A stretch of DNA of 64,000 nt from an uncultured Clostridia bacterium (GTDB taxonomy: Bacteria > Bacillota_A > Clostridia > TANB77 > CAG-508). The DNA lies in the NCBI GenBank assembly GCA_944393405.1, contig CALYAC010000008.1, forward strand, positions 43,354-107,353, given 5' to 3'. The translations under genes and the position numbers were made by a program. The notes under the pieces were generated by a model. It was not told where the DNA came from, ran no database searches, and was given only the letters and a program-made list of their open reading frames with translations. This document shows, one piece after another, positions 1 to 64,000 of this stretch. Within the stretch, counting starts at the first letter, position 1; every line of letters starts with the position of its first letter.

Positions 1-95
1 GATTGTTTTGAAATTACTGGATCTCCTACTTCTCTTATTTTTAATATTTTCCCCTTATATGTATCATTAATGATTTTATTAACATTTTTTACCAT
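1..95 (-). CDS. def: Probable peptide deformylase, N-terminal fragment
   Basis: About 31 codons read from an ATG at 95 leftwards off the edge of the window. The visible peptide ends KIREVGDPVISKQ, which resembles the conserved N-terminus of peptide deformylase (IRxxGDPVLxKxA), the metalloenzyme that removes formyl groups from new proteins. A GAGG lies about ten bases before the ATG. The catalytic motifs lie outside the window, so the call rests only on the N-terminal pattern; the N-terminus is about ten residues longer than usual. Confidence 0.42.
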   Translation of the reverse strand, partial: MVKNVNKIINDTYKGKILKIREVGDPVISKQ

Positions 96-138
96 ACTGC
101 TTTCATCCTCAATTCTTTTTTCGTTTATACATAATTAC

Positions 139-1359
139 TTAGTTAAGATTTCCCTCAGCTTTTTTAAATATCTCTCCTTCAAATGTAAATGTTATTTTTG
201 ATACCTCTGAGAAGTCAGCAATAATCTTATTTTCATCTTCAATGTATTTACAACCATTTTCTATTAAAAAAGCTTTAATCATTAATTTATGATTTACATT
301 AAAATTTGATATTATCTCCATAACAGTTGTTATAAATGTATTAGAACCTACTTTATTAAAAATCCTATCTGGTAAATCTTTTACAAACATATAAATATTC
401 GTATCTCCACTTCCACAAAAATATGCTACATTTTGTGGTGCAAACGCAATATATATCATAGATAAATTATATCCATTAATTTCCTCATTTAATTCTATCT
501 TTGGAGTTATAAATTTATTCAAATTTAAATCTTGCATAATCTTTCTGGTTCTAATCATTAGTTCAACACCTTTATCTGGTATAACTTTTTCTATTTCTGA
601 CGAATACCAGAATTTATCTGCACTTGGCGAAGTTGTCCCTATATATTCTACATTAAATTCTCTGTCATCTAATTTTAAAATACATGTATTTACATCTGTA
701 TCCCATCTATTGTATTTTCCTACATATTCTATAAAGTTTCTTTGATCTGAATATACTTTTCCTATGCAAATAGAAAATAAATCCTTAAAGCTTATATTAT
801 TTAAGTCGACTAGTTTTAATGTTTCTTCTTTTAATCCACAATTATCGCTTCTATTATCTGCTTTTAAAATAGATGAAACACAATATGAAAAAGCTGCTAT
901 TGTATCTTTTTCCATTCTTCCATAATTATAGTGGACAAATTTATTATCTTTTATTTTCCATTCTCCTACCATATATTTCTTTTGTCCATTTTCTTCATTT
1001 GCAATTTCCATAGTAATGTATCTAGGCATATTAGGTGCTAGTACTAATGCAACACATTTTGCTTGTGCCATAAATGAGTCTGTATCTGGAAATATTATAT
1101 AAAATATTTTCATATTCTCATGTATGTTTGCTGTTATATCAAAATCTTCAGGTTTAATTTCTCTATTCTCATCTACTAAATAAAAATCTTGATTAATCTT
1201 ATCATTGGTAATACTATACCATAAATCACATAAGTACTTTTTCATTTCTTCTGGTCCTTTATTTAAATGCTCATTAAATTTTCTCCAATTTCCAAATATT
1301 TCACTTCTTAATACAATATGACTTAACATATATGCTCTACTTGTTTTTTTCTTTTCCAT
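139..1359 (-). CDS. Hypothetical cytosolic protein (406 aa)
   Basis: I do not recognise this family. The ATG at 1359 (MEKKKTSRAYML...) is chosen because a strong AAGGGGAA site lies five bases upstream; an earlier in-frame start would run into the upstream gene. The protein has no signal peptide or membrane segment. It has an N-terminal half rich in aromatic residues and a C-terminal half with a possible conserved core around IYIAFAPQNVAYFCGSGDTN. It lies 44 bp after a uracil-DNA-glycosylase-like gene and before the probable deformylase, and may be cotranscribed with both. No function is assigned. Confidence 0.75.
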   Translation of the reverse strand: MEKKKTSRAYMLSHIVLRSEIFGNWRKFNEHLNKGPEEMKKYLCDLWYSITNDKINQDFYLVDENREIKPEDFDITANIHENMKIFYIIFPDTDSFMAQAKCVALVLAPNMPRYITMEIANEENGQKKYMVGEWKIKDNKFVHYNYGRMEKDTIAAFSYCVSSILKADNRSDNCGLKEETLKLVDLNNISFKDLFSICIGKVYSDQRNFIEYVGKYNRWDTDVNTCILKLDDREFNVEYIGTTSPSADKFWYSSEIEKVIPDKGVELMIRTRKIMQDLNLNKFITPKIELNEEINGYNLSMIYIAFAPQNVAYFCGSGDTNIYMFVKDLPDRIFNKVGSNTFITTVMEIISNFNVNHKLMIKAFLIENGCKYIEDENKIIADFSEVSKITFTFEGEIFKKAEGNLN

Positions 1360-1403
1360 AAAAATTCCCCTTTTATTTTTTATATTATTTTCTTTTAATA
1401 AAA

Positions 1404-2060
1404 CTATTCTATCCCATTTTCTTTCATTATCCATTTAATATCTTCTATAGATTTATCTATATTAAATCTACCATTTCCTACAGGATAATATACTGCATAA
1501 CATTTATATTCTTTACTATCTATATTTTTTAAATAAAGCTTTTTTCTTGATTGTGAAACTGATATTTTTTCATTTAAGACTATTGAACTAACTTGATTTC
1601 CAAATAGAATTATTACTTTTGGATTTATAATTTGTATTTCTTTTTCTAATAAATCTAAATATTTCTTATACACACTATTTGGTAATATTCTTGCATCTAA
1701 TTGAGTACATTTTCCTAAATTAGTAATAAAATACTTATGCTGTTTTACATCTTCATATACTTCTTCTGCAAATTCTTCTGTCCATTCTGATCCTTTTATA
1801 CTTTTAATTTTACTATATATTTTTTCGTCCATTAAATCTAATTCATGGAATAAATCCCAAATATTTTTAGTTCCTATCCATGGTGATTTTCTACCTTTCC
1901 ATTCTTTAGATGAAGCGATATTTTTTCCTGTTGGATTCATGAATACAAAGCATATATTAGGATTTTTCTCACATCCTCCATTATATATAGAATCTAATTC
2001 TTTTGCACCGTATTTTATTTGTAGTTTGTCATATTCTTTTTTTAAATCCTGTAAATTCAT
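1404..2060 (-). CDS. Uracil-DNA glycosylase superfamily-like protein
   Basis: About 218 aa starting at the ATG at 2060, which has GGAG six bases upstream; an ATG twelve bases earlier lacks a ribosome site. The order of motifs fits the UDG superfamily: ICFVFMNPTGKN near the N-terminus (the G/N-x-x-P-x-G water-activating loop), a central VIILFGNQVS strand-turn, and YYPVGNGRFN near the C-terminus where the H-P-S/H-P-G DNA-intercalating loop normally sits. The classic HPS is replaced by PVGNG, and I do not see the four-cysteine iron-sulphur set of families 4 and 5. It could therefore be a divergent glycosylase or a member acting on another substrate. Confidence 0.6.
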   Translation of the reverse strand: MNLQDLKKEYDKLQIKYGAKELDSIYNGGCEKNPNICFVFMNPTGKNIASSKEWKGRKSPWIGTKNIWDLFHELDLMDEKIYSKIKSIKGSEWTEEFAEEVYEDVKQHKYFITNLGKCTQLDARILPNSVYKKYLDLLEKEIQIINPKVIILFGNQVSSIVLNEKISVSQSRKKLYLKNIDSKEYKCYAVYYPVGNGRFNIDKSIEDIKWIMKENGIE

Positions 2061-2208
2061 TTTTTTCTCCATAATTTATTTTTTTCTTTAAAGTTTTTTA
2101 TTCTTTCTTCTACATTTTTTCTACTATATTTTATATCATATTTTGTATATATAGACAATTAAATTTTACATTAATTTTTATGATTTTTTATTAAAATATT
2201 GCTTTTAA

Positions 2209-2256
2209 AAAAAGTATAAATTAAATCAATTTTATCTAATTTAATTTATACTTTTT
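2209..2256 (-). terminator. Intrinsic terminator after hisS
   Basis: A perfect 17-bp inverted repeat (2209-2225 with 2240-2256) around a 14-nt loop, with A-rich/T-rich flanks giving U-runs on both strands. It sits 25 bp beyond the hisS stop codon and ends the hisS transcript before the glycosylase-like gene. Confidence 0.85.
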
Positions 2257-2281
2257 AGATTGTTTTTTACTTTATATTAAA

Positions 2282-4405
2282 TTAACTCAAAACAACACCA
2301 GATATTTCTGCACTATTTAAAATTTTACACTCTTTATTATTTTCCGTAGTTATATTAACATTTATAGAATAATTAGATGGTTGTATAACTTCTAATTTTT
2401 TGATACCACATATATAATTCTTATATATACTTACTGCTAAGCTTCCGCTTCCACAAGCTGTTTCATAATATAATGTATCTATAGTTCTTACCCATATTAT
2501 TGGATAAATTTTAATTTTGTCTTTACATTCTTCATCTATTTTTTCTGTTAAAATTATTCCAACTGCATTTTCATTTGTATTAAATTTTTTCATAATTTCT
2601 TTTAGTCTTTGTTTTGCTTTTTCTTCATTCGTTTTTAATTCTTCAATATAGCTTTTAGAAGTATATTCATTTATTACTCCTAGAGTAATTCCATCTAGTT
2701 TAATTAAACAAATTCCTTCTTTTTCTTCTACTAAATTACTAATATCTTTATTAATATTCATTATTGCATATACATTTTTATTACTATCTATTCCCCCTTG
2801 TATTTTACTTTTCATTCCTGAAACTTTTATATCAATTTTTCCTTCTTTTCCGCTTAAGTATTGCCATATTGCACATCTTGTTGCATTTACGCAAAATTCT
2901 CCCCCTGCCATATTTAATTTCTTTTCCTTTGTACTTATAAATCCTACTTGTTCAACATCTATATTTTCTTTTAAAATTTCATCATTAATTATCTTTTTTT
3001 CGTCTTTACTATATTCATCTCCTATAACTAATGCTGTTTTATTACCACCAGGATTGAAAATCTTATATGTGTATTTTCTTTTTAAATTATTATTTGAATT
3101 ATAATTAGAATCATCTATATTTTTTAATTCCTCTATAACTGTATTTATATCTATAATTTTCTGCAAATTAGTTTCCATATTCTTTAATATAATTTTATTT
3201 TCTTTTAGTTCTTCTTCTCCAATAATTATTACATATGGTATTTTTTCATAATTTGCATAATCTAAAGATTTTCTTAGTTTCTTATCATTCATTTCTATAT
3301 CAGTATTTATTCCATTTTTTCTTAATTTATTTGCTATCTTTAATGCCTCTACTTTATTATTCATTGGTATGATATATACTAAAGTATTATTAGTTTTAAC
3401 ACTATTCTTCTTTTTTAAAATTTCAAATATAACATCTAGACCAAAACTAACACCAACTGCTGGATATTTTTTACCATTTCCTATAAAATCTCCTATCATT
3501 TTGTCATATCTTCCTCCACCTCCAATGCTAGATTTTATTTCACCAGTTTTTATATATGCTTCAAATATTGTTCCAGTATAATATTCTTGTCCTCTTGCAA
3601 GTGATGAACTAAACTCTACATATTTATTTAATTCTAGTTTCTCGATATATTCATTTAATTTGTCTATTTCTTGTATTCCTTCTCTTAATTCTACATTATC
3701 TGTTGTTATGTATTTAGATTTGATTTTATCAAAATCTAGTTTCAAATTTTCCAATAATAAATTAATATTTTCAGATTTTAATCCAATATTCAAAAACTCA
3801 TTTGTAATTTCTTCTTTAGATAATTTATCAAATTTATCAATTATAGTGATGGCTTTATCTATCTTTTCATCCTCTATTTTACTCTCTTTAATTAATCCAC
3901 TCATTAATTTTCTATTATTATATTTTATAACTACATCAATACCTAGTTTTGAATATCCTTCTACTAATAATGCAATTATTTCTGCTTCTACCATTTGTCC
4001 TTCTATTCCTACACTATCAACATCACATTGAATAAATTCTCTTAGTCTACCTTGTTTTACTGGTCCATCTCTAAACACTTTTCCTATTTCATATCTTTTA
4101 TATGGCATCTTTATCTCTGGATTTATCGCTATATATTTTGCAAATGGAACAGTTAAATCATATCTTAATGCTAAATTTCTATTTCCCTGATCTTGCACTT
4201 TATATATTTCTTTCAAAATATCATTATTCTCATCGTATTTTAAAGCCAATAAATCATAGTAGCATAGTATAGATGTAGAAAGTGGTTTGTATCCATATCT
4301 TTCAAATACTTCTTTTAATGTGTTTTCTATATAATTTCGTATAACTTGATCATTTCCTCCAAAATCAATGCTTCCTTTTACATTACTTAATTCTAAATTT
4401 TTCAT
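2282..4405 (-). CDS. hisS: Histidyl-tRNA synthetase fused to CntK-like histidine racemase domain
   Basis: 707 aa from the ATG at 4405 (AAAGG ten bases upstream; a TTG at 4414 is the alternative). Residues 1 to about 430 are a complete HisRS: class II motif 2 (RYEIGKVFRDGP, then GRLREFIQCD), a histidine-binding motif in the variant form LARGQEYYTGTIFEA, GGGGRYDKMIG and VGVSFGLD, then the anticodon-binding domain. Residues from about 443 to the end (2282-3079) form a DapF-fold domain resembling CntK, the histidine racemase of staphylopine synthesis: FNPGGNKTALV, EQVGFIS, MAGGEFCVNATR, KVSG and ETACGSGSLAVS. Both catalytic cysteines are kept (about residues 505 and 651). Usual HisRS proteins end near residue 430. 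A genuine DapF is encoded separately at 36.1 kb, so this is not the lysine-pathway enzyme. Fusion is seen; racemase activity and its purpose are inferred. Confidence 0.93.
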   Translation of the reverse strand: MKNLELSNVKGSIDFGGNDQVIRNYIENTLKEVFERYGYKPLSTSILCYYDLLALKYDENNDILKEIYKVQDQGNRNLALRYDLTVPFAKYIAINPEIKMPYKRYEIGKVFRDGPVKQGRLREFIQCDVDSVGIEGQMVEAEIIALLVEGYSKLGIDVVIKYNNRKLMSGLIKESKIEDEKIDKAITIIDKFDKLSKEEITNEFLNIGLKSENINLLLENLKLDFDKIKSKYITTDNVELREGIQEIDKLNEYIEKLELNKYVEFSSSLARGQEYYTGTIFEAYIKTGEIKSSIGGGGRYDKMIGDFIGNGKKYPAVGVSFGLDVIFEILKKKNSVKTNNTLVYIIPMNNKVEALKIANKLRKNGINTDIEMNDKKLRKSLDYANYEKIPYVIIIGEEELKENKIILKNMETNLQKIIDINTVIEELKNIDDSNYNSNNNLKRKYTYKIFNPGGNKTALVIGDEYSKDEKKIINDEILKENIDVEQVGFISTKEKKLNMAGGEFCVNATRCAIWQYLSGKEGKIDIKVSGMKSKIQGGIDSNKNVYAIMNINKDISNLVEEKEGICLIKLDGITLGVINEYTSKSYIEELKTNEEKAKQRLKEIMKKFNTNENAVGIILTEKIDEECKDKIKIYPIIWVRTIDTLYYETACGSGSLAVSIYKNYICGIKKLEVIQPSNYSINVNITTENNKECKILNSAEISGVVLS

Positions 4406-4527
4406 ATTTATCAAACCTTTCTTTTTTATATTTTTACCCTTTTTCCTAATTTTTTTATTCTTATTTTTTATTTTTTAATAGTTGTAATTATGAAACATTA
4501 ATATTTTTAAATAAAAATAGATATACT

Positions 4528-4573
4528 AAAAAAAGACTACTCGTAGTTTTATTTTCCTACAAATAGTCTTTTT
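4528..4573 (-). terminator. Leader terminator of the hisS attenuator
   Basis: On the minus strand a 17-bp stem (4557-4573 with 4530-4546, closed by Watson-Crick and G-U pairs) is followed by seven U residues, about 120 bp before the hisS start. It is a textbook intrinsic terminator placed inside the leader. The 5' arm contains a GUAGG segment (4556-4560) that can instead pair with an upstream CCUAC segment (4610-4614), so it can be undone. Confidence 0.82.
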
Positions 4574-4591
4574 AATATATCTATCAATTTT

Positions 4592-4701
4592 GAATATTTT
4601 TAAACTATCGTAGGTACACGCCAAATTTGCCTGTACCTACAACCTATTTTGCTGTAGTTACAAGCTCCTACGATGATGATGTAATTGGTTTAAAAATATT
4701 C
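4592..4701 (-). promoter_or_regulatory. hisS transcription attenuator: competing RNA hairpins
   Basis: Between the leader ORF and the terminator several segments compete on the minus strand. Segment 1 (4651-4657) pairs over 7 bp with segment 2 (4637-4643). Segment 2 also pairs over 9 perfect bp with segment 3 (4632-4640 with 4610-4618). Segment 3 pairs over 7 bp with the 5' arm of the terminator. A further perfect 14-bp helix (4688-4701 with 4592-4605), continued by 4667-4674 with 4607-4614, folds the leader ORF when it is not translated. I infer that stalling at His codons frees segment 1, so 1:2 and 3:terminator-arm form and hisS is read; completed translation covers segment 1 and termination follows. 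The T-box consensus (GGUGGNACCGCG) is absent. Confidence 0.72.
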
Positions 4702-4711
4702 TTAGTTTCAT
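4658..4711 (-). CDS. hisS leader peptide with three consecutive His codons
   Basis: A 17-codon ORF, peptide MKLRIFLNQLHHHRRSL, begins at an ATG at 4711 with AGAGG seven bases upstream and ends at TAA 4658-4660. The three histidine codons (CAT CAT CAT, 4673-4681) are followed by CGT and AGG, arginine codons that look uncommon beside the AGA used in neighbouring genes. It lies 26 bases after the predicted transcript start and immediately before alternative hairpins and a terminator. Position, size and codon content match leader peptides of amino-acid biosynthetic operons such as his and trp in enterobacteria; here the regulated gene is the synthetase. Confidence 0.75.
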   Translation of the reverse strand: MKLRIFLNQLHHHRRSL

Positions 4712-4743
4712 AATTATACCTCTTTATTTATTATATGTTTTAT

Positions 4744-4772
4744 ATTTTAGCATATATTATTATATATGTCAA
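4744..4772 (-). promoter_or_regulatory. hisS promoter (sigma-A type)
   Basis: On the minus strand TTGACA (4767-4772), a 17-bp spacer and TAAAAT (4744-4749). The transcript would start near 4737, just before the ribosome site of the leader peptide. Confidence 0.75.
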
Positions 4773-4809
4773 TTATGTAAATTTGCATCATGTAAGTTGT
4801 ATTATATCA

Positions 4810-5091
4810 TTACTTTTTCCTATTTCTTCTTTTTTCCCATACATGTCTAATTAAGTCTAATGATAATGTAGATAATGTAAAACCTATAACTGGTACTAAA
4901 GAACTAAGCCACACATTTGTAAATTTATTTATCATAAATGAATAGATTACAACTACAATATATGTTAATATACAAATTAAAATTCTTCTTAAAAAGCTAG
5001 TTTCCCATGCTTTATCTAGTTCAACTTTGTGATTTCTTTCTTCTATTTTCTTTACTTCTTCTTGTAATTTTTTTATTTCTTCTTTTTCCAT
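4810..5091 (-). CDS. Small coiled-coil, two-helix membrane protein
   Basis: 93 aa with a clear AAGGAGAG ribosome site. Residues 1-25 are a charged amphipathic helix (EEIKKLQEEVKKIEERNHK). Two hydrophobic helices follow, near residues 34-52 and 58-76, joined by the motif NVWLSSLVPVIGFTLSTLSL, and then a basic tail (EKRRNRKK). This architecture is common in unnamed prokaryotic proteins; no function is known to me. It is the last gene of a minus-strand run that begins with the Rsm22-like gene, 24 bp away. Confidence 0.8.
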   Translation of the reverse strand: MEKEEIKKLQEEVKKIEERNHKVELDKAWETSFLRRILICILTYIVVVIYSFMINKFTNVWLSSLVPVIGFTLSTLSLDLIRHVWEKRRNRKK

Positions 5092-5115
5092 AGCTTTCTC
5101 TCCTTTTTTAATTAT

Positions 5116-6090
5116 CTATATTAATATAGCATCTCCACATTTTGCTTTTTTTGCTATTTTAAATAACTCTTTATTCTTTTTTGTTATTACTTTTTCTTCT
5201 ATGATTCCATTGTAACATATTTTTAATGTTATCTTTCCCTTCTCAATTATTGGATGTCTTAATACTCTTACTGCTTTTTTTATTTCTATTTTTTCTTTAT
5301 TTTCCTTATTTTCTTTATATAGCACTATATATGAAAACTTTTCATCTTCATAGGGTGCATCTCCATCTTTTAAGTATTTATGTACTTTATTTCTTTCTAC
5401 TCTTACTATACTATGGCACCAATCATCATCTGGTAATGTACATTTAAAATTTCCTATACAAGGAGCTAATATCTTGATTTTATTTTCTATAGCATATTCG
5501 TGTATTTTTCTAATATTATTAAATCCTGCTGGTGTTCCTGGTTCTATTATAATTAAATATTTATTTGTAAGATTTAATAATTTTCTTACTATATTCAATC
5601 TGTTTTTTTCTTCTATTTCATTTATCATATATGATGTAATAACTAGATCTGCTTTTATGTCTATATCATTTTTCTCTATATCCAAATTAACCCAATTTAT
5701 TTTTTCTTTATCTTGTACTTGTTTAAGTATTTCTTTTCCTAAATCTTGCATAGATTTTTCCCTTTCTATGCATATTCCTTCTTGTATATTAAATTTTTCA
5801 AGAATTCCAATAGAGGCAGCTCCCGTTCCTGCTCCCACATCAATATATGACTTCACATCTTCTCGTATATTTATTTTATCCAAAATTGTTTTAACCGCAC
5901 AATATGTTGCAGGCATTCTTATAACCAAGTATGAAATAGCTTCAATATCTTTTGATAATAAGGATTGTCCTTTTCTTTCTTCATTCATATATCTATTGCT
6001 TAAATTATTTGATATTTGTTTTAATTCTGATAAATTTATACGTTCTAACTTTTCTTCGATTTTTTGTTCAACTATTGCTGGTAATTTCAA
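5116..6090 (-). CDS. Rsm22-family ribosomal small-subunit methyltransferase
   Basis: 324 aa. The start is a TTG at 6090, eight bases after AGAGGAG. A SAM-binding glycine motif DVGAGTGAAS lies near residue 84, and a later segment holds the family's cysteine cluster: C211, C217 and C225 in APCIGNFKCTLPDDDWCH, followed by RVERNKVHKYLKDGDAPYEDEKFSY. This matches Rsm22/METTL17, which is associated with assembly of the ribosomal small subunit and in mitochondria carries an iron-sulphur cluster. Metal binding here is inferred from conserved cysteines. It sits 13 bp after a Nudix gene, apparently cotranscribed. Confidence 0.85.
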   Translation of the reverse strand: MKLPAIVEQKIEEKLERINLSELKQISNNLSNRYMNEERKGQSLLSKDIEAISYLVIRMPATYCAVKTILDKINIREDVKSYIDVGAGTGAASIGILEKFNIQEGICIEREKSMQDLGKEILKQVQDKEKINWVNLDIEKNDIDIKADLVITSYMINEIEEKNRLNIVRKLLNLTNKYLIIIEPGTPAGFNNIRKIHEYAIENKIKILAPCIGNFKCTLPDDDWCHSIVRVERNKVHKYLKDGDAPYEDEKFSYIVLYKENKENKEKIEIKKAVRVLRHPIIEKGKITLKICYNGIIEEKVITKKNKELFKIAKKAKCGDAILI

Positions 6091-6103
6091 TTTTTTTCTC
6101 CTC

Positions 6104-6526
6104 TTAATTATTATTATTAAATATTATGTCTTTATATATCATAGATTGTTCCACCATATGCCCTATATTACCTTCACCTGCATATTTTTCCTTATCAAAG
6201 AAATTATCTCTTTTATCTATCCAGTATAGCTTATTTACTTCTTCTATTAAATCTACATTTTTATTTAGCTTTCCTGCATATACTTCAAGTTCCATATCTG
6301 ACATTTTATATTCGAAATTCATAACATGAGTAAGATTAATATCATCTTTAGTTATTCCTGTTTCTTCTTGTAATTCTCTATATGCTGCATGAATTTCATC
6401 TTCTCCTTTTTCTACTTTTCCACCTACTAAATTAAATTTTCCTTTATATGGATCCTTTTCTCTTTTGCACATAAGAATTTTATCTGCATCTTTATTATAT
6501 ACTAATATGACATTTAATTTTTTCAT
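6104..6526 (-). CDS. Nudix hydrolase
   Basis: 140 aa with a complete Nudix box at residues 36-58 (G-x5-E-x7-REL-x-EE-x-G-I). The N-terminal strand NVILVYNKDADKILMCKRE and the FNLVGGKVE core are typical of nucleotide-sanitising or ADP-ribose-type Nudix enzymes, which cleave NDP-X to NMP plus P-X using Mg2+. The substrate cannot be read from sequence. It has a good AGAGGAG site and lies 17 bp after a GNAT gene. Confidence 0.88.
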   Translation of the reverse strand: MKKLNVILVYNKDADKILMCKREKDPYKGKFNLVGGKVEKGEDEIHAAYRELQEETGITKDDINLTHVMNFEYKMSDMELEVYAGKLNKNVDLIEEVNKLYWIDKRDNFFDKEKYAGEGNIGHMVEQSMIYKDIIFNNNN

Positions 6527-6543
6527 ATATTATTCTCCTCTAC

Positions 6544-6963
6544 CTAATTATTTTTAAGTATCATTCCTGCTCCAAGTTCTTCATTTGGTCTTGATACAAA
6601 TCCAAATCTTTCATAAAATTTTTCTCTTCCTTTTGTTGCTCCCAAATATACTCGGATATCTGGATTTATTTTTCTATATTCCTTAACTTTCTCTAATATA
6701 TTATTTAATATTCCTGTTCCAATTTTCATTTTTTGATATTTTGGTATTACTATTATATCTTGAATATATAAAAATATAGTTTTATCCCCTATTATTCTAC
6801 CAAATCCAATTATCTTTTCTTCATCATATACACATACTGAATATATCGTATTTTTTAAAGCTTCTTCTACTATTTTGTTTTCTCTTTTTCCCCATCCAAC
6901 ACTATCATTTAAATAATTATATTCTTCTACTGATGGAATTTTATTTATATATTGTATTTTCAT
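6544..6963 (-). CDS. GNAT-family N-acetyltransferase
   Basis: 139 aa. The acetyl-CoA-binding region is IIVIPKYQKMKIGTGILNNILEKVKEY (near residues 79-105), with the Q/R-x-x-G-x-G/A variant QKMKIGTG, and the C-terminal strand GFVSRPNEELGAGMILKN is typical of small cytosolic GNATs. The substrate is unknown; such proteins acetylate amines or peptide N-termini. It starts 15 bp after the MBL-fold gene stop and precedes the Nudix gene. Confidence 0.85.
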   Translation of the reverse strand: MKIQYINKIPSVEEYNYLNDSVGWGKRENKIVEEALKNTIYSVCVYDEEKIIGFGRIIGDKTIFLYIQDIIVIPKYQKMKIGTGILNNILEKVKEYRKINPDIRVYLGATKGREKFYERFGFVSRPNEELGAGMILKNN

Positions 6964-6978
6964 TTTTCCCTCTTATAT

Positions 6979-7782
6979 TTATAAATCTATTATTTCTAAA
7001 TCATTAGGCACATATATATTTCCATTATAATATGCTTTAGCTTCTTTTGTATATAGTTCTTTTCTTTTTTCTATATTATTATCTTTTGTATGCCATACAA
7101 CTAAATTCTTTATATTAAGCATTTCCATTTTTTCTGTTACATCTTTTAGTGTAGAATGATTTTTTTCTCTTGCTTTAAATATTTTTTCTTCTGATTCCAT
7201 ACAAAATACTTCATGTAAAACCCAATCTGTATTTCTTACTTTATCATATAGTTTTTCGTCACAAGGTACATCTCCCATAAATGTTAATATCTTTTTATTA
7301 TTTAATTTTACTTGAAATCCAAATTGATTACATTCATATGAATATAAGTCTAGCACTTCTAAATTATACCCTATAACATTTAAAATTTCATGATTTTTTA
7401 GACTATGAAATTTTACTCTTTTATTAAATTGATCTATTAATTCTGGATATGATGTTTTAACAAAAAAATCTTTAACTAATGTTATTATTTCTTCGTCACA
7501 ATATATATTAAAATCACCATCATATGCACCTGCTCCCATCATAGACGTTATAACCCTTAGTACATAAAAAATTCCAAGTAAATGATCAATATGTTTATGT
7601 GAAATAAAACAATCATGTATGTTTTTTATATTTACCCCTATATCCTTTATTTGTTTTATAACTCCGCTTCCACCACCAGTATCAACTAATAAGTAGCTAT
7701 CATTATTTTGCAAAATAAAACATGTATTATAGCAATTAGTTGGTGTTCCTGCACCAGTTCCTAGCACTAATATTTTTTCCAT
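6979..7782 (-). CDS. RNase Z-like metallo-beta-lactamase-fold hydrolase
   Basis: 267 aa from the ATG at 7782, which has GAGG eight bases upstream; an earlier in-frame start overlaps the upstream gene. The zinc motif HKHIDH is at residues 62-67. Later metal ligands are in FMGDVPCDE (the GD aspartate), and EKNHSTLKD and VWHTKDN near the end. This is the layout of the RNase Z/arylsulfatase branch, with an N-terminal LGTGAGTPTNCYNTC as in RNase Z. Whether it matures tRNA 3' ends cannot be judged, since the flexible exosite arm of true RNase Z is not obvious. Confidence 0.75.
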   Translation of the reverse strand: MEKILVLGTGAGTPTNCYNTCFILQNNDSYLLVDTGGGSGVIKQIKDIGVNIKNIHDCFISHKHIDHLLGIFYVLRVITSMMGAGAYDGDFNIYCDEEIITLVKDFFVKTSYPELIDQFNKRVKFHSLKNHEILNVIGYNLEVLDLYSYECNQFGFQVKLNNKKILTFMGDVPCDEKLYDKVRNTDWVLHEVFCMESEEKIFKAREKNHSTLKDVTEKMEMLNIKNLVVWHTKDNNIEKRKELYTKEAKAYYNGNIYVPNDLEIIDL

Positions 7783-7801
7783 ATAATTTTCCTCACTTAT
7801 C

Positions 7802-8062
7802 TCACTTATTTTTATAGATATATACAATTACTCCTACAATAATACCAATACTAAGGCCAAAGCTTACACTCATAGGTATATTATTTATATATATTCCTAT
7901 ACTTACTCCAATTAACATACCTATTACTATCCATCTTGATATTATCATGGCTAAATAATTATCATTTTTATCATTAACTTTCTTCTCTGCTTTTTCTTTC
8001 TCTTCAGAAAGTATGTATTTGTTAGTTTCGCTATTCATATTTTTATTTTCCTTATTTATCAT
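7802..8062 (-). CDS. Small two-helix membrane protein
   Basis: 86 aa. A charged N-terminal 35-40 residues is followed by two glycine-spaced hydrophobic helices (about 40-58 and 64-82; IGMLIGVSIGIYI and GLSIGIIVGVIV). It begins 6 bp after the stop of the HELAH protein gene and so is probably translated from the same message. An internal ATG (codon 9, AAGGA upstream) is an alternative start. No family recognised. Confidence 0.65.
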   Translation of the reverse strand: MINKENKNMNSETNKYILSEEKEKAEKKVNDKNDNYLAMIISRWIVIGMLIGVSIGIYINNIPMSVSFGLSIGIIVGVIVYIYKNK

Positions 8063-8068
8063 CTTAAC

Positions 8069-9145
8069 TTACCTTATAATTATATCACTTTCTTTTCCTT
8101 TATTTACTTCTTTTTCTAATCCTTGTACATATCCAATTTTACTATTAATTAACATATCTATTGTTTCCATATCTATATTTAATCCAAAAGTTTTAATACA
8201 TTCTTCTGGTGAACTTTTTTTCATCTTTTCTTGAAAATTTACTAGCATCTCTTTAGCTTTATTTGGATCTTGTTCATATATTCTCTGAAAATATGGAGAT
8301 GTAATTAGATCCCCTATTATATATCTAGATATATATTCCATTGATCTTCTCTCTTTTATTACTTCCTGTAATGCAACCATGATATCTTCTTCCGTTAATG
8401 TATATCCAGATTTTTGTAAATGCTTTTTTATTATATCTAGGTTAAGACTTTTATTTTGTCTAAGAGCTATCGCAAGCTCCATTCTGGCCAGCATGACCAT
8501 GCAATCTTTTTTTATTCCTTTTGCCTTCATTGCTCTTCTTTGTATAACTCTATTTTTCGTAATTTTTCCTTTTCTTAATAGATAATAGTCCATTAAGTTT
8601 TCTATACAATCTGTACTAGTTTCTCCTAATAAAGAATTAAATTTTGTTGGTGTATTTAAATCTGTGTCCATAGTGTGAGCTAATTCATGTGATAAATCAT
8701 ATACATCTTCAATTTCTCCTCTCATTGGTACAAAAATAGTTTTTCTACCATTTCTAATATATCTTCTTTTACCTCCATTTTTATCATATGCATATATAAC
8801 TGCTTTTTGTGTAGTAACCATTGGATTATTAGGATAATGATTTAAACTTCCTGCTTTTTTATCATATATATAAATTGGTATCTTACTTGTACCTGTTATA
8901 ATTGATTTTGCTTTTTCATACATGCCATTATCAAGTTCTTGATAAAATTCTAATACAGTTTTTATTGCTTCTCTCCTACTCATATTTATATGTATTGGTG
9001 TGGTTTTATCTATTTTTATATCTGGCACTCTAAAAAAATGAGACTTAACAATATGATATATCATTTTTCTCTCTGGAAATCTATCCAATTCTTTTGCATC
9101 TTTTATAGCACATCTATTAAGTAAATCCATATCTACTTTTTCCAT
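8069..9145 (-). CDS. Putative zinc metallopeptidase with HELAH motif
   Basis: 358 aa, no signal peptide. The zincin motif HELAH is at residues 153-157 (YDLSHELAHTMDTDLNT). A second acidic segment, LGETSTDCIENLMDYYLL (about 173-190), could supply the third zinc ligand (E175 or E182), as in M3-like gluzincins. The rest is helical and basic. It does not show the longer M3 signatures, so the family is uncertain and peptidase activity is inferred from the motif only. It starts about 50 bp after the terminator of the yolD-polymerase unit and is followed at once by a small membrane protein. Confidence 0.6.
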   Translation of the reverse strand: MEKVDMDLLNRCAIKDAKELDRFPERKMIYHIVKSHFFRVPDIKIDKTTPIHINMSRREAIKTVLEFYQELDNGMYEKAKSIITGTSKIPIYIYDKKAGSLNHYPNNPMVTTQKAVIYAYDKNGGKRRYIRNGRKTIFVPMRGEIEDVYDLSHELAHTMDTDLNTPTKFNSLLGETSTDCIENLMDYYLLRKGKITKNRVIQRRAMKAKGIKKDCMVMLARMELAIALRQNKSLNLDIIKKHLQKSGYTLTEEDIMVALQEVIKERRSMEYISRYIIGDLITSPYFQRIYEQDPNKAKEMLVNFQEKMKKSSPEECIKTFGLNIDMETIDMLINSKIGYVQGLEKEVNKGKESDIIIR

Positions 9146-9192
9146 ATATTTCTCCTATTAAATATATATTACTGCTTTATTTAATATAGCAT

Positions 9193-9223
9193 AAAAGCAA
9201 GTAATTATCAACCAATTACTTGC
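9193..9223 (-). terminator. Terminator of the polymerase-yolD unit
   Basis: A perfect 10-bp stem (9197-9206 with 9214-9223) around a 7-nt loop, followed on the minus strand by UUUU. It lies 11 bp after the yolD-like stop codon. Confidence 0.8.
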
Positions 9224-9233
9224 CTTTATATAT

Positions 9234-9551
9234 TTATAAAATGATATCTAAAATATCACATATATTAATTTCTTCTAAGTCATCAATTATTATTTTCTTT
9301 TTTATATAATTTATCTTAGTTATCATTCCTTCTATTTGTATATATTTATTATTTTTATAATACTTTATTTTAATTTTGTTTCCTTGTTTTATTCTATTAA
9401 ATTTATCTTGTAATTCTTCTAGACTTTCTTCTGATAATTCTATTTTTTCATCATATTCCATTTCTTTTTCTATTTGTCTTAACGCTTCTTGAAGACCTGT
9501 TAATGCATCAAATGGTAAAAATTGTTTTGCTCTTTCTATTCTACTCACCAC
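9234..9551 (-). CDS. YolD-like protein
   Basis: 105 aa. The N-terminal motif SRIERAKQFLPFDALTGLQEALRQ is the hallmark of YolD-like proteins, which are encoded next to Y-family polymerases in Firmicutes and are thought to play a role like UmuD's. The start is a GTG at 9551, preceded by AGGAGG; a second GTG follows directly. Its first codons overlap the last codons of the polymerase gene, so translation is probably coupled. Confidence 0.85.
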   Translation of the reverse strand: MVSRIERAKQFLPFDALTGLQEALRQIEKEMEYDEKIELSEESLEELQDKFNRIKQGNKIKIKYYKNNKYIQIEGMITKINYIKKKIIIDDLEEINICDILDIIL

Positions 9552-10801
9552 CGGTTATGACCTCCTATTAATCTATTTCTTATCATTGTAGTAGCTCCAT
9601 CTTCAAAGTTCATTCCTCTTAATATTTTATTTTTTCCCATGCTATTTTTTATATTACAGATTGTAAGTTCTAATTTCTTCTCTTTATCTACTTTCTTTTG
9701 GTCTGTAAACAAATTAAGTTGAACATTGTTTTCTTCAATCACATTTTCAAAGCTAATTCCAATTCTTCTTATAGGAACACTTCTATTAGTTGTCTTATCA
9801 TAGATTAGTAAAAATTCTTTTAAAAGTTCTGAATATATATTAGTATAGTTATTGATTCTTTTTGAGCCTCCTGTAGATGGAATTACATTTTTTGAATATC
9901 CTATATATAGATGTATTACATCTGTCACTAAATTTTTTTCTATTAGTCTTAAACTTCCAAGTTCAACCATTTCTTTTAATACTAATCTAGTCTTTTCAAA
10001 TGAATAATCTTCAAATAATATTTGATTGTTTGAAATTGAATTTGTTTTTGGCTTGTATGCCTTTATATCTGCAATAGTGCAAGATTCTTTTCCCCAAGCA
10101 TGATCAATTATATATTCTGCATTTATTCCAAACTCTTTATACAGCTTTCTTTGATTTGCTGTTGCTATATCATGCATATCATATATTCCTAGCCTATTTA
10201 ATCTTTTTTCTATTCCTTTTCCTATTTGCCAAAAATCATTAAGAGGTCTATGATACCATAATTCTTTTTTATATTTTTCTTCATCTAAATAACCTATATT
10301 ATTTACACTATGTTTTGCAGTAATATCTAGTGCTATTTTTGCTAAATATAAATTTGTTCCTATTCCTGCTGTTGCTGTTATTCCGTAATTATCATATATA
10401 TCTTTTATAATAGTTTTAGCAAGCTTTATAGGAGATTTATTATATAATTTAAAATAATTAGTTGCATCTATAAAAGCTTCATCGATTGAATACACATGTA
10501 TATCATTTTTTGAAAAATATTTTAAATAAACCCTATAAATATTAGCAGAATATTCTATATATTTCTTCATCCTTGGCATTGCTATTATATATTTTATATT
10601 CTTTGGTATTTCAAAAATCCTGCACCTATTTTTTACTCCTAACATTTTCATTTTAGGAGATACCGCTAAACATATTGTGCCCTTACCTCGTGTTTCATCT
10701 GCTACTACTAAATTAGTATTAAATGGATCTAAACCTCTTTCAACACATTCTACAGATGCATAAAAAGTTTTTAAATCTATACACATATATATTTTTTGCA
10801 T
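9545..10801 (-). CDS. Y-family DNA polymerase, UvrX/YqjW type
   Basis: 418 aa. Catalytic acidic residues are D9 (MCIDLKTFYASVE) and D107/E108 (YSIDEAF), the two-metal site of translesion polymerases. The HhH region (GIGKGIEKRLNRLGI pattern near residue 195) and the little-finger domain follow. Pairing with a yolD gene and an SOS-like operator in the promoter mark it as the SOS-inducible UvrX/YqjW branch. A second Y-family gene (dinB) lies at 31 kb. It works in error-prone bypass of damaged template. Confidence 0.88.
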   Translation of the reverse strand: MQKIYMCIDLKTFYASVECVERGLDPFNTNLVVADETRGKGTICLAVSPKMKMLGVKNRCRIFEIPKNIKYIIAMPRMKKYIEYSANIYRVYLKYFSKNDIHVYSIDEAFIDATNYFKLYNKSPIKLAKTIIKDIYDNYGITATAGIGTNLYLAKIALDITAKHSVNNIGYLDEEKYKKELWYHRPLNDFWQIGKGIEKRLNRLGIYDMHDIATANQRKLYKEFGINAEYIIDHAWGKESCTIADIKAYKPKTNSISNNQILFEDYSFEKTRLVLKEMVELGSLRLIEKNLVTDVIHLYIGYSKNVIPSTGGSKRINNYTNIYSELLKEFLLIYDKTTNRSVPIRRIGISFENVIEENNVQLNLFTDQKKVDKEKKLELTICNIKNSMGKNKILRGMNFEDGATTMIRNRLIGGHNRW

Positions 10802-10835
10802 ATTCTACTCCATAAAATTTTATTAATATATACAT

Positions 10836-10879
10836 ATTATATCACTCAAGCTTATAATTGTAAACACTTGTTTGTGTTT
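10836..10879 (-). promoter_or_regulatory. Promoter and SOS-like operator of the uvrX-type gene
   Basis: On the minus strand -35 TTTACA (10859-10864), 17-bp spacer and -10 TATAAT (10836-10841). The dyad AAAC-ACTT-GTTT (plus strand, 10862-10873), extended as AAACAC/GTGTTT at 10862-10879, overlaps the -35. The same AAAC-N4-GTTTGT core occurs in the recA and dinB promoters, suggesting LexA control. Confidence 0.65.
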
Positions 10880-10889
10880 TATTTAAAAG

Positions 10890-10927
10890 AAATATTTACC
10901 ATTTTTTCTATATTATGGTAAATATTT
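10890..10927 (-). terminator. Terminator after the D-Ala-D-Ala carboxypeptidase gene
   Basis: A 13-bp A/T-rich inverted repeat (AAATATTTACCAT class, 10890-10902 with 10915-10927), 24 bp past the carboxypeptidase stop codon and followed by a U-rich stretch on the minus strand. Confidence 0.6.
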
Positions 10928-10951
10928 AAATAACTATATGTTTTTATAAAA

Positions 10952-12220
10952 TTATATTCTAAATAGTGAGAAACAATTTTTATATACATATGATGCTATA
11001 CTAAAAAATGTTTTCTTTTCTACTGTTTTTTCACATACTATATTAGTTTTTCCGATTTCTTCTCCATTTAATTTAAAGATAACTTCACCTACTTTTTGTC
11101 CTTCATATAATGGTGCTGTTAAGTTTTCTTCTATATTAACTATTTGCTCTATATTTTTATCTTCTCCTTTTTTTATTAAAGTACCAGTATCATTTTCAGC
11201 AATTAGATTAACTGTAGAATTTACTCCTTTGCTTAAGTTTGCTTCCTTTATTATTGTTCCTTTTGTTTCTAACTCTTTATATTGATAATTACTAAATCCA
11301 TAATCTAAAAGTTTCTGCGCTTCTGAAAAACGAATCTTAGTAGTTGGTGCTTTCATTATAACTGCTATTAGTGATAAGCCATCTCTCGTGGCACTAGCAG
11401 ATAAATTATATAATGCAACAGATGTTGATCCTGTTTTTAATCCTGTAGCTCCTTTGTAGTTTCTAATTAACTTATTTGTATTAACAAGTTCTGATTCTCC
11501 GTTTCTTAACGTGTCCATCCATATAGTTGTATAATTTAAAATGGTAGGATGATTATTTAAAAGTTCTCTTGACATTAAAGAAATATCATATGCTGATGTT
11601 ACATGACCATCTTCATCAATACCATGACAATTTTTAAATGTAGTATCATTCATTCCAAGCTCTTTTGCCTTTTCATTCATTTTTTCTACAAAAGCTTCTT
11701 GACTTCCACATAAATAATCTGCCATAGCAACAGTACAATCATTTGCTGATACTACACATATTGCTTTAAGCATTTCATCTACTGTTAGTTCTTCGCCAAC
11801 TTCTAGCCAAATTTGTGATCCTCCCATCCCTGCAGCATCCTCAGTACATGGTACTCTATCACTTAGTGAAATTTGACCTGAATCCAATGCTTCCATAATA
11901 AGTAAGATACTCATAACTTTTGTAACACTCGCTGGTCTTAATTTTTCATGTGGATTATGTTCATATAAAACTTTTCCTGTTTTTTGTTCTATTAGTATTG
12001 CTCCACCTGATTCCAAATTCAAATTATTATCTTTATTATTAATATTTTCTTTATCTATTTTAGCAGATGTTTCTTCTGCTAATGGCTTACTCTCACTAGA
12101 CCATACATACAAACTATCATCTGCTCCAAACACATTTGAAGCTGTAAATATAAATGTACATATAACCAAAATAATTAATATAGTACTAATCTTTTTAATT
12201 TTCTTTTTATCTAAGCACAT
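10952..12220 (-). CDS. D-alanyl-D-alanine carboxypeptidase (DacF/DacA type)
   Basis: 422 aa exported penicillin-binding protein. A hydrophobic signal sequence at residues 10-32 ends in VFGA. The three active-site motifs of peptidase family S11 are present in order: SVTK (98-101), SAN (158-160) and KTG (262-264). A C-terminal beta domain (PBP5_C type) follows. It trims the terminal D-Ala of peptidoglycan stem peptides. An AGGAGG site precedes the ATG. In spore formers, relatives (DacB, DacF) tune cross-linking of cortex; which paralogue this is cannot be told. Confidence 0.9.
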   Translation of the reverse strand: MCLDKKKIKKISTILIILVICTFIFTASNVFGADDSLYVWSSESKPLAEETSAKIDKENINNKDNNLNLESGGAILIEQKTGKVLYEHNPHEKLRPASVTKVMSILLIMEALDSGQISLSDRVPCTEDAAGMGGSQIWLEVGEELTVDEMLKAICVVSANDCTVAMADYLCGSQEAFVEKMNEKAKELGMNDTTFKNCHGIDEDGHVTSAYDISLMSRELLNNHPTILNYTTIWMDTLRNGESELVNTNKLIRNYKGATGLKTGSTSVALYNLSASATRDGLSLIAVIMKAPTTKIRFSEAQKLLDYGFSNYQYKELETKGTIIKEANLSKGVNSTVNLIAENDTGTLIKKGEDKNIEQIVNIEENLTAPLYEGQKVGEVIFKLNGEEIGKTNIVCEKTVEKKTFFSIASYVYKNCFSLFRI

Positions 12221-12296
12221 AAAAAATACCTCCTAATATATGTTATTACAATTATATTTAAGAGATATTTTTTTATTACTATATTTAGTTATTAGT

Positions 12297-13331
12297 CTAT
12301 TCTGATTGTTCCCTTGTAGTTATTAATTTAACTGCATCTGATACACTATTATATTTTTTCCATCCTATCATAATTAATGATTTAATTTTAACATATGACA
12401 TTGCTACTAATAAAGACGCAAAAAATATAATTATTTGTATTACATTATTTAGTATATTATTACTTACTATATATTTATTGAATAATGTAATAAACATTAC
12501 ATGTATTATAAATATATATGTTGAATATTTTCTTCCTATAACAGCTAATTTATTTTTTATATCAACTTGCCTAATTTTTATAGCATATATAAATATTGCA
12601 ACTGCTAGAAAGATCGTACTTATATATAAATCACCTATTGCATTCTTTTTTATTTCATCTAACATATATTCTTCAACTATAGTAGTTGCTGCAAATATTA
12701 ATATCATGATTGATAATTTTCCTGTTGAAAGTTTTTCTTTTAACTTGTCCTCATTTTTATATACCAAATCTCCTAATAGGAAAAATGGTAACCCCATAAA
12801 TAAAAAGTTTCTCATATAAATAGGATCAAAATCTTTGTTAAGTACTACTATTGAATATTCGCCATAAACAATATTAGTCAACAATAAAAAAGGTATAAAA
12901 TAATATAAATATTTACGTATTTTTAGTTTGTCTGACAAATATGCAATTATAAGTACATATAAAAGAGCATTTAAATACCATAATTGAAACGAAAAAGGTG
13001 AACTATTATATAAAAAGCTATTTTTTATTTCTTCTTTATTTGGAACTGTCATATTACCATTTATTATTGTATTTATAATAATATATAATAAATTTGATAA
13101 TACTATCAGTAGAAATATTTTCTTTATTTGTTTTAAAGGCTTTTTTGAAGTTTTATGATAAAAATATCCTGTTATCATGAAAAATATTGGTACAGCTATT
13201 CTACATAATGGCGTAATTATATTTTCAATTTTTCCTTTATATGAAATATGGATGCATATTACTAAAAATGCGCATATAGCTTTTAATACATCTAAATTAT
13301 TTAGTCTTTTTACTTCTACATTTTCCAACAT
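12297..13331 (-). CDS. Acyltransferase family 3 membrane protein
   Basis: 344 aa with about ten predicted membrane helices. The N-terminal RLNNLDVLKAICAFLVICIHISY carries the family's catalytic-type histidine, and PIFFMITGYFYHK matches the conserved second motif. Such proteins transfer acyl groups to sugars or peptidoglycan at the membrane (OatA, polysaccharide acetyltransferases). There is no C-terminal SGNH domain. It starts at an ATG with AAAGGGG upstream and is a single-gene unit upstream of the carboxypeptidase gene, so a wall-modifying role is plausible but not shown. Confidence 0.88.
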   Translation of the reverse strand: MLENVEVKRLNNLDVLKAICAFLVICIHISYKGKIENIITPLCRIAVPIFFMITGYFYHKTSKKPLKQIKKIFLLIVLSNLLYIIINTIINGNMTVPNKEEIKNSFLYNSSPFSFQLWYLNALLYVLIIAYLSDKLKIRKYLYYFIPFLLLTNIVYGEYSIVVLNKDFDPIYMRNFLFMGLPFFLLGDLVYKNEDKLKEKLSTGKLSIMILIFAATTIVEEYMLDEIKKNAIGDLYISTIFLAVAIFIYAIKIRQVDIKNKLAVIGRKYSTYIFIIHVMFITLFNKYIVSNNILNNVIQIIIFFASLLVAMSYVKIKSLIMIGWKKYNSVSDAVKLITTREQSE

Positions 13332-13533
13332 TACACCCCTTTCATTATTTTACTATTTATTTATAAACATTTTAATTATAAGTCTATCTTCTATATTTAT
13401 TATGTTCAATTTGTGTATTTTTTGTAAAATTTTATATTATTAAAATCTAAAAATTTATTCAATCCATATTATCTAATTCTTTCGAACATAGATATTTTAT
13501 CAGATTTTAGACTATTTGTTAAGTTTATACTAT

Positions 13534-13572
13534 AAAAAAACAACCTTAATTAAAAATTAATTAAAGTTGTTT
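13534..13572 (-). terminator. Terminator after ytfJ
   Basis: The arms 13538-13544 and 13566-13572 (AAACAAC/GTTGTTT), extended by TTAATTAA-type pairing, with a run of U on the minus strand. It lies just after the ytfJ stop codon. Confidence 0.75.
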
Positions 13573-13582
13573 ATACTAATCT

Positions 13583-14284
13583 CTATTCTTTATTCATATT
13601 ATTTTCATCCGTTTCATCATATTCATATTCGTAATCTTCTTGCATAATTGGTTCATCTTTTTGGTTATTTACTTGTCCATGAAATTGTATTCTATTTCTT
13701 CTTGGATGTATTTTATTTACTGCTTGATTTATATTATTAGGATTTTGATTAATATTTTGGCTTAATACATGACTTGTATTTTCTATTTTGTCTGTAAAAT
13801 TTTCTAGTCTTTCCTTTGCCTCTTTATTTTCTCTTTCTTCACGTTTAATCTCTTCTTTTCTCTCTTCTTTTTTATTTTGCATTGATTTATTCAAATAACA
13901 ATTTGCTTTTTCTATTAAGTCTGGTACATAATCAACTAATCTATCTAAACTAGATGAGTGGTTTACAGGAAGTAACTTTACGTTATTTTGACTTACAACT
14001 AAAAACGCTATTGGTGAAATACTAACTCCTGCACCTGCACCACCTCCAAATGGTAATCTGTATTGAACTTGTTCTTCTTTTTCTTTTTTAGTGTATTCGT
14101 CTAAAGTTTCCCCTCTGAATTCGCTACCTCCTGCTGCAAATCCAAGACCTACTTTTGATATTGGTATTATTACCATATTATTACTAGTTTCAATAGGTTC
14201 TCCCACAATTGTATTTACATCTATCATATCTTGTATGCTATTCATTGCAGTTAGCATAAGTCCTTCTATTGGATGTTCATTCAT
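13583..14284 (-). CDS. ytfJ: Sporulation protein YtfJ/GerW family
   Basis: 233 aa. Residues 1-110 match YtfJ: EGLMLTAMNSIQDMIDVNTIVGEPI, VIIPISKVGLGFAAGGSEF and the glycine-rich LPFGGGAGAGVSISPIAFLVV. In Bacillus subtilis the gene is sporulation-expressed and needed for normal germination. The remaining 120 residues are a charged, low-complexity extension (KEERKEEIKREEREN, then acidic and Asn-rich) that is unusually long for the family. It follows a DUF2953 gene by 53 bp, the same neighbourhood as ytfI-ytfJ in Bacillus. Confidence 0.92.
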   Translation of the reverse strand: MNEHPIEGLMLTAMNSIQDMIDVNTIVGEPIETSNNMVIIPISKVGLGFAAGGSEFRGETLDEYTKKEKEEQVQYRLPFGGGAGAGVSISPIAFLVVSQNNVKLLPVNHSSSLDRLVDYVPDLIEKANCYLNKSMQNKKEERKEEIKREERENKEAKERLENFTDKIENTSHVLSQNINQNPNNINQAVNKIHPRRNRIQFHGQVNNQKDEPIMQEDYEYEYDETDENNMNKE

Positions 14285-14337
14285 TTTATCATCTCTCCTT
14301 TTCTTTTTACCAATAATATGTACAATTTTTAGTTAAT

Positions 14338-15021
14338 TTATACATTACAATTAATTTTACTTTTTGTAGTTTCTAATTTTGCTTTTCTATTTTGATTCAA
14401 CTTGTTTGTTTTATTTTTCTTTTTCTCTTTAAAATCCAAATATACTTTTATACATGTTTTTAAAATATTTGATATTTTAAAATTTAATATGCTTTCTAAT
14501 TCTATATAATATTTATTACCATTATTATATATCGGATCTACTATATAGCTTATCTTGTCTAGATTTTCCTTTCTTACACTTTTAGATAATATTATAGATA
14601 ATACCATGCAAATTATTGGCACTAAATAACTTGTTAAAATTACATTTTCTATTCCGATGTTTATATGTAATTTTAATTTTTTTATTTCTGGTTTTATTTT
14701 TAATATTTCTTTCATATCATATACTGATATATTTCTTTCCAGTTTTTGTATATCAATTTTTTCTAAATGCATTTTTCTAAACATTCTATTTATTTTTAAT
14801 TTGTTTAATTTAATTGTTAACCATTTAATTTTATTTATAAATTTTAAAGAGATATTTATTTTATAATTATTATTAATAATATATTTTTTACTATTTTTAA
14901 TATTTTTTAAATTAGAAATTTTAAAGTCATTTATTTCTATTTGTATATGTGAAAATATTATTAAAGTTAGAAAGATTAATATAGAAATAAAAATTAATAA
15001 AATAAAAAAAACTAATGTCAT
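14338..15021 (-). CDS. DUF2953 membrane-anchored protein (YtfI-like)
   Basis: 227 aa. One N-terminal membrane helix (residues 3-24) and a second hydrophobic stretch near 130-148 flank a Lys/Ile-rich domain. The C-terminal part PIYNNGNKYYIELESILNFKISNILK is the conserved DUF2953 core. It is directly upstream of ytfJ, as in Bacillus, supporting a sporulation-related but undefined role. The sequence is extremely AT-rich and divergent. Confidence 0.75.
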   Translation of the reverse strand: MTLVFFILLIFISILIFLTLIIFSHIQIEINDFKISNLKNIKNSKKYIINNNYKINISLKFINKIKWLTIKLNKLKINRMFRKMHLEKIDIQKLERNISVYDMKEILKIKPEIKKLKLHINIGIENVILTSYLVPIICMVLSIILSKSVRKENLDKISYIVDPIYNNGNKYYIELESILNFKISNILKTCIKVYLDFKEKKKNKTNKLNQNRKAKLETTKSKINCNV

Positions 15022-15135
15022 ATAACCTCCTTTTATAGATTGCTATATAATATTAGTTTTTCCAAATTTTTCTTTTTTAAACCAATTTATTTGAATATTT
15101 TATATATTAAGTTAATATCTTATTAACTTTTAAAT

Positions 15136-15900
15136 CTAATTTAAATTTGTTTTCTTACTATTTTTTTCTACAGTTATATTACCAAAAAGCTCTTCTTGAG
15201 TTGTTAATACTTTACTTCTTCTCGAAAGTTCTAATAAACCTGTAAATGCTGTAACAATTTCAGGCTTAGAACATTTCTTTTTAGAAAACAAATTATTAAA
15301 CACAAATTTTTTATGATGTAATAATTCTTTAAACATTGTTTTTACTTTATCTGCTACTGTATATGTTTCTGTAATTGCTATCTTTTCTATATTTTTTGCA
15401 TTTTCATTTAGTCTAGAAGCATTTTTTTCTACAATTTCTGAATATATATCTGAAATTATATCTTTTTTATATTCTTTTTCTAGCTTCTGTTTTGGAAGTT
15501 CTATTATTTCAGGCGCTTTAAATATATTATTACCACTATTTTCATACATCTGTCTTAATGTCTTAGTAATTTCCTTATATCTTTTATATTCTAGAATTCT
15601 TTGTAAAAGTTCTTCTTCTGTTAATTCTTTTTCATCTTCAACTTGATTAGGTAAAAGATTCTTTGATTTTAAGTAAAGAAGTGTTGAAGCCATAACTAAA
15701 AATTCACTAGTAACTTCTAAATTCATTTTTTCCATTTCATTAATATATTCTATATATTGATCTGTTATTTTACTTAAATTAATTTCATATATATTCATTT
15801 TATTTTTATCAATCAAATGGCATAGTAAATCAAGAGGACCTTCAAAGTTCTCTAATTTTACCTTATATTTATTTGTTTCTAATGTTAATATATTTTGCAT
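15136..15900 (-). CDS. scpA: Segregation and condensation protein A
   Basis: 254 aa kleisin. The N-terminal signature YKVKLENFEGPLDLLCHLIDKNKMNIYEINLSKITDQYIEYI, the central LEVTSEFLVMASTLLYLKSKNLLP and the C-terminal winged-helix part ending FTGLLELSRRSKVLTTQEELFGNI are all present. ScpA links the SMC heads with ScpB to condense and separate chromosomes. scpB is not next to it here. It starts one base after the recX stop, so it belongs to the recA-mazG-recX-scpA transcript. Confidence 0.95.
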   Translation of the reverse strand: MQNILTLETNKYKVKLENFEGPLDLLCHLIDKNKMNIYEINLSKITDQYIEYINEMEKMNLEVTSEFLVMASTLLYLKSKNLLPNQVEDEKELTEEELLQRILEYKRYKEITKTLRQMYENSGNNIFKAPEIIELPKQKLEKEYKKDIISDIYSEIVEKNASRLNENAKNIEKIAITETYTVADKVKTMFKELLHHKKFVFNNLFSKKKCSKPEIVTAFTGLLELSRRSKVLTTQEELFGNITVEKNSKKTNLN

Positions 15901-15901
15901 T

Positions 15902-16366
15902 TTACTCTCCTACTTCTTTGATTGCCTGTTTTACTAAATCTGATTTATATCCTTTTTTTAGTAAATATTGTATTAATTCTTGTTCTTCCATTCCGGTTAT
16001 TTTTTTTATGATAATATTCTTTGCTGAATTTATTTCATACTCTTCAAGTTTATCAGAGTTTTTATAGAAATAATCATCAATTAAATCCTTATTTAATCCT
16101 TTAGAAAGTAATTTATATTTTAATTCTTTTAAAGATAAATTTCTAATATTTATAAACTCTGTAACCGCTCTATCTATATAATTTTCGTCATTTATATATC
16201 CAATTTCTTTTAAATTTTCAATTACATCATCTAATAAATCTATTTCATCAATATTACTAAATTTTCTACGTATTTCTTGTTCTGTTCTTTTTTTATACAT
16301 AATGTATTTTAATACTTTAGTCTTTAATTTATCTATTCTTTCTAACTCTTCTAAATTATATGCCAT
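15902..16366 (-). CDS. recX: Regulatory protein RecX
   Basis: 154 aa built of the tandem three-helix RecX repeats: KVLKYIMYKKRTEQEIRRKF, VIENLKEIGYINDENYIDRAVTEF, LKELKYKLLSKGLNKDLIDDYF and LIQYLLKKGYKSDLVKQAIKE. RecX binds RecA filaments and limits their activity. It lies in the recA operon, separated from recA by a short mazG-like gene, with 1-2 bp gaps on both sides indicating coupled translation. Confidence 0.92.
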   Translation of the reverse strand: MAYNLEELERIDKLKTKVLKYIMYKKRTEQEIRRKFSNIDEIDLLDDVIENLKEIGYINDENYIDRAVTEFINIRNLSLKELKYKLLSKGLNKDLIDDYFYKNSDKLEEYEINSAKNIIIKKITGMEEQELIQYLLKKGYKSDLVKQAIKEVGE

Positions 16367-16367
16367 A

Positions 16368-16709
16368 TTATTTCCATACTCTCTTAATATTTTTCTTTTC
16401 TTTATTTATAAGAGCTTGCATTAAATCTATGTCATACTCATCACACATTGTTAATATGTATATAAACACATCTGCAATTTCATCAGAAATTTCATCTTCT
16501 TTTGGATCGTTTTGATCTATTTTCATATTAGTAGATTTTCTTACTTCTTTTGCAAGCTCTCCTATTTCTTCAGTAAGTAATAACATTATTTCTTGTTTGC
16601 TTTGACCTTTAAAGCCTCTAGCTAATAACATTTTATTTATATATTCTTGAATATCTTTTATAGTTGAATCATCATTTAATTTAGATAGTTCATTTTCTAA
16701 ATTATACAT
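16368..16709 (-). CDS. MazG-like nucleotide pyrophosphohydrolase
   Basis: 113 aa from the ATG at 16709, with AGGAG eleven bases upstream; an earlier start would overlap recA. The helical core TIKDIQEYINKML, EIMLLLTEEIGELAKEVRKS (the EExxE metal site) and DEIADVFIYILTMCDEYDID (the ExxD pair) fits single-domain MazG/MazG-like NTP pyrophosphatases that remove aberrant nucleotides. It is encoded within the recA-recX operon, consistent with a house-cleaning role near DNA repair. Confidence 0.85.
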   Translation of the reverse strand: MYNLENELSKLNDDSTIKDIQEYINKMLLARGFKGQSKQEIMLLLTEEIGELAKEVRKSTNMKIDQNDPKEDEISDEIADVFIYILTMCDEYDIDLMQALINKEKKNIKRVWK

Positions 16710-16716
16710 TATATTA

Positions 16717-17775
16717 TTACTCCTCTGGTTCTTTTTCTTGTTCTTCATCTACTTCCTCGTCTCCAAGGCTCTTTTCGAATGCAGCATTAAAATTATCTCT
16801 TATTTTTTGTTCAACTTCTTTAGCTATTTCTGGATTTTCAGCTAGATATTTCTTAACATTTTCTCTACCTTGTCCTATTCTTTCTCCATTATAGCTAAAC
16901 CATGAACCTGCTTTTTCTATTATATCTAAGTTTACAGCTATATCTAAAATATTTCCTTCTTTTGAAATACCTTTTCCATATACTATATCAAATTCAGCTT
17001 CTCTAAATGGTGGAGCCACTTTGTTTTTTACAACTTTAACTCTTGCTCTATTTCCTACGACTTCACCATCTTGTTTAATATTTTCTATTTTTCTTATATC
17101 TAGTCTTACAGAAGCATAATATTTAAGTGCTCTACCTCCAGCTGTTGTTTCTGGATTTCCAAACATTACACCAACTTTTTCTCTTAATTGATTTATAAAT
17201 ATTACAACTGCTTTTGATTTATTAATAACACCTGCTAACTTTCTTAAAGCTTGTGACATAAGTCTTGCTTGTAAACCAACATGTGCATCTCCCATATCTC
17301 CATCTATTTCAGCTTTTGGGACTAAAGCTGCAACTGAGTCTACAACTATAATATCAATAGCACCACTTCTTACTAGAGCTTCTGTTATTTCTAATGCTTG
17401 TTCTCCTGTATCTGGTTGAGATACTATTAAATTATCTATATCCACCCCTAAATGTTTTGAATAAACTGGATCAAGAGCATGTTCTGCATCTATAAATGCT
17501 GCTTCTCCTCCTAATTTTTGTGCTTCAGCAATCATATGTAATGCTAAAGTTGTTTTTCCTGATGATTCAGGACCATATATTTCAACTATTCTTCCTCTTG
17601 GAATTCCTCCAATACCTAATGCTATATCAAGACTTAGAGCACCTGTTGGAATTGCTTCTACCTCCATTGCCCCAAAGTCACCTAATTTCATTACAGATCC
17701 TTTTCCAAATTGTTTTTCAATTTGTCCTAAAGCTGCTTCTAATGCTCTCATTTTTTCTGGGTTTTGATTACTCAT
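16717..17775 (-). CDS. recA: Recombinase RecA
   Basis: 352 aa, full length. Walker A GPESSGKT is at residues 68-75, the Walker B strand [12 protein letters not shown] near 143, the L1 and L2 loops around [25 protein letters not shown] and [28 protein letters not shown], and an acidic C-terminal tail ([14 protein letters not shown]). RecA forms filaments on single-stranded DNA, drives strand exchange and triggers LexA self-cleavage. It has its own promoter with an SOS-like operator and heads the recA-mazG-recX-scpA unit. Confidence 0.98.
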
Positions 17776-17792
17776 TTATTTTTCCTCCTTAT

Positions 17793-17834
17793 AAACAACT
17801 GTTTGTATTATATACTATTATTTTTATTTGTCAA
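17793..17834 (-). promoter_or_regulatory. recA promoter and SOS-like operator
   Basis: On the minus strand -35 TTGACA (17829-17834), 16-bp spacer, -10 TATAAT (17807-17812). The dyad AAAC-AACT-GTTT (17793-17804) lies directly downstream of the -10 over the start site. The arrangement is suited to repression by a LexA-type protein; the Firmicutes LexA box is GAAC-N4-GTTC, so A replaces the outer G here. Confidence 0.68.
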
Positions 17835-17866
17835 GAGTTTTTTATTTTTTATTTATATTTATTTTT

Positions 17867-19453
17867 TTACTGTCTATACCATGTCTCAAAATTATTATAA
17901 ACAGTATAAATATTTGGAACAATATTTCCTGTTACTCTAATACTATATACTACTTTATCTATATTTCTATATAAACATACATAAGGCATTTCATCTTCAT
18001 AAATTTCTACTATTCTATTATATTTTTCTTTTAAAGTATTTTGATCTGAGATATTTTTTACTTCATTTAAAATATTTTTCATTTCCTCGTTATTATAGTT
18101 TGCTATATTGTCATCTCCGAAAAAATATGTTAAATCTGGACTATATCCATTGCTTATACCTGTTATAATCATTTCATAGTTTTTATTTTCTAAATACTGT
18201 TTATATGATGAATTAGATACTCTATATACATATACATTTATACCTATATCTTCTAATTGTTTTTCTATCTCCTCTGCAACTTTTACTCTTGAACTATTGC
18301 TTGAGTCAACAACTAAATCTATGTTTAAATATTCTGTAGTATAATTTTCTGTTTTTCTCCAATATCCATATCTGTATTCCCATCCTGCATTTTCTAATGT
18401 TTCTTTTGCTTTTTCTTTATTATAATCTGAACTGCCTTCTTTGTTATATAAATAACTTCCATAATCTAAAGGGAATGAAGATACATAATTATTATTACTA
18501 AATACGGATGAGTTAATCTTCTTTTTATCTATTGCATAATTTATTGCTTTTCTAACTTCCTTGTCTGCCAAAGGACCTTCTGAACAATTAAAACTAATAA
18601 AATCAAGATCTCTTCCTTTGTATTTTGTTGTATTAAATCCTATAGTTCCTATATAATCTTTTACATTAGTTTTTGATGTACAAATAAAATCTATATTTCC
18701 TATTTTTAAACTATTATACACATCTCCCATTGTATCATAAAAAGTTAGTGAAATTTTATCAATTTTTAATTCTGTATTATTTGCATCAAACCAATTTTCA
18801 TTTTTAGAAAGTTCCATTGAATCTTTTGTTGCAGCTGTTACCTTATACATTCCTGTAGCAATTGGTGCAAGTCTAGATTTATAAAAATTTTTCTCATCTT
18901 TGAATTGATTGCTCGATACTATTGGAAATATTAAGTTATATTCGAAAAAAGGTTCTTCTTCTTTTAATTCTAATCTTAAAGTATTTCCGTCTATAATTTC
19001 TACTGATTTAATATTTTTTACATTGTCAGAATAAGCAGATTTTCCTTCTTTTAATTTTTCTATTGTAAACTTAACATCACTTCCTGTAAGAGCAGTACCA
19101 TCTTCCCATTTTAAGTTATCTTTTAACTTAACTAAATAAGTGGTCGCATCTAATTTTGACCATTCAGATGCTAATCTATTTTCAATCCCATAATCTTGTG
19201 TAATTTCTAATAATGGTTCATATAATATAGTTGATAACCTAATAATATCCTGATTATCAGTAATTAAAGGATTTATGTTATCAAAATCTGAGATTCCTAT
19301 ATTTAATATTGATTCTGTTACTTGTTTAGTTTCAACTGTGTTTTCTACTTGTTGTTCTTCATCTTTATTTTCATAATTAATTTTATATATAGCAAATCCT
19401 ATAATAAATATTGCAAAAGCAATAAAAATATACTTAATTATATTTGATTTCAT
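17867..19453 (-). CDS. Family 5 extracellular solute-binding protein (oligopeptide type)
   Basis: 528 aa. An N-terminal hydrophobic helix (residues 7-23) lacks a lipobox cysteine, so the protein may stay anchored by an uncleaved helix. The body follows the SBP_bac_5 pattern: INPLITDNQDIIRLSTILYEPLLE, WSKLDATTYLVKLKDNLKWEDGTALTGSDVKFTIEKL and LADKEVRKAINYAIDKKKI. Such proteins bind peptides or related ligands for Opp/Dpp importers. No permease or ATPase genes of that importer are near; it stands alone upstream of recA. Confidence 0.88.
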   Translation of the reverse strand: MKSNIIKYIFIAFAIFIIGFAIYKINYENKDEEQQVENTVETKQVTESILNIGISDFDNINPLITDNQDIIRLSTILYEPLLEITQDYGIENRLASEWSKLDATTYLVKLKDNLKWEDGTALTGSDVKFTIEKLKEGKSAYSDNVKNIKSVEIIDGNTLRLELKEEEPFFEYNLIFPIVSSNQFKDEKNFYKSRLAPIATGMYKVTAATKDSMELSKNENWFDANNTELKIDKISLTFYDTMGDVYNSLKIGNIDFICTSKTNVKDYIGTIGFNTTKYKGRDLDFISFNCSEGPLADKEVRKAINYAIDKKKINSSVFSNNNYVSSFPLDYGSYLYNKEGSSDYNKEKAKETLENAGWEYRYGYWRKTENYTTEYLNIDLVVDSSNSSRVKVAEEIEKQLEDIGINVYVYRVSNSSYKQYLENKNYEMIITGISNGYSPDLTYFFGDDNIANYNNEEMKNILNEVKNISDQNTLKEKYNRIVEIYEDEMPYVCLYRNIDKVVYSIRVTGNIVPNIYTVYNNFETWYRQ

Positions 19454-19581
19454 ATGGCCTCCTTGCTATATAAATATATAACATATATCAGTTTTTTTCA
19501 ACTATTTTAAAACAAAAAGAGACACAAATAATCTCTTGTGCCCCTATATATTCTATTTCAATTTATTTCTTTTCTTCTTAG

Positions 19582-19845
19582 CTATTTTCTTGACTCAACA
19601 ATAAGCTTTATGCCTGTTCTATCTTCTCCTTCCACTTCAACTTCTGCAAATGCAGGTATGCATACTAGATCCACTCCTGCTGGTGCTACAAATCCTCTTG
19701 CAATTGCTACAGCTTTCACAGCTTGATTAAGTGCTCCTGCTCCTATTGCTTGCATTTCTGCCTTGTTAGACTCCTTTACCAAACCTGCAATAGCTCCTGC
19801 TACAGAATTTGGATTTGATTTTGATGAGATTTTTAAAATTTCCAT
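19582..19845 (-). CDS. spoVS: Stage V sporulation protein S
   Basis: 87 aa, very conserved: EILKISSKSNPNSVAGAIAGLVKESNKAEMQAIGAGALNQAVKAVAIARGFVAPAGVDLVCIPAF. This is the Alba-like SpoVS, which in Bacillus affects septation and spore-coat assembly. Full length, with an AGGAGG ribosome site. Single-gene unit. Confidence 0.97.
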   Translation of the reverse strand: MEILKISSKSNPNSVAGAIAGLVKESNKAEMQAIGAGALNQAVKAVAIARGFVAPAGVDLVCIPAFAEVEVEGEDRTGIKLIVESRK

Positions 19846-19889
19846 TTTTGCCTCCTATATTTTTTTATTTGTTTTAATCAACAGTTATA

Positions 19890-19918
19890 TTTATATTACA
19901 ATTTCTGGAAATTGTCTA
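19890..19918 (-). promoter_or_regulatory. Likely spoVS promoter
   Basis: On the minus strand TAGACA (19913-19918), 17-bp spacer and TATAAA (19890-19895), about 45 bp before spoVS. This fits sigma-A; in Bacillus the gene uses sigma-H, whose consensus I do not clearly see. Confidence 0.45.
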
Positions 19919-19978
19919 TAGATTTTTGGAAAAAAAAGGAAATTTTCATCGTTCAAATTCGACATTATTCGCTTTAGT

Positions 19979-20749
19979 CTAATAGCTTATTCTGTAAGCT
20001 TTTTCCACTTTATTAGTTTCATCATTTAGTTCGAATACACATCCATTTAGCACTGCTTCGCTTTGTGCTAATTGATATCTTTCTGGTAATGAAGTTATAA
20101 ATCTCTTTGTAGATGCTTTTATATCCATTCCAATGACAGACTCTTTTGGTCCAGTCATTCCAAGATCAGTTATATATCCAGTTCCTTTTTCTGTAACCTC
20201 TTCGTCTGCTGTTTGTACATGTGTATGAGTTCCAAATATTATATTTACTTTTCCATCTAAATAATATTTCATAGCAATTTTTTCTGCAGTAGCTTCTGCA
20301 TGAAAATCTAATATCATTATATCTACTTTTCCTGTCATTTTATTTACTAAACTTTCTGCAACAGTAAAAGGATTTTCTGATAATACATTCATATCAGTTC
20401 TTCCAATTAAATTCATTACCAAAATCTTTTTATTATTACATTCAAATACACCATAACCTTTACCAGGTAATCCTTTTGAATAGTTCGCTGGTCTTAATAA
20501 TATTGGATCATTTATAAATGTAAAAATATCTCTTTTCCCCCATGTATGATTTCCCATAGTTATTGCATTAATATTTAAAGATTTTAAAGTGTTAAAGTCC
20601 TTTACTGTAAGTCCCATACCACCTGATGTATTTTCTGCATTTACTACAACAAAATCTATTTTTTCTTCTTCAATTATTTTTGGTAATAACTCTTTTAATT
20701 TATTTAATCCAAAACTTCCTACTATATCACCTATTGCTAAAATTTTCAT
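19979..20749 (-). CDS. ymdB: YmdB-family metallophosphoesterase
   Basis: 256 aa. Metal-binding motifs: MKILAIGDIVG (D8), VVNAENTSGGMG (E-N), TMGNHTWGKRDIF (GNHTW), IMILDFHAEATAEK and FGTHTHVQTADE (GTHTHV). This is the TIGR00282/YmdB family, which hydrolyses 2',3'-cyclic nucleotides and in Bacillus affects biofilm and sporulation decisions. Its ATG overlaps the stop of the preceding Fic gene by 4 bp, so the two are translationally coupled. Confidence 0.94.
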   Translation of the reverse strand: MKILAIGDIVGSFGLNKLKELLPKIIEEEKIDFVVVNAENTSGGMGLTVKDFNTLKSLNINAITMGNHTWGKRDIFTFINDPILLRPANYSKGLPGKGYGVFECNNKKILVMNLIGRTDMNVLSENPFTVAESLVNKMTGKVDIMILDFHAEATAEKIAMKYYLDGKVNIIFGTHTHVQTADEEVTEKGTGYITDLGMTGPKESVIGMDIKASTKRFITSLPERYQLAQSEAVLNGCVFELNDETNKVEKAYRISY

Positions 20750-21477
20750 TTTTCTATTCCTTCCTCTTCTTTACCTTTTCCATCGCCTGTACTTATATCT
20801 AATAATCTATCATGTTTTTCTTTTTCTTTCTTTATTCCAGAAAGTATTGATTTTTTTATTAGTTTCTGTAAATGTTCTGGTTCTGGCTTATCTTTTTCAT
20901 CTAATGCTGCTAATACAAATTTATCTCTAATACTAAATCTTCTAACTCTTCCTTGTGAATCAACGGTTCTCGAAAGATTATCTAATAAAATCCCAATATC
21001 TAATGGAAAGCCATGCTCTCTTGCATAATTTTCAGCAAAAGCAAGTGTTGTTCTTGTATTTCCATCTCTAAAAGGATGCACTCTCCATATTTTTGCTAAT
21101 TTTCCTGTAAATTCTGCAACTATCTCATCTATATTCTTACCTGTCCAATTTACTCTATTTAAATTATCTATAGCAGATCTTAAGTCTCTTTCTATATTTT
21201 CTGGTCTAGAGTATTCAAGACTTAGTCCCGGAATAACAATCTCTTCTTTATATACTGGAACAGTTCTAAATTCTCCAGCCCAATCAAATATATCTTCAAA
21301 TATATGTCTATGAATAGCTTTTATATACTCAATGTCATATTTTTGTTTAAATGTTTCTCCTATATCAATTAATTTAACAAATCCAACATCTCTTTCAGCA
21401 TCATTAAGTTCATTGTACTCTTTTATTCCAAGCTTATTTTTTAATGTTCCATTATCTTGTACATACGGATCTTTCAT
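20746..21477 (-). CDS. Fic-domain protein (AMP-transferase type toxin)
   Basis: 243 aa. The Fic core has the complete catalytic motif HPFRDGNTR at residues 134-142 and the preceding flap region WAGEFRTVPVYKEEIVIPG, with the helix YIKAIHRHIFEDIFDWAGEFR typical of Fic/DOC enzymes, which attach AMP to target proteins. A charged C-terminal 60 residues (DEKDKPEPEHLQKLIKKSILSGIKKEKEKHD) is extra. It lies 13 bp after a small VbhA-like antitoxin gene and overlaps ymdB by 4 bp. Confidence 0.92.
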   Translation of the reverse strand: MKDPYVQDNGTLKNKLGIKEYNELNDAERDVGFVKLIDIGETFKQKYDIEYIKAIHRHIFEDIFDWAGEFRTVPVYKEEIVIPGLSLEYSRPENIERDLRSAIDNLNRVNWTGKNIDEIVAEFTGKLAKIWRVHPFRDGNTRTTLAFAENYAREHGFPLDIGILLDNLSRTVDSQGRVRRFSIRDKFVLAALDEKDKPEPEHLQKLIKKSILSGIKKEKEKHDRLLDISTGDGKGKEEEGIEK

Positions 21478-21490
21478 TATATCACCTTTT

Positions 21491-21688
21491 CTAATCTACA
21501 TTTTTATTATATTTGCTAATTACTTTTTCTTGTAAGTCTTTTAATTCCATTTTACCTTCAATATACATTTTTGCTAATTTTAATGTATCATCTGTAGGTA
21601 TATCTGCTCCTGACATTGATATTCCTAGAGCTTTTTTTACTAATTCTTTTCTTTCTTCTATTGTTGTGTTTTTTATAGAATAGTCCAT
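21491..21688 (-). CDS. VbhA-like antitoxin of the Fic protein
   Basis: 65 aa. The ending TDDTLKLAKMYIEGKMELKDLQEKVISKY resembles the antitoxin VbhA-type domain, whose glutamate (here E in YIEGK) reaches into the ATP site of class I Fic proteins and blocks AMP transfer. The N-terminal IEERKELVKKALGISMSGADIPT is a short helical lead. It is the first gene of a two-gene toxin-antitoxin unit and is encoded before its partner, as is usual for this class. Confidence 0.8.
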   Translation of the reverse strand: MDYSIKNTTIEERKELVKKALGISMSGADIPTDDTLKLAKMYIEGKMELKDLQEKVISKYNKNVD

Positions 21689-21807
21689 TTAATTATCTCC
21701 TATCTAAAATTGATAAAGTTTTATAATTTATTTACTGTTTTATTATATCATATTTATTATATTATTGTAAATTTTTTAACTAATCTTTTAATATCATTAA
21801 ATTATAT

Positions 21808-21841
21808 AAAAAAGCATCGGAGGTAAGGCTCCCTCCGATGC
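21808..21841 (-). terminator. GC-rich terminator of the 22-kb cassette
   Basis: A perfect 10-bp stem (21814-21823 with 21832-21841) followed on the minus strand by six U. It is the downstream end of a G+C-richer stretch. Confidence 0.9.
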
Positions 21842-21869
21842 CATGAAAACTGCGCTCTTGACATGTTTC

Positions 21870-22184
21870 TTACATCTCCGCAACTACCTGCTCCAAGAAC
21901 TCCTGGATTGTAAGCTTCTGTCCGTATTTGGAAACGGATCTTATCGCCTCCAGCATATGCTGTTTGACAGGCGAATGTTTCTTCACATAACGAGAAGTAA
22001 CAATAAAGCACTGGTCTTCGACCTGCTTAAGAAGCTCCTTCTCTGTTTTATATCCGTCTATCTTTACGATTACGGCTCCAGCTCTTAAATACTCGAAGCC
22101 GGGCATATCTTTGCTCACTCCAAACCGCCTCAAAGCAGCTTCAGCAGCTGCGTATTCCTGATAATGTTTTTTAATATCGCACAT
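21870..22184 (-). CDS. Spo0A C-terminal-like small protein on a GC-rich cassette
   Basis: 104 aa. The pattern FGVSKDMPGFEYLRAGAVIV...TEKELLKQVEDQCFIVTSRYVKKHSPVKQHMLEAIRSV resembles the helical DNA-binding effector domain of Spo0A (GxxxxxKGYxYLRxAI...A...T...VERAIRHAIE) without any receiver domain. The codon choice (CTG, GCC, CGC, AAG) is unlike the neighbours, which use A/T-ending codons. It starts at an ATG after GGAGGAAG and is flanked by its own promoter and terminator. The family assignment is tentative; transfer is inferred from composition. Confidence 0.55.
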   Translation of the reverse strand: MCDIKKHYQEYAAAEAALRRFGVSKDMPGFEYLRAGAVIVKIDGYKTEKELLKQVEDQCFIVTSRYVKKHSPVKQHMLEAIRSVSKYGQKLTIQEFLEQVVAEM

Positions 22185-22239
22185 GTCTTCCTCCTTTGCC
22201 CAATCGGGCGATGTGTAAATTAATAATTGCTACTATTTA

Positions 22240-22268
22240 ATATTAACATAATTTAATAAAAATTTCAA
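22240..22268 (-). promoter_or_regulatory. Promoter of the 22-kb cassette
   Basis: On the minus strand TTGAAA (22263-22268), 17-bp spacer and TAATAT (22240-22245). The TTGAA-type -35 is shared with the other three GC-rich cassettes. Confidence 0.45.
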
Positions 22269-22309
22269 GTTTTTTCCAGTTTTAATTTACATTTTTTGGT
22301 AATTTATTT

Positions 22310-22711
22310 TTAACTAAATATAAGCCAAGCTAATAATCCTAAAGCAATAATCATTATTATTACTCCATATATTAGCTTCTTTCTTTCGACTACTTCATCT
22401 CTTACTACATCATTTTCATCTTTTATTTTTTTATCAATCACATCAATATTTTCTGTATCTTCATCTACTTTTAATTTTTTATCTGCCTTTTCCGAAGATT
22501 TTATTGGAATTAATGAAAGTGCTTTTTCATAATCTTCCTTTTTTACAAAAATTCTTTTTGTTGCATATGTAAATGCCCCTATACTTACTCCTATTCCATC
22601 GTCCTTTCTAATATATGGTATATTATTTTCTTCTAATATACTGCCAACTAATAATACATCATATTCATCTGGACTATTAAATACCTCTACTTCTGTAATT
22701 TCTTCTTCCAT
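22310..22711 (-). CDS. DUF2007-type protein with C-terminal membrane anchor
   Basis: 133 aa. Residues 5-70 (VEVFNSPDEYDVLLVGSILEENNIPYIRKDD...RIFVKKEDYEKALSLI) match the DUF2007 fold, a small GlnB-like domain annotated as a putative signal-transducing protein. A charged linker and one C-terminal membrane helix (about 112-132) follow. It starts 8 bp after an ABC permease gene and so probably belongs to that transcript. Confidence 0.8.
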   Translation of the reverse strand: MEEEITEVEVFNSPDEYDVLLVGSILEENNIPYIRKDDGIGVSIGAFTYATKRIFVKKEDYEKALSLIPIKSSEKADKKLKVDEDTENIDVIDKKIKDENDVVRDEVVERKKLIYGVIIMIIALGLLAWLIFS

Positions 22712-22719
22712 TATATCTC

Positions 22720-24378
22720 CTATTCTATTTTTCCAGCTAATTGATATTGCTTTTTATATAGATATATATTTACTAAAACTGCTATTAATAGATATATTAC
22801 TGCTATCATTCCTAAAACAATATACATAGACATAATTTGAGTAGTTTTAGCATATAAAAATAATATTCCAATACCAAATAGTCCTAAAATCATTGGAAAA
22901 ATCAAATTAAAATTTTGTTTTACTACTGCATATTCAGAATTCCATTGTAATTTTGGTCTTTTTAAATCTACTATAAGTAATATAAAACTTTGTGCAATAT
23001 TCATTATCATAGCTACTATGAAAAGTACTATTAAATTTAAAATAGAAACATCTACTAAATACTTTGCAACTCCTAATACTATTACTATAGTAATAAAATT
23101 CATTATAATATTTGGAATTGTCTTATACACATATTGTTTATACAATGAAACTGGTATATATTTCATAAATACTGCATTTTTTCCATCTCTTGATATAGCT
23201 GTAATAGATATATATATGATCATTGAGAAAAATTCAATTATTCCCAATATTCCAAGAAGCAACATTCCATTACCATTTATTTTATCTAAATATTCTAATA
23301 GTTCATTAATAGTTTCTTTATCTATTCCCATTACTAACGTTATAATAAGCAAAATTGGTAATAAAATTGCTGGTAAAATGCATTGAACTAGATATACAGG
23401 ATCTCTTAATAAAGTTTTAAATTCTTTTCCAATATATCTTCTACCTAAGCTTTTACTCTTTGAATTAATTTTTAGTTTCTTTTTATGCTTTCTATTATCT
23501 CCACTAAATAAGCTTCCAACTAATCCTTTAAAATACAGTTTTTGTGACAAAATTGTATAAATTGCATAGGCTACTAAACTAATTCCTAAAGTTTTAGCAA
23601 ATTCAATAATCATTGTTACAATATTATTACTTAAAATAGCATTAATACAATATTTTAATGTTGGGAAATATCCTTTTATTATTTCAATCATTCCATCAGC
23701 TTTTGTCATCATTTGAATCATTTGTTCATCAGAAATAGATTGTTCATCAACTTTTGTCATTACAATACAAAATGCTATTGTAGCAGCTAGTACAAGTAAA
23801 GTTGTAAATAACTGAAATCTATTTTTATTTTTTGCTTTTTTAGAAAAACTCATTATAAACATTACTAATAATGATATTATAATAGTTGGTAATATAGGTA
23901 ATAGTATTAAACTAATAAGAACAGGAACATAAAACATTGTTCCAAGATTCATTTTAAAACCATAAACAATTAATGGTATTAACCCAACAACTACTTCTAT
24001 TAAATATTGTATAATTAAAATAACATTAGTCCTTGCAAGTATTATCTCATAAGGTTTAAGAGGTAATGGAAGTATGGATTCTGTATCTTTCGTAAAATAT
24101 AGTATATTTATACTAGAAAAAATAACCTGAACTACATTTACCATTAACGTTAAAAATAATATTAAACCTATAAAAGACGTTTCTTGATCAACTTCTGCTA
24201 ATGAGTCAATAATTTTTGAGCTAAAGAAACCTATCATTCCAGCAATATATAAAAATAATAATAAATATAATGTTCTTCTAAGTTTTTTCTTTTTTTCAGC
24301 ATTTTCGTAATATTTTGATTGCATTCTTTGTAGGGATGTTTTTAAAAATACAATCGTAAGTAAAATTGTATTACTCAT
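22720..24378 (-). CDS. ABC-2 type exporter permease
   Basis: 552 aa with roughly twelve hydrophobic segments in two halves. A central cytoplasmic basic loop (KHKKKLKINSKSKSLGRRYIGKEFKTLLRDP, about 290-320) precedes the second membrane half, as in large ABC-2 permeases of Firmicutes. It overlaps the end of the ATPase gene by 8 bp. The substrate is unknown. The permease, the ATPase at 24.4-25.1 kb and the DUF2007 protein form one unit. Confidence 0.85.
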   Translation of the reverse strand: MSNTILLTIVFLKTSLQRMQSKYYENAEKKKKLRRTLYLLLFLYIAGMIGFFSSKIIDSLAEVDQETSFIGLILFLTLMVNVVQVIFSSINILYFTKDTESILPLPLKPYEIILARTNVILIIQYLIEVVVGLIPLIVYGFKMNLGTMFYVPVLISLILLPILPTIIISLLVMFIMSFSKKAKNKNRFQLFTTLLVLAATIAFCIVMTKVDEQSISDEQMIQMMTKADGMIEIIKGYFPTLKYCINAILSNNIVTMIIEFAKTLGISLVAYAIYTILSQKLYFKGLVGSLFSGDNRKHKKKLKINSKSKSLGRRYIGKEFKTLLRDPVYLVQCILPAILLPILLIITLVMGIDKETINELLEYLDKINGNGMLLLGILGIIEFFSMIIYISITAISRDGKNAVFMKYIPVSLYKQYVYKTIPNIIMNFITIVIVLGVAKYLVDVSILNLIVLFIVAMIMNIAQSFILLIVDLKRPKLQWNSEYAVVKQNFNLIFPMILGLFGIGILFLYAKTTQIMSMYIVLGMIAVIYLLIAVLVNIYLYKKQYQLAGKIE

Positions 24379-25096
24379 CTTCTGTAATCTCCAAGAATAA
24401 TTCTTCTAAAGATGTTTGTTCTTTAAATTTTTCTTTCATTTCTTCAAATGTTCCTACAAATATTAATTTTCCTTTATTGATAATCCCTACTCTATCACAC
24501 AATCTTTCAGCAACATCTAAAATATGAGTTGAGAAAAATACTGAATTACCATTTTTAGTATGTTTTCTCATCATTTCTTTTAAATCATAAGATGATTTAG
24601 GATCTAATCCTGTCATCGGTTCATCTAATATCCAATTTTTAGGATTAGATATCAACGCTCCACATATAACTATTTTTTGTCTCATTCCGTGAGAATAACT
24701 TTCAATTGGATTATCTAAATCTTTATATATTTCAAACTTTTTAGTCAAATTTTCTATTCTCTCTACTCTTTCTTCTAGTGGAACATTATATATTTCTGCC
24801 AAGAAGTTTAAGTATTCTATTCCTTTAAGTTTTAAAAATATATCTGGGCTATCTGGTACAAATCCAAATCTTTTCTTGGCTTCTATAGGATTACTTCTAA
24901 TACTATAACCATCTATTAAAATATCTCCTCCATCAGGTTCTAGTATGCCTGTTATCATTCTTATTGTCGTTGTTTTTCCAGCTCCATTTGGTCCTAAAAA
25001 GCCAAATATTTCTCCATCTTTTATTTCTAAATTCAATGAATCTACAGATTTTACATCTTTTATATATGATTTAGAAACATTTTTTATTTCAATCAT
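24371..25096 (-). CDS. ABC transporter ATP-binding protein
   Basis: 241 aa. Walker A GPNGAGKT near residue 35, the signature ESYSHGMRQK (a variant of LSGGQ, SHGM) near 133, Walker B NWILDEPMTGLDP near 152, and the H-loop STHIL. This is the ABC-2 exporter class. An AGGAGG site precedes the ATG. Partner of the large permease encoded next. Confidence 0.93.
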   Translation of the reverse strand: MIEIKNVSKSYIKDVKSVDSLNLEIKDGEIFGFLGPNGAGKTTTIRMITGILEPDGGDILIDGYSIRSNPIEAKKRFGFVPDSPDIFLKLKGIEYLNFLAEIYNVPLEERVERIENLTKKFEIYKDLDNPIESYSHGMRQKIVICGALISNPKNWILDEPMTGLDPKSSYDLKEMMRKHTKNGNSVFFSTHILDVAERLCDRVGIINKGKLIFVGTFEEMKEKFKEQTSLEELFLEITEDE

Positions 25097-25197
25097 ATTT
25101 TTCCTCCTTTTTTCTTAGAATTATTATTGTATTAGTGTTTTTATTTATATTTATTATTTTTGTAAAATTTAATATAAATCAATTTTACTTTTATACA

Positions 25198-25248
25198 TAA
25201 AAAAAGTCAATAAAGTATTTATAATATTATATATACTTTGCTGACTTT
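25198..25248 (-). terminator. Terminator after the CmpB-like gene
   Basis: Inverted repeat AAAGTCA/TGACTTT (25203-25209 with 25242-25248), extended by AAAGTA/TACTTT, with a U-run on the minus strand. It lies 15 bp after the stop codon at 25264. Confidence 0.75.
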
Positions 25249-25263
25249 CTATTTTTTATTAAT

Positions 25264-25917
25264 TTAAACATTTTTCTTGTTTTCAAATACTTCATTCATA
25301 TATTCATCTGGATACACATTATCTAAGAATGTATCTATACTACTACTTGCAGGTATATCATTTACTTTTTCTTTTTGTCTTATCGCAGCCATTGATGAAA
25401 TAGTTATATTAAACATCATAAATGTTGCAACAGTTGAAGTTATTATTTTTACCTTATTATTTTGTATAAATTCCTCTATTTTAGGTATTAATGGCTCTAT
25501 ATATTTAATATATAGAATTCCTGCTATTCCCCAATAAGAACAATGAAATATTGTCGTTCTACCATTAATATTAAAAATCCAGTTTGAATAATCCCATGAT
25601 ATTGTTCCAAATATTTTTTCTTGAATGTATGAACATAAGTATTCAGTAATTCCTCCTAATATCATCGAAAATATAAATATTTTCCTTTTATCTCTTGTTT
25701 TTACTATTTTAAAAAATATATAATATACTATTATACCTATTCCATATACAGGTGTAAAAGGCCCATATATTAATCCCTGTCTTGAAACAAAATGTCCATT
25801 TTGAACGAGTCCAACTATCATTTCAACTATATATCCTAATATACTACCTATCATAAATAAAATAAATACTTTAAATATCTCTTTAATTACCATATTAAAC
25901 TTACATTCTTTTTTCAT
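25264..25917 (-). CDS. CmpB-family putative ABC transporter permease
   Basis: 217 aa with five or six membrane helices. Diagnostic stretches are GSILGYIVEMIVG, RQGLIYGPFTPVYGIG, GGITEYLCSYIQEKIFGTISWDYS and HCSYWGIAGILYI, which match the ABC_trans_CmpB family. The family name is historical; its actual function is not established. Short extracytoplasmic tail at the C-terminus. Monocistronic with its own terminator. Confidence 0.85.
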   Translation of the reverse strand: MKKECKFNMVIKEIFKVFILFMIGSILGYIVEMIVGLVQNGHFVSRQGLIYGPFTPVYGIGIIVYYIFFKIVKTRDKRKIFIFSMILGGITEYLCSYIQEKIFGTISWDYSNWIFNINGRTTIFHCSYWGIAGILYIKYIEPLIPKIEEFIQNNKVKIITSTVATFMMFNITISSMAAIRQKEKVNDIPASSSIDTFLDNVYPDEYMNEVFENKKNV

Positions 25918-26062
25918 AATTTTATCACCTTTTATTTATTATAATTTTTATTTTTTCCAATACCATCGATTTTCATGCTTCTTTTATTACATTTCTGTAA
26001 GTTTAATATATCAATAACTTATTAATTATCTTTTTATATCTTATTAAAATATTCTTAATTTT

Positions 26063-26106
26063 AAAAAAAGAAGCTATAAATTAACTTATAACTTCCTTCT
26101 TTTTTA
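26063..26106 (-). terminator. Terminator of the ytrA-type operon
   Basis: GAAG-CTATAA with TTATA-CTTC arms (26070-26079 and 26086-26095), flanked by A7 and T5 tracts that extend the stem; U-run on the minus strand. It lies about 25 bp past the last gene. Confidence 0.7.
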
Positions 26107-26130
26107 TTTTTATATAATTACTTTTTATAA

Positions 26131-26811
26131 TTATTCTTTCTTTTTATAGATTCTATTTGATATTCTATATGATATATAATACATTAGACAAATAATTACC
26201 AATTCTAATATTATACCATAATTTCCTAGTATGTTTTCTAATATTCCAAGATCAATATTAAATGTTATATTTCCTGCTATATAAACTATTCCCATTATTA
26301 ATAATACTAATATAAATATAAGTATGAACATCTGAATTCTTCCTTTTTCAGCTCCCCATTTATATATACTTGGTATTTGAATAGTTTCGATTAGTGATAC
26401 TCCCAAAAGACCTCCAAGTGTATATGAAAGAATTGATTCATAATCTAATTGAGGCATTCCTACTTTTTTTATAAAAGATACCAAATATGCAGCTATTATT
26501 GTAATTATTATTCCTATTATACATCCTATTATATTTCCAAGTATTATAAACATATATTTAGATTTTACTACTTCTTTTTTATTTGTAGGTAATGATAATA
26601 TGAAGTGTTCAGATTTAGAACTCTCATCATAATTAAAAGTAGAAAGCATTAACATTCCAATCGCCGATGATATTGCAATCGGAATAAACTGTATGCTATT
26701 ATCAGTAAAAGCTCCAAATAATGCTATAAAAGCAATTAAAATTAGTATTGTCATTTTATAACTTGATAAATTAAATAAGTCTTTTTTTATTAAACCTTTA
26801 ATATTATTCAT
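26131..26811 (-). CDS. ABC-2 type permease of the YtrA-regulated exporter
   Basis: 226 aa with six membrane helices. The N-terminal NNIKGLIKKDLFNLSSYKMTILILIAF and the NYDESSKSEHFILSLPTNKKEVVKSKY motif are typical of ABC2 membrane proteins paired with bacitracin- or lantibiotic-type ATPases in Firmicutes. It begins 1 bp after the ATPase gene. The substrate is unknown; exporters of this class often protect against cell-wall antibiotics. Confidence 0.85.
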   Translation of the reverse strand: MNNIKGLIKKDLFNLSSYKMTILILIAFIALFGAFTDNSIQFIPIAISSAIGMLMLSTFNYDESSKSEHFILSLPTNKKEVVKSKYMFIILGNIIGCIIGIIITIIAAYLVSFIKKVGMPQLDYESILSYTLGGLLGVSLIETIQIPSIYKWGAEKGRIQMFILIFILVLLIMGIVYIAGNITFNIDLGILENILGNYGIILELVIICLMYYISYRISNRIYKKKE

Positions 26812-26812
26812 T

Positions 26813-27673
26813 TTATTTCTTTTCCCCCTTTATATAAAATAGCATTATATCTTCTATTGATGCTTTATCGATTGTTTCAATTTGATATTTATTTTTGAAT
26901 CTTACTCTATCTTCTACTAATAATTCATATTGATATTTTTCTTTTTTATAATTTATATAATCTTCCTCTTTTATCATTTCAAATTCTTCTTTTTTACATT
27001 TTACAATACTATAGTTTTCTAATAATTCTTCTGTAGGTAAATTAAATATTATTTTTCCTTCATTAATAAATACAATGTAATCTGAAATATGTTCTAGATC
27101 TGATGTTATATGTGTAGATAAAAGTATAGATCTTTCTTCATCTTCTGCAATAAATTCTCTAAAAAGATCTAATATTTCATTTCTCACTACTGGATCTAAT
27201 CCGCTTGTTGGTTCATCTAATACTAATATTTTAGGATTATGCGATATAGCTGTTATTATTTTTAATTTCATCTTCATTCCTGTAGAAAATTCACTTATTA
27301 GTTTATTTTTAGGTAATTTAAATTTTTCTGCATAATTAAAAAATTTCTTACTGTCCCAATTTTTATAAAATTCTTTCATTATTGAATCTGTCTTTTTTAT
27401 ATTAATATAGTTTGATAGAAAACTATCATCTAATACGACGCCTATCTCTTGTTTTACATCTTGTTCATACTTTTTATTATCTTTTCCTAATATAAGAATT
27501 TCTCCATTTGAATTAACAATATTAAGTATTGTCTTTATTGTTGTAGTTTTTCCTGCTCCATTTTCGCCAATTAATCCTACTACACATCCTTTTGGAACAT
27601 TAAAACTAATATTATCTAATTTAAAATCTTTATATTCTTTTGAAACATTTTTTAAAGAAATATTATCTTCCAT
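26813..27673 (-). CDS. ABC transporter ATP-binding protein (YtrB-like)
   Basis: 286 aa. Walker A GENGAGKT near residue 36, signature EFSTGMKMK (variant) near 127, Walker B ILVLDEPTSGLDP near 146, H-loop STHITSDLEHI. The 70-residue C-terminal extension after the ATPase core is typical of YtrB/EcsA-like exporters. It starts 3 bp after the GntR-type repressor gene and precedes the permease. Confidence 0.92.
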   Translation of the reverse strand: MEDNISLKNVSKEYKDFKLDNISFNVPKGCVVGLIGENGAGKTTTIKTILNIVNSNGEILILGKDNKKYEQDVKQEIGVVLDDSFLSNYINIKKTDSIMKEFYKNWDSKKFFNYAEKFKLPKNKLISEFSTGMKMKLKIITAISHNPKILVLDEPTSGLDPVVRNEILDLFREFIAEDEERSILLSTHITSDLEHISDYIVFINEGKIIFNLPTEELLENYSIVKCKKEEFEMIKEEDYINYKKEKYQYELLVEDRVRFKNKYQIETIDKASIEDIMLFYIKGEKK

Positions 27674-27676
27674 AAA

Positions 27677-28054
27677 TTACACCTCTCCTTTTAAGATTAA
27701 TTTAAATAATTCTATAATTTCATCTTCAGATATATTAAACATTTTAGAAATATCTGATATCTTCTCTATGTATTTTTCTATTTCTTTTATTTTTTCTTCT
27801 CTTATTAGTTCCATATTTTTCGGAGATACAAAACTTCCTTTTCCTTGTATTGTTTTAATATATCCTTCTTGTTCTAGTTCGTCATATGCTTTTTTTACTG
27901 TTAAAAAACTAATTTTTAAATCATTTGCCATACTTCTTACAGAAGGTAATATTTCTTCTTCTTTTAGTTCACCAATTAATATTGCATCTTTAATAGATTG
28001 TTTGATTTGTTCATATATCGGTGTACTACTACTATTACTTATAATTATATTCAT
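27677..28054 (-). CDS. GntR-family repressor, YtrA type
   Basis: 125 aa from the ATG at 28054, with AAAGGTGATG directly upstream; an earlier in-frame start would precede the predicted transcription start. The winged-helix domain is complete: PIYEQIKQSIKDAILIGELKEEEILPSVRSMANDLKISFLTVKKAYDELEQEGYIKTIQGKGSFV. The short C-terminal tail with no ligand domain is the YtrA subfamily. It is the first gene of a repressor-ATPase-permease operon with repeated operator half-sites at its promoter, so autoregulation is very likely. Confidence 0.92.
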   Translation of the reverse strand: MNIIISNSSSTPIYEQIKQSIKDAILIGELKEEEILPSVRSMANDLKISFLTVKKAYDELEQEGYIKTIQGKGSFVSPKNMELIREEKIKEIEKYIEKISDISKMFNISEDEIIELFKLILKGEV

Positions 28055-28073
28055 TTCATCACCTTTTTCTTTT

Positions 28074-28114
28074 ACTGTTATATTTAGTATATAACAGTGT
28101 ATAACAGTTGTCAA
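28074..28114 (-). promoter_or_regulatory. Promoter and operator of the ytrA-type operon
   Basis: On the minus strand TTGACA (28109-28114), 17-bp spacer and TATACT (28086-28091). Three copies of a 9-bp half-site cover it: TATAACAGT (plus strand) at 28090-28098 and 28100-28108 as direct repeats, and its inverted copy ACTGTTATA at 28074-28082. The inner pair is a perfect dyad with a 7-bp spacer over the -10. Confidence 0.75.
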
Positions 28115-28133
28115 TATATTTCTATAAAAAACA

Positions 28134-28181
28134 AAAAAATTAACACTAAAAAATAAAAATTAAAATTTTAGTGTTAATTTT
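28134..28181 (-). terminator. Terminator after dps
   Basis: A perfect 16-bp inverted repeat (28136-28151 with 28166-28181) with A/T tracts, 24 bp past the dps stop codon and just upstream of the ytrA-type promoter. Confidence 0.85.
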
Positions 28182-28205
28182 TTATTAATTTAAAATATAA
28201 TTTAC

Positions 28206-28655
28206 TTATTTACTTTCTTCTGCTCTCATTAATAATTGTCTTATCATCCATATTATTTTTTCATATTTTAAAATATATTCATCCATTAGTGCAGATGTAG
28301 AATATTTATTTTGATTATCTGCATCTTCTTTTATTTTTATAGCATTTTCCTTTAAGATATTATAGTCTTTTAGGATTGTTTCAAATATATGCTTAGAACA
28401 TTTCTTTTCATTATTTGCTTCTTGAATCTGAGTTATGTCTAAATAATCTTTCATTGTTCCAAGTGGCATTTCTCCAATTGATAATATATGTTCTGCAATT
28501 TCATCTATTTCAGTATTAATTTCATCATATAATTCTTCTAGTTTAGTATGGACATTAAAAAAATCATCTCCAATAATATTCCAATGATAATTCTGAACTT
28601 TTCTATAAAATACATTTAAATTAGCTAAAAATAAATTTAGATCTTCTTTAATCAT
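28206..28655 (-). CDS. dps: Dps/ferritin-like protein
   Basis: 149 aa four-helix bundle. The ferroxidase signature of Dps is present: FYRKVQNYHWNIIGDDFFNVHTKLEELYDEINTEIDEIAEHILSIGEMPLGTM, with H and D/E ligands at the dimer interface. Dps proteins oxidise and store iron using peroxide and protect DNA. The N-terminus is short and not basic, so DNA binding is not evident. Single-gene unit. Confidence 0.92.
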   Translation of the reverse strand: MIKEDLNLFLANLNVFYRKVQNYHWNIIGDDFFNVHTKLEELYDEINTEIDEIAEHILSIGEMPLGTMKDYLDITQIQEANNEKKCSKHIFETILKDYNILKENAIKIKEDADNQNKYSTSALMDEYILKYEKIIWMIRQLLMRAEESK

Positions 28656-28732
28656 ATATATACCTTCTTTCTTCTTATATACATAGATTATGACCTAAAT
28701 TTATTTTATTTATACATATAAATTTTATTATC

Positions 28733-29449
28733 TTATTCTTTCATTGCTTTTACTGCTTCTTCTGCTGTTTTATCCTTATCTACTTTGTTTACTATAAATA
28801 TTATAATTGCAACTAATACAAATGTTATTCCATAAATTAATAAACTAAATTTCCAGTCTCCTTTTACTAAACTACTACCAGCTAAAGTTGATGATATAAC
28901 TGATGGAAATCTTGCAAATGTCGAAATTAAAATAAACCTTATTGGATTTATTGGCAAAAGTCCAGCTATATATACTAATAAATCCTTTGGTGTACCTGGT
29001 ATTACAAATAATAATATCATTATATATTCAATTTTCTTTGGATTTCTAAATAATTTACTATTTTCAATTTTCTTTATTCTTTCTTCACTACAAAAATTAT
29101 ATACAAATCTTCTTCCATATTTTCTAACTATAAATACCACTAATGTTGAGATAATAGCTGCTGAAATAGTTATAAATAAAAATCCTCCTATCCCACCATA
29201 GCACATACCTGCTAAAAATTCTATTGGTTCTCCTGGTAATATTATTAGAAATATTTGTGCAAATTGAAGTCCAAATAAAGCAAGATACCCCAAAAATCCC
29301 ATATTGGCAACATGTTCTTTAAAATTTAGTTGTCCATCCTTTGTACTTAAGTTTTTTATTACCGGAAATAAATAAACTATTAATCCTATTATTATAGCAA
29401 TAACTATTATCATTAATATATATTTAAATGCTTTTGTTTTCTTACTCAT
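28733..29449 (-). CDS. TVP38/TMEM64-family membrane protein
   Basis: 238 aa from the ATG at 29449, nine bases after AAGGA; an earlier in-frame start has no ribosome site. About six hydrophobic segments; the family core is MGFLGYLALFGLQFAQIFLIILPGEPIEFLAGMCYG and the second is VIPGTPKDLLVYIAGLLPI. These DedA-like scaffolds are linked to lipid transport across membranes in bacteria. No partner gene suggests a specific lipid here. Confidence 0.88.
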   Translation of the reverse strand: MSKKTKAFKYILMIIVIAIIIGLIVYLFPVIKNLSTKDGQLNFKEHVANMGFLGYLALFGLQFAQIFLIILPGEPIEFLAGMCYGGIGGFLFITISAAIISTLVVFIVRKYGRRFVYNFCSEERIKKIENSKLFRNPKKIEYIMILLFVIPGTPKDLLVYIAGLLPINPIRFILISTFARFPSVISSTLAGSSLVKGDWKFSLLIYGITFVLVAIIIFIVNKVDKDKTAEEAVKAMKE

Positions 29450-29585
29450 CTTTATATCCTTTTTTATATCATTATTATCACTAATCAATTTTCTTTTATA
29501 GTATATATTAATTGTAATTATTTGTCTATATTCTAATAATAAAAGGATAAACATTAATAAATTATTAATATTTATCCTCTATTTT

Positions 29586-29915
29586 TTATGCTATTTTATC
29601 TCCATTTTTAACCTTTTCATCCGGTTTTAATAGAACAATTCCTTGTTTAGATTCTGTTCCTAAAACCAAAACTTCACTAATTACATTTGCAACTTGTCTT
29701 GGTGGAAAATTAATAACACATATAACTTGTTTATTTATTAAATCTTCTAGTTTATATAATTTAGTAATTTGAGCAGAAGATGTCTTAATTCCAATCTCTG
29801 TTCCAAAATCTATTTTTAATTTATATGCCGGAACTTTTGCTTTTTTATTTACTTCCGCTTCTACAATTGTTCCAACTCTAATATCTAATTTTATAAAATC
29901 ATTAATAGTTGCCAT
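29586..29915 (-). CDS. csaA: CsaA-like tRNA-binding-domain protein
   Basis: 109 aa, a single OB-fold tRNA-binding domain: DFIKLDIRVGTIVEAEVNKKAKVPAYKLKIDFG, ITKLYKLEDLINKQVICVINFPPRQVANVISEVLVLG and VLLKPDEKVKNGDKI. CsaA is a homodimeric chaperone-like protein that also binds tRNA. It starts one base after the stop of the upstream Lys/Glu-rich gene. Confidence 0.92.
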   Translation of the reverse strand: MATINDFIKLDIRVGTIVEAEVNKKAKVPAYKLKIDFGTEIGIKTSSAQITKLYKLEDLINKQVICVINFPPRQVANVISEVLVLGTESKQGIVLLKPDEKVKNGDKIA

Positions 29916-29916
29916 A

Positions 29917-30918
29917 TTAATCCTCTTTTTCTACTTTATATGTCCTTAAATCTGGTACATCTATATTTTTTACATTATTTGTTTGTACGTTATCATATTC
30001 TACTGTAGAATTTAAATATTCTCTTTTTACAACTAATCCTGTTTCTTTATCTATCCATGTTTTCTTAGAATAGTTCATCATATTAGGTCCAAATATTTGC
30101 ATTATTACATAACATTCCTTAGAATTACATTCTTCTGTATAAATTATACTTGTTAATCCTAAAAAAGCTCTAGATTCTTGATAATTTATATCATCATCTA
30201 ATGGTAAACTTGTTTTCATTATTGTGTCAGTAGTATATATAGATGCTGTTTTTTCTTCTGGATACCATGTTGTAACTTGATTTTCTTCAAGATCTGTAAT
30301 TGTATTAACTTTTTGATTTTTGTCTTCGAAGTCAACTCTTTCTACATTATCTTTTTTATAATATTTAATTTTTGAAACTTCTTCTCCATTTTCTTTCTTT
30401 ATAGCTTCATATGAATAATTAGAAGTACTACCTATTTCACACATTTGATTATATATATTATTTAATATAATAAAGTTTCTTGAGAAGAATACACAATATG
30501 CACCTATAAGAATTATGATAATAGTTAAAATAAATTTTAGTAACCTATGTTTATTTTTCTTTTCAGGTTTTATTTCTACTTTTCTAAATGTCAAATCATC
30601 TTTTTTTACTTCTTCGTCCACATTATTTTTTATATTCTTTTCTTGTTTTTTCTTTTCTTCTTTATTATCACTTTTTGTTTTATTAGCTTTTTTATCTTTT
30701 TTGTTTTCCTTTTTATTTTCTTTTTGATTTACTTTTTCTTTAGAGTTTGCTTTTTTTTCTTTTTTGTCATTTTTATTATTCTTTTTTGACTCTTTTTTTA
30801 CTTCTTTCTTTTCTTCAGCTTTAACTTTATTTTCTTTCTTTATTTCTTTTTTTGGGTCTTTATTTTTTATTTCTGTCTCTTTTTTTACTTCTTCTTTCAT
30901 TTCTTTTTCATCAGACAT
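29917..30918 (-). CDS. Lys/Glu-rich bitopic membrane protein with extracellular domain
   Basis: 333 aa in three parts. Residues 1-120 are an extremely Lys/Glu/Asn-rich, disordered or coiled-coil segment facing the cytoplasm. One membrane helix is at about 128-148 (FILTIIIILIGAYCVFF). The external domain of about 180 residues has beta-strand features (SNYSYEAIKKENGEEVSKIKYYKKDNVERVDF, KTWIDKETGLVVKREYL) reminiscent of LolA-like lipid- or lipoprotein-binding folds. Two cysteines (ECNSKEC) may form a disulphide. The function is not known to me. The unusual feature is the long basic/acidic tail before the helix. Confidence 0.75.
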   Translation of the reverse strand: MSDEKEMKEEVKKETEIKNKDPKKEIKKENKVKAEEKKEVKKESKKNNKNDKKEKKANSKEKVNQKENKKENKKDKKANKTKSDNKEEKKKQEKNIKNNVDEEVKKDDLTFRKVEIKPEKKNKHRLLKFILTIIIILIGAYCVFFSRNFIILNNIYNQMCEIGSTSNYSYEAIKKENGEEVSKIKYYKKDNVERVDFEDKNQKVNTITDLEENQVTTWYPEEKTASIYTTDTIMKTSLPLDDDINYQESRAFLGLTSIIYTEECNSKECYVIMQIFGPNMMNYSKKTWIDKETGLVVKREYLNSTVEYDNVQTNNVKNIDVPDLRTYKVEKED

Positions 30919-31015
30919 ATATTTTCCCCCTTTATTATTGCGTTTATTTGTACTTTTTTATAATTAATATATTTATTTGGATTATATCATAAAATATTTT
31001 TTTGTAAACATATAA

Positions 31016-32236
31016 TTATACATCTTTTAACTTTATGATATCTTCTGAATGCAATTTTCCAGCTCTAGTCACACTTGTATATCCATATTTATCTTTTAAT
31101 TTGTCTACAACTTCATCTAATTTTTCTTGTTTTTTTTCTGTATCTCCTGTAAATAAAGATAATTGTACTTCATCCTTATCAATTAGGTTATCTACTCTAA
31201 CTCCTACTAATCTAATAAATGTACCTTTTTTATACATTTCATTTAATAGTTCTTTTGCTACTCTATATATTTCCTTTGTATTTGAAGTAGCATATAGTAG
31301 CTTTTTTTGATGAGAAGAATCTTTAAAGTCTTTAGTTCTTAGTTGAACATTTACAACATTTGCATACATTTTATATTTTCTTAATCTATATGTAACTTGT
31401 TCAGTAAGTGTTAATAATACTTCTTCTAGTTTTTCTTTGCTACTTATATCAACAGGTAATGTTACTGAATTACCTATTCCTTTTGGTTTTTCTTCTAAGT
31501 AATTTACTTCAGAATTATCTATACCATTAGAATATTCCCACATCATTAAGCCATGCTTACCAAATTTTTTTATCATTAATTCTCTATTTTGTCTAGCTAA
31601 ATCTCCTATTGTTTTTATTCTCATATTATATAATTTTGGTAATGTTTTCTTTCCTAGCATAAATAATTCAGATACTGGAAGTGTCCACATTTTATCTGGA
31701 ATTTCTTCTTCAAACAATGTATGAACTCTATCTGGTTTGGTAAAGTCAGATGCCATCTTAGCTAGTAGTTTATTATGAGCAACTCCTACATTTACAGTAA
31801 ATCCCAGTTCCTTTTTTACTCTATCTTTTATTTCATATGCTTTATTTACTAAAGTATCATTTCCTAAATATTCTGTCATATCTAAAAAACACTCATCTAT
31901 ACTAAATCTTTCTATTTTATTAGTGTATTCTGACAAAATCTTAAATAAGTCATTTGAATGTTTTCTATAGCTTTTATATTCTCCTTTAAAAACTTGTAAA
32001 TTAGGGCATTTTAATCGTGCTTGATATAATGTTTCTCCTGTACATACACCTTTTCTCTTTGCTTTCATACTTTTAGCAAGTACAATTCCTGATCTTTTAG
32101 TTTCATCCCCTCCTATAACAGCTTCAATATTCCTAATATCAAGTTTTTCTCCATTTTCTAATCTATCTATTGCTGTCCAACTTAAAAATGCATTATTAAC
32201 ATCTATATGTAATATTTGTCTTTGTTTATCTTCCAT
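31016..32236 (-). CDS. dinB: DNA polymerase IV (Y family)
   Basis: 406 aa from the ATG at 32236. The promoter's -10 lies at 32252-32257, so an in-frame codon at 32263 is upstream of the transcript and cannot be the start. Catalytic residues are D12 (HIDVNNAFLSW) and D114/E115 (FSIDECFLD). The HhH segment (LGKKTLPKLYNMRIKTIGDL) and little finger follow. It is the second Y-family polymerase here. The C-terminus carries a clamp-binding-like VQLSLFTG. Control by an SOS-like operator is indicated. Confidence 0.92.
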   Translation of the reverse strand: MEDKQRQILHIDVNNAFLSWTAIDRLENGEKLDIRNIEAVIGGDETKRSGIVLAKSMKAKRKGVCTGETLYQARLKCPNLQVFKGEYKSYRKHSNDLFKILSEYTNKIERFSIDECFLDMTEYLGNDTLVNKAYEIKDRVKKELGFTVNVGVAHNKLLAKMASDFTKPDRVHTLFEEEIPDKMWTLPVSELFMLGKKTLPKLYNMRIKTIGDLARQNRELMIKKFGKHGLMMWEYSNGIDNSEVNYLEEKPKGIGNSVTLPVDISSKEKLEEVLLTLTEQVTYRLRKYKMYANVVNVQLRTKDFKDSSHQKKLLYATSNTKEIYRVAKELLNEMYKKGTFIRLVGVRVDNLIDKDEVQLSLFTGDTEKKQEKLDEVVDKLKDKYGYTSVTRAGKLHSEDIIKLKDV

Positions 32237-32251
32237 ATTACCACCAGCCTC

Positions 32252-32280
32252 ATTATAAAACATAAGTTTGTGTATGTCAA
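32252..32280 (-). promoter_or_regulatory. dinB promoter with SOS-like operator in the spacer
   Basis: On the minus strand TTGACA (32275-32280), 17-bp spacer and TATAAT (32252-32257). The dyad AAAC-ATAA-GTTT (plus strand, 32258-32269) lies between the two boxes, where bound repressor would block polymerase. Confidence 0.68.
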
Positions 32281-32336
32281 ATAAAAAAAAGCAAATTAGC
32301 TTCTTTACTAATTTACCTTTCTAATATTCTTAAGAT

Positions 32337-32954
32337 TTACAAAACAAGCCCGTCCCCTTTTGTAATTATATTATATTTGCTTGCTATTTCCTTTACTAAA
32401 TTTCCTATTTTAAATATATCATTATTGTTTTCTATTATTTCATCACATTTTTCTTTATAGAACTCATTAGATTCTTGTGCATTAAGTCTTTTCTCTGCAT
32501 TTTCATAGTCAACATTATCTCTTGCCACAATTCTTTCTAGTTGCAACTCTCTTTTTGAAATTATTCCTATTACTTTGTCACATAACTTATCTAATTCACA
32601 TTCGAATAAAAGTGGTGCATCTATTATAACTGTAGTACCTGATTCTTTTTCTTTATTCACTTGTCTTTCTATTTCTTTCCTTATATATTTGAATGTACAA
32701 TTATTTAATTCTTTTCTTTTTTCTGGATTAGTATATATTATTTCTGCTAAACGCTTTCTTCTTAGCTCTCCTTCTTCGTCTACTATATCCTTACCAAATT
32801 TTTCTATAATATCTATAATATAACTAGTACCTTTTCTTGATAGTTTCTTTGCTATTTTATCTGCATTAATTATTTTTACTTTGTAATATTTTTTTAACAT
32901 ATCACAGATTGTACTTTTTCCTGCTCCTGAACTCCCTGTTATTCCTATAACCAT
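32337..32954 (-). CDS. coaE: Dephospho-CoA kinase
   Basis: 205 aa. P-loop GSSGAGKST at residues 7-15, the conserved INADKIAKKL, and the lid region VIGIISKRELQLERIVARDNVDYENAEKRLNAQ are all present. It phosphorylates dephospho-CoA at the 3' ribose hydroxyl, the last step of coenzyme A synthesis. It lies after tmcAL with a 74-bp gap. Confidence 0.95.
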   Translation of the reverse strand: MVIGITGSSGAGKSTICDMLKKYYKVKIINADKIAKKLSRKGTSYIIDIIEKFGKDIVDEEGELRRKRLAEIIYTNPEKRKELNNCTFKYIRKEIERQVNKEKESGTTVIIDAPLLFECELDKLCDKVIGIISKRELQLERIVARDNVDYENAEKRLNAQESNEFYKEKCDEIIENNNDIFKIGNLVKEIASKYNIITKGDGLVL

Positions 32955-33028
32955 ATTTTTCCCTTCTTTTATTTCAATAATCTTTTACTTTTGTACTTTA
33001 TATTCTTTTATTACTTTAATTTTATTTT

Positions 33029-34261
33029 TTATAATATTTCTATTTTATTTGTATAATCTAAATTTGAATATGAATCTGAATAATATCCTAAAGTATAAAT
33101 ATTCGTTGCCATAATGTCTGTTTCTAGCATTTCTTTTAAATTTCTATTTGCTACTGTATCTATATATTTTTTTACTGATGTTATTACATTTAGTTTTGGA
33201 TTAAGTTTCATCATTTCAGATATTAATTCTTTTCCTTTATTATTAAATCCTAATACACGTACATATGGTGATATCTTTCTAGATGTATCCATTTGTTTTT
33301 TTGTTATTCCTATCAAACTATATAATAAAATTCTTTGAATTCTTGTTTGAGTAAATCTTTTTGTTTTTACCATATTTATTAAGTCTTTTAGGTTATTACA
33401 AGAATCTGCTGCATTTTTAATTGAATTTTCTAATCCTTCTGATACATCCGGAAGTTTTGCAATTTCTTCTTTAGACATTTTTCTTAAATTATATATTATT
33501 TCTTTTTCAAATCTAGATATATCTATTACATAATGTCCTTTTTTTAATTCATCCCCTAATAATAAATATGAATTTCTAGGCATTACTTTACTTATATCAT
33601 TTAATGATCTTGTCATAAGCATTTTTCTTATTGCAGTTGCACTTGCAAATTCATCAACTATATATTTATCATTATATAATACCTTCTCTCTTTTTATTCC
33701 TATTGGTATTATCTTACTTTTTGTTTTTCTCATTGCTTTTAAATATTCTATTCCTAAAATATTATTTGAACCTGTAAGTACATTTGCATATCTTTTTATA
33801 TCATTTAAATACATCATTAATGCATTTTCTCTTGCTTTAGGAAATGAATTACCTTTACTTAATTCATGTGATAAAATTGTTACATATTCTTTTGGCTCAT
33901 TATATAGTACATTTGCAATATTATTTAATGTGGATATATCATTCGTTTCCATTCCAAAAGATATTGTATCTACAATTCCCAATGAATTTAATATTTTTAT
34001 AGCCCCTTCTGCAAAATTTTCAGCACTTGATATACTATACACAGTTGGTAATTCTATTACTAAATCAACACCATTTAAAAGCGCCATTCTCGCTTTTGTC
34101 CATTTATTTACAATTGATGTATTTCCTCTTTGTACAAAGTTTCCTGATATAACTCCTACAATGTATTGAGCATTAGTTTCTTGTTTTGATCTTGCAATAT
34201 GATAAAGATGTCCATTATGAAATGGATTATATTCTGCTATTATTCCAAGAACTCTGCTCAT
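33029..34261 (-). CDS. tmcAL: tRNA(Met) cytidine acetate ligase
   Basis: 410 aa. The start at 34261 (MSRVLGIIAEYNPFHNGHLYHI) carries the nucleotidyltransferase HNGH motif (HIGH-like), and the family features GNFVQRGNTSIVNKWTKARMALLNGVDLVIELPTVYS are intact. This is YlbM/TmcAL, which activates acetate with ATP to acetylate the wobble cytidine of elongator tRNA-Met. A GTG nine bases earlier is the alternative start but overlaps the ribosome site. The promoter region is shared divergently with rnhA. Confidence 0.93.
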   Translation of the reverse strand: MSRVLGIIAEYNPFHNGHLYHIARSKQETNAQYIVGVISGNFVQRGNTSIVNKWTKARMALLNGVDLVIELPTVYSISSAENFAEGAIKILNSLGIVDTISFGMETNDISTLNNIANVLYNEPKEYVTILSHELSKGNSFPKARENALMMYLNDIKRYANVLTGSNNILGIEYLKAMRKTKSKIIPIGIKREKVLYNDKYIVDEFASATAIRKMLMTRSLNDISKVMPRNSYLLLGDELKKGHYVIDISRFEKEIIYNLRKMSKEEIAKLPDVSEGLENSIKNAADSCNNLKDLINMVKTKRFTQTRIQRILLYSLIGITKKQMDTSRKISPYVRVLGFNNKGKELISEMMKLNPKLNVITSVKKYIDTVANRNLKEMLETDIMATNIYTLGYYSDSYSNLDYTNKIEIL

Positions 34262-34364
34262 AAATTTCACTTCCTTATCTTGTACAAAATTTCATTTATT
34301 GATATAATATCATAAAATATTAAATTTTACAATGAAATGATTAAATATATTATTGGAGGAACTT

Positions 34365-34799
34365 ATGGAAGATGTAACAATATATACTGATGGTGCTTGT
34401 TCAGGTAATCCTGGTCCTGGTGGTTGGGGAGCAATTCTTATGTATAAAGATTACAAGAAAGAAATATCTGGTGGTAAAAAAGATACAACTAACAATGTTA
34501 TGGAACTTACAGCAGTTATAGAAGCTTTAAAGCTACTAAAATTTCCTTGTAATGTTAAATTATATAGTGATAGTGCATATGTTGTAAATGCATTTATTCA
34601 AAAATGGGTTATTAATTGGCAAAAAAATAATTGGAAAACATCAGATAAAAAAGATGTAAAAAATAAAGAGTTATGGCAAGAATTAATTGAGCTTACTAAT
34701 ATTCATCATATTGAATTTATAAAAGTTAAAGGCCATAGTGATAATGAATATAATAATCGTTGTGATGAAATGGCTAGAAATGCAATAATGTCGCTTTAA
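34365..34799 (+). CDS. rnhA: Ribonuclease HI
   Basis: 144 aa from the ATG at 34365, directly after GGAGGAACTT; a TTG twelve bases earlier overlaps the ribosome site. Catalytic residues are D9 ([17 protein letters not shown]), E47 (NNVMELTAV), D69 (LYSDSAYVV) and the final D in NRCDEMARN. It removes RNA from RNA-DNA hybrids. The stop codon overlaps that of the convergent dapL gene within a shared hairpin. Confidence 0.95.
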
Positions 34800-34813
34800 A
34801 AAGCGGCATTATT
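34784..34813. terminator. Shared terminator built from both convergent stop codons
   Basis: The inverted repeat 34784-34795 with 34802-34813 (AATAATGtCGCT-type arms) flanks a short loop in which the rnhA TAA (34797-34799) and the dapL stop (34796-34798) overlap. A/T tracts on both sides would end transcripts from either direction. Confidence 0.8.
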
Positions 34814-36040
34814 TTTTAATCTTTCTATTGCTTCTATAGTTTTAAATTTATTACCAAATGCTGTTAATCTAAAAAATCCTTCTCCATTTGTTCCAAATCC
34901 TATTCCAGGAGTTCCAACTATATTATACCTATTTAATAACAAATCAAAAAAGTCCCATGATTTCATATTGTTTGGAGTTTTTAACCATATATATGGTGAG
35001 TTAATTCCTCCATATGTCTTTATTCCTATTTGCTCCAATCCATTTTTTATAATTTTAGCATTTTCCATGTAATACATAATATTTTCCTTTATTTTTTCTT
35101 TTCCTTCTTTAGAATATGTACTTTTAGCTCCTCTTTGGGTAATATATGATATACCATTAAATTTAGTTGATTGTCTCCTATTCCATAATTTATTTAAACT
35201 AATCTTTCGATTATCTGTAATTACTTCTATATCTTTTGGAATTATTGTATATGCACATCTTATTCCTGTAAATCCAGCTGTTTTTGAAAAACTCTTAAAT
35301 TCAATTGCTACATCCTTTGCTCCTTCAATTTCATATATGCTATGAGGAATATCTTTTTTTGTTATAAAGGCTTCATATGCAGCATCAAATAATATTATGC
35401 TTTTATATTTTTTAGCAAATTTAACCCATTTTTCTAATACTTCTTTATTTAATGCTGTTCCTGTTGGATTATTCGGTGAACATATATATATTAAATCTGG
35501 TATTGTATTATTTTCCTCTAACTCATCTGGAATAGGACTAAAATTATTTTCTTCTGTTAAATTAATATATATTATATTTTCATATTTATTCTGCTCTTTA
35601 ATATATTCTCCACTGGTTCCGTATATTATATTACTGTCTAAATATACAGGATATACCGGATTTGGTATTCCTATTTTTATGTTTTTATCAAATAATTCTA
35701 TAATATTTCCAGTATCACATTTAGCACCATCAGATATAAATATTTCATCAATATCAATATTTAAATCGCTATACTCATTTTCTAAAATTGCTTTTCTTAA
35801 AAATTCATATCCTTGTTCTGGTCCATATCCTTTAAAAGTATTTTCATATTTTAACTCTTCTATAGCTTTCTTCATTTCTTCTGCTACATAGTTAGGAATT
35901 GGTCTTGTTACATCACCAATTCCTAGCTTAATTATATTAGCTTTTGGATTTTCTTTTAAATAATTTGCTACCTTTTTATTTATATCTGAAAATAGATAAT
36001 TGTCTTGTAGTTTTAAAAAGTTTTTATTTATTTTTATCAC
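34796..36040 (-). CDS. dapL: LL-diaminopimelate aminotransferase
   Basis: 414 aa, fold-type I PLP enzyme. The PLP lysine is in [18 protein letters not shown], and typical DapL stretches are [48 protein letters not shown] and [20 protein letters not shown]. It converts tetrahydrodipicolinate directly to LL-diaminopimelate, the one-step route found in some clostridia. The start is a GTG at 36040 after GGAGGG. It follows dapF in the same direction, together completing meso-DAP synthesis for peptidoglycan and lysine. Confidence 0.95.
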
Positions 36041-36126
36041 AAAATCCCTCCTTTATATATAATCTTTATTCTATATATAGAGGAATTATTCAAAGATTTG
36101 TTTAAATTTATTTTGATTTATCTAGT

Positions 36127-36972
36127 CTATAAATTTAAACTACCTTCAAACACAGTTTCTGCTGGTCCTTGCATATATATGTGATTATCCTTAGACCATT
36201 CTATTTTTAACTTACCTCCTGGTAATTCTACATTTACTATTTCATCTGTATAACCATTTATTCCAGATGCAACAACAGCAGCACATGCACCTGTTCCACA
36301 TGCAAATGTTTCTCCAACTCCTCTTTCCCATACTCGTAACTTTATATTATTTTTATCATTAATTTGAACAAATTCTACATTTGTTCTATTAGGAAATATA
36401 GGGTTATTCTCTACAAGTGGTCCAATTTTTTCTATCTGTATTTCATCTAAATTTTCTACAAATGTAACTGCATGAGGATTTCCCATAGATACTACTGTAA
36501 ATCTCATTTTTTTACCATCTATATCTATGTCTAGGTCTTTATTAAAAGCTTCATACACATTATATGGAATATTTTTATCTTGAAATAAAGGCTCTCCCAT
36601 ATCAACTATGCTTTCTTTACAATTTCCTTTGCTATCTTCTAATATTTTTACTTTCTTTATTCCAGCAAGTGTCTGTATCGATAATTTATCTTTAGAAGAT
36701 AAGTTTTTATCATGTATGAATTTTGCAACGCATCTTATTCCATTTCCACACATCTCTGCTTCACTACCATCACTATTATATATTTTCATCTTAAAATCTG
36801 CTTTTTCATCATCAGGCTTATCAATTAATATTATTCCATCTGCACCAATACCAAAATGTCTATCACTTAATTTTTTTGTGACGTTTTGGATATCTTTTAT
36901 TTTCTTTCCATCTGTACAATCAATATATATATAATCATTTCCTATACCAGTCATTTTAGTAAAATTTAGCAT
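36127..36972 (-). CDS. dapF: Diaminopimelate epimerase
   Basis: 281 aa from the ATG at 36972, preceded by GAGGTGG. The two active-site cysteines are in AEMCGNGIRC and FACGTGACA, with MTGIGNDYIYID and GADGIIL in the N-terminal domain. It converts LL- to meso-diaminopimelate. Its motifs differ clearly from the racemase-like domain fused to hisS (GEFCVNATR and ETACGSG). Forms a unit with dapL. Confidence 0.97.
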   Translation of the reverse strand: MLNFTKMTGIGNDYIYIDCTDGKKIKDIQNVTKKLSDRHFGIGADGIILIDKPDDEKADFKMKIYNSDGSEAEMCGNGIRCVAKFIHDKNLSSKDKLSIQTLAGIKKVKILEDSKGNCKESIVDMGEPLFQDKNIPYNVYEAFNKDLDIDIDGKKMRFTVVSMGNPHAVTFVENLDEIQIEKIGPLVENNPIFPNRTNVEFVQINDKNNIKLRVWERGVGETFACGTGACAAVVASGINGYTDEIVNVELPGGKLKIEWSKDNHIYMQGPAETVFEGSLNL

Positions 36973-37020
36973 ATATACCACCTCTTAAATTTAATATATG
37001 CTAAATTTATAAATTTATAC

Positions 37021-37060
37021 AAAAAATACCGCAGATAGTTTTTTTAAGACTATCTACGGT
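37021..37060 (-). terminator. Terminator of the 37-kb cassette
   Basis: An 11-bp stem (37028-37038 with 37050-37060) followed by six U on the minus strand. A second small hairpin (GCGACA/TGTCGC, about 37070-37093) precedes it. Confidence 0.88.
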
Positions 37061-37098
37061 GTTACTATAGCGACAAATACTATCACCTGTCGCCTCTT

Positions 37099-37776
37099 TC
37101 AGGAGACTTTCTGTTCCTCTTTTTTCGATTCAACTTCCAAGAGCCCTCTGAGCGCTGCTGTAGCAACAATTACATGCTTTTCTTCTGGCTCTGCTGTGCT
37201 TACCAGCTGCACAAGCAATCCCAAAATATTAAACGGAAATATGCTATATACAAATAGCGGTAACCCCATAGTTAATATCTCGGGAATTTGCCTTCCTGTC
37301 ATTGAAAAAATGATCGATGAGATCAGGTACATCTCACAAATAGTAGCTATAAGATTCGAGCCACACTGTGAATGTATACGTGAATACCTGAATACATTTT
37401 TTTCTCTTTTTTTTCTTATGATCGCCTTTTCATACCAATGTGCCACCTTATGTTCTGCGCCATGAAACTTTACTATTTCGTTAGCCCTTACATATATTAA
37501 GGCAACTAATAAAATGGCAACAAAAACTGCGGTTGGTACGTGGTATAAAAATTTAGGTAAGTCAAAAATTACTACTACCTCTCTGAAAAGTCCACAACTT
37601 ATTAACACCTTTAATAGTGTTACCATGTTTTTCCGATTCTCAGCAGTACTAACTACCTCAGTTTCGATAGCTCCGGATGGCTTTATTGAGGCTTTTACAC
37701 CTATTTCACTCCGGCTTGAAAAAAAAGTTACAGAACCCTTGTCTGATGAACCTCCATTCAGTTTCATTTTTCCCAT
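37099..37776 (-). CDS. DUF1385 membrane protein on a GC-richer cassette
   Basis: 225 aa from the ATG at 37776 (GGGAG eight bases upstream). The family motifs VKFHGAEHKVAHWYEKA and YSRIHSQCGSNLIATI are present, with hydrophobic segments near 65-105 and 140-190. DUF1385/YqhQ proteins are widespread in Firmicutes; their function is not established. The copy has an unusual N-terminal 40 residues (GGSSDKGSVTFFSSRSEIG) and lacks the longer family N-terminus. Codon use is richer in G+C than the surroundings. It follows the TAG-interrupted gene by about 75 bp, in one apparent transcript. Confidence 0.8.
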   Translation of the reverse strand: MGKMKLNGGSSDKGSVTFFSSRSEIGVKASIKPSGAIETEVVSTAENRKNMVTLLKVLISCGLFREVVVIFDLPKFLYHVPTAVFVAILLVALIYVRANEIVKFHGAEHKVAHWYEKAIIRKKREKNVFRYSRIHSQCGSNLIATICEMYLISSIIFSMTGRQIPEILTMGLPLFVYSIFPFNILGLLVQLVSTAEPEEKHVIVATAALRGLLEVESKKEEQKVS

Positions 37777-37850
37777 GATGATATCTCCCTTCTTTTTTCT
37801 GCCACTCATACATGAAGTGGTCTTATGATTTTTTTGCTTCTGGCATACCG

Positions 37851-38240
37851 TTATTTAACAATAAGATATGGTACACCGCCAGGTAGAAATTGCCACATCT
37901 CCCTTGGAAAGCAGTATGACATCAGATTTAATCCAATTGCCATAGCAACCAGCATCTCACAAACTATGTGTTCACCTGTCCACATCTCGCCGTCTTTATT
38001 CGTACACATATTAAGGAATGTATAACCTTCCTTAAATTGGACCGGTAATTCGGCAAGTAATGATGTTACAAGTTCCCGCTTTTTTTCTAAGCGCTGAGGA
38101 TTAAATCCAAAGTTGGTTGTAATTCCCTCAACTCTTACATATTTTGATGAGTCTTTTTCCTCATCAAAATAGCACTAAAAAAATGCTTCGCTTACCAGTT
38201 TAGACATGTTTGCTGCAGTAATAATAATGTCTTTTTCCAT
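37851..38240 (-). pseudogene. Conserved small gene interrupted by in-frame TAG
   Basis: An ATG at 38240, after AGGAGGAATGACT, opens a 130-codon frame that reads MEKDIIITAANMSKLVSEAFF, then TAG at codon 22 (38175-38177), then continues in the same frame, CYFDEEKDSSKYVRVEGITTNF, to a TAA at 37851. The downstream part is open for 107 codons and keeps coding character (ELVTSLLAELP, NKDGEMWTGEH, FPREMWQFLPGGVPYLIV). It resembles a family of small unnamed Firmicutes proteins. A single substitution seems to have made the stop; the gene is either recently inactivated or read through. Confidence 0.7.
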
Positions 38241-38285
38241 AGTCATTCCTCCTGAAATTATATTATTTAATAAAGCATCATTTTA

Positions 38286-38314
38286 ATTATATACTATTTT
38301 ACATAATATTGCAA
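38286..38314 (-). promoter_or_regulatory. Promoter of the 37-kb cassette
   Basis: On the minus strand TTGCAA (38309-38314), 17-bp spacer and TATAAT (38286-38291). The spacer contains TATGTAAAATA, also seen at the same place in the 53.2-kb cassette promoter and, with one base missing, in the 53.8-kb one. Confidence 0.6.
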
Positions 38315-38323
38315 ATTCAAGTA

Positions 38324-38364
38324 CAAAAAAAACAACCTACAAACATTTAAGTTCGTAAGCTGTT
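38324..38364 (-). terminator. Terminator of the tRNA cluster
   Basis: A 14-position stem (38331-38344 with 38351-38364). The three non-Watson-Crick positions are A-C in the plus strand and therefore U-G pairs in minus-strand RNA, showing that it works on that strand; a U-run follows. Confidence 0.8.
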
Positions 38365-38369
38365 AATTT

Positions 38370-38445
38370 TGGTGGCTTGAAGTGGAATCGAACCACTGAC
38401 ACAGGGATTTTCAGTCCCTTGCTCTACCAACTGAGCTATCAAGCC
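38370..38445 (-). tRNA. tRNA-Phe (GAA)
   Basis: 76 nt cloverleaf with encoded CCA. Acceptor GGCTTGA/TCAAGCC, D-arm AGCTCAGTTGGTAGAGC, anticodon loop CTGAAAA (anticodon GAA, complement at 38410-38412), T-arm GTGGTTCGATTCCAC. Last of three tandem tRNA genes. Confidence 0.95.
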
Positions 38446-38451
38446 AAAAAA

Positions 38452-38528
38452 TGGCGACCCGGAACGGGCTCGAACCGTCGACCTCTAGCGTGACAGGCTA
38501 GCGTTCTAACCAACTGAACTACCGGGCC
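38452..38528 (-). tRNA. tRNA-Asp (GUC)
   Basis: 77 nt with encoded CCA. Acceptor GGCCCGG pairs with CCGGGTC (one G-U), anticodon loop CTGTCAC gives GUC (complement at 38492-38494), T-arm GACGGTTCGAGCCCGTT. Middle gene of the cluster, 6 bp from tRNA-Phe. Confidence 0.95.
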
Positions 38529-38557
38529 GTATAGGAAATAGTTCTTTAAAATAAAAA

Positions 38558-38633
38558 TGGTGGGCGCAATAGGGCTCGAACCTATGACCTCCTGCTTGTA
38601 AGGCAGATGCTCTCCCAGCTGAGCTATGCGCCC
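38558..38633 (-). tRNA. tRNA-Val (UAC)
   Basis: 76 nt with encoded CCA. Acceptor GGGCGCA/TGCGCCC, D-arm AGCTCAGCTGGGAGAGC, anticodon loop CTTACAA gives UAC (complement at 38598-38600), T-arm ATAGGTTCGAGCCCTAT. First gene of the three-tRNA transcript. Confidence 0.95.
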
Positions 38634-38651
38634 ATTTCCTTCGACTTTCTT

Positions 38652-38680
38652 AGTATACTAGATTTTTCTTTTTTTGTCAA
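38652..38680 (-). promoter_or_regulatory. Promoter of the tRNA cluster
   Basis: On the minus strand a perfect TTGACA (38675-38680), 17-bp spacer and TATACT (38652-38657), 18 bp before tRNA-Val. Confidence 0.85.
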
Positions 38681-38748
38681 CAACTTTTTTAAAATTTTTT
38701 ACTATTTTTTTATATATTTTTATTATTTTGCTATCAAGGTTTACATAT

Positions 38749-38793
38749 AAATAAAATAGCGGATTTATTTATATTAAATCCACTATCTTATTT
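38749..38793 (-). terminator. Terminator after the CtpB-like gene
   Basis: A 19-position stem (38749-38767 with 38775-38793) whose imperfect positions become G-U pairs in minus-strand RNA. It lies just past the protease stop codon. Confidence 0.75.
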
Positions 38794-38799
38794 AATCTT

Positions 38800-39999
38800 T
38801 TATTTTAGTTCTTCGATAGCCTTTTTTAATTGAGTATCATTCTTATCAGTTATTTCTTTTGTATTTTCTGGTAATTTAACTTCGATATCTGGCTCGATTC
38901 CTATTTTGTTTATGGAATTTCTATTAGGTGTACAATATTCTGCTGTTGTTATCTTTAATCCACTTCCATCTGATAAACTATATAAAGTTTGAATAACGCC
39001 TTTTCCATAAGTTTTCTCACCTATTATTGTTGCTTTTCCATTATCTTTTAATGCTCCTGCTAATATTTCTGAAGCACTAGCAGAATATTCATTTGTTAAA
39101 ACAACAATTGGCATATTAATTATTGGATCTTCTTCTGCTGTTGTGATTGTTTCATTTCCATCTTTATCCTTTTCTATTAATAAAGTGCTTCCTTTGTCAC
39201 ATATCATCTCTAGTATATCAATAGATTCATCAACTACTCCACCACCATTATTACGTATATCTATAATAAGTGATGTTGCACCTTCTGATTTCAATTTTTC
39301 ATAATTTTCTCTAAACTCTTTTGCAGCTCCTCCATCAAAATCTGCTATTTGAATATATCCAATATTACTTTCAAGCATTCTTGAATCTATATGACTTACT
39401 TCTATTTTCTTTCTTTCTACCTCTACATCAAAAGTTTCATCTTCTCTTTTTATTTCTAATTTAACTTTAGTGCCTTCTTCTCCTTTTATTTCATCAGACA
39501 TTTCTTCTACATTGTCTTTCGTTACCTCTGTGCCTTCAACCTTATTTATGATGTCTCCTTCTTTTAATCCCGCTGATTCTGCTGGGGATCCTTCCATTGG
39601 TTCTAATACAGTAATTATTCCATCTTCATAATTTACAACCATATATATACCAATTCCCACATAATTTCCAACTGCTGTCTCTAACTGTTCTTGCATCTCT
39701 TCTGGTGTATAATATTCTGTATATTCATCTCCAACACCTGCAACATATCCTTTTATAGCCATTTCTAGCATTTGCTCATCATCAATTTCTCCAATATATT
39801 CATCTTCAATCATTGTTCTAATTGTTGCAAGTGCACCTTCTATACCTGTAGTTCCACCATTTTCTCTAATGCTTTCTAAACTTGATGATGAAATTATTGT
39901 TTCCTTAATAAAAATAGTTGTTATAAGCGAAGATAATAATGCTGTAATAATAATTAGCATTATTATTTTATAAATTCTTTGACCTTTTGTTTCTTCCAT
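38800..39999 (-). CDS. S41 family C-terminal processing protease (CtpB-like)
   Basis: 399 aa exported serine protease. N-terminal membrane anchor at about 11-30, PDZ domain near 100-195 (GIGIYMVVNYEDGIITVLEPMEGSPAESAGLKEGDIINKVEGTEV), then the S41 catalytic domain with S308 (YSASASEILAGAL), K333 and Q337 (TYGKGVIQ), spaced as in Bacillus CtpB. CtpB cleaves SpoIVFA during sporulation, but the family also processes wall and divisome proteins. It is downstream of two M23 proteins and ftsEX, a common clostridial arrangement. Confidence 0.92.
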   Translation of the reverse strand: MEETKGQRIYKIIMLIIITALLSSLITTIFIKETIISSSSLESIRENGGTTGIEGALATIRTMIEDEYIGEIDDEQMLEMAIKGYVAGVGDEYTEYYTPEEMQEQLETAVGNYVGIGIYMVVNYEDGIITVLEPMEGSPAESAGLKEGDIINKVEGTEVTKDNVEEMSDEIKGEEGTKVKLEIKREDETFDVEVERKKIEVSHIDSRMLESNIGYIQIADFDGGAAKEFRENYEKLKSEGATSLIIDIRNNGGGVVDESIDILEMICDKGSTLLIEKDKDGNETITTAEEDPIINMPIVVLTNEYSASASEILAGALKDNGKATIIGEKTYGKGVIQTLYSLSDGSGLKITTAEYCTPNRNSINKIGIEPDIEVKLPENTKEITDKNDTQLKKAIEELK

Positions 40000-40070
40000 G
40001 TGCTCACTATTCCTTCCTCTATATCCTCTATAAAAGTATATATTTTAAAAATTTATTTATACCTATTTAT

Positions 40071-40100
40071 ATGAGATTGCTTAAAACCAAGCAATCTCAT
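40071..40100 (-). terminator. Hairpin between the EnvC-like and CtpB-like genes
   Basis: A perfect 12-bp stem (40071-40082 with 40089-40100) with a 6-nt loop. The U-run after it on the minus strand is weak, so it may only partly terminate or may stabilise the upstream message. Confidence 0.55.
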
Positions 40101-40120
40101 ATTTTAATACTATGTAATAT

Positions 40121-41353
40121 TTATGGAACTTTAACATAATTTAGTGGGTTCGTATATTCTCCATTTATTCTTACCTCAAAATGTAAATGCGGTCCTGTAG
40201 AATTTCCAGTAGAACCAACTTCCATTATTGTTTCTCCTTGTTTAACTTCTTTTCCTACTGTTGTTAATATTTTATTTCCATGTCCATACAAAGTAACTAC
40301 TCCGTCTCCATGATTAATCATTACACAATTTCCATATCCTCCAAGCCATCCTGCATATGTAACTACTCCATCTAAAGCAGCCACTACAGGTGTACCTAAA
40401 GGTGCTCCTCCTATATCTAATCCCGTATGTTGTTTAACAATACCTTGTATAGGATGTTCTCTTATTCCAAAATTAGATGTAATAACTGTTCCACTTGCTG
40501 CAACTGGCCATAGCATTTCTCCACCAGTATATTGTATATCAACTGGAATATTAGTTGAATTCATTATTTGCGCTTCTATTTCAGCTTGTTCTTTTTTATA
40601 TGCAGTAATCTTGTCTTGAAGTTCTTTTTCTCCCTTAGATAATTTATTTGCATAACTTGATTGTAGTGTTTTCATATTACTTAGAACTACTGACGTTTGC
40701 TCACTTTTTGCCTTTACTTCTTTTATCTGAGCCTGCTCTTCTTCAAGCTGTTTTTGTGTTGTTTCAATATTTTCCTTTTCAGTTTTTATCTCGTTAATTA
40801 ATTGATTATCATATTCTGCCATTTCTTCAATGACATAATATCTAGAAACAAAATCAATTATATTTTTTGATTTTAATAATACGTCTAAATATTCTGTATC
40901 TCCTGCTTCATACATTGCTACTAGTCTATTTGCTAATATTTCTTTCTTTTGATTATAGTCTAAATTTGCAAGTGCTAATCTTGCCATTGAATCATTAATT
41001 GATTGTTGCAATGCATCCATCTGTGTTTGCATATTTTCTATATCTTTTTCATATTCTAATACTTTATCTTCTGCTTCTTGTACTTTTATCATTGTATCTG
41101 ATAATTCGCCTTGAACATATTCAAGTTTTACATTTGTTTCATTTAATTTATCAGATACTGCATTTTTTTGTTCTAATAATTTTTGCTGTTCTTCCGGAGT
41201 CAAATCATTATTTATACTATTTGTTACATCATTTGATATTATGTTTGAATCCACATTATTTGTTATTACATTATCTTGGGCAAATACGAAGCTACAGAAA
41301 TATTGTAATAAAACAACTATTGCTAATATTATTACTGCTACTCTCTTCTTCAT
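40121..41353 (-). CDS. EnvC-like murein hydrolase activator / M23 peptidase
   Basis: 410 aa. Signal peptide at residues 1-25. Long coiled coil at about 55-265 (rich in Glu/Gln/Lys, LNETNVKLEYVQGELSDTMIKVQEAEDK). C-terminal LytM/M23 domain with the zinc motifs QHTGLDIGG (H-x3-D) and GPHLHFEV (H-x-H), both complete, so peptidase activity is possible, unlike E. coli EnvC. It cleaves peptide cross-links of peptidoglycan. It is the second of two tandem paralogues after ftsEX; FtsEX controls such coiled-coil proteins during division or sporulation. Confidence 0.93.
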   Translation of the reverse strand: MKKRVAVIILAIVVLLQYFCSFVFAQDNVITNNVDSNIISNDVTNSINNDLTPEEQQKLLEQKNAVSDKLNETNVKLEYVQGELSDTMIKVQEAEDKVLEYEKDIENMQTQMDALQQSINDSMARLALANLDYNQKKEILANRLVAMYEAGDTEYLDVLLKSKNIIDFVSRYYVIEEMAEYDNQLINEIKTEKENIETTQKQLEEEQAQIKEVKAKSEQTSVVLSNMKTLQSSYANKLSKGEKELQDKITAYKKEQAEIEAQIMNSTNIPVDIQYTGGEMLWPVAASGTVITSNFGIREHPIQGIVKQHTGLDIGGAPLGTPVVAALDGVVTYAGWLGGYGNCVMINHGDGVVTLYGHGNKILTTVGKEVKQGETIMEVGSTGNSTGPHLHFEVRINGEYTNPLNYVKVP

Positions 41354-41378
41354 ATTTGCCTCCTTTCTTTATATTTTA

Positions 41379-42536
41379 TTAATAATATACTAAACTTGGA
41401 TGACTAGTATATTGAAGTGGATCTACTCTATATGAATTAGCAGTTCCTCCTATATATACTTCATAATGTAAGTGTGGTCCTGTAGAAATTCCTGTATTTC
41501 CTGATGTTGCTATTTGTTGTCCTCTTGAAACTGTTTGTCCTTGACTTACACTATATCCTGATAAATGTCCGAATCCTGTATAGTATCCATTACCATGATC
41601 TATCATTACATAATTTCCATATCCTGAAAGCCATCTAGCTATTATTACCTTTCCTGATGCTGGTGCATAAACTGGAACATAACTTACTGCTATATCTACA
41701 GCTCCATGGTTAGAAGATGCTCCCGCTGTTGGTGAATCTCTATATCCAAATACAGATGTTATAATATTGTAGCTATATGATAAAGGCCAATCTAAAACAC
41801 CTTCAAAGCTTCCTTCATATCCTCCACCTGAACTTGCATTATTTCCTGCTTCTTCTATTTCTTTTTGTGCATCTTTTATTGCTTCTTCAAACTCATCTAT
41901 TGTTTGTTGTAATTCTTTTTCTTCTGCTGATAAATTATTTACTTTCGCTTGTTTTGCTTTTTTAGCTACTTGTAATTTTTCATTTTTTGATTCTACTTTT
42001 TTCTTTGCTTCATCTACTTCTTTTTTCTCTTTTTCTAAATCATCTTTTACTTCTTGAGTTTCTTCTTGTTTTTCTAGAATTGAAGTTATTACTTCTTGAT
42101 CTGCTTGTGCTATCTCTTCTACTCTATAGTATCCTGATATAAATGATGTTATATCATCTGATGATAGAAGTATATCTAAATATGTAGTTTGTCCTTTTTC
42201 ATACATTGCTATTAGTCTATTAACTAATAATTCTTCTCTTTCTTTATTTTCTTCTTCTAATTCCTTTATTTCTTTCTCTTTTGTTTCAATTGAATCTTTT
42301 AAATCACTAATTTTAGTTTGTAATTCATCAATATCGTCTTCATAATCTGATATTTGTGCATTTAATTCACTAATATCATCTAATACAGAATTTTTCTCAG
42401 CTGTTACTTCATCTTTTTTATCTTCTGCTTCTTGTTTTTGATCTTTTAATTCAGATATACTTGCTGCAAATGATGGAACTGTCATAATTGAAAGTAATAT
42501 AAATATTAATATTACTGATACAATTTTTTTTATCAT
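41379..42536 (-). CDS. EnvC-like coiled-coil M23 peptidase (paralogue)
   Basis: 385 aa with the same plan as its downstream neighbour: signal peptide (about 1-25, ending SFAAS), coiled coil at about 28-225 and M23 domain with NHGAVDIAV and GPHLHYEVYIGG, zinc ligands intact. The shared element YLDILLSS/YLDVLLKS inside the coiled coil matches the region by which PcsB/EnvC proteins bind FtsX. It stands 70 bp after ftsX. Two adjacent FtsEX partners suggest division of labour between septation stages. Confidence 0.93.
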   Translation of the reverse strand: MIKKIVSVILIFILLSIMTVPSFAASISELKDQKQEAEDKKDEVTAEKNSVLDDISELNAQISDYEDDIDELQTKISDLKDSIETKEKEIKELEEENKEREELLVNRLIAMYEKGQTTYLDILLSSDDITSFISGYYRVEEIAQADQEVITSILEKQEETQEVKDDLEKEKKEVDEAKKKVESKNEKLQVAKKAKQAKVNNLSAEEKELQQTIDEFEEAIKDAQKEIEEAGNNASSGGGYEGSFEGVLDWPLSYSYNIITSVFGYRDSPTAGASSNHGAVDIAVSYVPVYAPASGKVIIARWLSGYGNYVMIDHGNGYYTGFGHLSGYSVSQGQTVSRGQQIATSGNTGISTGPHLHYEVYIGGTANSYRVDPLQYTSHPSLVYY

Positions 42537-42615
42537 AAGATTCCTCTCTCCTTTTTATCTTTATTAGTTTTATTATTTTATTTATTTTAATTTGTTATTT
42601 TAATATAAATATTTA

Positions 42616-43527
42616 TTATACTTCTAAGTATTTCTTCATTGATATAGCACTACCAATTGCACCTATTCCTATTCCCATTATTATATATACAATAAATAAC
42701 ATTGAAAGCATGTCTGAGAAAGTTAATAAACTTATTTGAAGTGTTGTTACCATTGAACTTGTTATTAATTTTTCAACTATAAAATTATATGTAAATCCAA
42801 GTATAACTACTGATATTAATGCAGATACAATACCTATTATAATACCTTCTACCATAAATGGCCATCTTATAAATCCGTTTGTTGCACCAACATATTTCAT
42901 TATTGAAATTTCTTTTCTTCTAGCATGTACTGTAAGCTTTATTGTATTAGCAATAATAAATATTGAAATAAGAACTAATAAAACAAGTATAACAGCTGTT
43001 GCTGTTCTTATACCATTGGCAATATCAACAAGTTTATTTACTGTTTGATTTCCTGCCTCAATATCAGCTACATGTTCAAATGTCCTTATCTCGTTTTGAA
43101 CTTCTTCATTTTTTGTCAAATCAGTAAGAGTAATTACATATGATGCTTTAAATGGATTATATCCATCAGCTGTATAATCACTTAAAAATTTATTTATATC
43201 ATCTGACCAACTTTTTACATCATTTAAAGCTTGTTCTTTTGAAACATATTCAGTTGTATTTACATATTGTATTGATTTTATCTTTTGCTCTAATTCAGCT
43301 TCCTGTTCTGGAGTTGCTTCTGGATCAATAAATACTTGCATTGCTTGCTCTGATTGTATTTGTTCCATGATATAGTTGATATTTTCTCCTATTAGAAAGA
43401 ATATACCAAATATAAACATTGTTGCACACATTATAATTATTGACGCTGCTGTTGATTTCTTGTTTTTAAAAAAGTTTCTAAAACCTTCTCCAATTAAATA
43501 ACCAAAAATACTATATTTCACTATCAT
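42616..43527 (-). CDS. ftsX: Cell division protein FtsX
   Basis: 303 aa from the ATG at 43527 with AAAGGTGG just upstream; this overlaps the ftsE end by 17 bp. Four membrane helices: one near 20-42, a large extracellular loop of about 120 residues (the hydrolase-binding region, EQAMQVFIDPEATPEQEAELEQKI), then three near 170-195, 220-245 and 270-292. FtsX transmits ATP hydrolysis by FtsE to extracellular peptidoglycan hydrolases, here likely the two M23 proteins encoded next. Confidence 0.94.
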   Translation of the reverse strand: MIVKYSIFGYLIGEGFRNFFKNKKSTAASIIIMCATMFIFGIFFLIGENINYIMEQIQSEQAMQVFIDPEATPEQEAELEQKIKSIQYVNTTEYVSKEQALNDVKSWSDDINKFLSDYTADGYNPFKASYVITLTDLTKNEEVQNEIRTFEHVADIEAGNQTVNKLVDIANGIRTATAVILVLLVLISIFIIANTIKLTVHARRKEISIMKYVGATNGFIRWPFMVEGIIIGIVSALISVVILGFTYNFIVEKLITSSMVTTLQISLLTFSDMLSMLFIVYIIMGIGIGAIGSAISMKKYLEV

Positions 43528-44197
43528 AACCACCTTTTTTATCATCTCTAATTATGTTGCCTTTTTCTATTTGTATAACCCTCTTTTTCATTTTGTCAAC
43601 TATGTCTTTAGCATGTGTTGCAACTACCACAGTTGTTCCCCTTGCATTAATATCATTTAATAAGCTCATTATTTCCCATGCTGTCTCTGGATCTAAATTT
43701 CCTGTAGGCTCATCAGCAATAATCATTGAAGGATTATTAACCAAAGCTCTTGCTAAGGCTACTCTTTGTTGTTCTCCTCCTGATAATTCATTTGGGTATA
43801 CTTTTGCTTTATCGCTTAATCCAACTAAAGATAATACCATTGGTACTTGTCTTCTTATGTGTTTTTGTGTTGATCTTACAATATACATTGCATAAGCTAC
43901 ATTATCATATACTGTTCTATCTGGAAGTAATCTGAAGTCTTGAAAAACCACTCCCATACTTCTTCTTAAAAATGGTACTCTTTTAGGTTTTAAAAAAGTT
44001 GTGTCTTTTCCATTTATTATTATATGTCCAGATGTTGGTTCTTCTTCTTTTAGTATAAGTTTTATTAAAGTTGACTTACCTGAACCTGAACTTCCTACTA
44101 AAAATGCAAATTCACCTTTATCAATTTTAAAATTTGCATTATGCACTGCTTCAGTTCCTGTGTCATATTTCTTACTTACATTTCTAAATTCGATCAT
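43511..44197 (-). CDS. ftsE: Cell division ATP-binding protein FtsE
   Basis: 228 aa. Walker A GSSGSGKST (35-43), signature LSGGEQQR (138-145), Walker B MIIADEPTGNLDP (from 158), H-loop THAKD. The FtsE-specific VFQDFRLLPDRTVYDNVAYAM is present. It heads the ftsE-ftsX-M23-M23-ctpB unit. Confidence 0.96.
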   Translation of the reverse strand: MIEFRNVSKKYDTGTEAVHNANFKIDKGEFAFLVGSSGSGKSTLIKLILKEEEPTSGHIIINGKDTTFLKPKRVPFLRRSMGVVFQDFRLLPDRTVYDNVAYAMYIVRSTQKHIRRQVPMVLSLVGLSDKAKVYPNELSGGEQQRVALARALVNNPSMIIADEPTGNLDPETAWEIMSLLNDINARGTTVVVATHAKDIVDKMKKRVIQIEKGNIIRDDKKGGYDSEI

Positions 44198-44265
44198 ATT
44201 TTTCTCCTTTTGTGAAAATATATTATATGTTTAAACTTTCTTTTTTCATAATAATTTACTTCTAT

Positions 44266-44294
44266 ATCATAACAATAAAAATAAATATTTGCAA
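44266..44294 (-). promoter_or_regulatory. ftsE promoter
   Basis: On the minus strand TTGCAA (44289-44294), 17-bp spacer and TATGAT (44266-44271), about 70 bp before ftsE. Confidence 0.55.
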
Positions 44295-44303
44295 TAGTTT
44301 TTT

Positions 44304-44352
44304 CATCAAAAAACTACATAAATTTTTATATAAAAATCATCTATGTAGTTTT
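44304..44352 (-). terminator. Terminator after the transketolase genes
   Basis: An 11-bp stem (44310-44320 with 44342-44352) and a run of six U on the minus strand, between the transketolase C-half stop and the ftsE promoter. Confidence 0.75.
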
Positions 44353-44423
44353 ATCTTGTTTTTTCTTTTATTTTCTTTTTATACAATATATTTGTCATAT
44401 TTTGTAAGTAAATTTATCTTTTT

Positions 44424-45356
44424 TTACATAAATTTATTTACTATAGCCACTGAATCTATTTTAAAATATTTCATTAAATCTTCTGCTTTTCCGCTTCTAC
44501 CAAATACATCTGGTAAGCCCATTTTTTCTACTTTTACAGGATACTCTTCAGATAATATTTCTGATACAGCTGTTCCAAGACCTCCTATAATACTGTGATC
44601 TTCTACTGTTATAATTCTCTTTGTTTCTTTTGCACATTTTATAATTAATTCTTTATCTATAGGCTTAATTGTATGGATATCTATTACTCTTACATTTATT
44701 CCATGTTCTTTTAATATTTCTTTTGCTTTAAGTGCTTCAGATACCGTAACTCCTGTTGCAATAATACTTGCATCTTGTCCCTTACCTATTTGAATTCCTT
44801 TACCTATTTTGAATTTTTCTATCTCTTTTTCATCATATATTATTGGCGTTTTTAATCTGCATAATCTTAAATATACTGGTCCATTTATCTTTGAAATTTC
44901 TTCTACTGCCCACTTAGTTTGCGTATCATCTGAAGTACACATAACTGTCATATTAGGAAGCCCCCTCATAAGAGATAGATCTTCTAACATTTGATGTGTT
45001 GCTCCATCTTCACCAACCGTTATACCAGCATGAGTTGCACAAATCTTAACATTCAATTTTGGATATGCTATGCTATTTCTTATTTGTTCATATGCTCTAC
45101 CTGCTGCGAACATTGCAAATGTACTTGCATATGGTATTTTTCCAAAAGTAGATAACCCTGCTGCCATTCCCATCATATTTTGTTCTGCTATTCCAACTTC
45201 TATAAATCTGTCTGGAAATTTTTTAGCAAAATATTCTGTTTTAGTTGCACTAGATAAGTCAGCATCTAAAACAACTATATTTTCATTTTTTTCTCCTAAT
45301 TTTTCTAAAGCTCTTCCATAACTTTCTCTTGTTGCAATTTTATTTTCTAAATCCAT
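44424..45356 (-). CDS. Transketolase, C-terminal subunit
   Basis: 310 aa containing the pyrimidine-binding and C-terminal domains of transketolase (VVLDADLSSATKTEYFAKKFPDRFIEVGIAEQNMMGMAAGLS, with the glutamate of the GIAEQ motif that activates thiamine diphosphate; THAGITVGEDGATHQMLEDL). With the upstream subunit it moves two-carbon units in the pentose phosphate pathway. Split transketolases are common in Firmicutes. It begins 30 bp after the N-terminal subunit. Confidence 0.95.
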   Translation of the reverse strand: MDLENKIATRESYGRALEKLGEKNENIVVLDADLSSATKTEYFAKKFPDRFIEVGIAEQNMMGMAAGLSTFGKIPYASTFAMFAAGRAYEQIRNSIAYPKLNVKICATHAGITVGEDGATHQMLEDLSLMRGLPNMTVMCTSDDTQTKWAVEEISKINGPVYLRLCRLKTPIIYDEKEIEKFKIGKGIQIGKGQDASIIATGVTVSEALKAKEILKEHGINVRVIDIHTIKPIDKELIIKCAKETKRIITVEDHSIIGGLGTAVSEILSEEYPVKVEKMGLPDVFGRSGKAEDLMKYFKIDSVAIVNKFM

Positions 45357-45386
45357 ACTATCTTCCTCCTATTAGTCTACGTTATA

Positions 45387-46226
45387 CTATTTATCTTCTA
45401 ATAATAATTTGTCTAATTCTTCCATAGCTAATTTGTATTCTTCTTCATTTGGTGCTTTTCCATGCCACTCTACTTTATTTTCCATAAAAGACACACCTTT
45501 TCCTTTTATTGTTTTAGCAATTATAATAGTTGGTTTTTCCTTTGTTTGCTTTGCTGTTGTAAATGCATCTATTATATTATTAATATCATGTCCATTTATT
45601 GTTATAACATTAAATCCAAAACTTAAGAACTTTTCTGTTATATTATTTATTCCTCCAACTTTTTCTATTTCACCATCAATTTGTAAATTATTATTATCCA
45701 ATATAACACATAAATTATCTAATTTATTTTTTGATGCAGCCATGCAAGCTTCCCATACTTGCCCTTCTTCTATTTCTCCATCACCCAATAAGCAATATAT
45801 TTTACATCCAGCCTTATTCATTTTAGAAGCAATAGCCATTCCAACTGCAGCAGATAATCCTTGTCCTAGTGATCCAGTTGTCATGTCTACTCCTGGTACT
45901 TTTTTCATATCTGGATGACCTTGCAAGTTACTTCCTATTTTTCTAAAAGTTTTTAATAATTCTTTATCAAAATATCCTTTTCTTGCAAGTACACTATATA
46001 ATGCTGGTGAAGCATGACCTTTTGATAACACAAGTCTATCACGGTTTGGATCATCTGGCTTTTTTTCATCAATATTCATTTGATTAAAATATAGTACTGT
46101 TAAAATATCTGCACAAGAAAGTGATCCGCCTGGATGTCCTGATTTTGCATTATATACTTCCTCTAATATTCCTTTTCTCACTTCTACAGTTATTTTTTCT
46201 AAAGCATTAATATTTGTTACTTTCAT
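45387..46226 (-). CDS. Transketolase, N-terminal subunit
   Basis: 279 aa thiamine-diphosphate-binding half: SGHPGGSLSCADILTVLYF, LSKGHASPALYSVLARKGYF, GSLGQGLSAAVGMAIASK and the GDG...N metal-pyrophosphate motif (LLGDGEIEEGQVWEACMAASKNKLDNLCVILDNNNLQ). It forms a two-gene unit with the C-terminal subunit. Confidence 0.96.
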   Translation of the reverse strand: MKVTNINALEKITVEVRKGILEEVYNAKSGHPGGSLSCADILTVLYFNQMNIDEKKPDDPNRDRLVLSKGHASPALYSVLARKGYFDKELLKTFRKIGSNLQGHPDMKKVPGVDMTTGSLGQGLSAAVGMAIASKMNKAGCKIYCLLGDGEIEEGQVWEACMAASKNKLDNLCVILDNNNLQIDGEIEKVGGINNITEKFLSFGFNVITINGHDINNIIDAFTTAKQTKEKPTIIIAKTIKGKGVSFMENKVEWHGKAPNEEEYKLAMEELDKLLLEDK

Positions 46227-46253
46227 CTATTTTACCTCCTAAAAAGTTAAAAT

Positions 46254-46332
46254 AAAGGAATAGAATTATATGAACCTAAAATTAATATTATTAAAATAAA
46301 TATTTTATAACTTCATATATTCTATTCCCCTT
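46254..46332 (-). terminator. Long-arm terminator after the UPF0182 gene
   Basis: A roughly 20-bp imperfect inverted repeat (46254-46274 with 46312-46332; core GGAATAGAAT and ATTCTATTCC) with U-rich sequence following on the minus strand. Confidence 0.65.
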
Positions 46333-46335
46333 TTT

Positions 46336-49272
46336 TTACATTACTGTATTTAATAAAACATTTTCTGATACAGTATTATTTTCAATTTCGTTTGTATTTT
46401 TGTCTCTATTTTCCTTAGCTTTCTCTTCTTTTTCCTTTTTATCTTCTTCTACTACATTTTCTAATTGATCTATTAAGCTTTGTAATCTTTGAATATCTTT
46501 ACCCATCATCTCATAATCGCCATTTGATGTTGATTCCTTTAAGTTACCATTAGCTTTTATAACTGCATCTACCAAGTCTTCCATACTATCTGTATTTTCT
46601 ACTTCAATAGCAACAGCGTATTGTGAAACTAAATTTCTTAAAGCTTCTGTCAAGTTATCACCCATTGCTACTTTATTACCTGATGCAACAATTACTTTCT
46701 TTAATGTAGGTGTAGAATCTTCTTCATTAATATATTGTTGATATACTGGTTCAATATATAGAAGTGTATTATCAAGTGGTACTATAATCATATTTTTACT
46801 AATTTTTGTTCCTGTAACATTTAATGATTCTAACTCACTTGAAATATCTTCATCTTGTTCTATTTGTGTATCTAATTGCATTGGTCCTAATATATTACTA
46901 TCTGATGCAAATTTATATAAAGTAAGTTTAGGAGATCCTCCTTCATATGTTCCTATCATATATGAAGTAATATTTTGTTTTTCATAAGGTGTAAATGGAA
47001 TTACTAATCCTAATTTACTTTGCTCAGAATCCACAGTTTTTACCATTGTATAATATGGTTCAATATCTGTTCCCGTCTTAGTTGAAACTTTTCCTGTATT
47101 ATGTGTTGCTATATCCCACACATCGTCTCCTCTATATAATACATCTGGTTGTATATCATGATATCTTTGAGCAATTTCTGCTTGTATATTATATAAAAAT
47201 TCTGGATATATAAATTGGCTGCTAATATCACTTGGTATTGTTTCATTTTCTACAAATAAATCTGGATATATTTTTTGATATGCACTTGCTATTGGATCAG
47301 ATTTATCAGTTATATAGAATTTTATAGTTCCATCATATGCATTTATTAATACTTTAACAGAATTTCTAATATAATTTAGTTCTAATTTGTTTAGTGCATC
47401 TAGTTGTAGTGTCGTTTTTTGTGAATATGGATAATTGTTTGATGTCGTATATGCATCTAATACCCATATTAAATTTCCTTCATCATCTACTACCATATAT
47501 GGATCTTCATCATATAATAAATATGGCATTAAAGTTTTTGCTCTTTCAATAATATTTCTATTTGTCAATATTTTGCTATCATCATTTACATTAGCAGAGA
47601 ATGCTAAATTTAAATCTCCTTCTTTTATTCCTAATATAAATCTATCAATAAAGTTAAGACTTAAGCCTGCTTCTCCTGAATATACATTTTCTGCATTTGA
47701 AGTACTTGATTCAGGATAATCAAATTCACTTCTATTTTTACTATTCGTTACTATATTATTGTTTGTTTGTAAACCAAAGTATATTCTTGGTTCTCTAATT
47801 GTCACTACATCATTTTCATTTGATTTAAAATCTTTTTGCAATTTTAATAAATTACCATTTTCATCTGTAGATGTTGCAGATGTAACAACTACACCATATC
47901 CATGTGTATATTCATAAGTTTGATTATTATATGTACCATTTAAATTTGAAATTTCTCTTGGTGATATATATACTAATTGTTGTTTGCCATTAACTCTATA
48001 GCTTGTAATTTTTGCTGTATCATATGTATAATATCCTTTTTCTGTTTGTATAGTATTTAAATCTTGCAAAACTGTTTCTTCATCTACTATTGCTATATTA
48101 CTAATAGTTTCATTTAAAGAATTTAAAGTCTCTTGTGTTATTGTTTCTCCACCATTTTCAATTGTAAATACTTCTGCATTAATTCCATATGCCTCTTTTG
48201 TAAATTCTATATTGTTTTGTATATTATCTTTTTCTTTATCTAATTCATTTGGATTTATAAATATTAATTGGAATAAAGCCATTACTATTATTAGTATAAC
48301 TAAATATACTGGAACTACTAAAATCCACATTATTACTTTTTTTGTTTTATTTTTATTAAATGCTGCAATAGCCATAAATACTGATAATACAATAAGTATT
48401 GGAAGTATTCTATATCCCCATAATTTTATTGTTGTATCTGTAACTCCCGCACCATATATTGAATATGTTGTATCTTCTTGTAAGTTTAAAAATTTATCAA
48501 ATCCTATATCTTGAGTTTTTACTAAAACAAAACCAGCAAGAACTATTGATAATACCTTTAAATTTGTAAATAATTGTTTTAAAAGTTTGCTTCTTTTTAA
48601 AATTTCTCTATCTACTCCATCAAAGCATATATTAAATACCACTATATAATATATTACAGTATAAATTGTAATTCCAACAATTAATAACATTGCATAAAGT
48701 AATATTGTTTCAATAAATGGTTTTTGGAACATAAAATATCCTATATCTATTCCAAATACTGGATCAGATATTCCAAACATTGTACTATTTGTAAATAGCA
48801 TATATTGATTTAAAATAACTTCTGTAGTTATTGCGCTTACAATTACAGATATTATAAATGCAATAGATTTATTAGGAAGTTTAGGCATTTCCTTTTTTTC
48901 TGTTTCGAAAAAAGTTTTTAATGCCTTTTTTATTCTGTTATTATTAAAATACATTATAATGAATAATATTACAAAGTTTATTCCAAATGTAATTGCTGTA
49001 TAATTAATATTTTGCCAGAATATATCTACATATTCTTCCCCTATTTCTAATACTTCTAAATATTCTCCTCTAAATATTACATAACCTATAATTGCTACTA
49101 ATGCTATAAAAAGTAATACAATATACATTCTTTTTTTGCTTTTCTTTTTAGTATTTGTATTTATTCTATTTCCTGCTTTCTTATTTTTTGTATTATTGGT
49201 ATTAGTAGTATTTTTAGTTTCTTCTTGAACTTCTTTTTTTAGATTGTTCTTATCTTTGTTTTCTGCACTCAT
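46336..49272 (-). CDS. UPF0182 large membrane protein
   Basis: 978 aa. A Lys/Asn-rich cytoplasmic N-terminus (1-45) is followed by about seven membrane helices up to residue 330, and then a very large extracytoplasmic domain. Conserved UPF0182 stretches include QNINYTAITFGINF, FGISDPVFGIDIGYFMFQKPF, TYTHGYGVVVTSAT, YFGLQTNN, RNSVKVLINAYDGTIKFYI and PIASAYQKIYPDLF. The family (COG1615) is widespread and of unknown function. The C-terminal 60 residues are acidic and coiled. It starts 19 bp after ftsY. Confidence 0.92.
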   Translation of the reverse strand: MSAENKDKNNLKKEVQEETKNTTNTNNTKNKKAGNRINTNTKKKSKKRMYIVLLFIALVAIIGYVIFRGEYLEVLEIGEEYVDIFWQNINYTAITFGINFVILFIIMYFNNNRIKKALKTFFETEKKEMPKLPNKSIAFIISVIVSAITTEVILNQYMLFTNSTMFGISDPVFGIDIGYFMFQKPFIETILLYAMLLIVGITIYTVIYYIVVFNICFDGVDREILKRSKLLKQLFTNLKVLSIVLAGFVLVKTQDIGFDKFLNLQEDTTYSIYGAGVTDTTIKLWGYRILPILIVLSVFMAIAAFNKNKTKKVIMWILVVPVYLVILIIVMALFQLIFINPNELDKEKDNIQNNIEFTKEAYGINAEVFTIENGGETITQETLNSLNETISNIAIVDEETVLQDLNTIQTEKGYYTYDTAKITSYRVNGKQQLVYISPREISNLNGTYNNQTYEYTHGYGVVVTSATSTDENGNLLKLQKDFKSNENDVVTIREPRIYFGLQTNNNIVTNSKNRSEFDYPESSTSNAENVYSGEAGLSLNFIDRFILGIKEGDLNLAFSANVNDDSKILTNRNIIERAKTLMPYLLYDEDPYMVVDDEGNLIWVLDAYTTSNNYPYSQKTTLQLDALNKLELNYIRNSVKVLINAYDGTIKFYITDKSDPIASAYQKIYPDLFVENETIPSDISSQFIYPEFLYNIQAEIAQRYHDIQPDVLYRGDDVWDIATHNTGKVSTKTGTDIEPYYTMVKTVDSEQSKLGLVIPFTPYEKQNITSYMIGTYEGGSPKLTLYKFASDSNILGPMQLDTQIEQDEDISSELESLNVTGTKISKNMIIVPLDNTLLYIEPVYQQYINEEDSTPTLKKVIVASGNKVAMGDNLTEALRNLVSQYAVAIEVENTDSMEDLVDAVIKANGNLKESTSNGDYEMMGKDIQRLQSLIDQLENVVEEDKKEKEEKAKENRDKNTNEIENNTVSENVLLNTVM

Positions 49273-49291
49273 ACAGTTTTTTCTCCTTTCA

Positions 49292-50197
49292 CTATATTAA
49301 AGCTTTTACAAAATCTTCACTATTAAATATCTCCATATCATCTATTTGTTCACCAATTCCTATAAACTTAACTGGCATTTTATTTTCTTCTACTATTCCT
49401 ATAACTACTCCACCTTTTGCAGTTCCGTCAAGTTTAGTAAGTATTAATCCAGTTATATCTACAGTTTCTTTAAAAGCTTTTACTTGACTTATAGCATTTT
49501 GTCCTGTTGTGGCATCTAATACCATAAGTATTTCTTTTGATGAGTTTGGAAGTTCTTTATCTATTACTTTTTTTATTTTTATAAGCTCGTCCATTAAATA
49601 TTTTTTATTATGCAATCTTCCTGCTGTATCACATATAAGTACATCCGCATTTTTTTCTTTAGTAACTTTTATTGCATCATATACTACAGATGCAGGATCA
49701 ACACCTTCTTCTCTTTTTACAATATCACATCCTGCTCTATTTGCCCATATTTCTAGTTGTTCTACTGCTGCTGCTCTAAATGTGTCAGCTGCTGCTACTA
49801 CAACTTTTTTCCCATCTTGTTTTAATCTGTTTGCAATTTTACCTATTGATGTTGTTTTACCAACACCATTTACACCAACTACTAAAATTACAGATGGTGT
49901 TGTTTCTAAATGTAAAGAATTATCTACTGAATCTAATATTTCTTTAATTTCTTCTCTTAATGCTTGTTTTACATCTTCTATATCTTCTAATTTTTGTTTC
50001 TTTATTCTATTTCTTAAATTGCTTATTATTTTCACTGAAGTTTCTACTCCAACGTCAGACATAATTAAGACTTCTTCAAGTTCCTCTAGTAAATCTTCAT
50101 CAACTTTTCTAAAGTTACTGAATACATTATTCATTTTTTCTTCAAATGAATTTTTTGTCTTGCTTAGTCCTTGTTTTAATTTATCAAAAAAGCCCAT
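49292..50197 (-). CDS. ftsY: Signal recognition particle receptor FtsY
   Basis: 301 aa from the ATG at 50197, with TTGGAGG upstream; the transcript starts near 50238, which rules out an earlier codon at 50239. The NG domain is complete: P-loop GVNGVGKTT (108-116), AAADTFRAAAVEQLEIWANRAG, ICDTAGRLHNKKYLMDEL, and the closing TKLDGTAKGGVVIGI and FIGIGEQIDDMEIF. The N-terminal acidic A domain is short. It docks SRP-ribosome complexes at the membrane. Confidence 0.96.
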   Translation of the reverse strand: MGFFDKLKQGLSKTKNSFEEKMNNVFSNFRKVDEDLLEELEEVLIMSDVGVETSVKIISNLRNRIKKQKLEDIEDVKQALREEIKEILDSVDNSLHLETTPSVILVVGVNGVGKTTSIGKIANRLKQDGKKVVVAAADTFRAAAVEQLEIWANRAGCDIVKREEGVDPASVVYDAIKVTKEKNADVLICDTAGRLHNKKYLMDELIKIKKVIDKELPNSSKEILMVLDATTGQNAISQVKAFKETVDITGLILTKLDGTAKGGVVIGIVEENKMPVKFIGIGEQIDDMEIFNSEDFVKALI

Positions 50198-50244
50198 TAT
50201 TTCCTCCAAATTATTTATAAAATATATAGTTTTTATCATATGAT

Positions 50245-50273
50245 ATTATATTATCTTTAGTAATTTATGTCAA
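50245..50273 (-). promoter_or_regulatory. ftsY promoter
   Basis: On the minus strand TTGACA (50268-50273), 17-bp spacer and TATAAT (50245-50250), a perfect consensus. Confidence 0.82.
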
Positions 50274-50314
50274 TAAAAAAATGATAAAATAGACACTTAC
50301 ACAAATTTCTTATT

Positions 50315-50357
50315 TTTGCTATTTTTAGTAGCAAATCCTAAAAATTAGTAGTATAAT
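50315..50357 (+). promoter_or_regulatory. Promoter region of patB with inverted repeat
   Basis: A perfect TATAAT lies at 50352-50357. The dyad TTTGCTA/TAGCAAA (50315-50321 and 50329-50335, 7-bp spacer) covers the weak -35 position (TAGCAA, 50329-50334), 17 bp upstream. It could be an operator for an unknown regulator. Confidence 0.45.
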
Positions 50358-50386
50358 TTACTAAGTTTTTATAGGAGGTTTTTATC

Positions 50387-51544
50387 ATGAATTTTGATGA
50401 TGTTGTTGATAGATATAATACGAATTGTTTAAAATTTGATTTTAAAAAAGAAAGAAATAAACCTGAAGATATTTTTCCAATGTGGGTTGCTGATATGGAT
50501 TTTAGATGCCCACCTGAGGTAATTAATGATTTAAAAACTAGAGTAGAACATGGTATATTTGGATATTCAGATATTGATATAACTTATTTTAGAGCATTAT
50601 ATAGTTGGTACTCAACTCATTTTAATGTTAAACTACAAAGAGATTGGCTTTTTAATACTCCTGGAGTCGTTTTTGCTTTAGCTACTGCTGTTAAAGTATT
50701 TACAAAAGAAAATGATTATGTCTTAATAAATAATCCTGTATATAATCCTTTTAGTGAAGTTATAGAAGATAATCATAGGCAAATATTAAGTAGTGATTTA
50801 ATTAATAATAATGGTCATTATGAGATTGATTTTAATGATTTAGAACAAAAAATTAAAGAATATAATATTAAATTATATCTTCTATGCTCACCTCATAATC
50901 CAGTTGGTAGAGTTTGGTCAAAAGAAGAATTAGATAAAATAGTAGAAATTTGTAAAAGATATAATGTATTTATAGTTTCTGATGAAATACATAGTGATTT
51001 TGTATATGAAGGTAAACATATTTGTATGCTTAATTATCAAGATTATCTTGATAACATTATAGTATGTACTTCTCCAAGTAAAACATTTAATTTAGCTGGT
51101 CTTCAAACTTCGAATATATTAATACCTAATAAAGAAGTTAAAGATAAATTTATGCAAGAAGTATGGGCTACAGGATATAGTAATATTAATGCCTTAGGTT
51201 TAGTTGCATGTAAATCTGCATATGAGCATGGAGACAAATGGCTTAAAGAATTGCTTGAATATTTAAAAGGAAATGTAAAATTAGTTGAAGAATATATGGA
51301 ACAAAATTTACCTAATATAAAAGTTACACATCCAGAAGGTACATATCTTTTATGGATTGACTTTAGTGGTACTAATTTATCAGATGATGAAATAATTAAT
51401 AAACTTACCTATGAAGCAAAGCTTTGGTTAAATTCAGGAATAAAATATGGTAAGTCAGGTAAAGGTTTCCAAAGATTAAATATTGCTCTTCCTAGAAGTG
51501 AATTGCAACACGCCTTAGAAAAAATAAAAAAAGTTTTTGGATAA
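50387..51544 (+). CDS. patB: PatB/MalY-type cystathionine beta-lyase (C-S lyase)
   Basis: 385 aa PLP enzyme of fold type I. The PLP lysine is in CTSPSKTFNLAGLQTSN. The N-terminal FPMWVADMDFRCPPEV and YLLCSPHNPVGRVWSKEEL are typical of MalY/PatB C-S lyases, which release thiols from cysteine conjugates or cystathionine and are often annotated as aminotransferases. An AGGAGG site precedes the ATG. It is followed 42 bp later by pnuC. Confidence 0.92.
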   Translation: MNFDDVVDRYNTNCLKFDFKKERNKPEDIFPMWVADMDFRCPPEVINDLKTRVEHGIFGYSDIDITYFRALYSWYSTHFNVKLQRDWLFNTPGVVFALATAVKVFTKENDYVLINNPVYNPFSEVIEDNHRQILSSDLINNNGHYEIDFNDLEQKIKEYNIKLYLLCSPHNPVGRVWSKEELDKIVEICKRYNVFIVSDEIHSDFVYEGKHICMLNYQDYLDNIIVCTSPSKTFNLAGLQTSNILIPNKEVKDKFMQEVWATGYSNINALGLVACKSAYEHGDKWLKELLEYLKGNVKLVEEYMEQNLPNIKVTHPEGTYLLWIDFSGTNLSDDEIINKLTYEAKLWLNSGIKYGKSGKGFQRLNIALPRSELQHALEKIKKVFG

Positions 51545-51586
51545 TATATTAGTATATTATCAATCTATAATTAAACGGAGTAATTA

Positions 51587-52243
51587 ATGAATAAAAATAT
51601 ATTAATAACAATACTATGTATTATTTTCTCTATAATAACTGGAATAATTACAAATGATATACTATTTGGTTCTACAATACTTGCAACAGGATTGCTTACA
51701 GCTTATTTTGCAAGTATTGGTAAAAAGTGTAATTATATATTTGGATTTATAAATTACTTATTAATGGCATATATTTCATTAAAGAATAATTTATATGGAA
51801 TGACAATATTTTACACTTTTGTATTTGCTCCCCTTCAAATTAAAGGATTTATTTCCTGGAATAAAGAACTAAATAACAATAGCTCTGTAAATGTACGTAA
51901 ATTTACTTTTAAAAATTCTGTTATAATAACTATTTCATGTATTTTAGTTAGCATTATATTAGGATATATTTTAAATCTAATACCAAATGAACAATTATCT
52001 TTACTTGATGCAACATCAAACTGTATTAATCTATGTGGTGTGATCTTAATGATATTAAGATTTAGAGAAGCTTGGTGGGTTTGGCTTGCAAATAATATAG
52101 CTGATTTAACGATTTGGATAATTTTAACAATAAATAATGGACCTAACTCTATTATGATGCTTTTAGTTTCTATAGGATATTTTTTACTAAATATATATGG
52201 ATTAATAAAATGGAATATTGAATCAAAAAAAATGATTAAATAA
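51587..52243 (+). CDS. pnuC: Nicotinamide riboside transporter PnuC family
   Basis: 218 aa with about seven membrane helices. PnuC-type features: GLLTAYFASIGKKCNYIFGFINYLLMAYISL near the N-terminus and EAWWVWLANNIADLTIWIIL in the third quarter, the aromatic/Asn motif that lines the vitamin path. PnuC passes nicotinamide riboside or related vitamins (thiamine, riboflavin) by facilitated diffusion. Which vitamin is carried here is not evident. Confidence 0.88.
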   Translation: MNKNILITILCIIFSIITGIITNDILFGSTILATGLLTAYFASIGKKCNYIFGFINYLLMAYISLKNNLYGMTIFYTFVFAPLQIKGFISWNKELNNNSSVNVRKFTFKNSVIITISCILVSIILGYILNLIPNEQLSLLDATSNCINLCGVILMILRFREAWWVWLANNIADLTIWIILTINNGPNSIMMLLVSIGYFLLNIYGLIKWNIESKKMIK

Positions 52244-52250
52244 AAACACC

Positions 52251-52284
52251 AAGAGCCCCGCTTGTGATAAGCGTGGCTCTTTTT
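52251..52284. terminator. GC-rich bidirectional terminator between pnuC and the 52-kb cassette
   Basis: A 13-position stem with one mismatch (52251-52263 with 52269-52281), followed by T5 on the plus strand and, after GG, T5 on the minus strand. Serves pnuC and the convergent cassette. Confidence 0.82.
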
Positions 52285-52333
52285 CGTCAGTTCAGTGCTC
52301 TGACTGTGGTTTTATGCCGGAAACTCTGCTAGT

Positions 52334-53116
52334 TTACACGTTGAACTCTTCTCCCAAGTCCATATTTGTAAACTTTGACACGTCACGCGCACGCAGCTTC
52401 TCGTACAGTCCGGTATTGACAACTTTTACATTGTTGCCATACGGAGTGTTAGGATCGCCGGAGCAATTCCATCCTCCATGGTACATGTACAAGTATTCAC
52501 CTTCCAGCGAATACTCGCGACAATCCGGCTTTTCAAAGAAAGGCCAGTTTTTCCAGATGTCCTGTGTAACAGGGTCTGTACGGATAGTCTGTATTACTTC
52601 TTCTGCTGCGATTGTATGCAGTGCAGAGCTGTACCCGTTTGCAAAGCCTCTTACGAAGCAATGCACCAGTTTCGGGAAGTACTGCTCGAACCTTTCAGTG
52701 ATAAACGAGCAATTGTAGCCGTAGCCACAAATCATCTCACAGAGACGTCTGTAACGATTCCAATACTTGGTCTCGTAGGTCATCTCAGTGAAGCCTTTCT
52801 TTCGTACTTCCAAAACATGCTCATCGACCTTGAGCTTAACGAACATTTCCAAAGGAATACCGTTAATCTTCTGCTCCTCGGCCAATACGGGCGGCAGAGT
52901 GTCAAGGTTTGCCTTGATCATGCCAAGGATATAACCTAACTGCTCTTCTGACAGTTCCACCTGCTCGGTGATCATTGCCATGATCGTCTCGTTTTTGCAC
53001 GGAATGGTTTCAAGGGCCTTTTGGGTTTCCTTGTACCCATTCATCTTCCGAACGCTGTCGGAAAGGTGTGCGCCGAATGCATTGGACTGGTTGCTGATTG
53101 TGATTTCGTTCTTCAT
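52334..53116 (-). CDS. Hypothetical protein on a GC-rich cassette (260 aa)
   Basis: I do not recognise this family. The ATG at 53116 is chosen because GAAAGGAGA lies upstream. Cytosolic, with no signal peptide or membrane helix. N-terminal half helical (EEQLGYILGMIKANLDTLPPVLAEEQ), C-terminal half rich in Trp, Tyr and Cys (CEMICGYGYNCSF, IWKNWPFFEKPDCREYSLEGEYLYMYHGGWNCSGDP). Codons end mainly in G or C, unlike the flanking genes, so recent transfer is likely. It has its own promoter and terminator. Confidence 0.75.
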   Translation of the reverse strand: MKNEITISNQSNAFGAHLSDSVRKMNGYKETQKALETIPCKNETIMAMITEQVELSEEQLGYILGMIKANLDTLPPVLAEEQKINGIPLEMFVKLKVDEHVLEVRKKGFTEMTYETKYWNRYRRLCEMICGYGYNCSFITERFEQYFPKLVHCFVRGFANGYSSALHTIAAEEVIQTIRTDPVTQDIWKNWPFFEKPDCREYSLEGEYLYMYHGGWNCSGDPNTPYGNNVKVVNTGLYEKLRARDVSKFTNMDLGEEFNV

Positions 53117-53216
53117 ACGAAATTCTCCTTTCATGTCATGGTGAAATTTTTTTGTTTCCCAGCATTTAAAATCTCGCCTGATTACAAGCAACAGATTTTA
53201 AAAAATGCCTTATATT

Positions 53217-53245
53217 ATTATACCATATTTTACATAATCTTTCAA
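53217..53245 (-). promoter_or_regulatory. Promoter of the 52-kb cassette
   Basis: On the minus strand TTGAAA (53240-53245), 17-bp spacer with TATGTAAAATA, and TATAAT (53217-53222) with a TGG before it. It is about 100 bp upstream of the chosen start. Confidence 0.7.
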
Positions 53246-53315
53246 GTTATGTGTACTTTTTCATTTTTTCATCTTAATTTTCATACTATAATATACTACT
53301 ATAAAATAAAAAATA

Positions 53316-53346
53316 CCAAGCTTAAGCTGTTACACTTAAGACTTGG
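53316..53346 (-). terminator. Terminator of the 53.5-kb cassette
   Basis: An 11-bp stem with one bulged base (53316-53326 with 53335-53346) followed by an A/U-rich tract on the minus strand. Confidence 0.75.
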
Positions 53347-53393
53347 CCACTAAATCACACTAAAAGAATTTTACTATTTCTCCCCTCCTGTTC

Positions 53394-53681
53394 TTAACCA
53401 ATAAGACGTCTTATAATCTGTTTGATATCTTCCCATTCATCCATTTCACGTTTCTTGGTTCTTGTTGCTTGCATAATATAGTCCATACTTTCTCTGAAAG
53501 CAGGGTCGGAATCCATTATATTCATTACTGAATATATGTTTTTGTATTCATCATCAAGATCTTCAGCAATATGGTTTACGCGTCTTAATATCTCTTCAAG
53601 CTTTTCTTTTGTTTTTCTGTCGACTTCTTTGTTCTGAAGTCTTCTTAATGATGTGTACACTTCTTCTAATGCATTGTTCAT
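53394..53681 (-). CDS. Small helical hypothetical protein on a GC-richer cassette (95 aa)
   Basis: The start at 53681 follows AAGGAGGAAACAAC. The protein is highly charged and helical: MNNALEEVYTSLRRLQNKE, EKLEEILRRVNHIAEDLDDEY, then DPAFRESMDYIMQATRTKKREMDEWEDIKQIIRRLIG. It could be a coiled-coil or adaptor protein; the family is not known to me. Codon use is closer to that of the other cassettes than to the AT-rich host genes. Confidence 0.7.
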   Translation of the reverse strand: MNNALEEVYTSLRRLQNKEVDRKTKEKLEEILRRVNHIAEDLDDEYKNIYSVMNIMDSDPAFRESMDYIMQATRTKKREMDEWEDIKQIIRRLIG

Positions 53682-53785
53682 GTTGTTTCCTCCTTCTTTA
53701 ATAAAATCTGGAGGTATGAACAGCCCTCCAGATACATTGTTTTGTATCCGAATTGCTGTCATAAAATATACAATCCGGTATATTT

Positions 53786-53814
53786 ATTATATCATATTTA
53801 CATAAAATATTCAA
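53786..53814 (-). promoter_or_regulatory. Promoter of the 53.5-kb cassette
   Basis: On the minus strand TTGAAT (53809-53814), 17-bp spacer with TATGTAAATA, and TATAAT (53786-53791). Nearly the same as the promoter of the 52-kb cassette. Confidence 0.65.
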
Positions 53815-53857
53815 AATTGTATGTTTTCATATTTTTATCATAATATGTAGTATAAAT

Positions 53858-53895
53858 AAAATAACCTACAAATATCATTATTCATAGGTTATTTT
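53858..53895 (-). terminator. Terminator after tRNA-Thr
   Basis: An 11-bp stem (53858-53868 with 53885-53895) with U-runs, directly after the tRNA 3' end. Confidence 0.8.
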
Positions 53896-53899
53896 TTTC

Positions 53900-53975
53900 T
53901 GGAGCCAATAAGCAGAATCGAACTGCTGACCTACGGGTTACGAATCCGTTGCTCTACCAACTGAGCTATATTGGC
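53900..53975 (-). tRNA. tRNA-Thr (CGU)
   Basis: 76 nt with encoded CCA. Acceptor GCCAATA/TATTGGC, D-arm AGCTCAGTTGGTAGAGC, anticodon loop TTCGTAA gives CGU (complement at 53940-53942), T-arm GCAGTTCGATTCTGC. The anticodon stem has one A-C mismatch next to the loop. It decodes ACG, a rare codon in this AT-rich genome. Confidence 0.93.
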
Positions 53976-53984
53976 AAATATTTG

Positions 53985-54011
53985 GAGATACTAACTTTAT
54001 ATTAGTATCTC
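53985..54011 (-). terminator. Hairpin between the 54-kb surface protein gene and tRNA-Thr
   Basis: A perfect 10-bp stem (53985-53994 with 54002-54011). There is no strong U-run on the minus strand, so it may be a processing hairpin or weak terminator between the surface protein gene and tRNA-Thr. Confidence 0.5.
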
Positions 54012-54045
54012 TTTAATTATATTTTTTATTTATATGATTTCATTT

Positions 54046-55743
54046 TTAGAAGTGTTTTCCTCTTCTTCTTCCGCCTTTATCATCTTTATTGTCTTCTTCA
54101 TTTTTTATATCAGCTCCAAAGTTTTCTTCAATAACACTTTTTCTATGTTCTTTTATTGGATCTGAATTTTCTTCTTTTTTATCATTTAAACTGCTCAAAT
54201 CAACTTTTTGTGTTTCATCTACATTAGGAATATTTTTATTATTTATTACATTTGATAAGTCTTGTGTATCATTTAAGTTATTATTTTTATTTACATCTCT
54301 ATTTAATGAGTCAAATCCACCATAATATGGTTCGTAATCATCATCTTCTTCATCTAATAACATTTTTCTTCTATGGCGTATAACAGCAATTATAATTATT
54401 AAAACAATTACTCCTAAAGCAATTCCACCATATACAAATAAATCATTATTATCTATACCAGCTATAATTTGTTCTTCTTGTTTTTCTACAATATTTACAA
54501 TAATTTGGTATGTTCTAATATCATTTCCGTCTGCAGATTTTACTAAAATTGTTACTATATTCTCTCCTGGTTTTAATTCTGTATTTCCTACAATCTCAAT
54601 ATCTGCATCTTCAACATTTGCTACAGCTTCTATATCTAAGCTTGTAACAGATAAATCATTAATTTCTAAAGTATATTCATATACATCTGGACTAAATGTA
54701 GGATTTAATGTATATCCTCCACTTATATTAAGTTCTGATAATCCAAGTGAAGACATTTCTCCTTTTATTACATTTATTGTATATTTTCTTTCTGTTCCAT
54801 CTTCTGCTGTTACTTTAATCTCTATTTTATTAACACCATCTAGTAATTCATCATTACCCGTAATCTTAACTTTTGCTTTATCATCTTCTGGCTCTGCTTT
54901 TATATTTAATGATGTAACATCTTCTGTAACATTTAAAGTATATTCTGTAACTTCGCTACTAAACTCTGGTGTTAATTTATATCCTTCTACTTCTAATGAT
55001 TTTAAAGCCTTTTCTGCAGATTCATCTGGTTTTTCAGTTGTTAAATACGCACTACTTACATATGCTGTTTGTCCATTAAATTCTACTCTGCTCCATGTTA
55101 TTCCATTAACTGACTTTGTAGCAACTCCTGTTCTTGTAAGTTCATCTCCTTTATTTAATGAACCAACAGATCTACTACTTGTGCTATAACTTGATCTAAC
55201 ATTTATCCCACTATCTGTTGCATATACTTTTTCATTTACCTCTCTAAAAGATACTTTTGAATCTTCTTTTTCATCATCACTTGATGAACTACTATTTCCT
55301 GAAGAGCTACTTCCACCACTTGAAGAGCTTCCTCCACTTGAACTACTACCTGAACTACTACTTGATGATTTAGATTTAACTGTTACTGTAATAGACCTAC
55401 TAACAGGTGTAGATTCATTATTTTTTTCATCTGTTACATTTCCTGTTAAATTAATTGTATAATTTCCTGTTTTTGATGGTGTAAAAGATACGCTCTTTGA
55501 AAAACTTCCATTTTCAGCATCATCTGTCCATCCAATTATTGATGTACTACTTATCCCATCACCACTTAGCTTCAAATCCCAAGATGCAGCACTCCCGCTA
55601 GCAGTCACTGTTACTTTTGTTCCAACTGTTACTGAAGTGTTACTTGCCCTTAATGAAGTTGATGCAGCATTAACAGTTATATTTGAAATAAACCAAATAA
55701 ATATAATTAAAAATATGATTTTTATTAATTGTTTTACTTTCAT
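54046..55743 (-). CDS. Surface protein: SH3b and two cadherin-like domains, membrane anchored
   Basis: 565 aa. Signal peptide (1-26, VNAA). An Ig-like beta domain (about 28-120), then a Ser/Gly-rich linker of about 35 residues, a bacterial SH3b domain (about 170-225, GINVRSSYSTSSRSVGSLNKGDEL), two cadherin-like beta-sandwich domains (about 235-315 and 320-405, YKLTPEFSSEVTEYTLNV and YTLNPTFSPDVYEYTLEI), one membrane helix (about 430-452) and an acidic cytoplasmic tail. SH3b domains bind peptidoglycan. It is 40 bp after a glucosaminidase with SH3b and dockerin domains and is probably cotranscribed with it. Confidence 0.85.
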   Translation of the reverse strand: MKVKQLIKIIFLIIFIWFISNITVNAASTSLRASNTSVTVGTKVTVTASGSAASWDLKLSGDGISSTSIIGWTDDAENGSFSKSVSFTPSKTGNYTINLTGNVTDEKNNESTPVSRSITVTVKSKSSSSSSGSSSSGGSSSSGGSSSSGNSSSSSDDEKEDSKVSFREVNEKVYATDSGINVRSSYSTSSRSVGSLNKGDELTRTGVATKSVNGITWSRVEFNGQTAYVSSAYLTTEKPDESAEKALKSLEVEGYKLTPEFSSEVTEYTLNVTEDVTSLNIKAEPEDDKAKVKITGNDELLDGVNKIEIKVTAEDGTERKYTINVIKGEMSSLGLSELNISGGYTLNPTFSPDVYEYTLEINDLSVTSLDIEAVANVEDADIEIVGNTELKPGENIVTILVKSADGNDIRTYQIIVNIVEKQEEQIIAGIDNNDLFVYGGIALGVIVLIIIIAVIRHRRKMLLDEEDDDYEPYYGGFDSLNRDVNKNNNLNDTQDLSNVINNKNIPNVDETQKVDLSSLNDKKEENSDPIKEHRKSVIEENFGADIKNEEDNKDDKGGRRRGKHF

Positions 55744-55783
55744 ATTTCCTCCTAATTGTTCCTCTCATTTTATACATATTACT

Positions 55784-58039
55784 TTAAATTGTAATGTCTT
55801 TTTTTCCAAGTAAGTGTCTTTGTATTGCTAACAAGTCTGCTGAATCTATTTTTTCATTACCGGTTGGATCAGCTGCTTGTTTTTCATAAGTATTTGTTAT
55901 TTTCTTCTTTCCAAGTAAATGTCTTTGTATAGCCAACAAGTCTGCTGAGTCTACTTCTCCATTTCCTGTAGGATCACCAAGTTTTACGGCCGTATATGTC
56001 TTACCATTATATGTTACTTTATATCCAGTACCAATATTACCTGATGTAACTTTCTTTCCACTAGCATTTTTTACTACAGCTCCAGAAGCTTTACTTGTTA
56101 TATCTTTAACAGTAATATCTGGTTCACATACAAGTTCTGATCCATCTGTTTCGAATCCACTACCTTTTATTTCTGTTGGTTTACTTGGCTCCTCTTCTTC
56201 TGGTTCATCGTTATCTTCTAAATCATCTGGTATTATTGCATCATCACTACCCTTTATTGGTTTAATATATGCTTCGTCATCATCTCCTCTTGCAACATAA
56301 CCTGTTGTTCCAGATTCTGTTACAACTTTATCCCATATATATCCATTAGCTGTTGATGCAACTTTTTCTATTCTAGTTAATTCTTCTCCTTTATCAATAT
56401 ATTCTAAAATTGCAGAGCTTGTTCCTGGACTTTTTCTTAAAGTTAAGCCCCCATCACATACAACTTTTACTATATCTTTACCTGAGCTAGTCGAACCATT
56501 ATCTGATACTTCTTCTAAATATCTTGCAACAATGTATCCTTGAGTTCCATCAGCTAGAACTATTCTTGACCAATCATATCCATCTATATCGTTATATTTT
56601 CCTTTTTCTATAATTGTAACTTTTTGTCCTACAGAAAGTGTTAAAAGTGTTGTAGTATTACTTGTTCCTGGACCATTTCTAACATTTCCTGGTTCAATTG
56701 CTATTGCATCTATATTACAATTTGTTATATCATCTATTACTTTAAATCCATCTGATGATACAACATATCCTTTTCTACCATCACTTAGAACAACCTTATC
56801 CCATTTATATCCATTTTCCTTTTCTGAGCCAATTTCTATTCTAAGAATCTTATCACCTTTCTTTAAAGTTGTTAGTTTAGTAGAAGTCTTACTTTTAGAT
56901 TTATATACTACTAATGAAGAATCTGTAATTTGTATGTTTTGCGTAACTATTGATTCTGTTCCTGGCATTGGACATCTTGATGTAGGCATATTCTCAAATA
57001 CAGGGATAACAAAATTAAATGGCATATCTAAATCGCTATCTATATCTTTATATGTATCTAATATACTTTGACTTTCTGTTTTAGCTGCTGAAACATTTTG
57101 TTGATATTGATGCCAATATAAATCTCCATCACTATCATCAACATCAAATTTTTGTAAATATAGAGTGTTTTGACCATATTGGATATATTCTTTTGCTAAG
57201 AATTCAGCTCCACCCTTTATTGACTTTTCAGGGTTTGTCCATCCTTGTTTTTTAGCATATGCTAATGCATTTTTTATAATTGCTGAACTACTACTTCCTG
57301 ATGCATTAACATTTAAAAAGTTATAATATCCTTTATATCCAGAATATGTTCCTGTAGCTGTTGATGATGCATTTTTTCCAGGTCCTTGTTCTTGTCTTAT
57401 TCTAGATGCTAAATGGTATGGACTGATTCCTGCATCTTCTGCTGCTTCCATTATAACTTCTGCATAAGATTTATTTAGCGTAGCTTTTTTACCACTTGTA
57501 TTTGTATATGTGATTTTACTTCCTTGCATATAATCACAATCATCTATTATTTGCTCTATTCCATCTATGGTATATTTTCCATCTACCCATTTTAAGTTTT
57601 CGAATTGAAATATATAGTCTTCATACAAAGAATTTCTTGGATCCATATAATAAGATACTGCTGCTCCTGATGCACATCTCCAACTTCCATTATCATATGG
57701 TTTATCTCCACATTTTGAACATACCCATGCACCAGATTTATTTTGTACTAAGTTTCTTCCATGAGCTGCAGTTGTTTCATTTTTTATTACTGTATTCCAA
57801 TCAAGTCCTGTATATAATATTGTAAATGTCCAATCTGGATGCTCTTTTAAAAGATTATCCAATAGTGCTGAATACCCTGGATAATCATCTAACATACTGC
57901 TTCCTTTTTTATAATCTTTTGTATTTTGCTCTTTTGCCTGTGATCTATTTACAAAACCAATATTTAATATCATCCCAACTATTAATAATGAAACTAATAA
58001 TATGCTAATGCATTTTATTAATTTACTACCTATATTCAT
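55784..58039 (-). CDS. Exported glucosaminidase with SH3b repeats and C-terminal dockerin
   Basis: 751 aa. Signal peptide (about 8-33). The N-terminal part (about 45-320; YMDPRNSLYEDYIFQFENLKW, EAAEDAGISPYHLASRIRQEQGPG, YNFLNVNASG, GGAEFLAKEYIQYGQNTLYLQKFDV) matches the LytG-like glucosaminidase fold that cuts the peptidoglycan glycan chain. Three SH3b repeats follow (about 375-600), then a linker and, at the end, two dockerin-type calcium repeats (DPTGNGEVDSADLLAIQRHLLG and DPTGNEKIDSADLLAIQRHLLG). Dockerins bind cohesins. No cohesin gene is in the window. Promoter is divergent from tsaE. Confidence 0.88.
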   Translation of the reverse strand: MNIGSKLIKCISILLVSLLIVGMILNIGFVNRSQAKEQNTKDYKKGSSMLDDYPGYSALLDNLLKEHPDWTFTILYTGLDWNTVIKNETTAAHGRNLVQNKSGAWVCSKCGDKPYDNGSWRCASGAAVSYYMDPRNSLYEDYIFQFENLKWVDGKYTIDGIEQIIDDCDYMQGSKITYTNTSGKKATLNKSYAEVIMEAAEDAGISPYHLASRIRQEQGPGKNASSTATGTYSGYKGYYNFLNVNASGSSSSAIIKNALAYAKKQGWTNPEKSIKGGAEFLAKEYIQYGQNTLYLQKFDVDDSDGDLYWHQYQQNVSAAKTESQSILDTYKDIDSDLDMPFNFVIPVFENMPTSRCPMPGTESIVTQNIQITDSSLVVYKSKSKTSTKLTTLKKGDKILRIEIGSEKENGYKWDKVVLSDGRKGYVVSSDGFKVIDDITNCNIDAIAIEPGNVRNGPGTSNTTTLLTLSVGQKVTIIEKGKYNDIDGYDWSRIVLADGTQGYIVARYLEEVSDNGSTSSGKDIVKVVCDGGLTLRKSPGTSSAILEYIDKGEELTRIEKVASTANGYIWDKVVTESGTTGYVARGDDDEAYIKPIKGSDDAIIPDDLEDNDEPEEEEPSKPTEIKGSGFETDGSELVCEPDITVKDITSKASGAVVKNASGKKVTSGNIGTGYKVTYNGKTYTAVKLGDPTGNGEVDSADLLAIQRHLLGKKKITNTYEKQAADPTGNEKIDSADLLAIQRHLLGKKDITI

Positions 58040-58089
58040 AATTAGTTTTTCCTCCTCATTAGTTTTTTATCGACAATTTTTTCAAATAC

Positions 58090-58118
58090 AGTATAACATT
58101 AATATTTTTTCCAGTCAA
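58090..58118 (-). promoter_or_regulatory. Promoter of the glucosaminidase gene
   Basis: On the minus strand TTGACT (58113-58118), 17-bp spacer and TATACT (58090-58095). Confidence 0.7.
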
Positions 58119-58195
58119 CCCAAATTTTTCAAATTTACTTTCCTATTTTTTCCTAATATTTTTTCATTTTTTTACGTTTTTTTCGCCTATTTTTC

Positions 58196-58224
58196 TTTAC
58201 AAAAAATGTACTTTAATATACAAT
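58196..58224 (+). promoter_or_regulatory. Promoter of the tsaE-tsaB unit
   Basis: TTTACA (58196-58201), 17-bp spacer and TACAAT (58219-58224), 28 bp before the tsaE ATG and divergent from the glucosaminidase promoter. Confidence 0.6.
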
Positions 58225-58252
58225 AAGATGGAATAAAAAGAAAGGTGAAAAT

Positions 58253-58679
58253 ATGAAGAAATACATAACAAAAAGTGAGCAAGACACAATTGATTTTGCA
58301 AAAGATTTTGCAAAAAATCTAAAACCAGGTAATATTATTCTATTATGTGGTGAACTTCGGTTCTGGGAAAACCAAATTTGTTCAAGGTGTTTTAAAATAT
58401 TTTGGTCTTGAAAATGAGATTTCTAGCCCAACATTTACTATTGTAAATGAATATATATCTGATAAAGTAAATATTTATCACTTCGATGTATATAGATTAG
58501 CAGATTCTGATGAATTCTATGCTATGGGTGGAGATGAATATTTTTCAAATGGAATATGTCTTATTGAATGGGGTGAAATTATCGAAGATATTTTGCCAAA
58601 GCCATACACAAAAATCACTTTTAAAAAAGATTTTAATAATCCAGATTTTAGAGAATTAAATATAGAAACAATTGAATAA
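58253..58679 (+). pseudogene. tsaE: tsaE, frameshifted in the Walker A motif
   Basis: Read from the ATG at 58253 (AAAGGTGAAA upstream), the frame gives MKKYITKSEQDTIDFAKDFAKN...ILLCGEL and then, instead of GSGKT, shifts out of frame to a TGA. The second frame starts near 58347 and continues with the normal TsaE sequence, SGKTKFVQGVLKYFGLENEISSPTFTIVNEY to RELNIETIE at 58679. One extra base at about 58357 (CTTCGG instead of CTTGG) explains it. TsaE is the ATPase of the t6A tRNA-modification complex and is essential in many bacteria, so a sequencing error or a recoding event should be considered before calling it dead. Confidence 0.85.
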
Positions 58680-58716
58680 TACTATCTTATTTATTAAATA
58701 AAAAGGAGTAATAACT

Positions 58717-59379
58717 GTGAAAATATTAGCAATAGATACATCATCTAAAATTTGTACTGTTTCAATTTTAGATGATGATAATGTTTTAATAAATTTGTAC
58801 AATGATGATGAAAAAACACATTCTGTAAAACTAATGCCTATGGTAGATGAAGCATTTAAAAAAACTAATTTATCTTTAAAAGATATCAATTTACTTGCTT
58901 GTTGCATAGGACCAGGATCCTTTACAGGTGTTAGAATTGGTATTGCTACAATAAAAGCTTTTTCAGATACAACTAATATTCCTGTTGTTGGAATTACATC
59001 TTTAGAAAGCTTAGCATATAATATAAAAAGTAAAGTATCTGACACCACACTTATCTGTTCTTTAATAGACGCAAAACATGATAATGTTTATTGTGGATTA
59101 TATAATTTTAAAGAAAATATTTGTAATAAATTATCAATTTTCGCAGAAAATATTGAGACTACATTATCTAAAATTTCTAGCATAGTAAATAAACATAATT
59201 ATTCAGAAATTTTATTCGTAGGTGATGGATCAGTTTCATATAAAGATATAGTAAAAGAAAAATTAAATAATACTTTTAAAATCAATTTTGCATCAGATAG
59301 TGAAAATCTTCAAAGTAGTATTAGTATAGCACAAGCTGGAATAGATAAATATAAAAAACGGAGAATATGGTACTTCTAA
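58717..59379 (+). CDS. tsaB: tsaB, C-terminus shifted by one base in an A-run
   Basis: 220 aa as read, starting at a GTG (58717) after AAAAAGGAG. The N-terminus MKILAIDTSSKICTVSILDDD and IGPGSFTGVRIGIATIKAFSD are the TsaB signature of the t6A complex dimerisation subunit. After GIDKYK the frame reads KRRIWYF and stops. Deleting one A from the run 59353-59358 restores KYKNGEYGTSNSISPIYLKKSQAER, which continues in frame straight into the acetyltransferase. The intact gene is therefore a tsaB-rimI fusion, broken by a one-base difference. Confidence 0.85.
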   Translation: MKILAIDTSSKICTVSILDDDNVLINLYNDDEKTHSVKLMPMVDEAFKKTNLSLKDINLLACCIGPGSFTGVRIGIATIKAFSDTTNIPVVGITSLESLAYNIKSKVSDTTLICSLIDAKHDNVYCGLYNFKENICNKLSIFAENIETTLSKISSIVNKHNYSEILFVGDGSVSYKDIVKEKLNNTFKINFASDSENLQSSISIAQAGIDKYKKRRIWYF

Positions 59380-59422
59380 TTCAATCTCCCCTATTTATCT
59401 AAAAAAATCTCAAGCAGAAAGA

Positions 59423-59869
59423 ATGTTACAAGAAAAAATACAGATTTTAGAGATGACAAAAGATGATATAGATGCTATTTCAGGAAATTTTAATAACGAA
59501 TTTGATAAGTTTTGGAAAATAGATAATTTAAAAAATGATTTCAATAATTCAAACTCTTCATATTTTATTGCAAAACTTGATGACGAAATCGTTGGTTTTG
59601 TTGGAATTCTTAGAATAGTTGATGAAGCTAATATTATGAATATCGCTACAAAAGAAAGTAAACGAAATTTAGGAATTGCTTCAAAGTTATTAGAATATAT
59701 AATTAATTATTCAAAATCAATAGGTTGTACTTCTATAACATTAGAAGTAAATGAAAATAATTATTCAGCAATACATATATATGAAAAGTTTAATTTCAAA
59801 CGAATAGGTTTACGAAAAAAATACTATAATAATACTGATAATGCAATTATAATGACTCTTATATTGTAA
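59423..59869 (+). CDS. rimI: RimI-type N-alpha-acetyltransferase (C-terminal half of tsaB-rimI fusion)
   Basis: 148 aa GNAT domain. The acetyl-CoA loop is KESKRNLGIASKLLEYIINYSKSIGCTSITLEVNENNYSAIHIYEKFNFKRIGLRKKYY, the RimI pattern, including LEVNENNYSAIHIYEKFNF. RimI acetylates the N-terminus of ribosomal protein S18. There is no ribosome site of its own close to the ATG, in keeping with being the second half of a fusion with tsaB. Bifunctional TsaB/RimI proteins are known in Firmicutes. Confidence 0.88.
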   Translation: MLQEKIQILEMTKDDIDAISGNFNNEFDKFWKIDNLKNDFNNSNSSYFIAKLDDEIVGFVGILRIVDEANIMNIATKESKRNLGIASKLLEYIINYSKSIGCTSITLEVNENNYSAIHIYEKFNFKRIGLRKKYYNNTDNAIIMTLIL

Positions 59870-59929
59870 TTATAATATTATATAAATAATTAACATTAAT
59901 CATAGATAGAATTTTAAGGAGGAATACAA

Positions 59930-62323
59930 ATGAAAAGAAAAAACGAACTAAGTTACAAGGATTTAAAACTAACTTGTGATCCTAAATCTTTTAATTTTAA
60001 AACAACTGATGAGTTAGAATCTACAAGTACAGGAATCGGCCAAGAAAAAGGATTAAAAGCACTTGAATTTGGGCTAAGTGTTGATATAAATGGATATAAT
60101 GTTTATGTAGAAGGACCTTATGGTGTAGGAAAAACTACATATGTCAAAACATTGCTAAAAACGATTTCTAAAAAAAGAAAAGCTCCAAACGACTGGTGTT
60201 ATGTATATAATTTTGAAAATCCCAATGAACCAGTTGCAATCTCTCTTCCAGCAGGTCAAGGAAAAGAATTTAGAGATTCTATGAAATCTTTTATTGATGA
60301 TATAAAAATTGATATACGCAATACTTTCAATAATGAAGATTTTGAAAAAGAAAAAAATTTAATAAAACAAGAATATGAAATAAAACGTAATTTATTACTA
60401 GAAGATTTAAATAAAAAATCGGCTGAATATGGCTTTACTGTTAAATCATCTCAGACAGGAATTTATATGATGCCTATATTAAATGGAAAAACTATTGCTG
60501 AAGAAGAATTTAATAAATTAGATGATGAAGTAAAAAAAGAATTTGAAGACAAATCAGCAATAGTACAACAACATATAATGGAAGCAATCGGTCAAATTAA
60601 GTCAATTGAAAAAGAAGCTGACAAGCGTATTCAAGAATGGCAATCTAATGTTGCACTTCTTACAATTAACGCTCATATCAATTTAATAAAATCAAAATAT
60701 AAAAGAAATAAAAAAATTAATACTTTTTTAGATTCCATAAAAAAAGATATATTAAAAAATATTTCTTGCTTTACATCAGATGAAAAACAAGTTGATAGTA
60801 AACTTCAAGGGCCACAAGCAGCTCACCCAGAACTTCTTAAGCCATGGCTTAACTATAGAGTTAATTTATTTGTAGATAATAGTAATTTAGAAGGTGCTCC
60901 AGTAGTTGCAGATACTAATTATTCTTATCATAATATTTTTGGTAAATTAGAATATGAAAACTATTATGGAACATTAAAAACAGATTATACAATGTTAAAA
61001 CCAGGTCTACTTCATATAGCTAATGGTGGTTATTTAGTATTTCAAGCAAATGACTTCCTAACAAATACATTATGCTATGATGCATTGAAAAAAGTTCTTA
61101 GAAGTAAATCTCTAGGAATAGAAAATACTGCAGATCCACGTTCTTCTATGGTTATGATATCATTAAAACCAGAACCTATTCCATTGGATTTAAAAGTAAT
61201 TTTAATAGGTGATGAAACATTGTATCAAACACTACTTGCAATAGACCCTGATTTTAGAAAATTATTTAAAATAAAAGTAGAATTTGCAGATGAAGCACCT
61301 CTAAGTAAGGACAATATGGTAAAACTTGCAAGATTTGTTAAAGGATATTGTGAACATGAGTCTCTACCTGCTTTAGATGCTGGTGCAATGGCTAAAGTAG
61401 TAGAATATGCTTCAAAGCTTGCTGATAGTCAAGATAAACTTTCTACACGTTTTACTGATCTATCATTAATAATAGGAGAAGCTGCAACTTGGGCAAAACT
61501 TGCTAAATCAAAAGTAATAACTGCCGAATTTATTGATAAAGCTTTAACTCAAAAAATTGATAGAGTAAGAAAATATGATGACAAATACATGGAAATGATA
61601 AAAGATAATACACTTTTAATTGATACAGATGGATTTGAAGTTGGACAAATAAATGGTTTAACTATCATGAATGTTGGAGATTATTCTTTTGGAAAACCTG
61701 TAAAAATAACTGCTAATACTTATACAGGAAAAAGTGGTATTGTAAATATTGAACGTGAAGTTGAACTTTCTGGTTCTTCTCATTCAAAAGGTATATTAAT
61801 TTTAAGTGGATATTTAGGTGAAATGTTTGCTCAAGACATGCCATTATCTCTTACAGCAAGTATTTGTTTCGAGCAACTATATAGCGGTGTTGATGGAGAT
61901 AGTGCTTCAAGCACAGAGCTTTATGCCCTACTATCTAGTTTATCAAATATTCCAATTAATCAATCTCTAGCTGTAACTGGATCTGTAAATCAAAAAGGAA
62001 ATATTCAGCCTATTGGCGGAGTAAACGATAAAATAGAAGGATTTTTCGGAGTATGTAAGATGAGAGGATTAGATGGATCTCATGGAGTAATAATTCCAAA
62101 ACAAAATGTAAATAATCTAAACCTTTCACAAGAAGTTGTAGATGCTGTAAAAAATAATTTATTTCATATATATGCAATATCTACAATTAATGAAGGTATT
62201 GAATTATTAACAGGTGTTCCTGCCGGAAGTAAAGATGAGAATGGAAAATATCCAGCAGGTACAGTAAATTATCTAGTATATCAAAAACTAAAAAAATATG
62301 CTAAAGCTGGAAAAGATAATTAA
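59930..62323 (+). CDS. Lon-family ATP-dependent protease (AAA_32 type)
   Basis: 797 aa. Walker A GPYGVGKTT (62-70) in an atypical AAA+ domain with a long inserted helical region (about 105-280), then the conserved LLHIANGGYLVFQANDFL and IPLDLKVILIGDETLYQTL, and the C-terminal Lon peptidase domain with the Ser-Lys dyad S658 (GVDGDSASSTELYALL) and K701 (GGVNDKIEGF). This is the Lon-related group without the usual Lon N-terminal domain. Substrates are unknown. It follows the tsaB-rimI region by 60 bp, and its own AAGGAGG site starts translation. Confidence 0.93.
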   Translation: MKRKNELSYKDLKLTCDPKSFNFKTTDELESTSTGIGQEKGLKALEFGLSVDINGYNVYVEGPYGVGKTTYVKTLLKTISKKRKAPNDWCYVYNFENPNEPVAISLPAGQGKEFRDSMKSFIDDIKIDIRNTFNNEDFEKEKNLIKQEYEIKRNLLLEDLNKKSAEYGFTVKSSQTGIYMMPILNGKTIAEEEFNKLDDEVKKEFEDKSAIVQQHIMEAIGQIKSIEKEADKRIQEWQSNVALLTINAHINLIKSKYKRNKKINTFLDSIKKDILKNISCFTSDEKQVDSKLQGPQAAHPELLKPWLNYRVNLFVDNSNLEGAPVVADTNYSYHNIFGKLEYENYYGTLKTDYTMLKPGLLHIANGGYLVFQANDFLTNTLCYDALKKVLRSKSLGIENTADPRSSMVMISLKPEPIPLDLKVILIGDETLYQTLLAIDPDFRKLFKIKVEFADEAPLSKDNMVKLARFVKGYCEHESLPALDAGAMAKVVEYASKLADSQDKLSTRFTDLSLIIGEAATWAKLAKSKVITAEFIDKALTQKIDRVRKYDDKYMEMIKDNTLLIDTDGFEVGQINGLTIMNVGDYSFGKPVKITANTYTGKSGIVNIEREVELSGSSHSKGILILSGYLGEMFAQDMPLSLTASICFEQLYSGVDGDSASSTELYALLSSLSNIPINQSLAVTGSVNQKGNIQPIGGVNDKIEGFFGVCKMRGLDGSHGVIIPKQNVNNLNLSQEVVDAVKNNLFHIYAISTINEGIELLTGVPAGSKDENGKYPAGTVNYLVYQKLKKYAKAGKDN

Positions 62324-62386
62324 AATATAACTTTTATTAAAATAATATTAATAGGATTATAAAAAATCTAAGTAAATTTATAAAGC

Positions 62387-62426
62387 ACAAAAATAAAAGC
62401 ATTTTAATTAATGCTTTTATTTTTGT
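62387..62426. terminator. Bidirectional terminator between lon-type and thg1-like genes
   Basis: A perfect 17-bp inverted repeat (62387-62403 with 62410-62426) around six bases with A/T tracts, serving both convergent genes. Confidence 0.88.
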
Positions 62427-62439
62427 TATTTGTTATTTG

Positions 62440-63213
62440 CTATTTATTATTTTTTCTCGCTGTAATTTTATTCTTATTATTTTTTTGCTCTGTATTTTTT
62501 TGTTCTATATTCTTTGCATTATTTTTATCCCTTTGATTAAAGAATTTATTAAATCTAACTTTATTTTGATTTTTTTTAATTATATTAATTTTTCCATCAT
62601 TAATATAATCATTAAGCTTTATTTTTTCACCGTTATAATATAATATTCCTTTTTGAATTCTTTTTAATTTTTCATAATCTTTAAATTTTTTTGCTTTTTC
62701 AACTCTTTCATCTATTTTACCATTTTTATTTTTAACTTTTTTTCTTTTTAAAAAATATGTAACTAAAACATTTTCTATTATTCTAGATCTATATTTTATA
62801 TATGAGATTTTCTTTTCTTTATTTATTGAAAAACATTTTCCATGCCAAAATACTTTATCACTTTTATATATACTATTAAAATAATTAAAGAAATATTGTA
62901 CAAACATAGCAATTATTTCATTTGAATAATTCGATTTATCTTTCGGCTCTAAATCATTTATTACAATATTAGGATCATCTACTATAAAACTTATTTCATC
63001 AGATCCAAATATGCATAAACAATGATATCTTTTCGAAAAATATTTAGCACTCTTTTCTAATGAATCTGCAAATCCACCTTTGTATTTATTCATAAGATTT
63101 ATCTTCTTATTACTAGTTATTCCTCTTCCATCTAGTCTTAATACTAATGGATTCTTTAGACTAAGTCTCATACTGTATTTAGTTTGTATTTGATAAAAAT
63201 AATTATTCCACAT
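62440..63213 (-). CDS. Thg1-like 3'-5' nucleotidyltransferase
   Basis: 257 aa. The core motifs of the Thg1/TLP family are present: VLRLDGRGIT (metal-binding RxDGR), then FADSLEKSAKYF, LCIFGSDEISFIV (SDE metal-binding motif, residues about 70-80), and VFWHGKCFSINKEKKISYIKYRSRIIENVLV in place of the eukaryotic FDARVF...NYFxWRQxDAxRN. These enzymes add nucleotides to RNA 5' ends, in eukaryotes G-1 of tRNA-His and in bacteria mostly tRNA repair. The last 90 residues are Lys/Asn-rich, low-complexity and AT-biased. A structured leader precedes it. Activity is inferred from motif conservation. Confidence 0.78.
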   Translation of the reverse strand: MWNNYFYQIQTKYSMRLSLKNPLVLRLDGRGITSNKKINLMNKYKGGFADSLEKSAKYFSKRYHCLCIFGSDEISFIVDDPNIVINDLEPKDKSNYSNEIIAMFVQYFFNYFNSIYKSDKVFWHGKCFSINKEKKISYIKYRSRIIENVLVTYFLKRKKVKNKNGKIDERVEKAKKFKDYEKLKRIQKGILYYNGEKIKLNDYINDGKINIIKKNQNKVRFNKFFNQRDKNNAKNIEQKNTEQKNNKNKITARKNNK

Positions 63214-63252
63214 ATATTATTCCTTAAATCTTATTCCTTTCATAAAATATAT

Positions 63253-63374
63253 AGTCTATTTGGAGAAGATTATCCAAATAGACTTTGATATGTAGAATAC
63301 TAAATTTATATTTAGTTCTATAATAATTTAATTTCGTGGATAAGCTCCAATACTATTTAACACTACATATCAAA
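63253..63374 (-). ncRNA. Structured 5' leader RNA upstream of the thg1-like gene
   Basis: The minus-strand transcript begins near 63372-63375 with a perfect 12-bp helix (63363-63374 with 63284-63295). Inside it is a 7-bp hairpin (63310-63316 with 63299-63305) and about 45 unpaired-looking bases, including GGAGCTTATCCACGAAA. A second perfect 12-bp hairpin follows (63273-63284 with 63253-63264). The 5' end is fixed by the closing helix at the transcript start, as in riboswitches and small RNAs. I do not match it to a known class. Confidence 0.55.
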
Positions 63375-63378
63375 AAAT

Positions 63379-63407
63379 ATTATATCATAAAACATGTCAT
63401 TTTACAA
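63379..63407 (-). promoter_or_regulatory. Promoter of the thg1-like transcript
   Basis: On the minus strand TTGTAA (63402-63407), 17-bp spacer and TATAAT (63379-63384). Confidence 0.6.
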
Positions 63408-63411
63408 ATAA

Positions 63412-63442
63412 AAAATACACTCTTTATTTATGAGTGTATTTT
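63412..63442 (-). terminator. Terminator after rplS
   Basis: A perfect 11-bp stem (63412-63422 with 63432-63442) with A/T tracts giving a U-run on the minus strand. Confidence 0.85.
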
Positions 63443-63457
63443 ATTTAAATAATTTTA

Positions 63458-63970
63458 TTATTTATCTTCTTTTTTCTCAGCTGTTGGCTCTTCTGTAACT
63501 GTATCAGTAACTTCTTCTGTTACAGGTGCTTCTGTTTCTACAGCTGGAGCTTCCTCTGGAGCTGCTTCTACAGGTACTTCTTCTTGAATTTCTTCTTTTA
63601 TAATTATTTCTTTATTTTCAATTCTAGCGCCTGTATTTTCTTTAGTCTTAGCAGCTTTACCTACTCTATCTCTTAAGTAGTATAATTTAGCACGTCTTGC
63701 TTTACCTACTCTAACTACTTCTACCTTTTCTACCATTGGAGAATGTACTAAGAATGTTTTTTCAACACCTACACCATAAGCTATTTTTCTTACTGTAAAT
63801 GTAGCATTTACACCTCCACCTTGTTTTTTAATTATAGTTCCTTCGAATACTTGGATTCTTTCTCTATTTCCTTCTTTAATTCTTTGGTGTACTCTTACAG
63901 TATTACCAACTTTTAAATCTGGAATCTTATTTTTTAATTGTTCATGTTCTATTGATTTTATGATATCCAT
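63458..63970 (-). CDS. rplS: 50S ribosomal protein L19 with acidic C-terminal extension
   Basis: 170 aa. Residues 1-115 are L19: [89 protein letters not shown]19 sits at the 30S-50S interface. About 55 extra residues follow, nearly all Glu, Ala, Pro, Val and Thr ([22 protein letters not shown]), which the usual protein lacks. It starts after AGGAAGGAGG at the right edge of the window. Confidence 0.96.
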
Positions 63971-64000
63971 TTGATATCCTCCTTCCTTTAATTTTTATTT

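Follow-up and report, generated by a model that had tools for sequence, protein, structure and literature searches.

A gene joining a histidyl-tRNA synthetase to a histidine-racemase-like domain behind a predicted histidine attenuator in an uncultured Clostridia bacterium

Why would a bacterium join the enzyme that consumes L-histidine for translation to a second one that could invert it? The question is raised by a gene of an uncultured Clostridia bacterium (GenBank assembly GCA_944393405.1, contig CALYAC010000008.1), which we analysed within a stretch of 64,000 nucleotides, hereafter the window. An earlier note on this DNA had described a histidyl-tRNA synthetase (HisRS) carrying in frame a racemase domain of the CntK type with both catalytic cysteines, and this description holds: the gene is a single unbroken frame with an ATG start, and C505 and C651 align with the cysteine pair of the racemases (Table 1). 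The same architecture recurs in other assemblies, so the fusion is no assembly artefact. Both halves display dN lower than dS in six of six pairs compared; between the window gene and that of locus L004, dN/dS are 0.136/0.866 for the HisRS half and 0.237/0.886 for the racemase half.

Table 1. Features of the fused gene and of its upstream region (positions within the window)
Feature	Positions	Strand	Basis or remark
Fused gene, HisRS plus histidine-racemase-like domain, 707 aa	2282..4405	(-)	Frame, Pfam and NCBIfam matches
HisRS half, residues 1-430, PRK12420-like lineage	3116..4405	(-)	GVSFGLDVIF without motif-3 Arg; FRDG in motif 2
DapF-fold racemase-like domain, residues 443-707 plus stop	2282..3079	(-)	Sequence and structure matches
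Cys505 codon, first catalytic-type cysteine	2891..2893	(-)	Aligned with HisR Cys67 (numbering of PMC11602996, from excerpts)
Cys651 codon, second catalytic-type cysteine	2453..2455	(-)	Aligned with HisR Cys209 (numbering of PMC11602996, from excerpts)
Promoter-like site	4744..4772	(-)	TTGACA 4772-4767, TAAAAT 4749-4744, 17 bases apart; sequence only
Leader peptide ORF MKLRIFLNQLHHHRRSL	4658..4711	(-)	Three tandem His codons at 4681-4673
Predicted attenuator hairpin 1:2	4637..4657	(-)	Starts right after the leader stop codon
Predicted attenuator hairpin 2:3 (GTAGGTACA / TGTACCTAC)	4604..4643	(-)	3' arm can alternatively pair with the terminator 5' arm (3:4)
Predicted intrinsic terminator 4:5 with U run	4528..4573	(-)	Alignment and folding

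The identity of the racemase-like domain was approached with profiles, sequences and structure models. Residues 446-696 match the NCBIfam CntK model (NF033599) with 74.7-78.2 bits against a cut-off of 300, and residues 447-679 match that of the Fusobacterium HisR (NF052224) with 62.4-66.6 bits against a cut-off of 400. Since both curated cut-offs are missed, the domain is considered a related branch and not an equivalog of either enzyme. No match to PF01678 (DapF) is listed at E ≤ 1 for the whole fused protein, and none to TIGR00652 (DapF) at E ≤ 0.01 for the domain. The top PDB sequence matches are HisR (9cr1/9cr6, 58 bits) and then CntK (6l4l, 45 bits). When the domain model (pLDDT 96.3) was compared by Foldseek, ranks 1-9 went exclusively to chains of HisR or CntK (E 1.0e-19 to 4.0e-15) and the first DapF came at rank 10 (E 1.3e-10), with TM-scores of 0.63-0.70 for HisR/CntK versus 0.58-0.64 for the DapFs in ranks 10-20. 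Identity to the characterised racemases is only 22-26%. The motifs and cysteines of the CntK pattern proposed in the earlier note are kept, except that the second cysteine motif reads ETACGSGS and not SCGSG; likewise, its label "CntK-type" is right as to the nearest relatives and too narrow for a separate branch that scores below both cut-offs and has a valine after the first cysteine. This residue, Val506, stands where HisR has G68, proposed to contact the carboxylate, and the fused rows of the alignment are non-Gly at that position; the positions aligned with HisR N18, E49, E65, N69, E206 and S211, which are proposed histidine contacts, are all kept (the histidine-contact sites are a proposal of PMC11602996; this and the other papers are cited from excerpts). 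The position of E65 is also Glu in the window's own DapF, a true DapF gene (36127-36981) which the earlier note had placed elsewhere in the window and which adjoins a class I/II aminotransferase gene (34796-36040). Overall, fold and two-cysteine pattern place the domain nearest the HisR/CntK histidine racemases and racemisation is predicted, with histidine as its likely substrate.

A first indication of when this protein is made comes from the region upstream of the gene, where a His-codon leader peptide, a feature absent from the earlier note, is followed by segments able to form mutually exclusive hairpins (Table 1). The stretch from promoter to gene is conserved among related loci, the TTGACA-like box is kept in many of them, and a leader peptide with tandem His codons precedes the gene in 11 of 11 fused loci, the window counted. 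In an alignment of 25 leaders, pairing in the terminator reaches 97.9%, and five of its pairs are changed on both sides, compared with 1.5 in shuffles and 0-1 when the pairing is slid; one pair occurs as CG, GC, UA and AU in 7, 7, 6 and 5 of the 25 rows, respectively. Of the 500 shuffles, 88 also reach the terminator's number of further pair types (14). In 25/25 rows a hairpin is predicted to follow the leader stop; it joins the same two ends in 21, its register being shifted in L003, L008, L019 and L053, and some of these predicted hairpins are weak (-2.5 kcal/mol), the shuffle control covering the terminator. Hairpin 2:3 pairs in all 25 rows, hardly varying, and the 3:4 antiterminator pairing, almost invariant as well, is possible in nearly all of them. 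In energy folding of the window leader with segment 1 masked, the terminator forms, as expected. When segments 1-4 are folded alone, 2:3 stays and segment 1 pairs with 4, a state which would block the terminator too, yet differs from the textbook 1:2 plus 3:4. Our confidence is lowered by this folding; judging from the sequence, a ribosome-mediated histidine attenuator ahead of the fused gene is nonetheless very likely. As for other types of control, no T-box reaches the gathering score in the window (the Rfam scan yielded four tRNAs only) or in the seven loci L001, L004, L006, L007, L021, L023 and L026 (one RNase P only), and the weak matches obtained when the window leader was scanned permissively belong to unrelated families, with no His-leader family among them.

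The leader was then considered across racemase genes in general. Among the 71 racemase genes that have at least 200 upstream bases and belong to the chosen ORF set, 28 have a mini-ORF with three His in six codons no more than 400 bases upstream, against 20 of 1155 other genes of the same loci; the p-value of 5e-25 is not to be taken literally, related loci not being independent. Two of the 28 hits (L049, L056) are unlike leaders, and no His-rich mini-ORF is seen at the remaining 43 of 71, the importer-linked racemases among them. Applied to all 20 amino acids at the racemase genes, the test gave Leu 35, His 28, Arg 26, Ile 24 and Lys 24; only for His were other genes counted for comparison.

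Of 80 genomes, about 25 of them chosen for holding the racemase, 23 contain the 26-base core of the leader (up to 3 mismatches), at 25 places in all; the reversed control gives none. The core precedes nine intact fused genes, one broken fused gene, six lone racemases and the adjoining HisRS-racemase gene pair of G023. Furthermore, it stands ahead of histidinol dehydrogenase (hisD, 575 bits) in G013, the canonical HisRS of G017, and a family-3 solute-binding protein (SBP_bac_3) in G057, G070 and G051, where a frame reading like an amino-acid permease lies downstream. These other genes tie the leader to histidine supply. Leaders rich in His are likewise found before the racemase genes of two Bacilli loci, L042 and L047, and before the racemase-GNAT gene of a Roizmanbacterium (L039). 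A stand-alone GNAT is found behind the histidine leader in G001, G029 and G056 (L164:1698-2276, L166:746-1327 and L172:747-1325), 43-45% identical to the GNAT of the racemase-GNAT fusion P0073. A second leader type, whose conserved core is HHVWSE(N/Y)HPY, is found before the racemase genes in L015 (upstream of 9986) and L017 (upstream of 3666) and before the M20-racemase pair in L016 (upstream of 8910).

A mechanism can be proposed on these grounds. When charged tRNA-His is scarce, the ribosome would stall at the three His codons of the leader, leaving segment 1 free; the terminator 5' arm would be captured in 3:4 (for the window, energy folding gives 1:4), allowing transcription of the fused gene. 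Conversely, translation reaching the leader stop would cover segment 1, so that 2:3 would form and the terminator would halt transcription. The leader thus ties expression to a shortage of charged tRNA-His, and the production of a racemase at histidine scarcity is best explained by the recovery of L-histidine from D-histidine. The racemase domain would interconvert the two enantiomers by two-cysteine chemistry, and a net flow from D to L would follow because two synthetases, the auxiliary one attached to it and the resident one, use L-histidine in charging tRNA-His. An M20 amidohydrolase, the next gene in most fused loci, may free histidine from N-acyl or peptide forms. Attenuation tells when the gene is made, not in which direction the enzyme works. 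We rate as reasonably probable that the fused gene encodes a histidine-starvation-induced bifunctional salvage enzyme leading from D-His through L-His to His-tRNA. D-to-L salvage as the physiological role is given the same moderate weight; the substrate, the direction, the activity of either half and the role of the M20 enzyme are inferred. A stronger version, with D-His inverted under starvation and the L-His handed directly to the attached synthetase to feed translation, is tentative and the less likely of the two; in the predicted structure of the whole fused protein, the linker and a pTM of 0.45 leave the relative arrangement of the halves uncertain, and channelling between them is no more than a possibility. 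Among the roles suggested in the earlier note, scavenging of D-His is favoured by the attenuator and the genes sharing its leader, whereas production of D-His, in which a scarce amino acid would be spent, is disfavoured.

If the version with direct hand-over is true, recovery of a D-amino acid would be built into both tRNA charging and a histidine regulon to which, in relatives, an importer, a GNAT gene and an M20 hydrolase belong as well; cofactor-independent histidine racemases would then have a physiological role outside metallophore synthesis. The attenuator and the co-leader genes would offer this racemase branch a concrete one, histidine acquisition under starvation.

The distribution of the domain shows that the fusion is not a single case. 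A search for other fusions of this type, as the earlier note had suggested, returned 209 homologues of the domain; 120 of these are listed, and in 73 of them the chain also includes HisRS or HGTP domains. The other partners, counted from the Pfam columns of these 120, are 27 GNAT, 14 M15 peptidase, 4 PfkB kinase and 1 M20, with 1 homologue having nothing further. Because the domain is also fused to GNAT, M15, M20 and PfkB, a modified histidine could be the substrate. A contig scan gave 158 loci, of which the best 80 were kept. Uncultured bacteria account for almost all of these 80, and 10 of them have an intact fused gene (L001, L004, L006, L007, L021, L022, L023, L026, L027 and L028), while that of L038 is frameshifted; G037/L022 are counted as one genome, and so are G060/L038. 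The domain is present in 4/59 sampled genomes of L004's family and in 2/237 genomes of one Patescibacteria class, the centre genome being one of the two, too few carriers for statistics in the latter group. As to a mobile origin of the domain, no match appeared in the phage collection, and the single plasmid match is a Fusobacterium record; both origins were set aside.

In the racemase tree, which was built from 87 of the roughly 190 excised domains and takes in 10 of the 27 loci L054-L080, all 19 fused rows fall into a single clade of 38 (support 100) together with 3 HisRS-neighbour and 16 HisRS-less rows; to explain the fused state, 10 changes are required, or at least 6 going by starred branches. 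Both this tree and the HisRS tree described below are quick searches which gave warnings of long branches and odd composition, and for this reason gains and losses of the fusion are given as "at least". HisRS and racemase are adjoining separate genes in L013 and L043. The racemase genes of L005 and L018 seem to begin with HisRS remnants (weak tblastn hits), as do those of L020 and L024 (by eye and by DNA match), and the upstream leader of all four still matches that of the fused genes. The loss of the HisRS half, read from the tree plus these remnants, indicates that racemase and control region stay when the synthetase goes, and that the HisRS half, being lost repeatedly, is dispensable.

These losses bear on the alternative that survives best, a stereochemical safeguard in which the second HisRS would be more selective for L-His and the racemase would clear inhibitory or mischarged D-His. 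A separate second HisRS does occur in each of the nine fusion genomes examined (G001, G004, G006, G007, G017-G020 and G037, a set which excludes the genome of L027; the second HisRS of G006 is split across two contig ends), so that the fused protein would be an auxiliary enzyme beside a resident one, and TyrZ with L-Tyr provides a precedent (a table entry in PMC9437257). However, induction follows His codons, that is a lack of charged tRNA and not D-His, and the racemase stays where the HisRS half is lost; we consider a safeguard improbable. The origin of the auxiliary enzyme can be traced in the HisRS tree, from which five duplicate rows and rows shorter than 350 aa were omitted: the fused HisRSs form one clade with support 100 (20 fused and 2 adjacent rows), which adjoins stand-alone HisRSs of Bacilli assemblies and lies apart from the resident copies. 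Given this position, the fused half was probably acquired from the stand-alone lineage of these assemblies.

Among the neighbouring genes, one for an ArgE/DapE-like M20 hydrolase was measured in 20 loci, where its distance behind the racemase is -62 to +75 bases; it follows the fused gene in 9/11 fused loci, being absent beside the window gene and in L004. In a more distant racemase group, 12 loci have an importer ATPase gene (polar amino-acid, PAAT-type ABC) immediately before the racemase, and in 8 the racemase is preceded by SBP, permease and ATPase genes in that order (ATPase and permease named by profile match, SBP by similarity). An amino-acid importer operon also stands ahead of L054:9971-11425, a gene that combines a CntK/HisR-like racemase with an endonuclease III domain (228.9 bits against nth) in one protein. 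A search for hisD found none in 47 of 50 genomes, among them the nine fusion genomes and 19 of 20 relatives without the racemase; therefore, histidine auxotrophy does not single out the racemase. In contrast to these, hisD is present in 9/12 genomes with the importer ATPase directly upstream of the racemase. A D-His producer, converting L-His for a metallophore, peptidoglycan or a peptide with the HisRS merely carried along, would have its model in CntK, which does so in staphylopine synthesis (PMC7438024), and racemases are reversible. Against this stand the histidine attenuator, common to hisD and an amino-acid importer, the failure to find hisD in the nine fusion genomes, and the result of a Pfam scan of 31 window proteins (28 of the 53 ORFs of at least 150 aa plus three shorter), among which no CntL/CntM-like gene was found, in agreement with the earlier note, which had seen no metallophore synthase gene. 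We regard D-His production as unlikely, slightly more so than the safeguard.

The same low probability is assigned to a sensor, an explanation that had looked better at the start and that depends on the state of the HisRS half. Residues 25-325 match Pfam tRNA-synt_His (139.5 bits) and residues 343-429 HGTP_anticodon (60.9 bits). The TIGR00442 (hisS) score of 345.2 is above the cut-off of 286.75, while the best-scoring model, PRK12420 (NF009085), gives 498.3, below its cut-off of 540. The motif-3 arginine is a signature of class II aminoacyl-tRNA synthetases. Both this residue and the Glu of the motif-2 fRxE are missing in the fused HisRS and in all lineage rows inspected, the motif alignment taking in only HisRS rows longer than 250 aa; hence, the "complete HisRS" of the earlier note stands as to the hisS score and the anticodon domain, not as to these two residues. 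Together with the GCN2 and HisZ structures among the fold matches, these losses would suit a pseudo-synthetase, HisZ- or GCN2-like, that senses histidine or uncharged tRNA and regulates the racemase, and the lost arginine made us favour this explanation at first. It was demoted because many Bacilli assemblies yielded no HisRS other than this lineage, which has the same motif changes there; in addition, the HisZ model reaches 156.9 against a cut-off of 271.65. Outside the fusion clade, the PRK12420-like lineage is the sole HisRS found in 17 of the 21 genomes where it was met (L096, L099, L111, L113, L114, L116, L117, L120 and L133-L145), a figure made up of 17/18 genomes, most of them suspected beforehand of a single HisRS, and of G022, G091 and G095, which have two. 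This argues that the lineage charges tRNA, seemingly without the class II signature arginine.

The lineage is also plasmid-borne, in Planococcus versutus (L131:6001-7296) and Lysinibacillus fusiformis (L132:6001-7284), and both copies have a His-rich mini-ORF upstream. Such a mini-ORF precedes 5 of 21 rows of stand-alone HisRSs of the lineage, many of which have only about 200 upstream bases. Least credible of all is a resistance module, in which a second HisRS insensitive to a HisRS-directed natural product would act with GNAT, peptidase and racemase inactivating the compound: the partner set of hydrolases and GNATs, the plasmid copies and the patchy distribution of the domain (4/59 family genomes) would fit, but the leader is common to hisD and importer genes and we know of no natural product directed at HisRS.

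Salvage of D-histidine, the reading we prefer, can be set beside several known systems. HisR of Fusobacterium nucleatum (9CR1, 9CR6) shares with the window domain the DapF fold, the cysteine pair and most proposed His contacts, but it is a stand-alone protein, about 25% identical, with a Gly where the window has Val after the first cysteine, and no link to HisRS is reported in the excerpts (PMC11602996). Its authors leave its physiological role open, and their sequence network was restricted to 250-308 residues, a limit which would exclude fusions of the size of the window gene (PMC11602996). CntK of Staphylococcus aureus likewise shares the fold, the motifs NPxGNxT, EQVGFI and GxEFC and the two cysteines; it differs in belonging to the staphylopine gene cluster and making D-His for the metallophore (PMC7438024, PMC11602996). 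As for the synthetase, His leader peptides are known on Bacillus hisS* and hisZ, and hisS* is, like the fused half, an auxiliary HisRS behind a predicted His-codon leader peptide, whereas no racemase is mentioned in the excerpts (PMC2965389). Since His-rich mini-ORFs precede the Planococcus and Lysinibacillus plasmid copies, hisS* is perhaps of the same HisRS lineage. Attenuators on the his operons of Firmicutes (PMC9413887) and on that of E. coli share with the window leader a peptide with 3-5 His codons, a terminator and, by prediction here, an antiterminator; those of the cited paper control biosynthesis operons and not a HisRS-racemase fusion and lone racemases. A synthetase joined to a second catalytic domain is described in PMC9437257, with other chemistry and in the service of lipid modification; the present gene is an example of a synthetase fused to an enzyme acting, by prediction, on the same free amino acid. 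Among open-licence PMC papers, we found none joining histidine racemase and histidyl-tRNA synthetase and nothing on point for synthetase-racemase fusions; searches for a racemase under His-leader control, judged by title, and for D-His in the gut were equally unproductive. What appears new is a predicted histidine attenuator before a HisRS-racemase fusion and before many lone racemases after loss of the HisRS.

Two minor observations may be added. In P0076, P0079, P0087, P0100 and others, M15 D,D-peptidase-like and PfkB-like domains are fused to the racemase domain and may stand before or after it. Finally, the window contains two Y-family (IMS) DNA polymerase genes, at 9545-10801 and 31016-32263.
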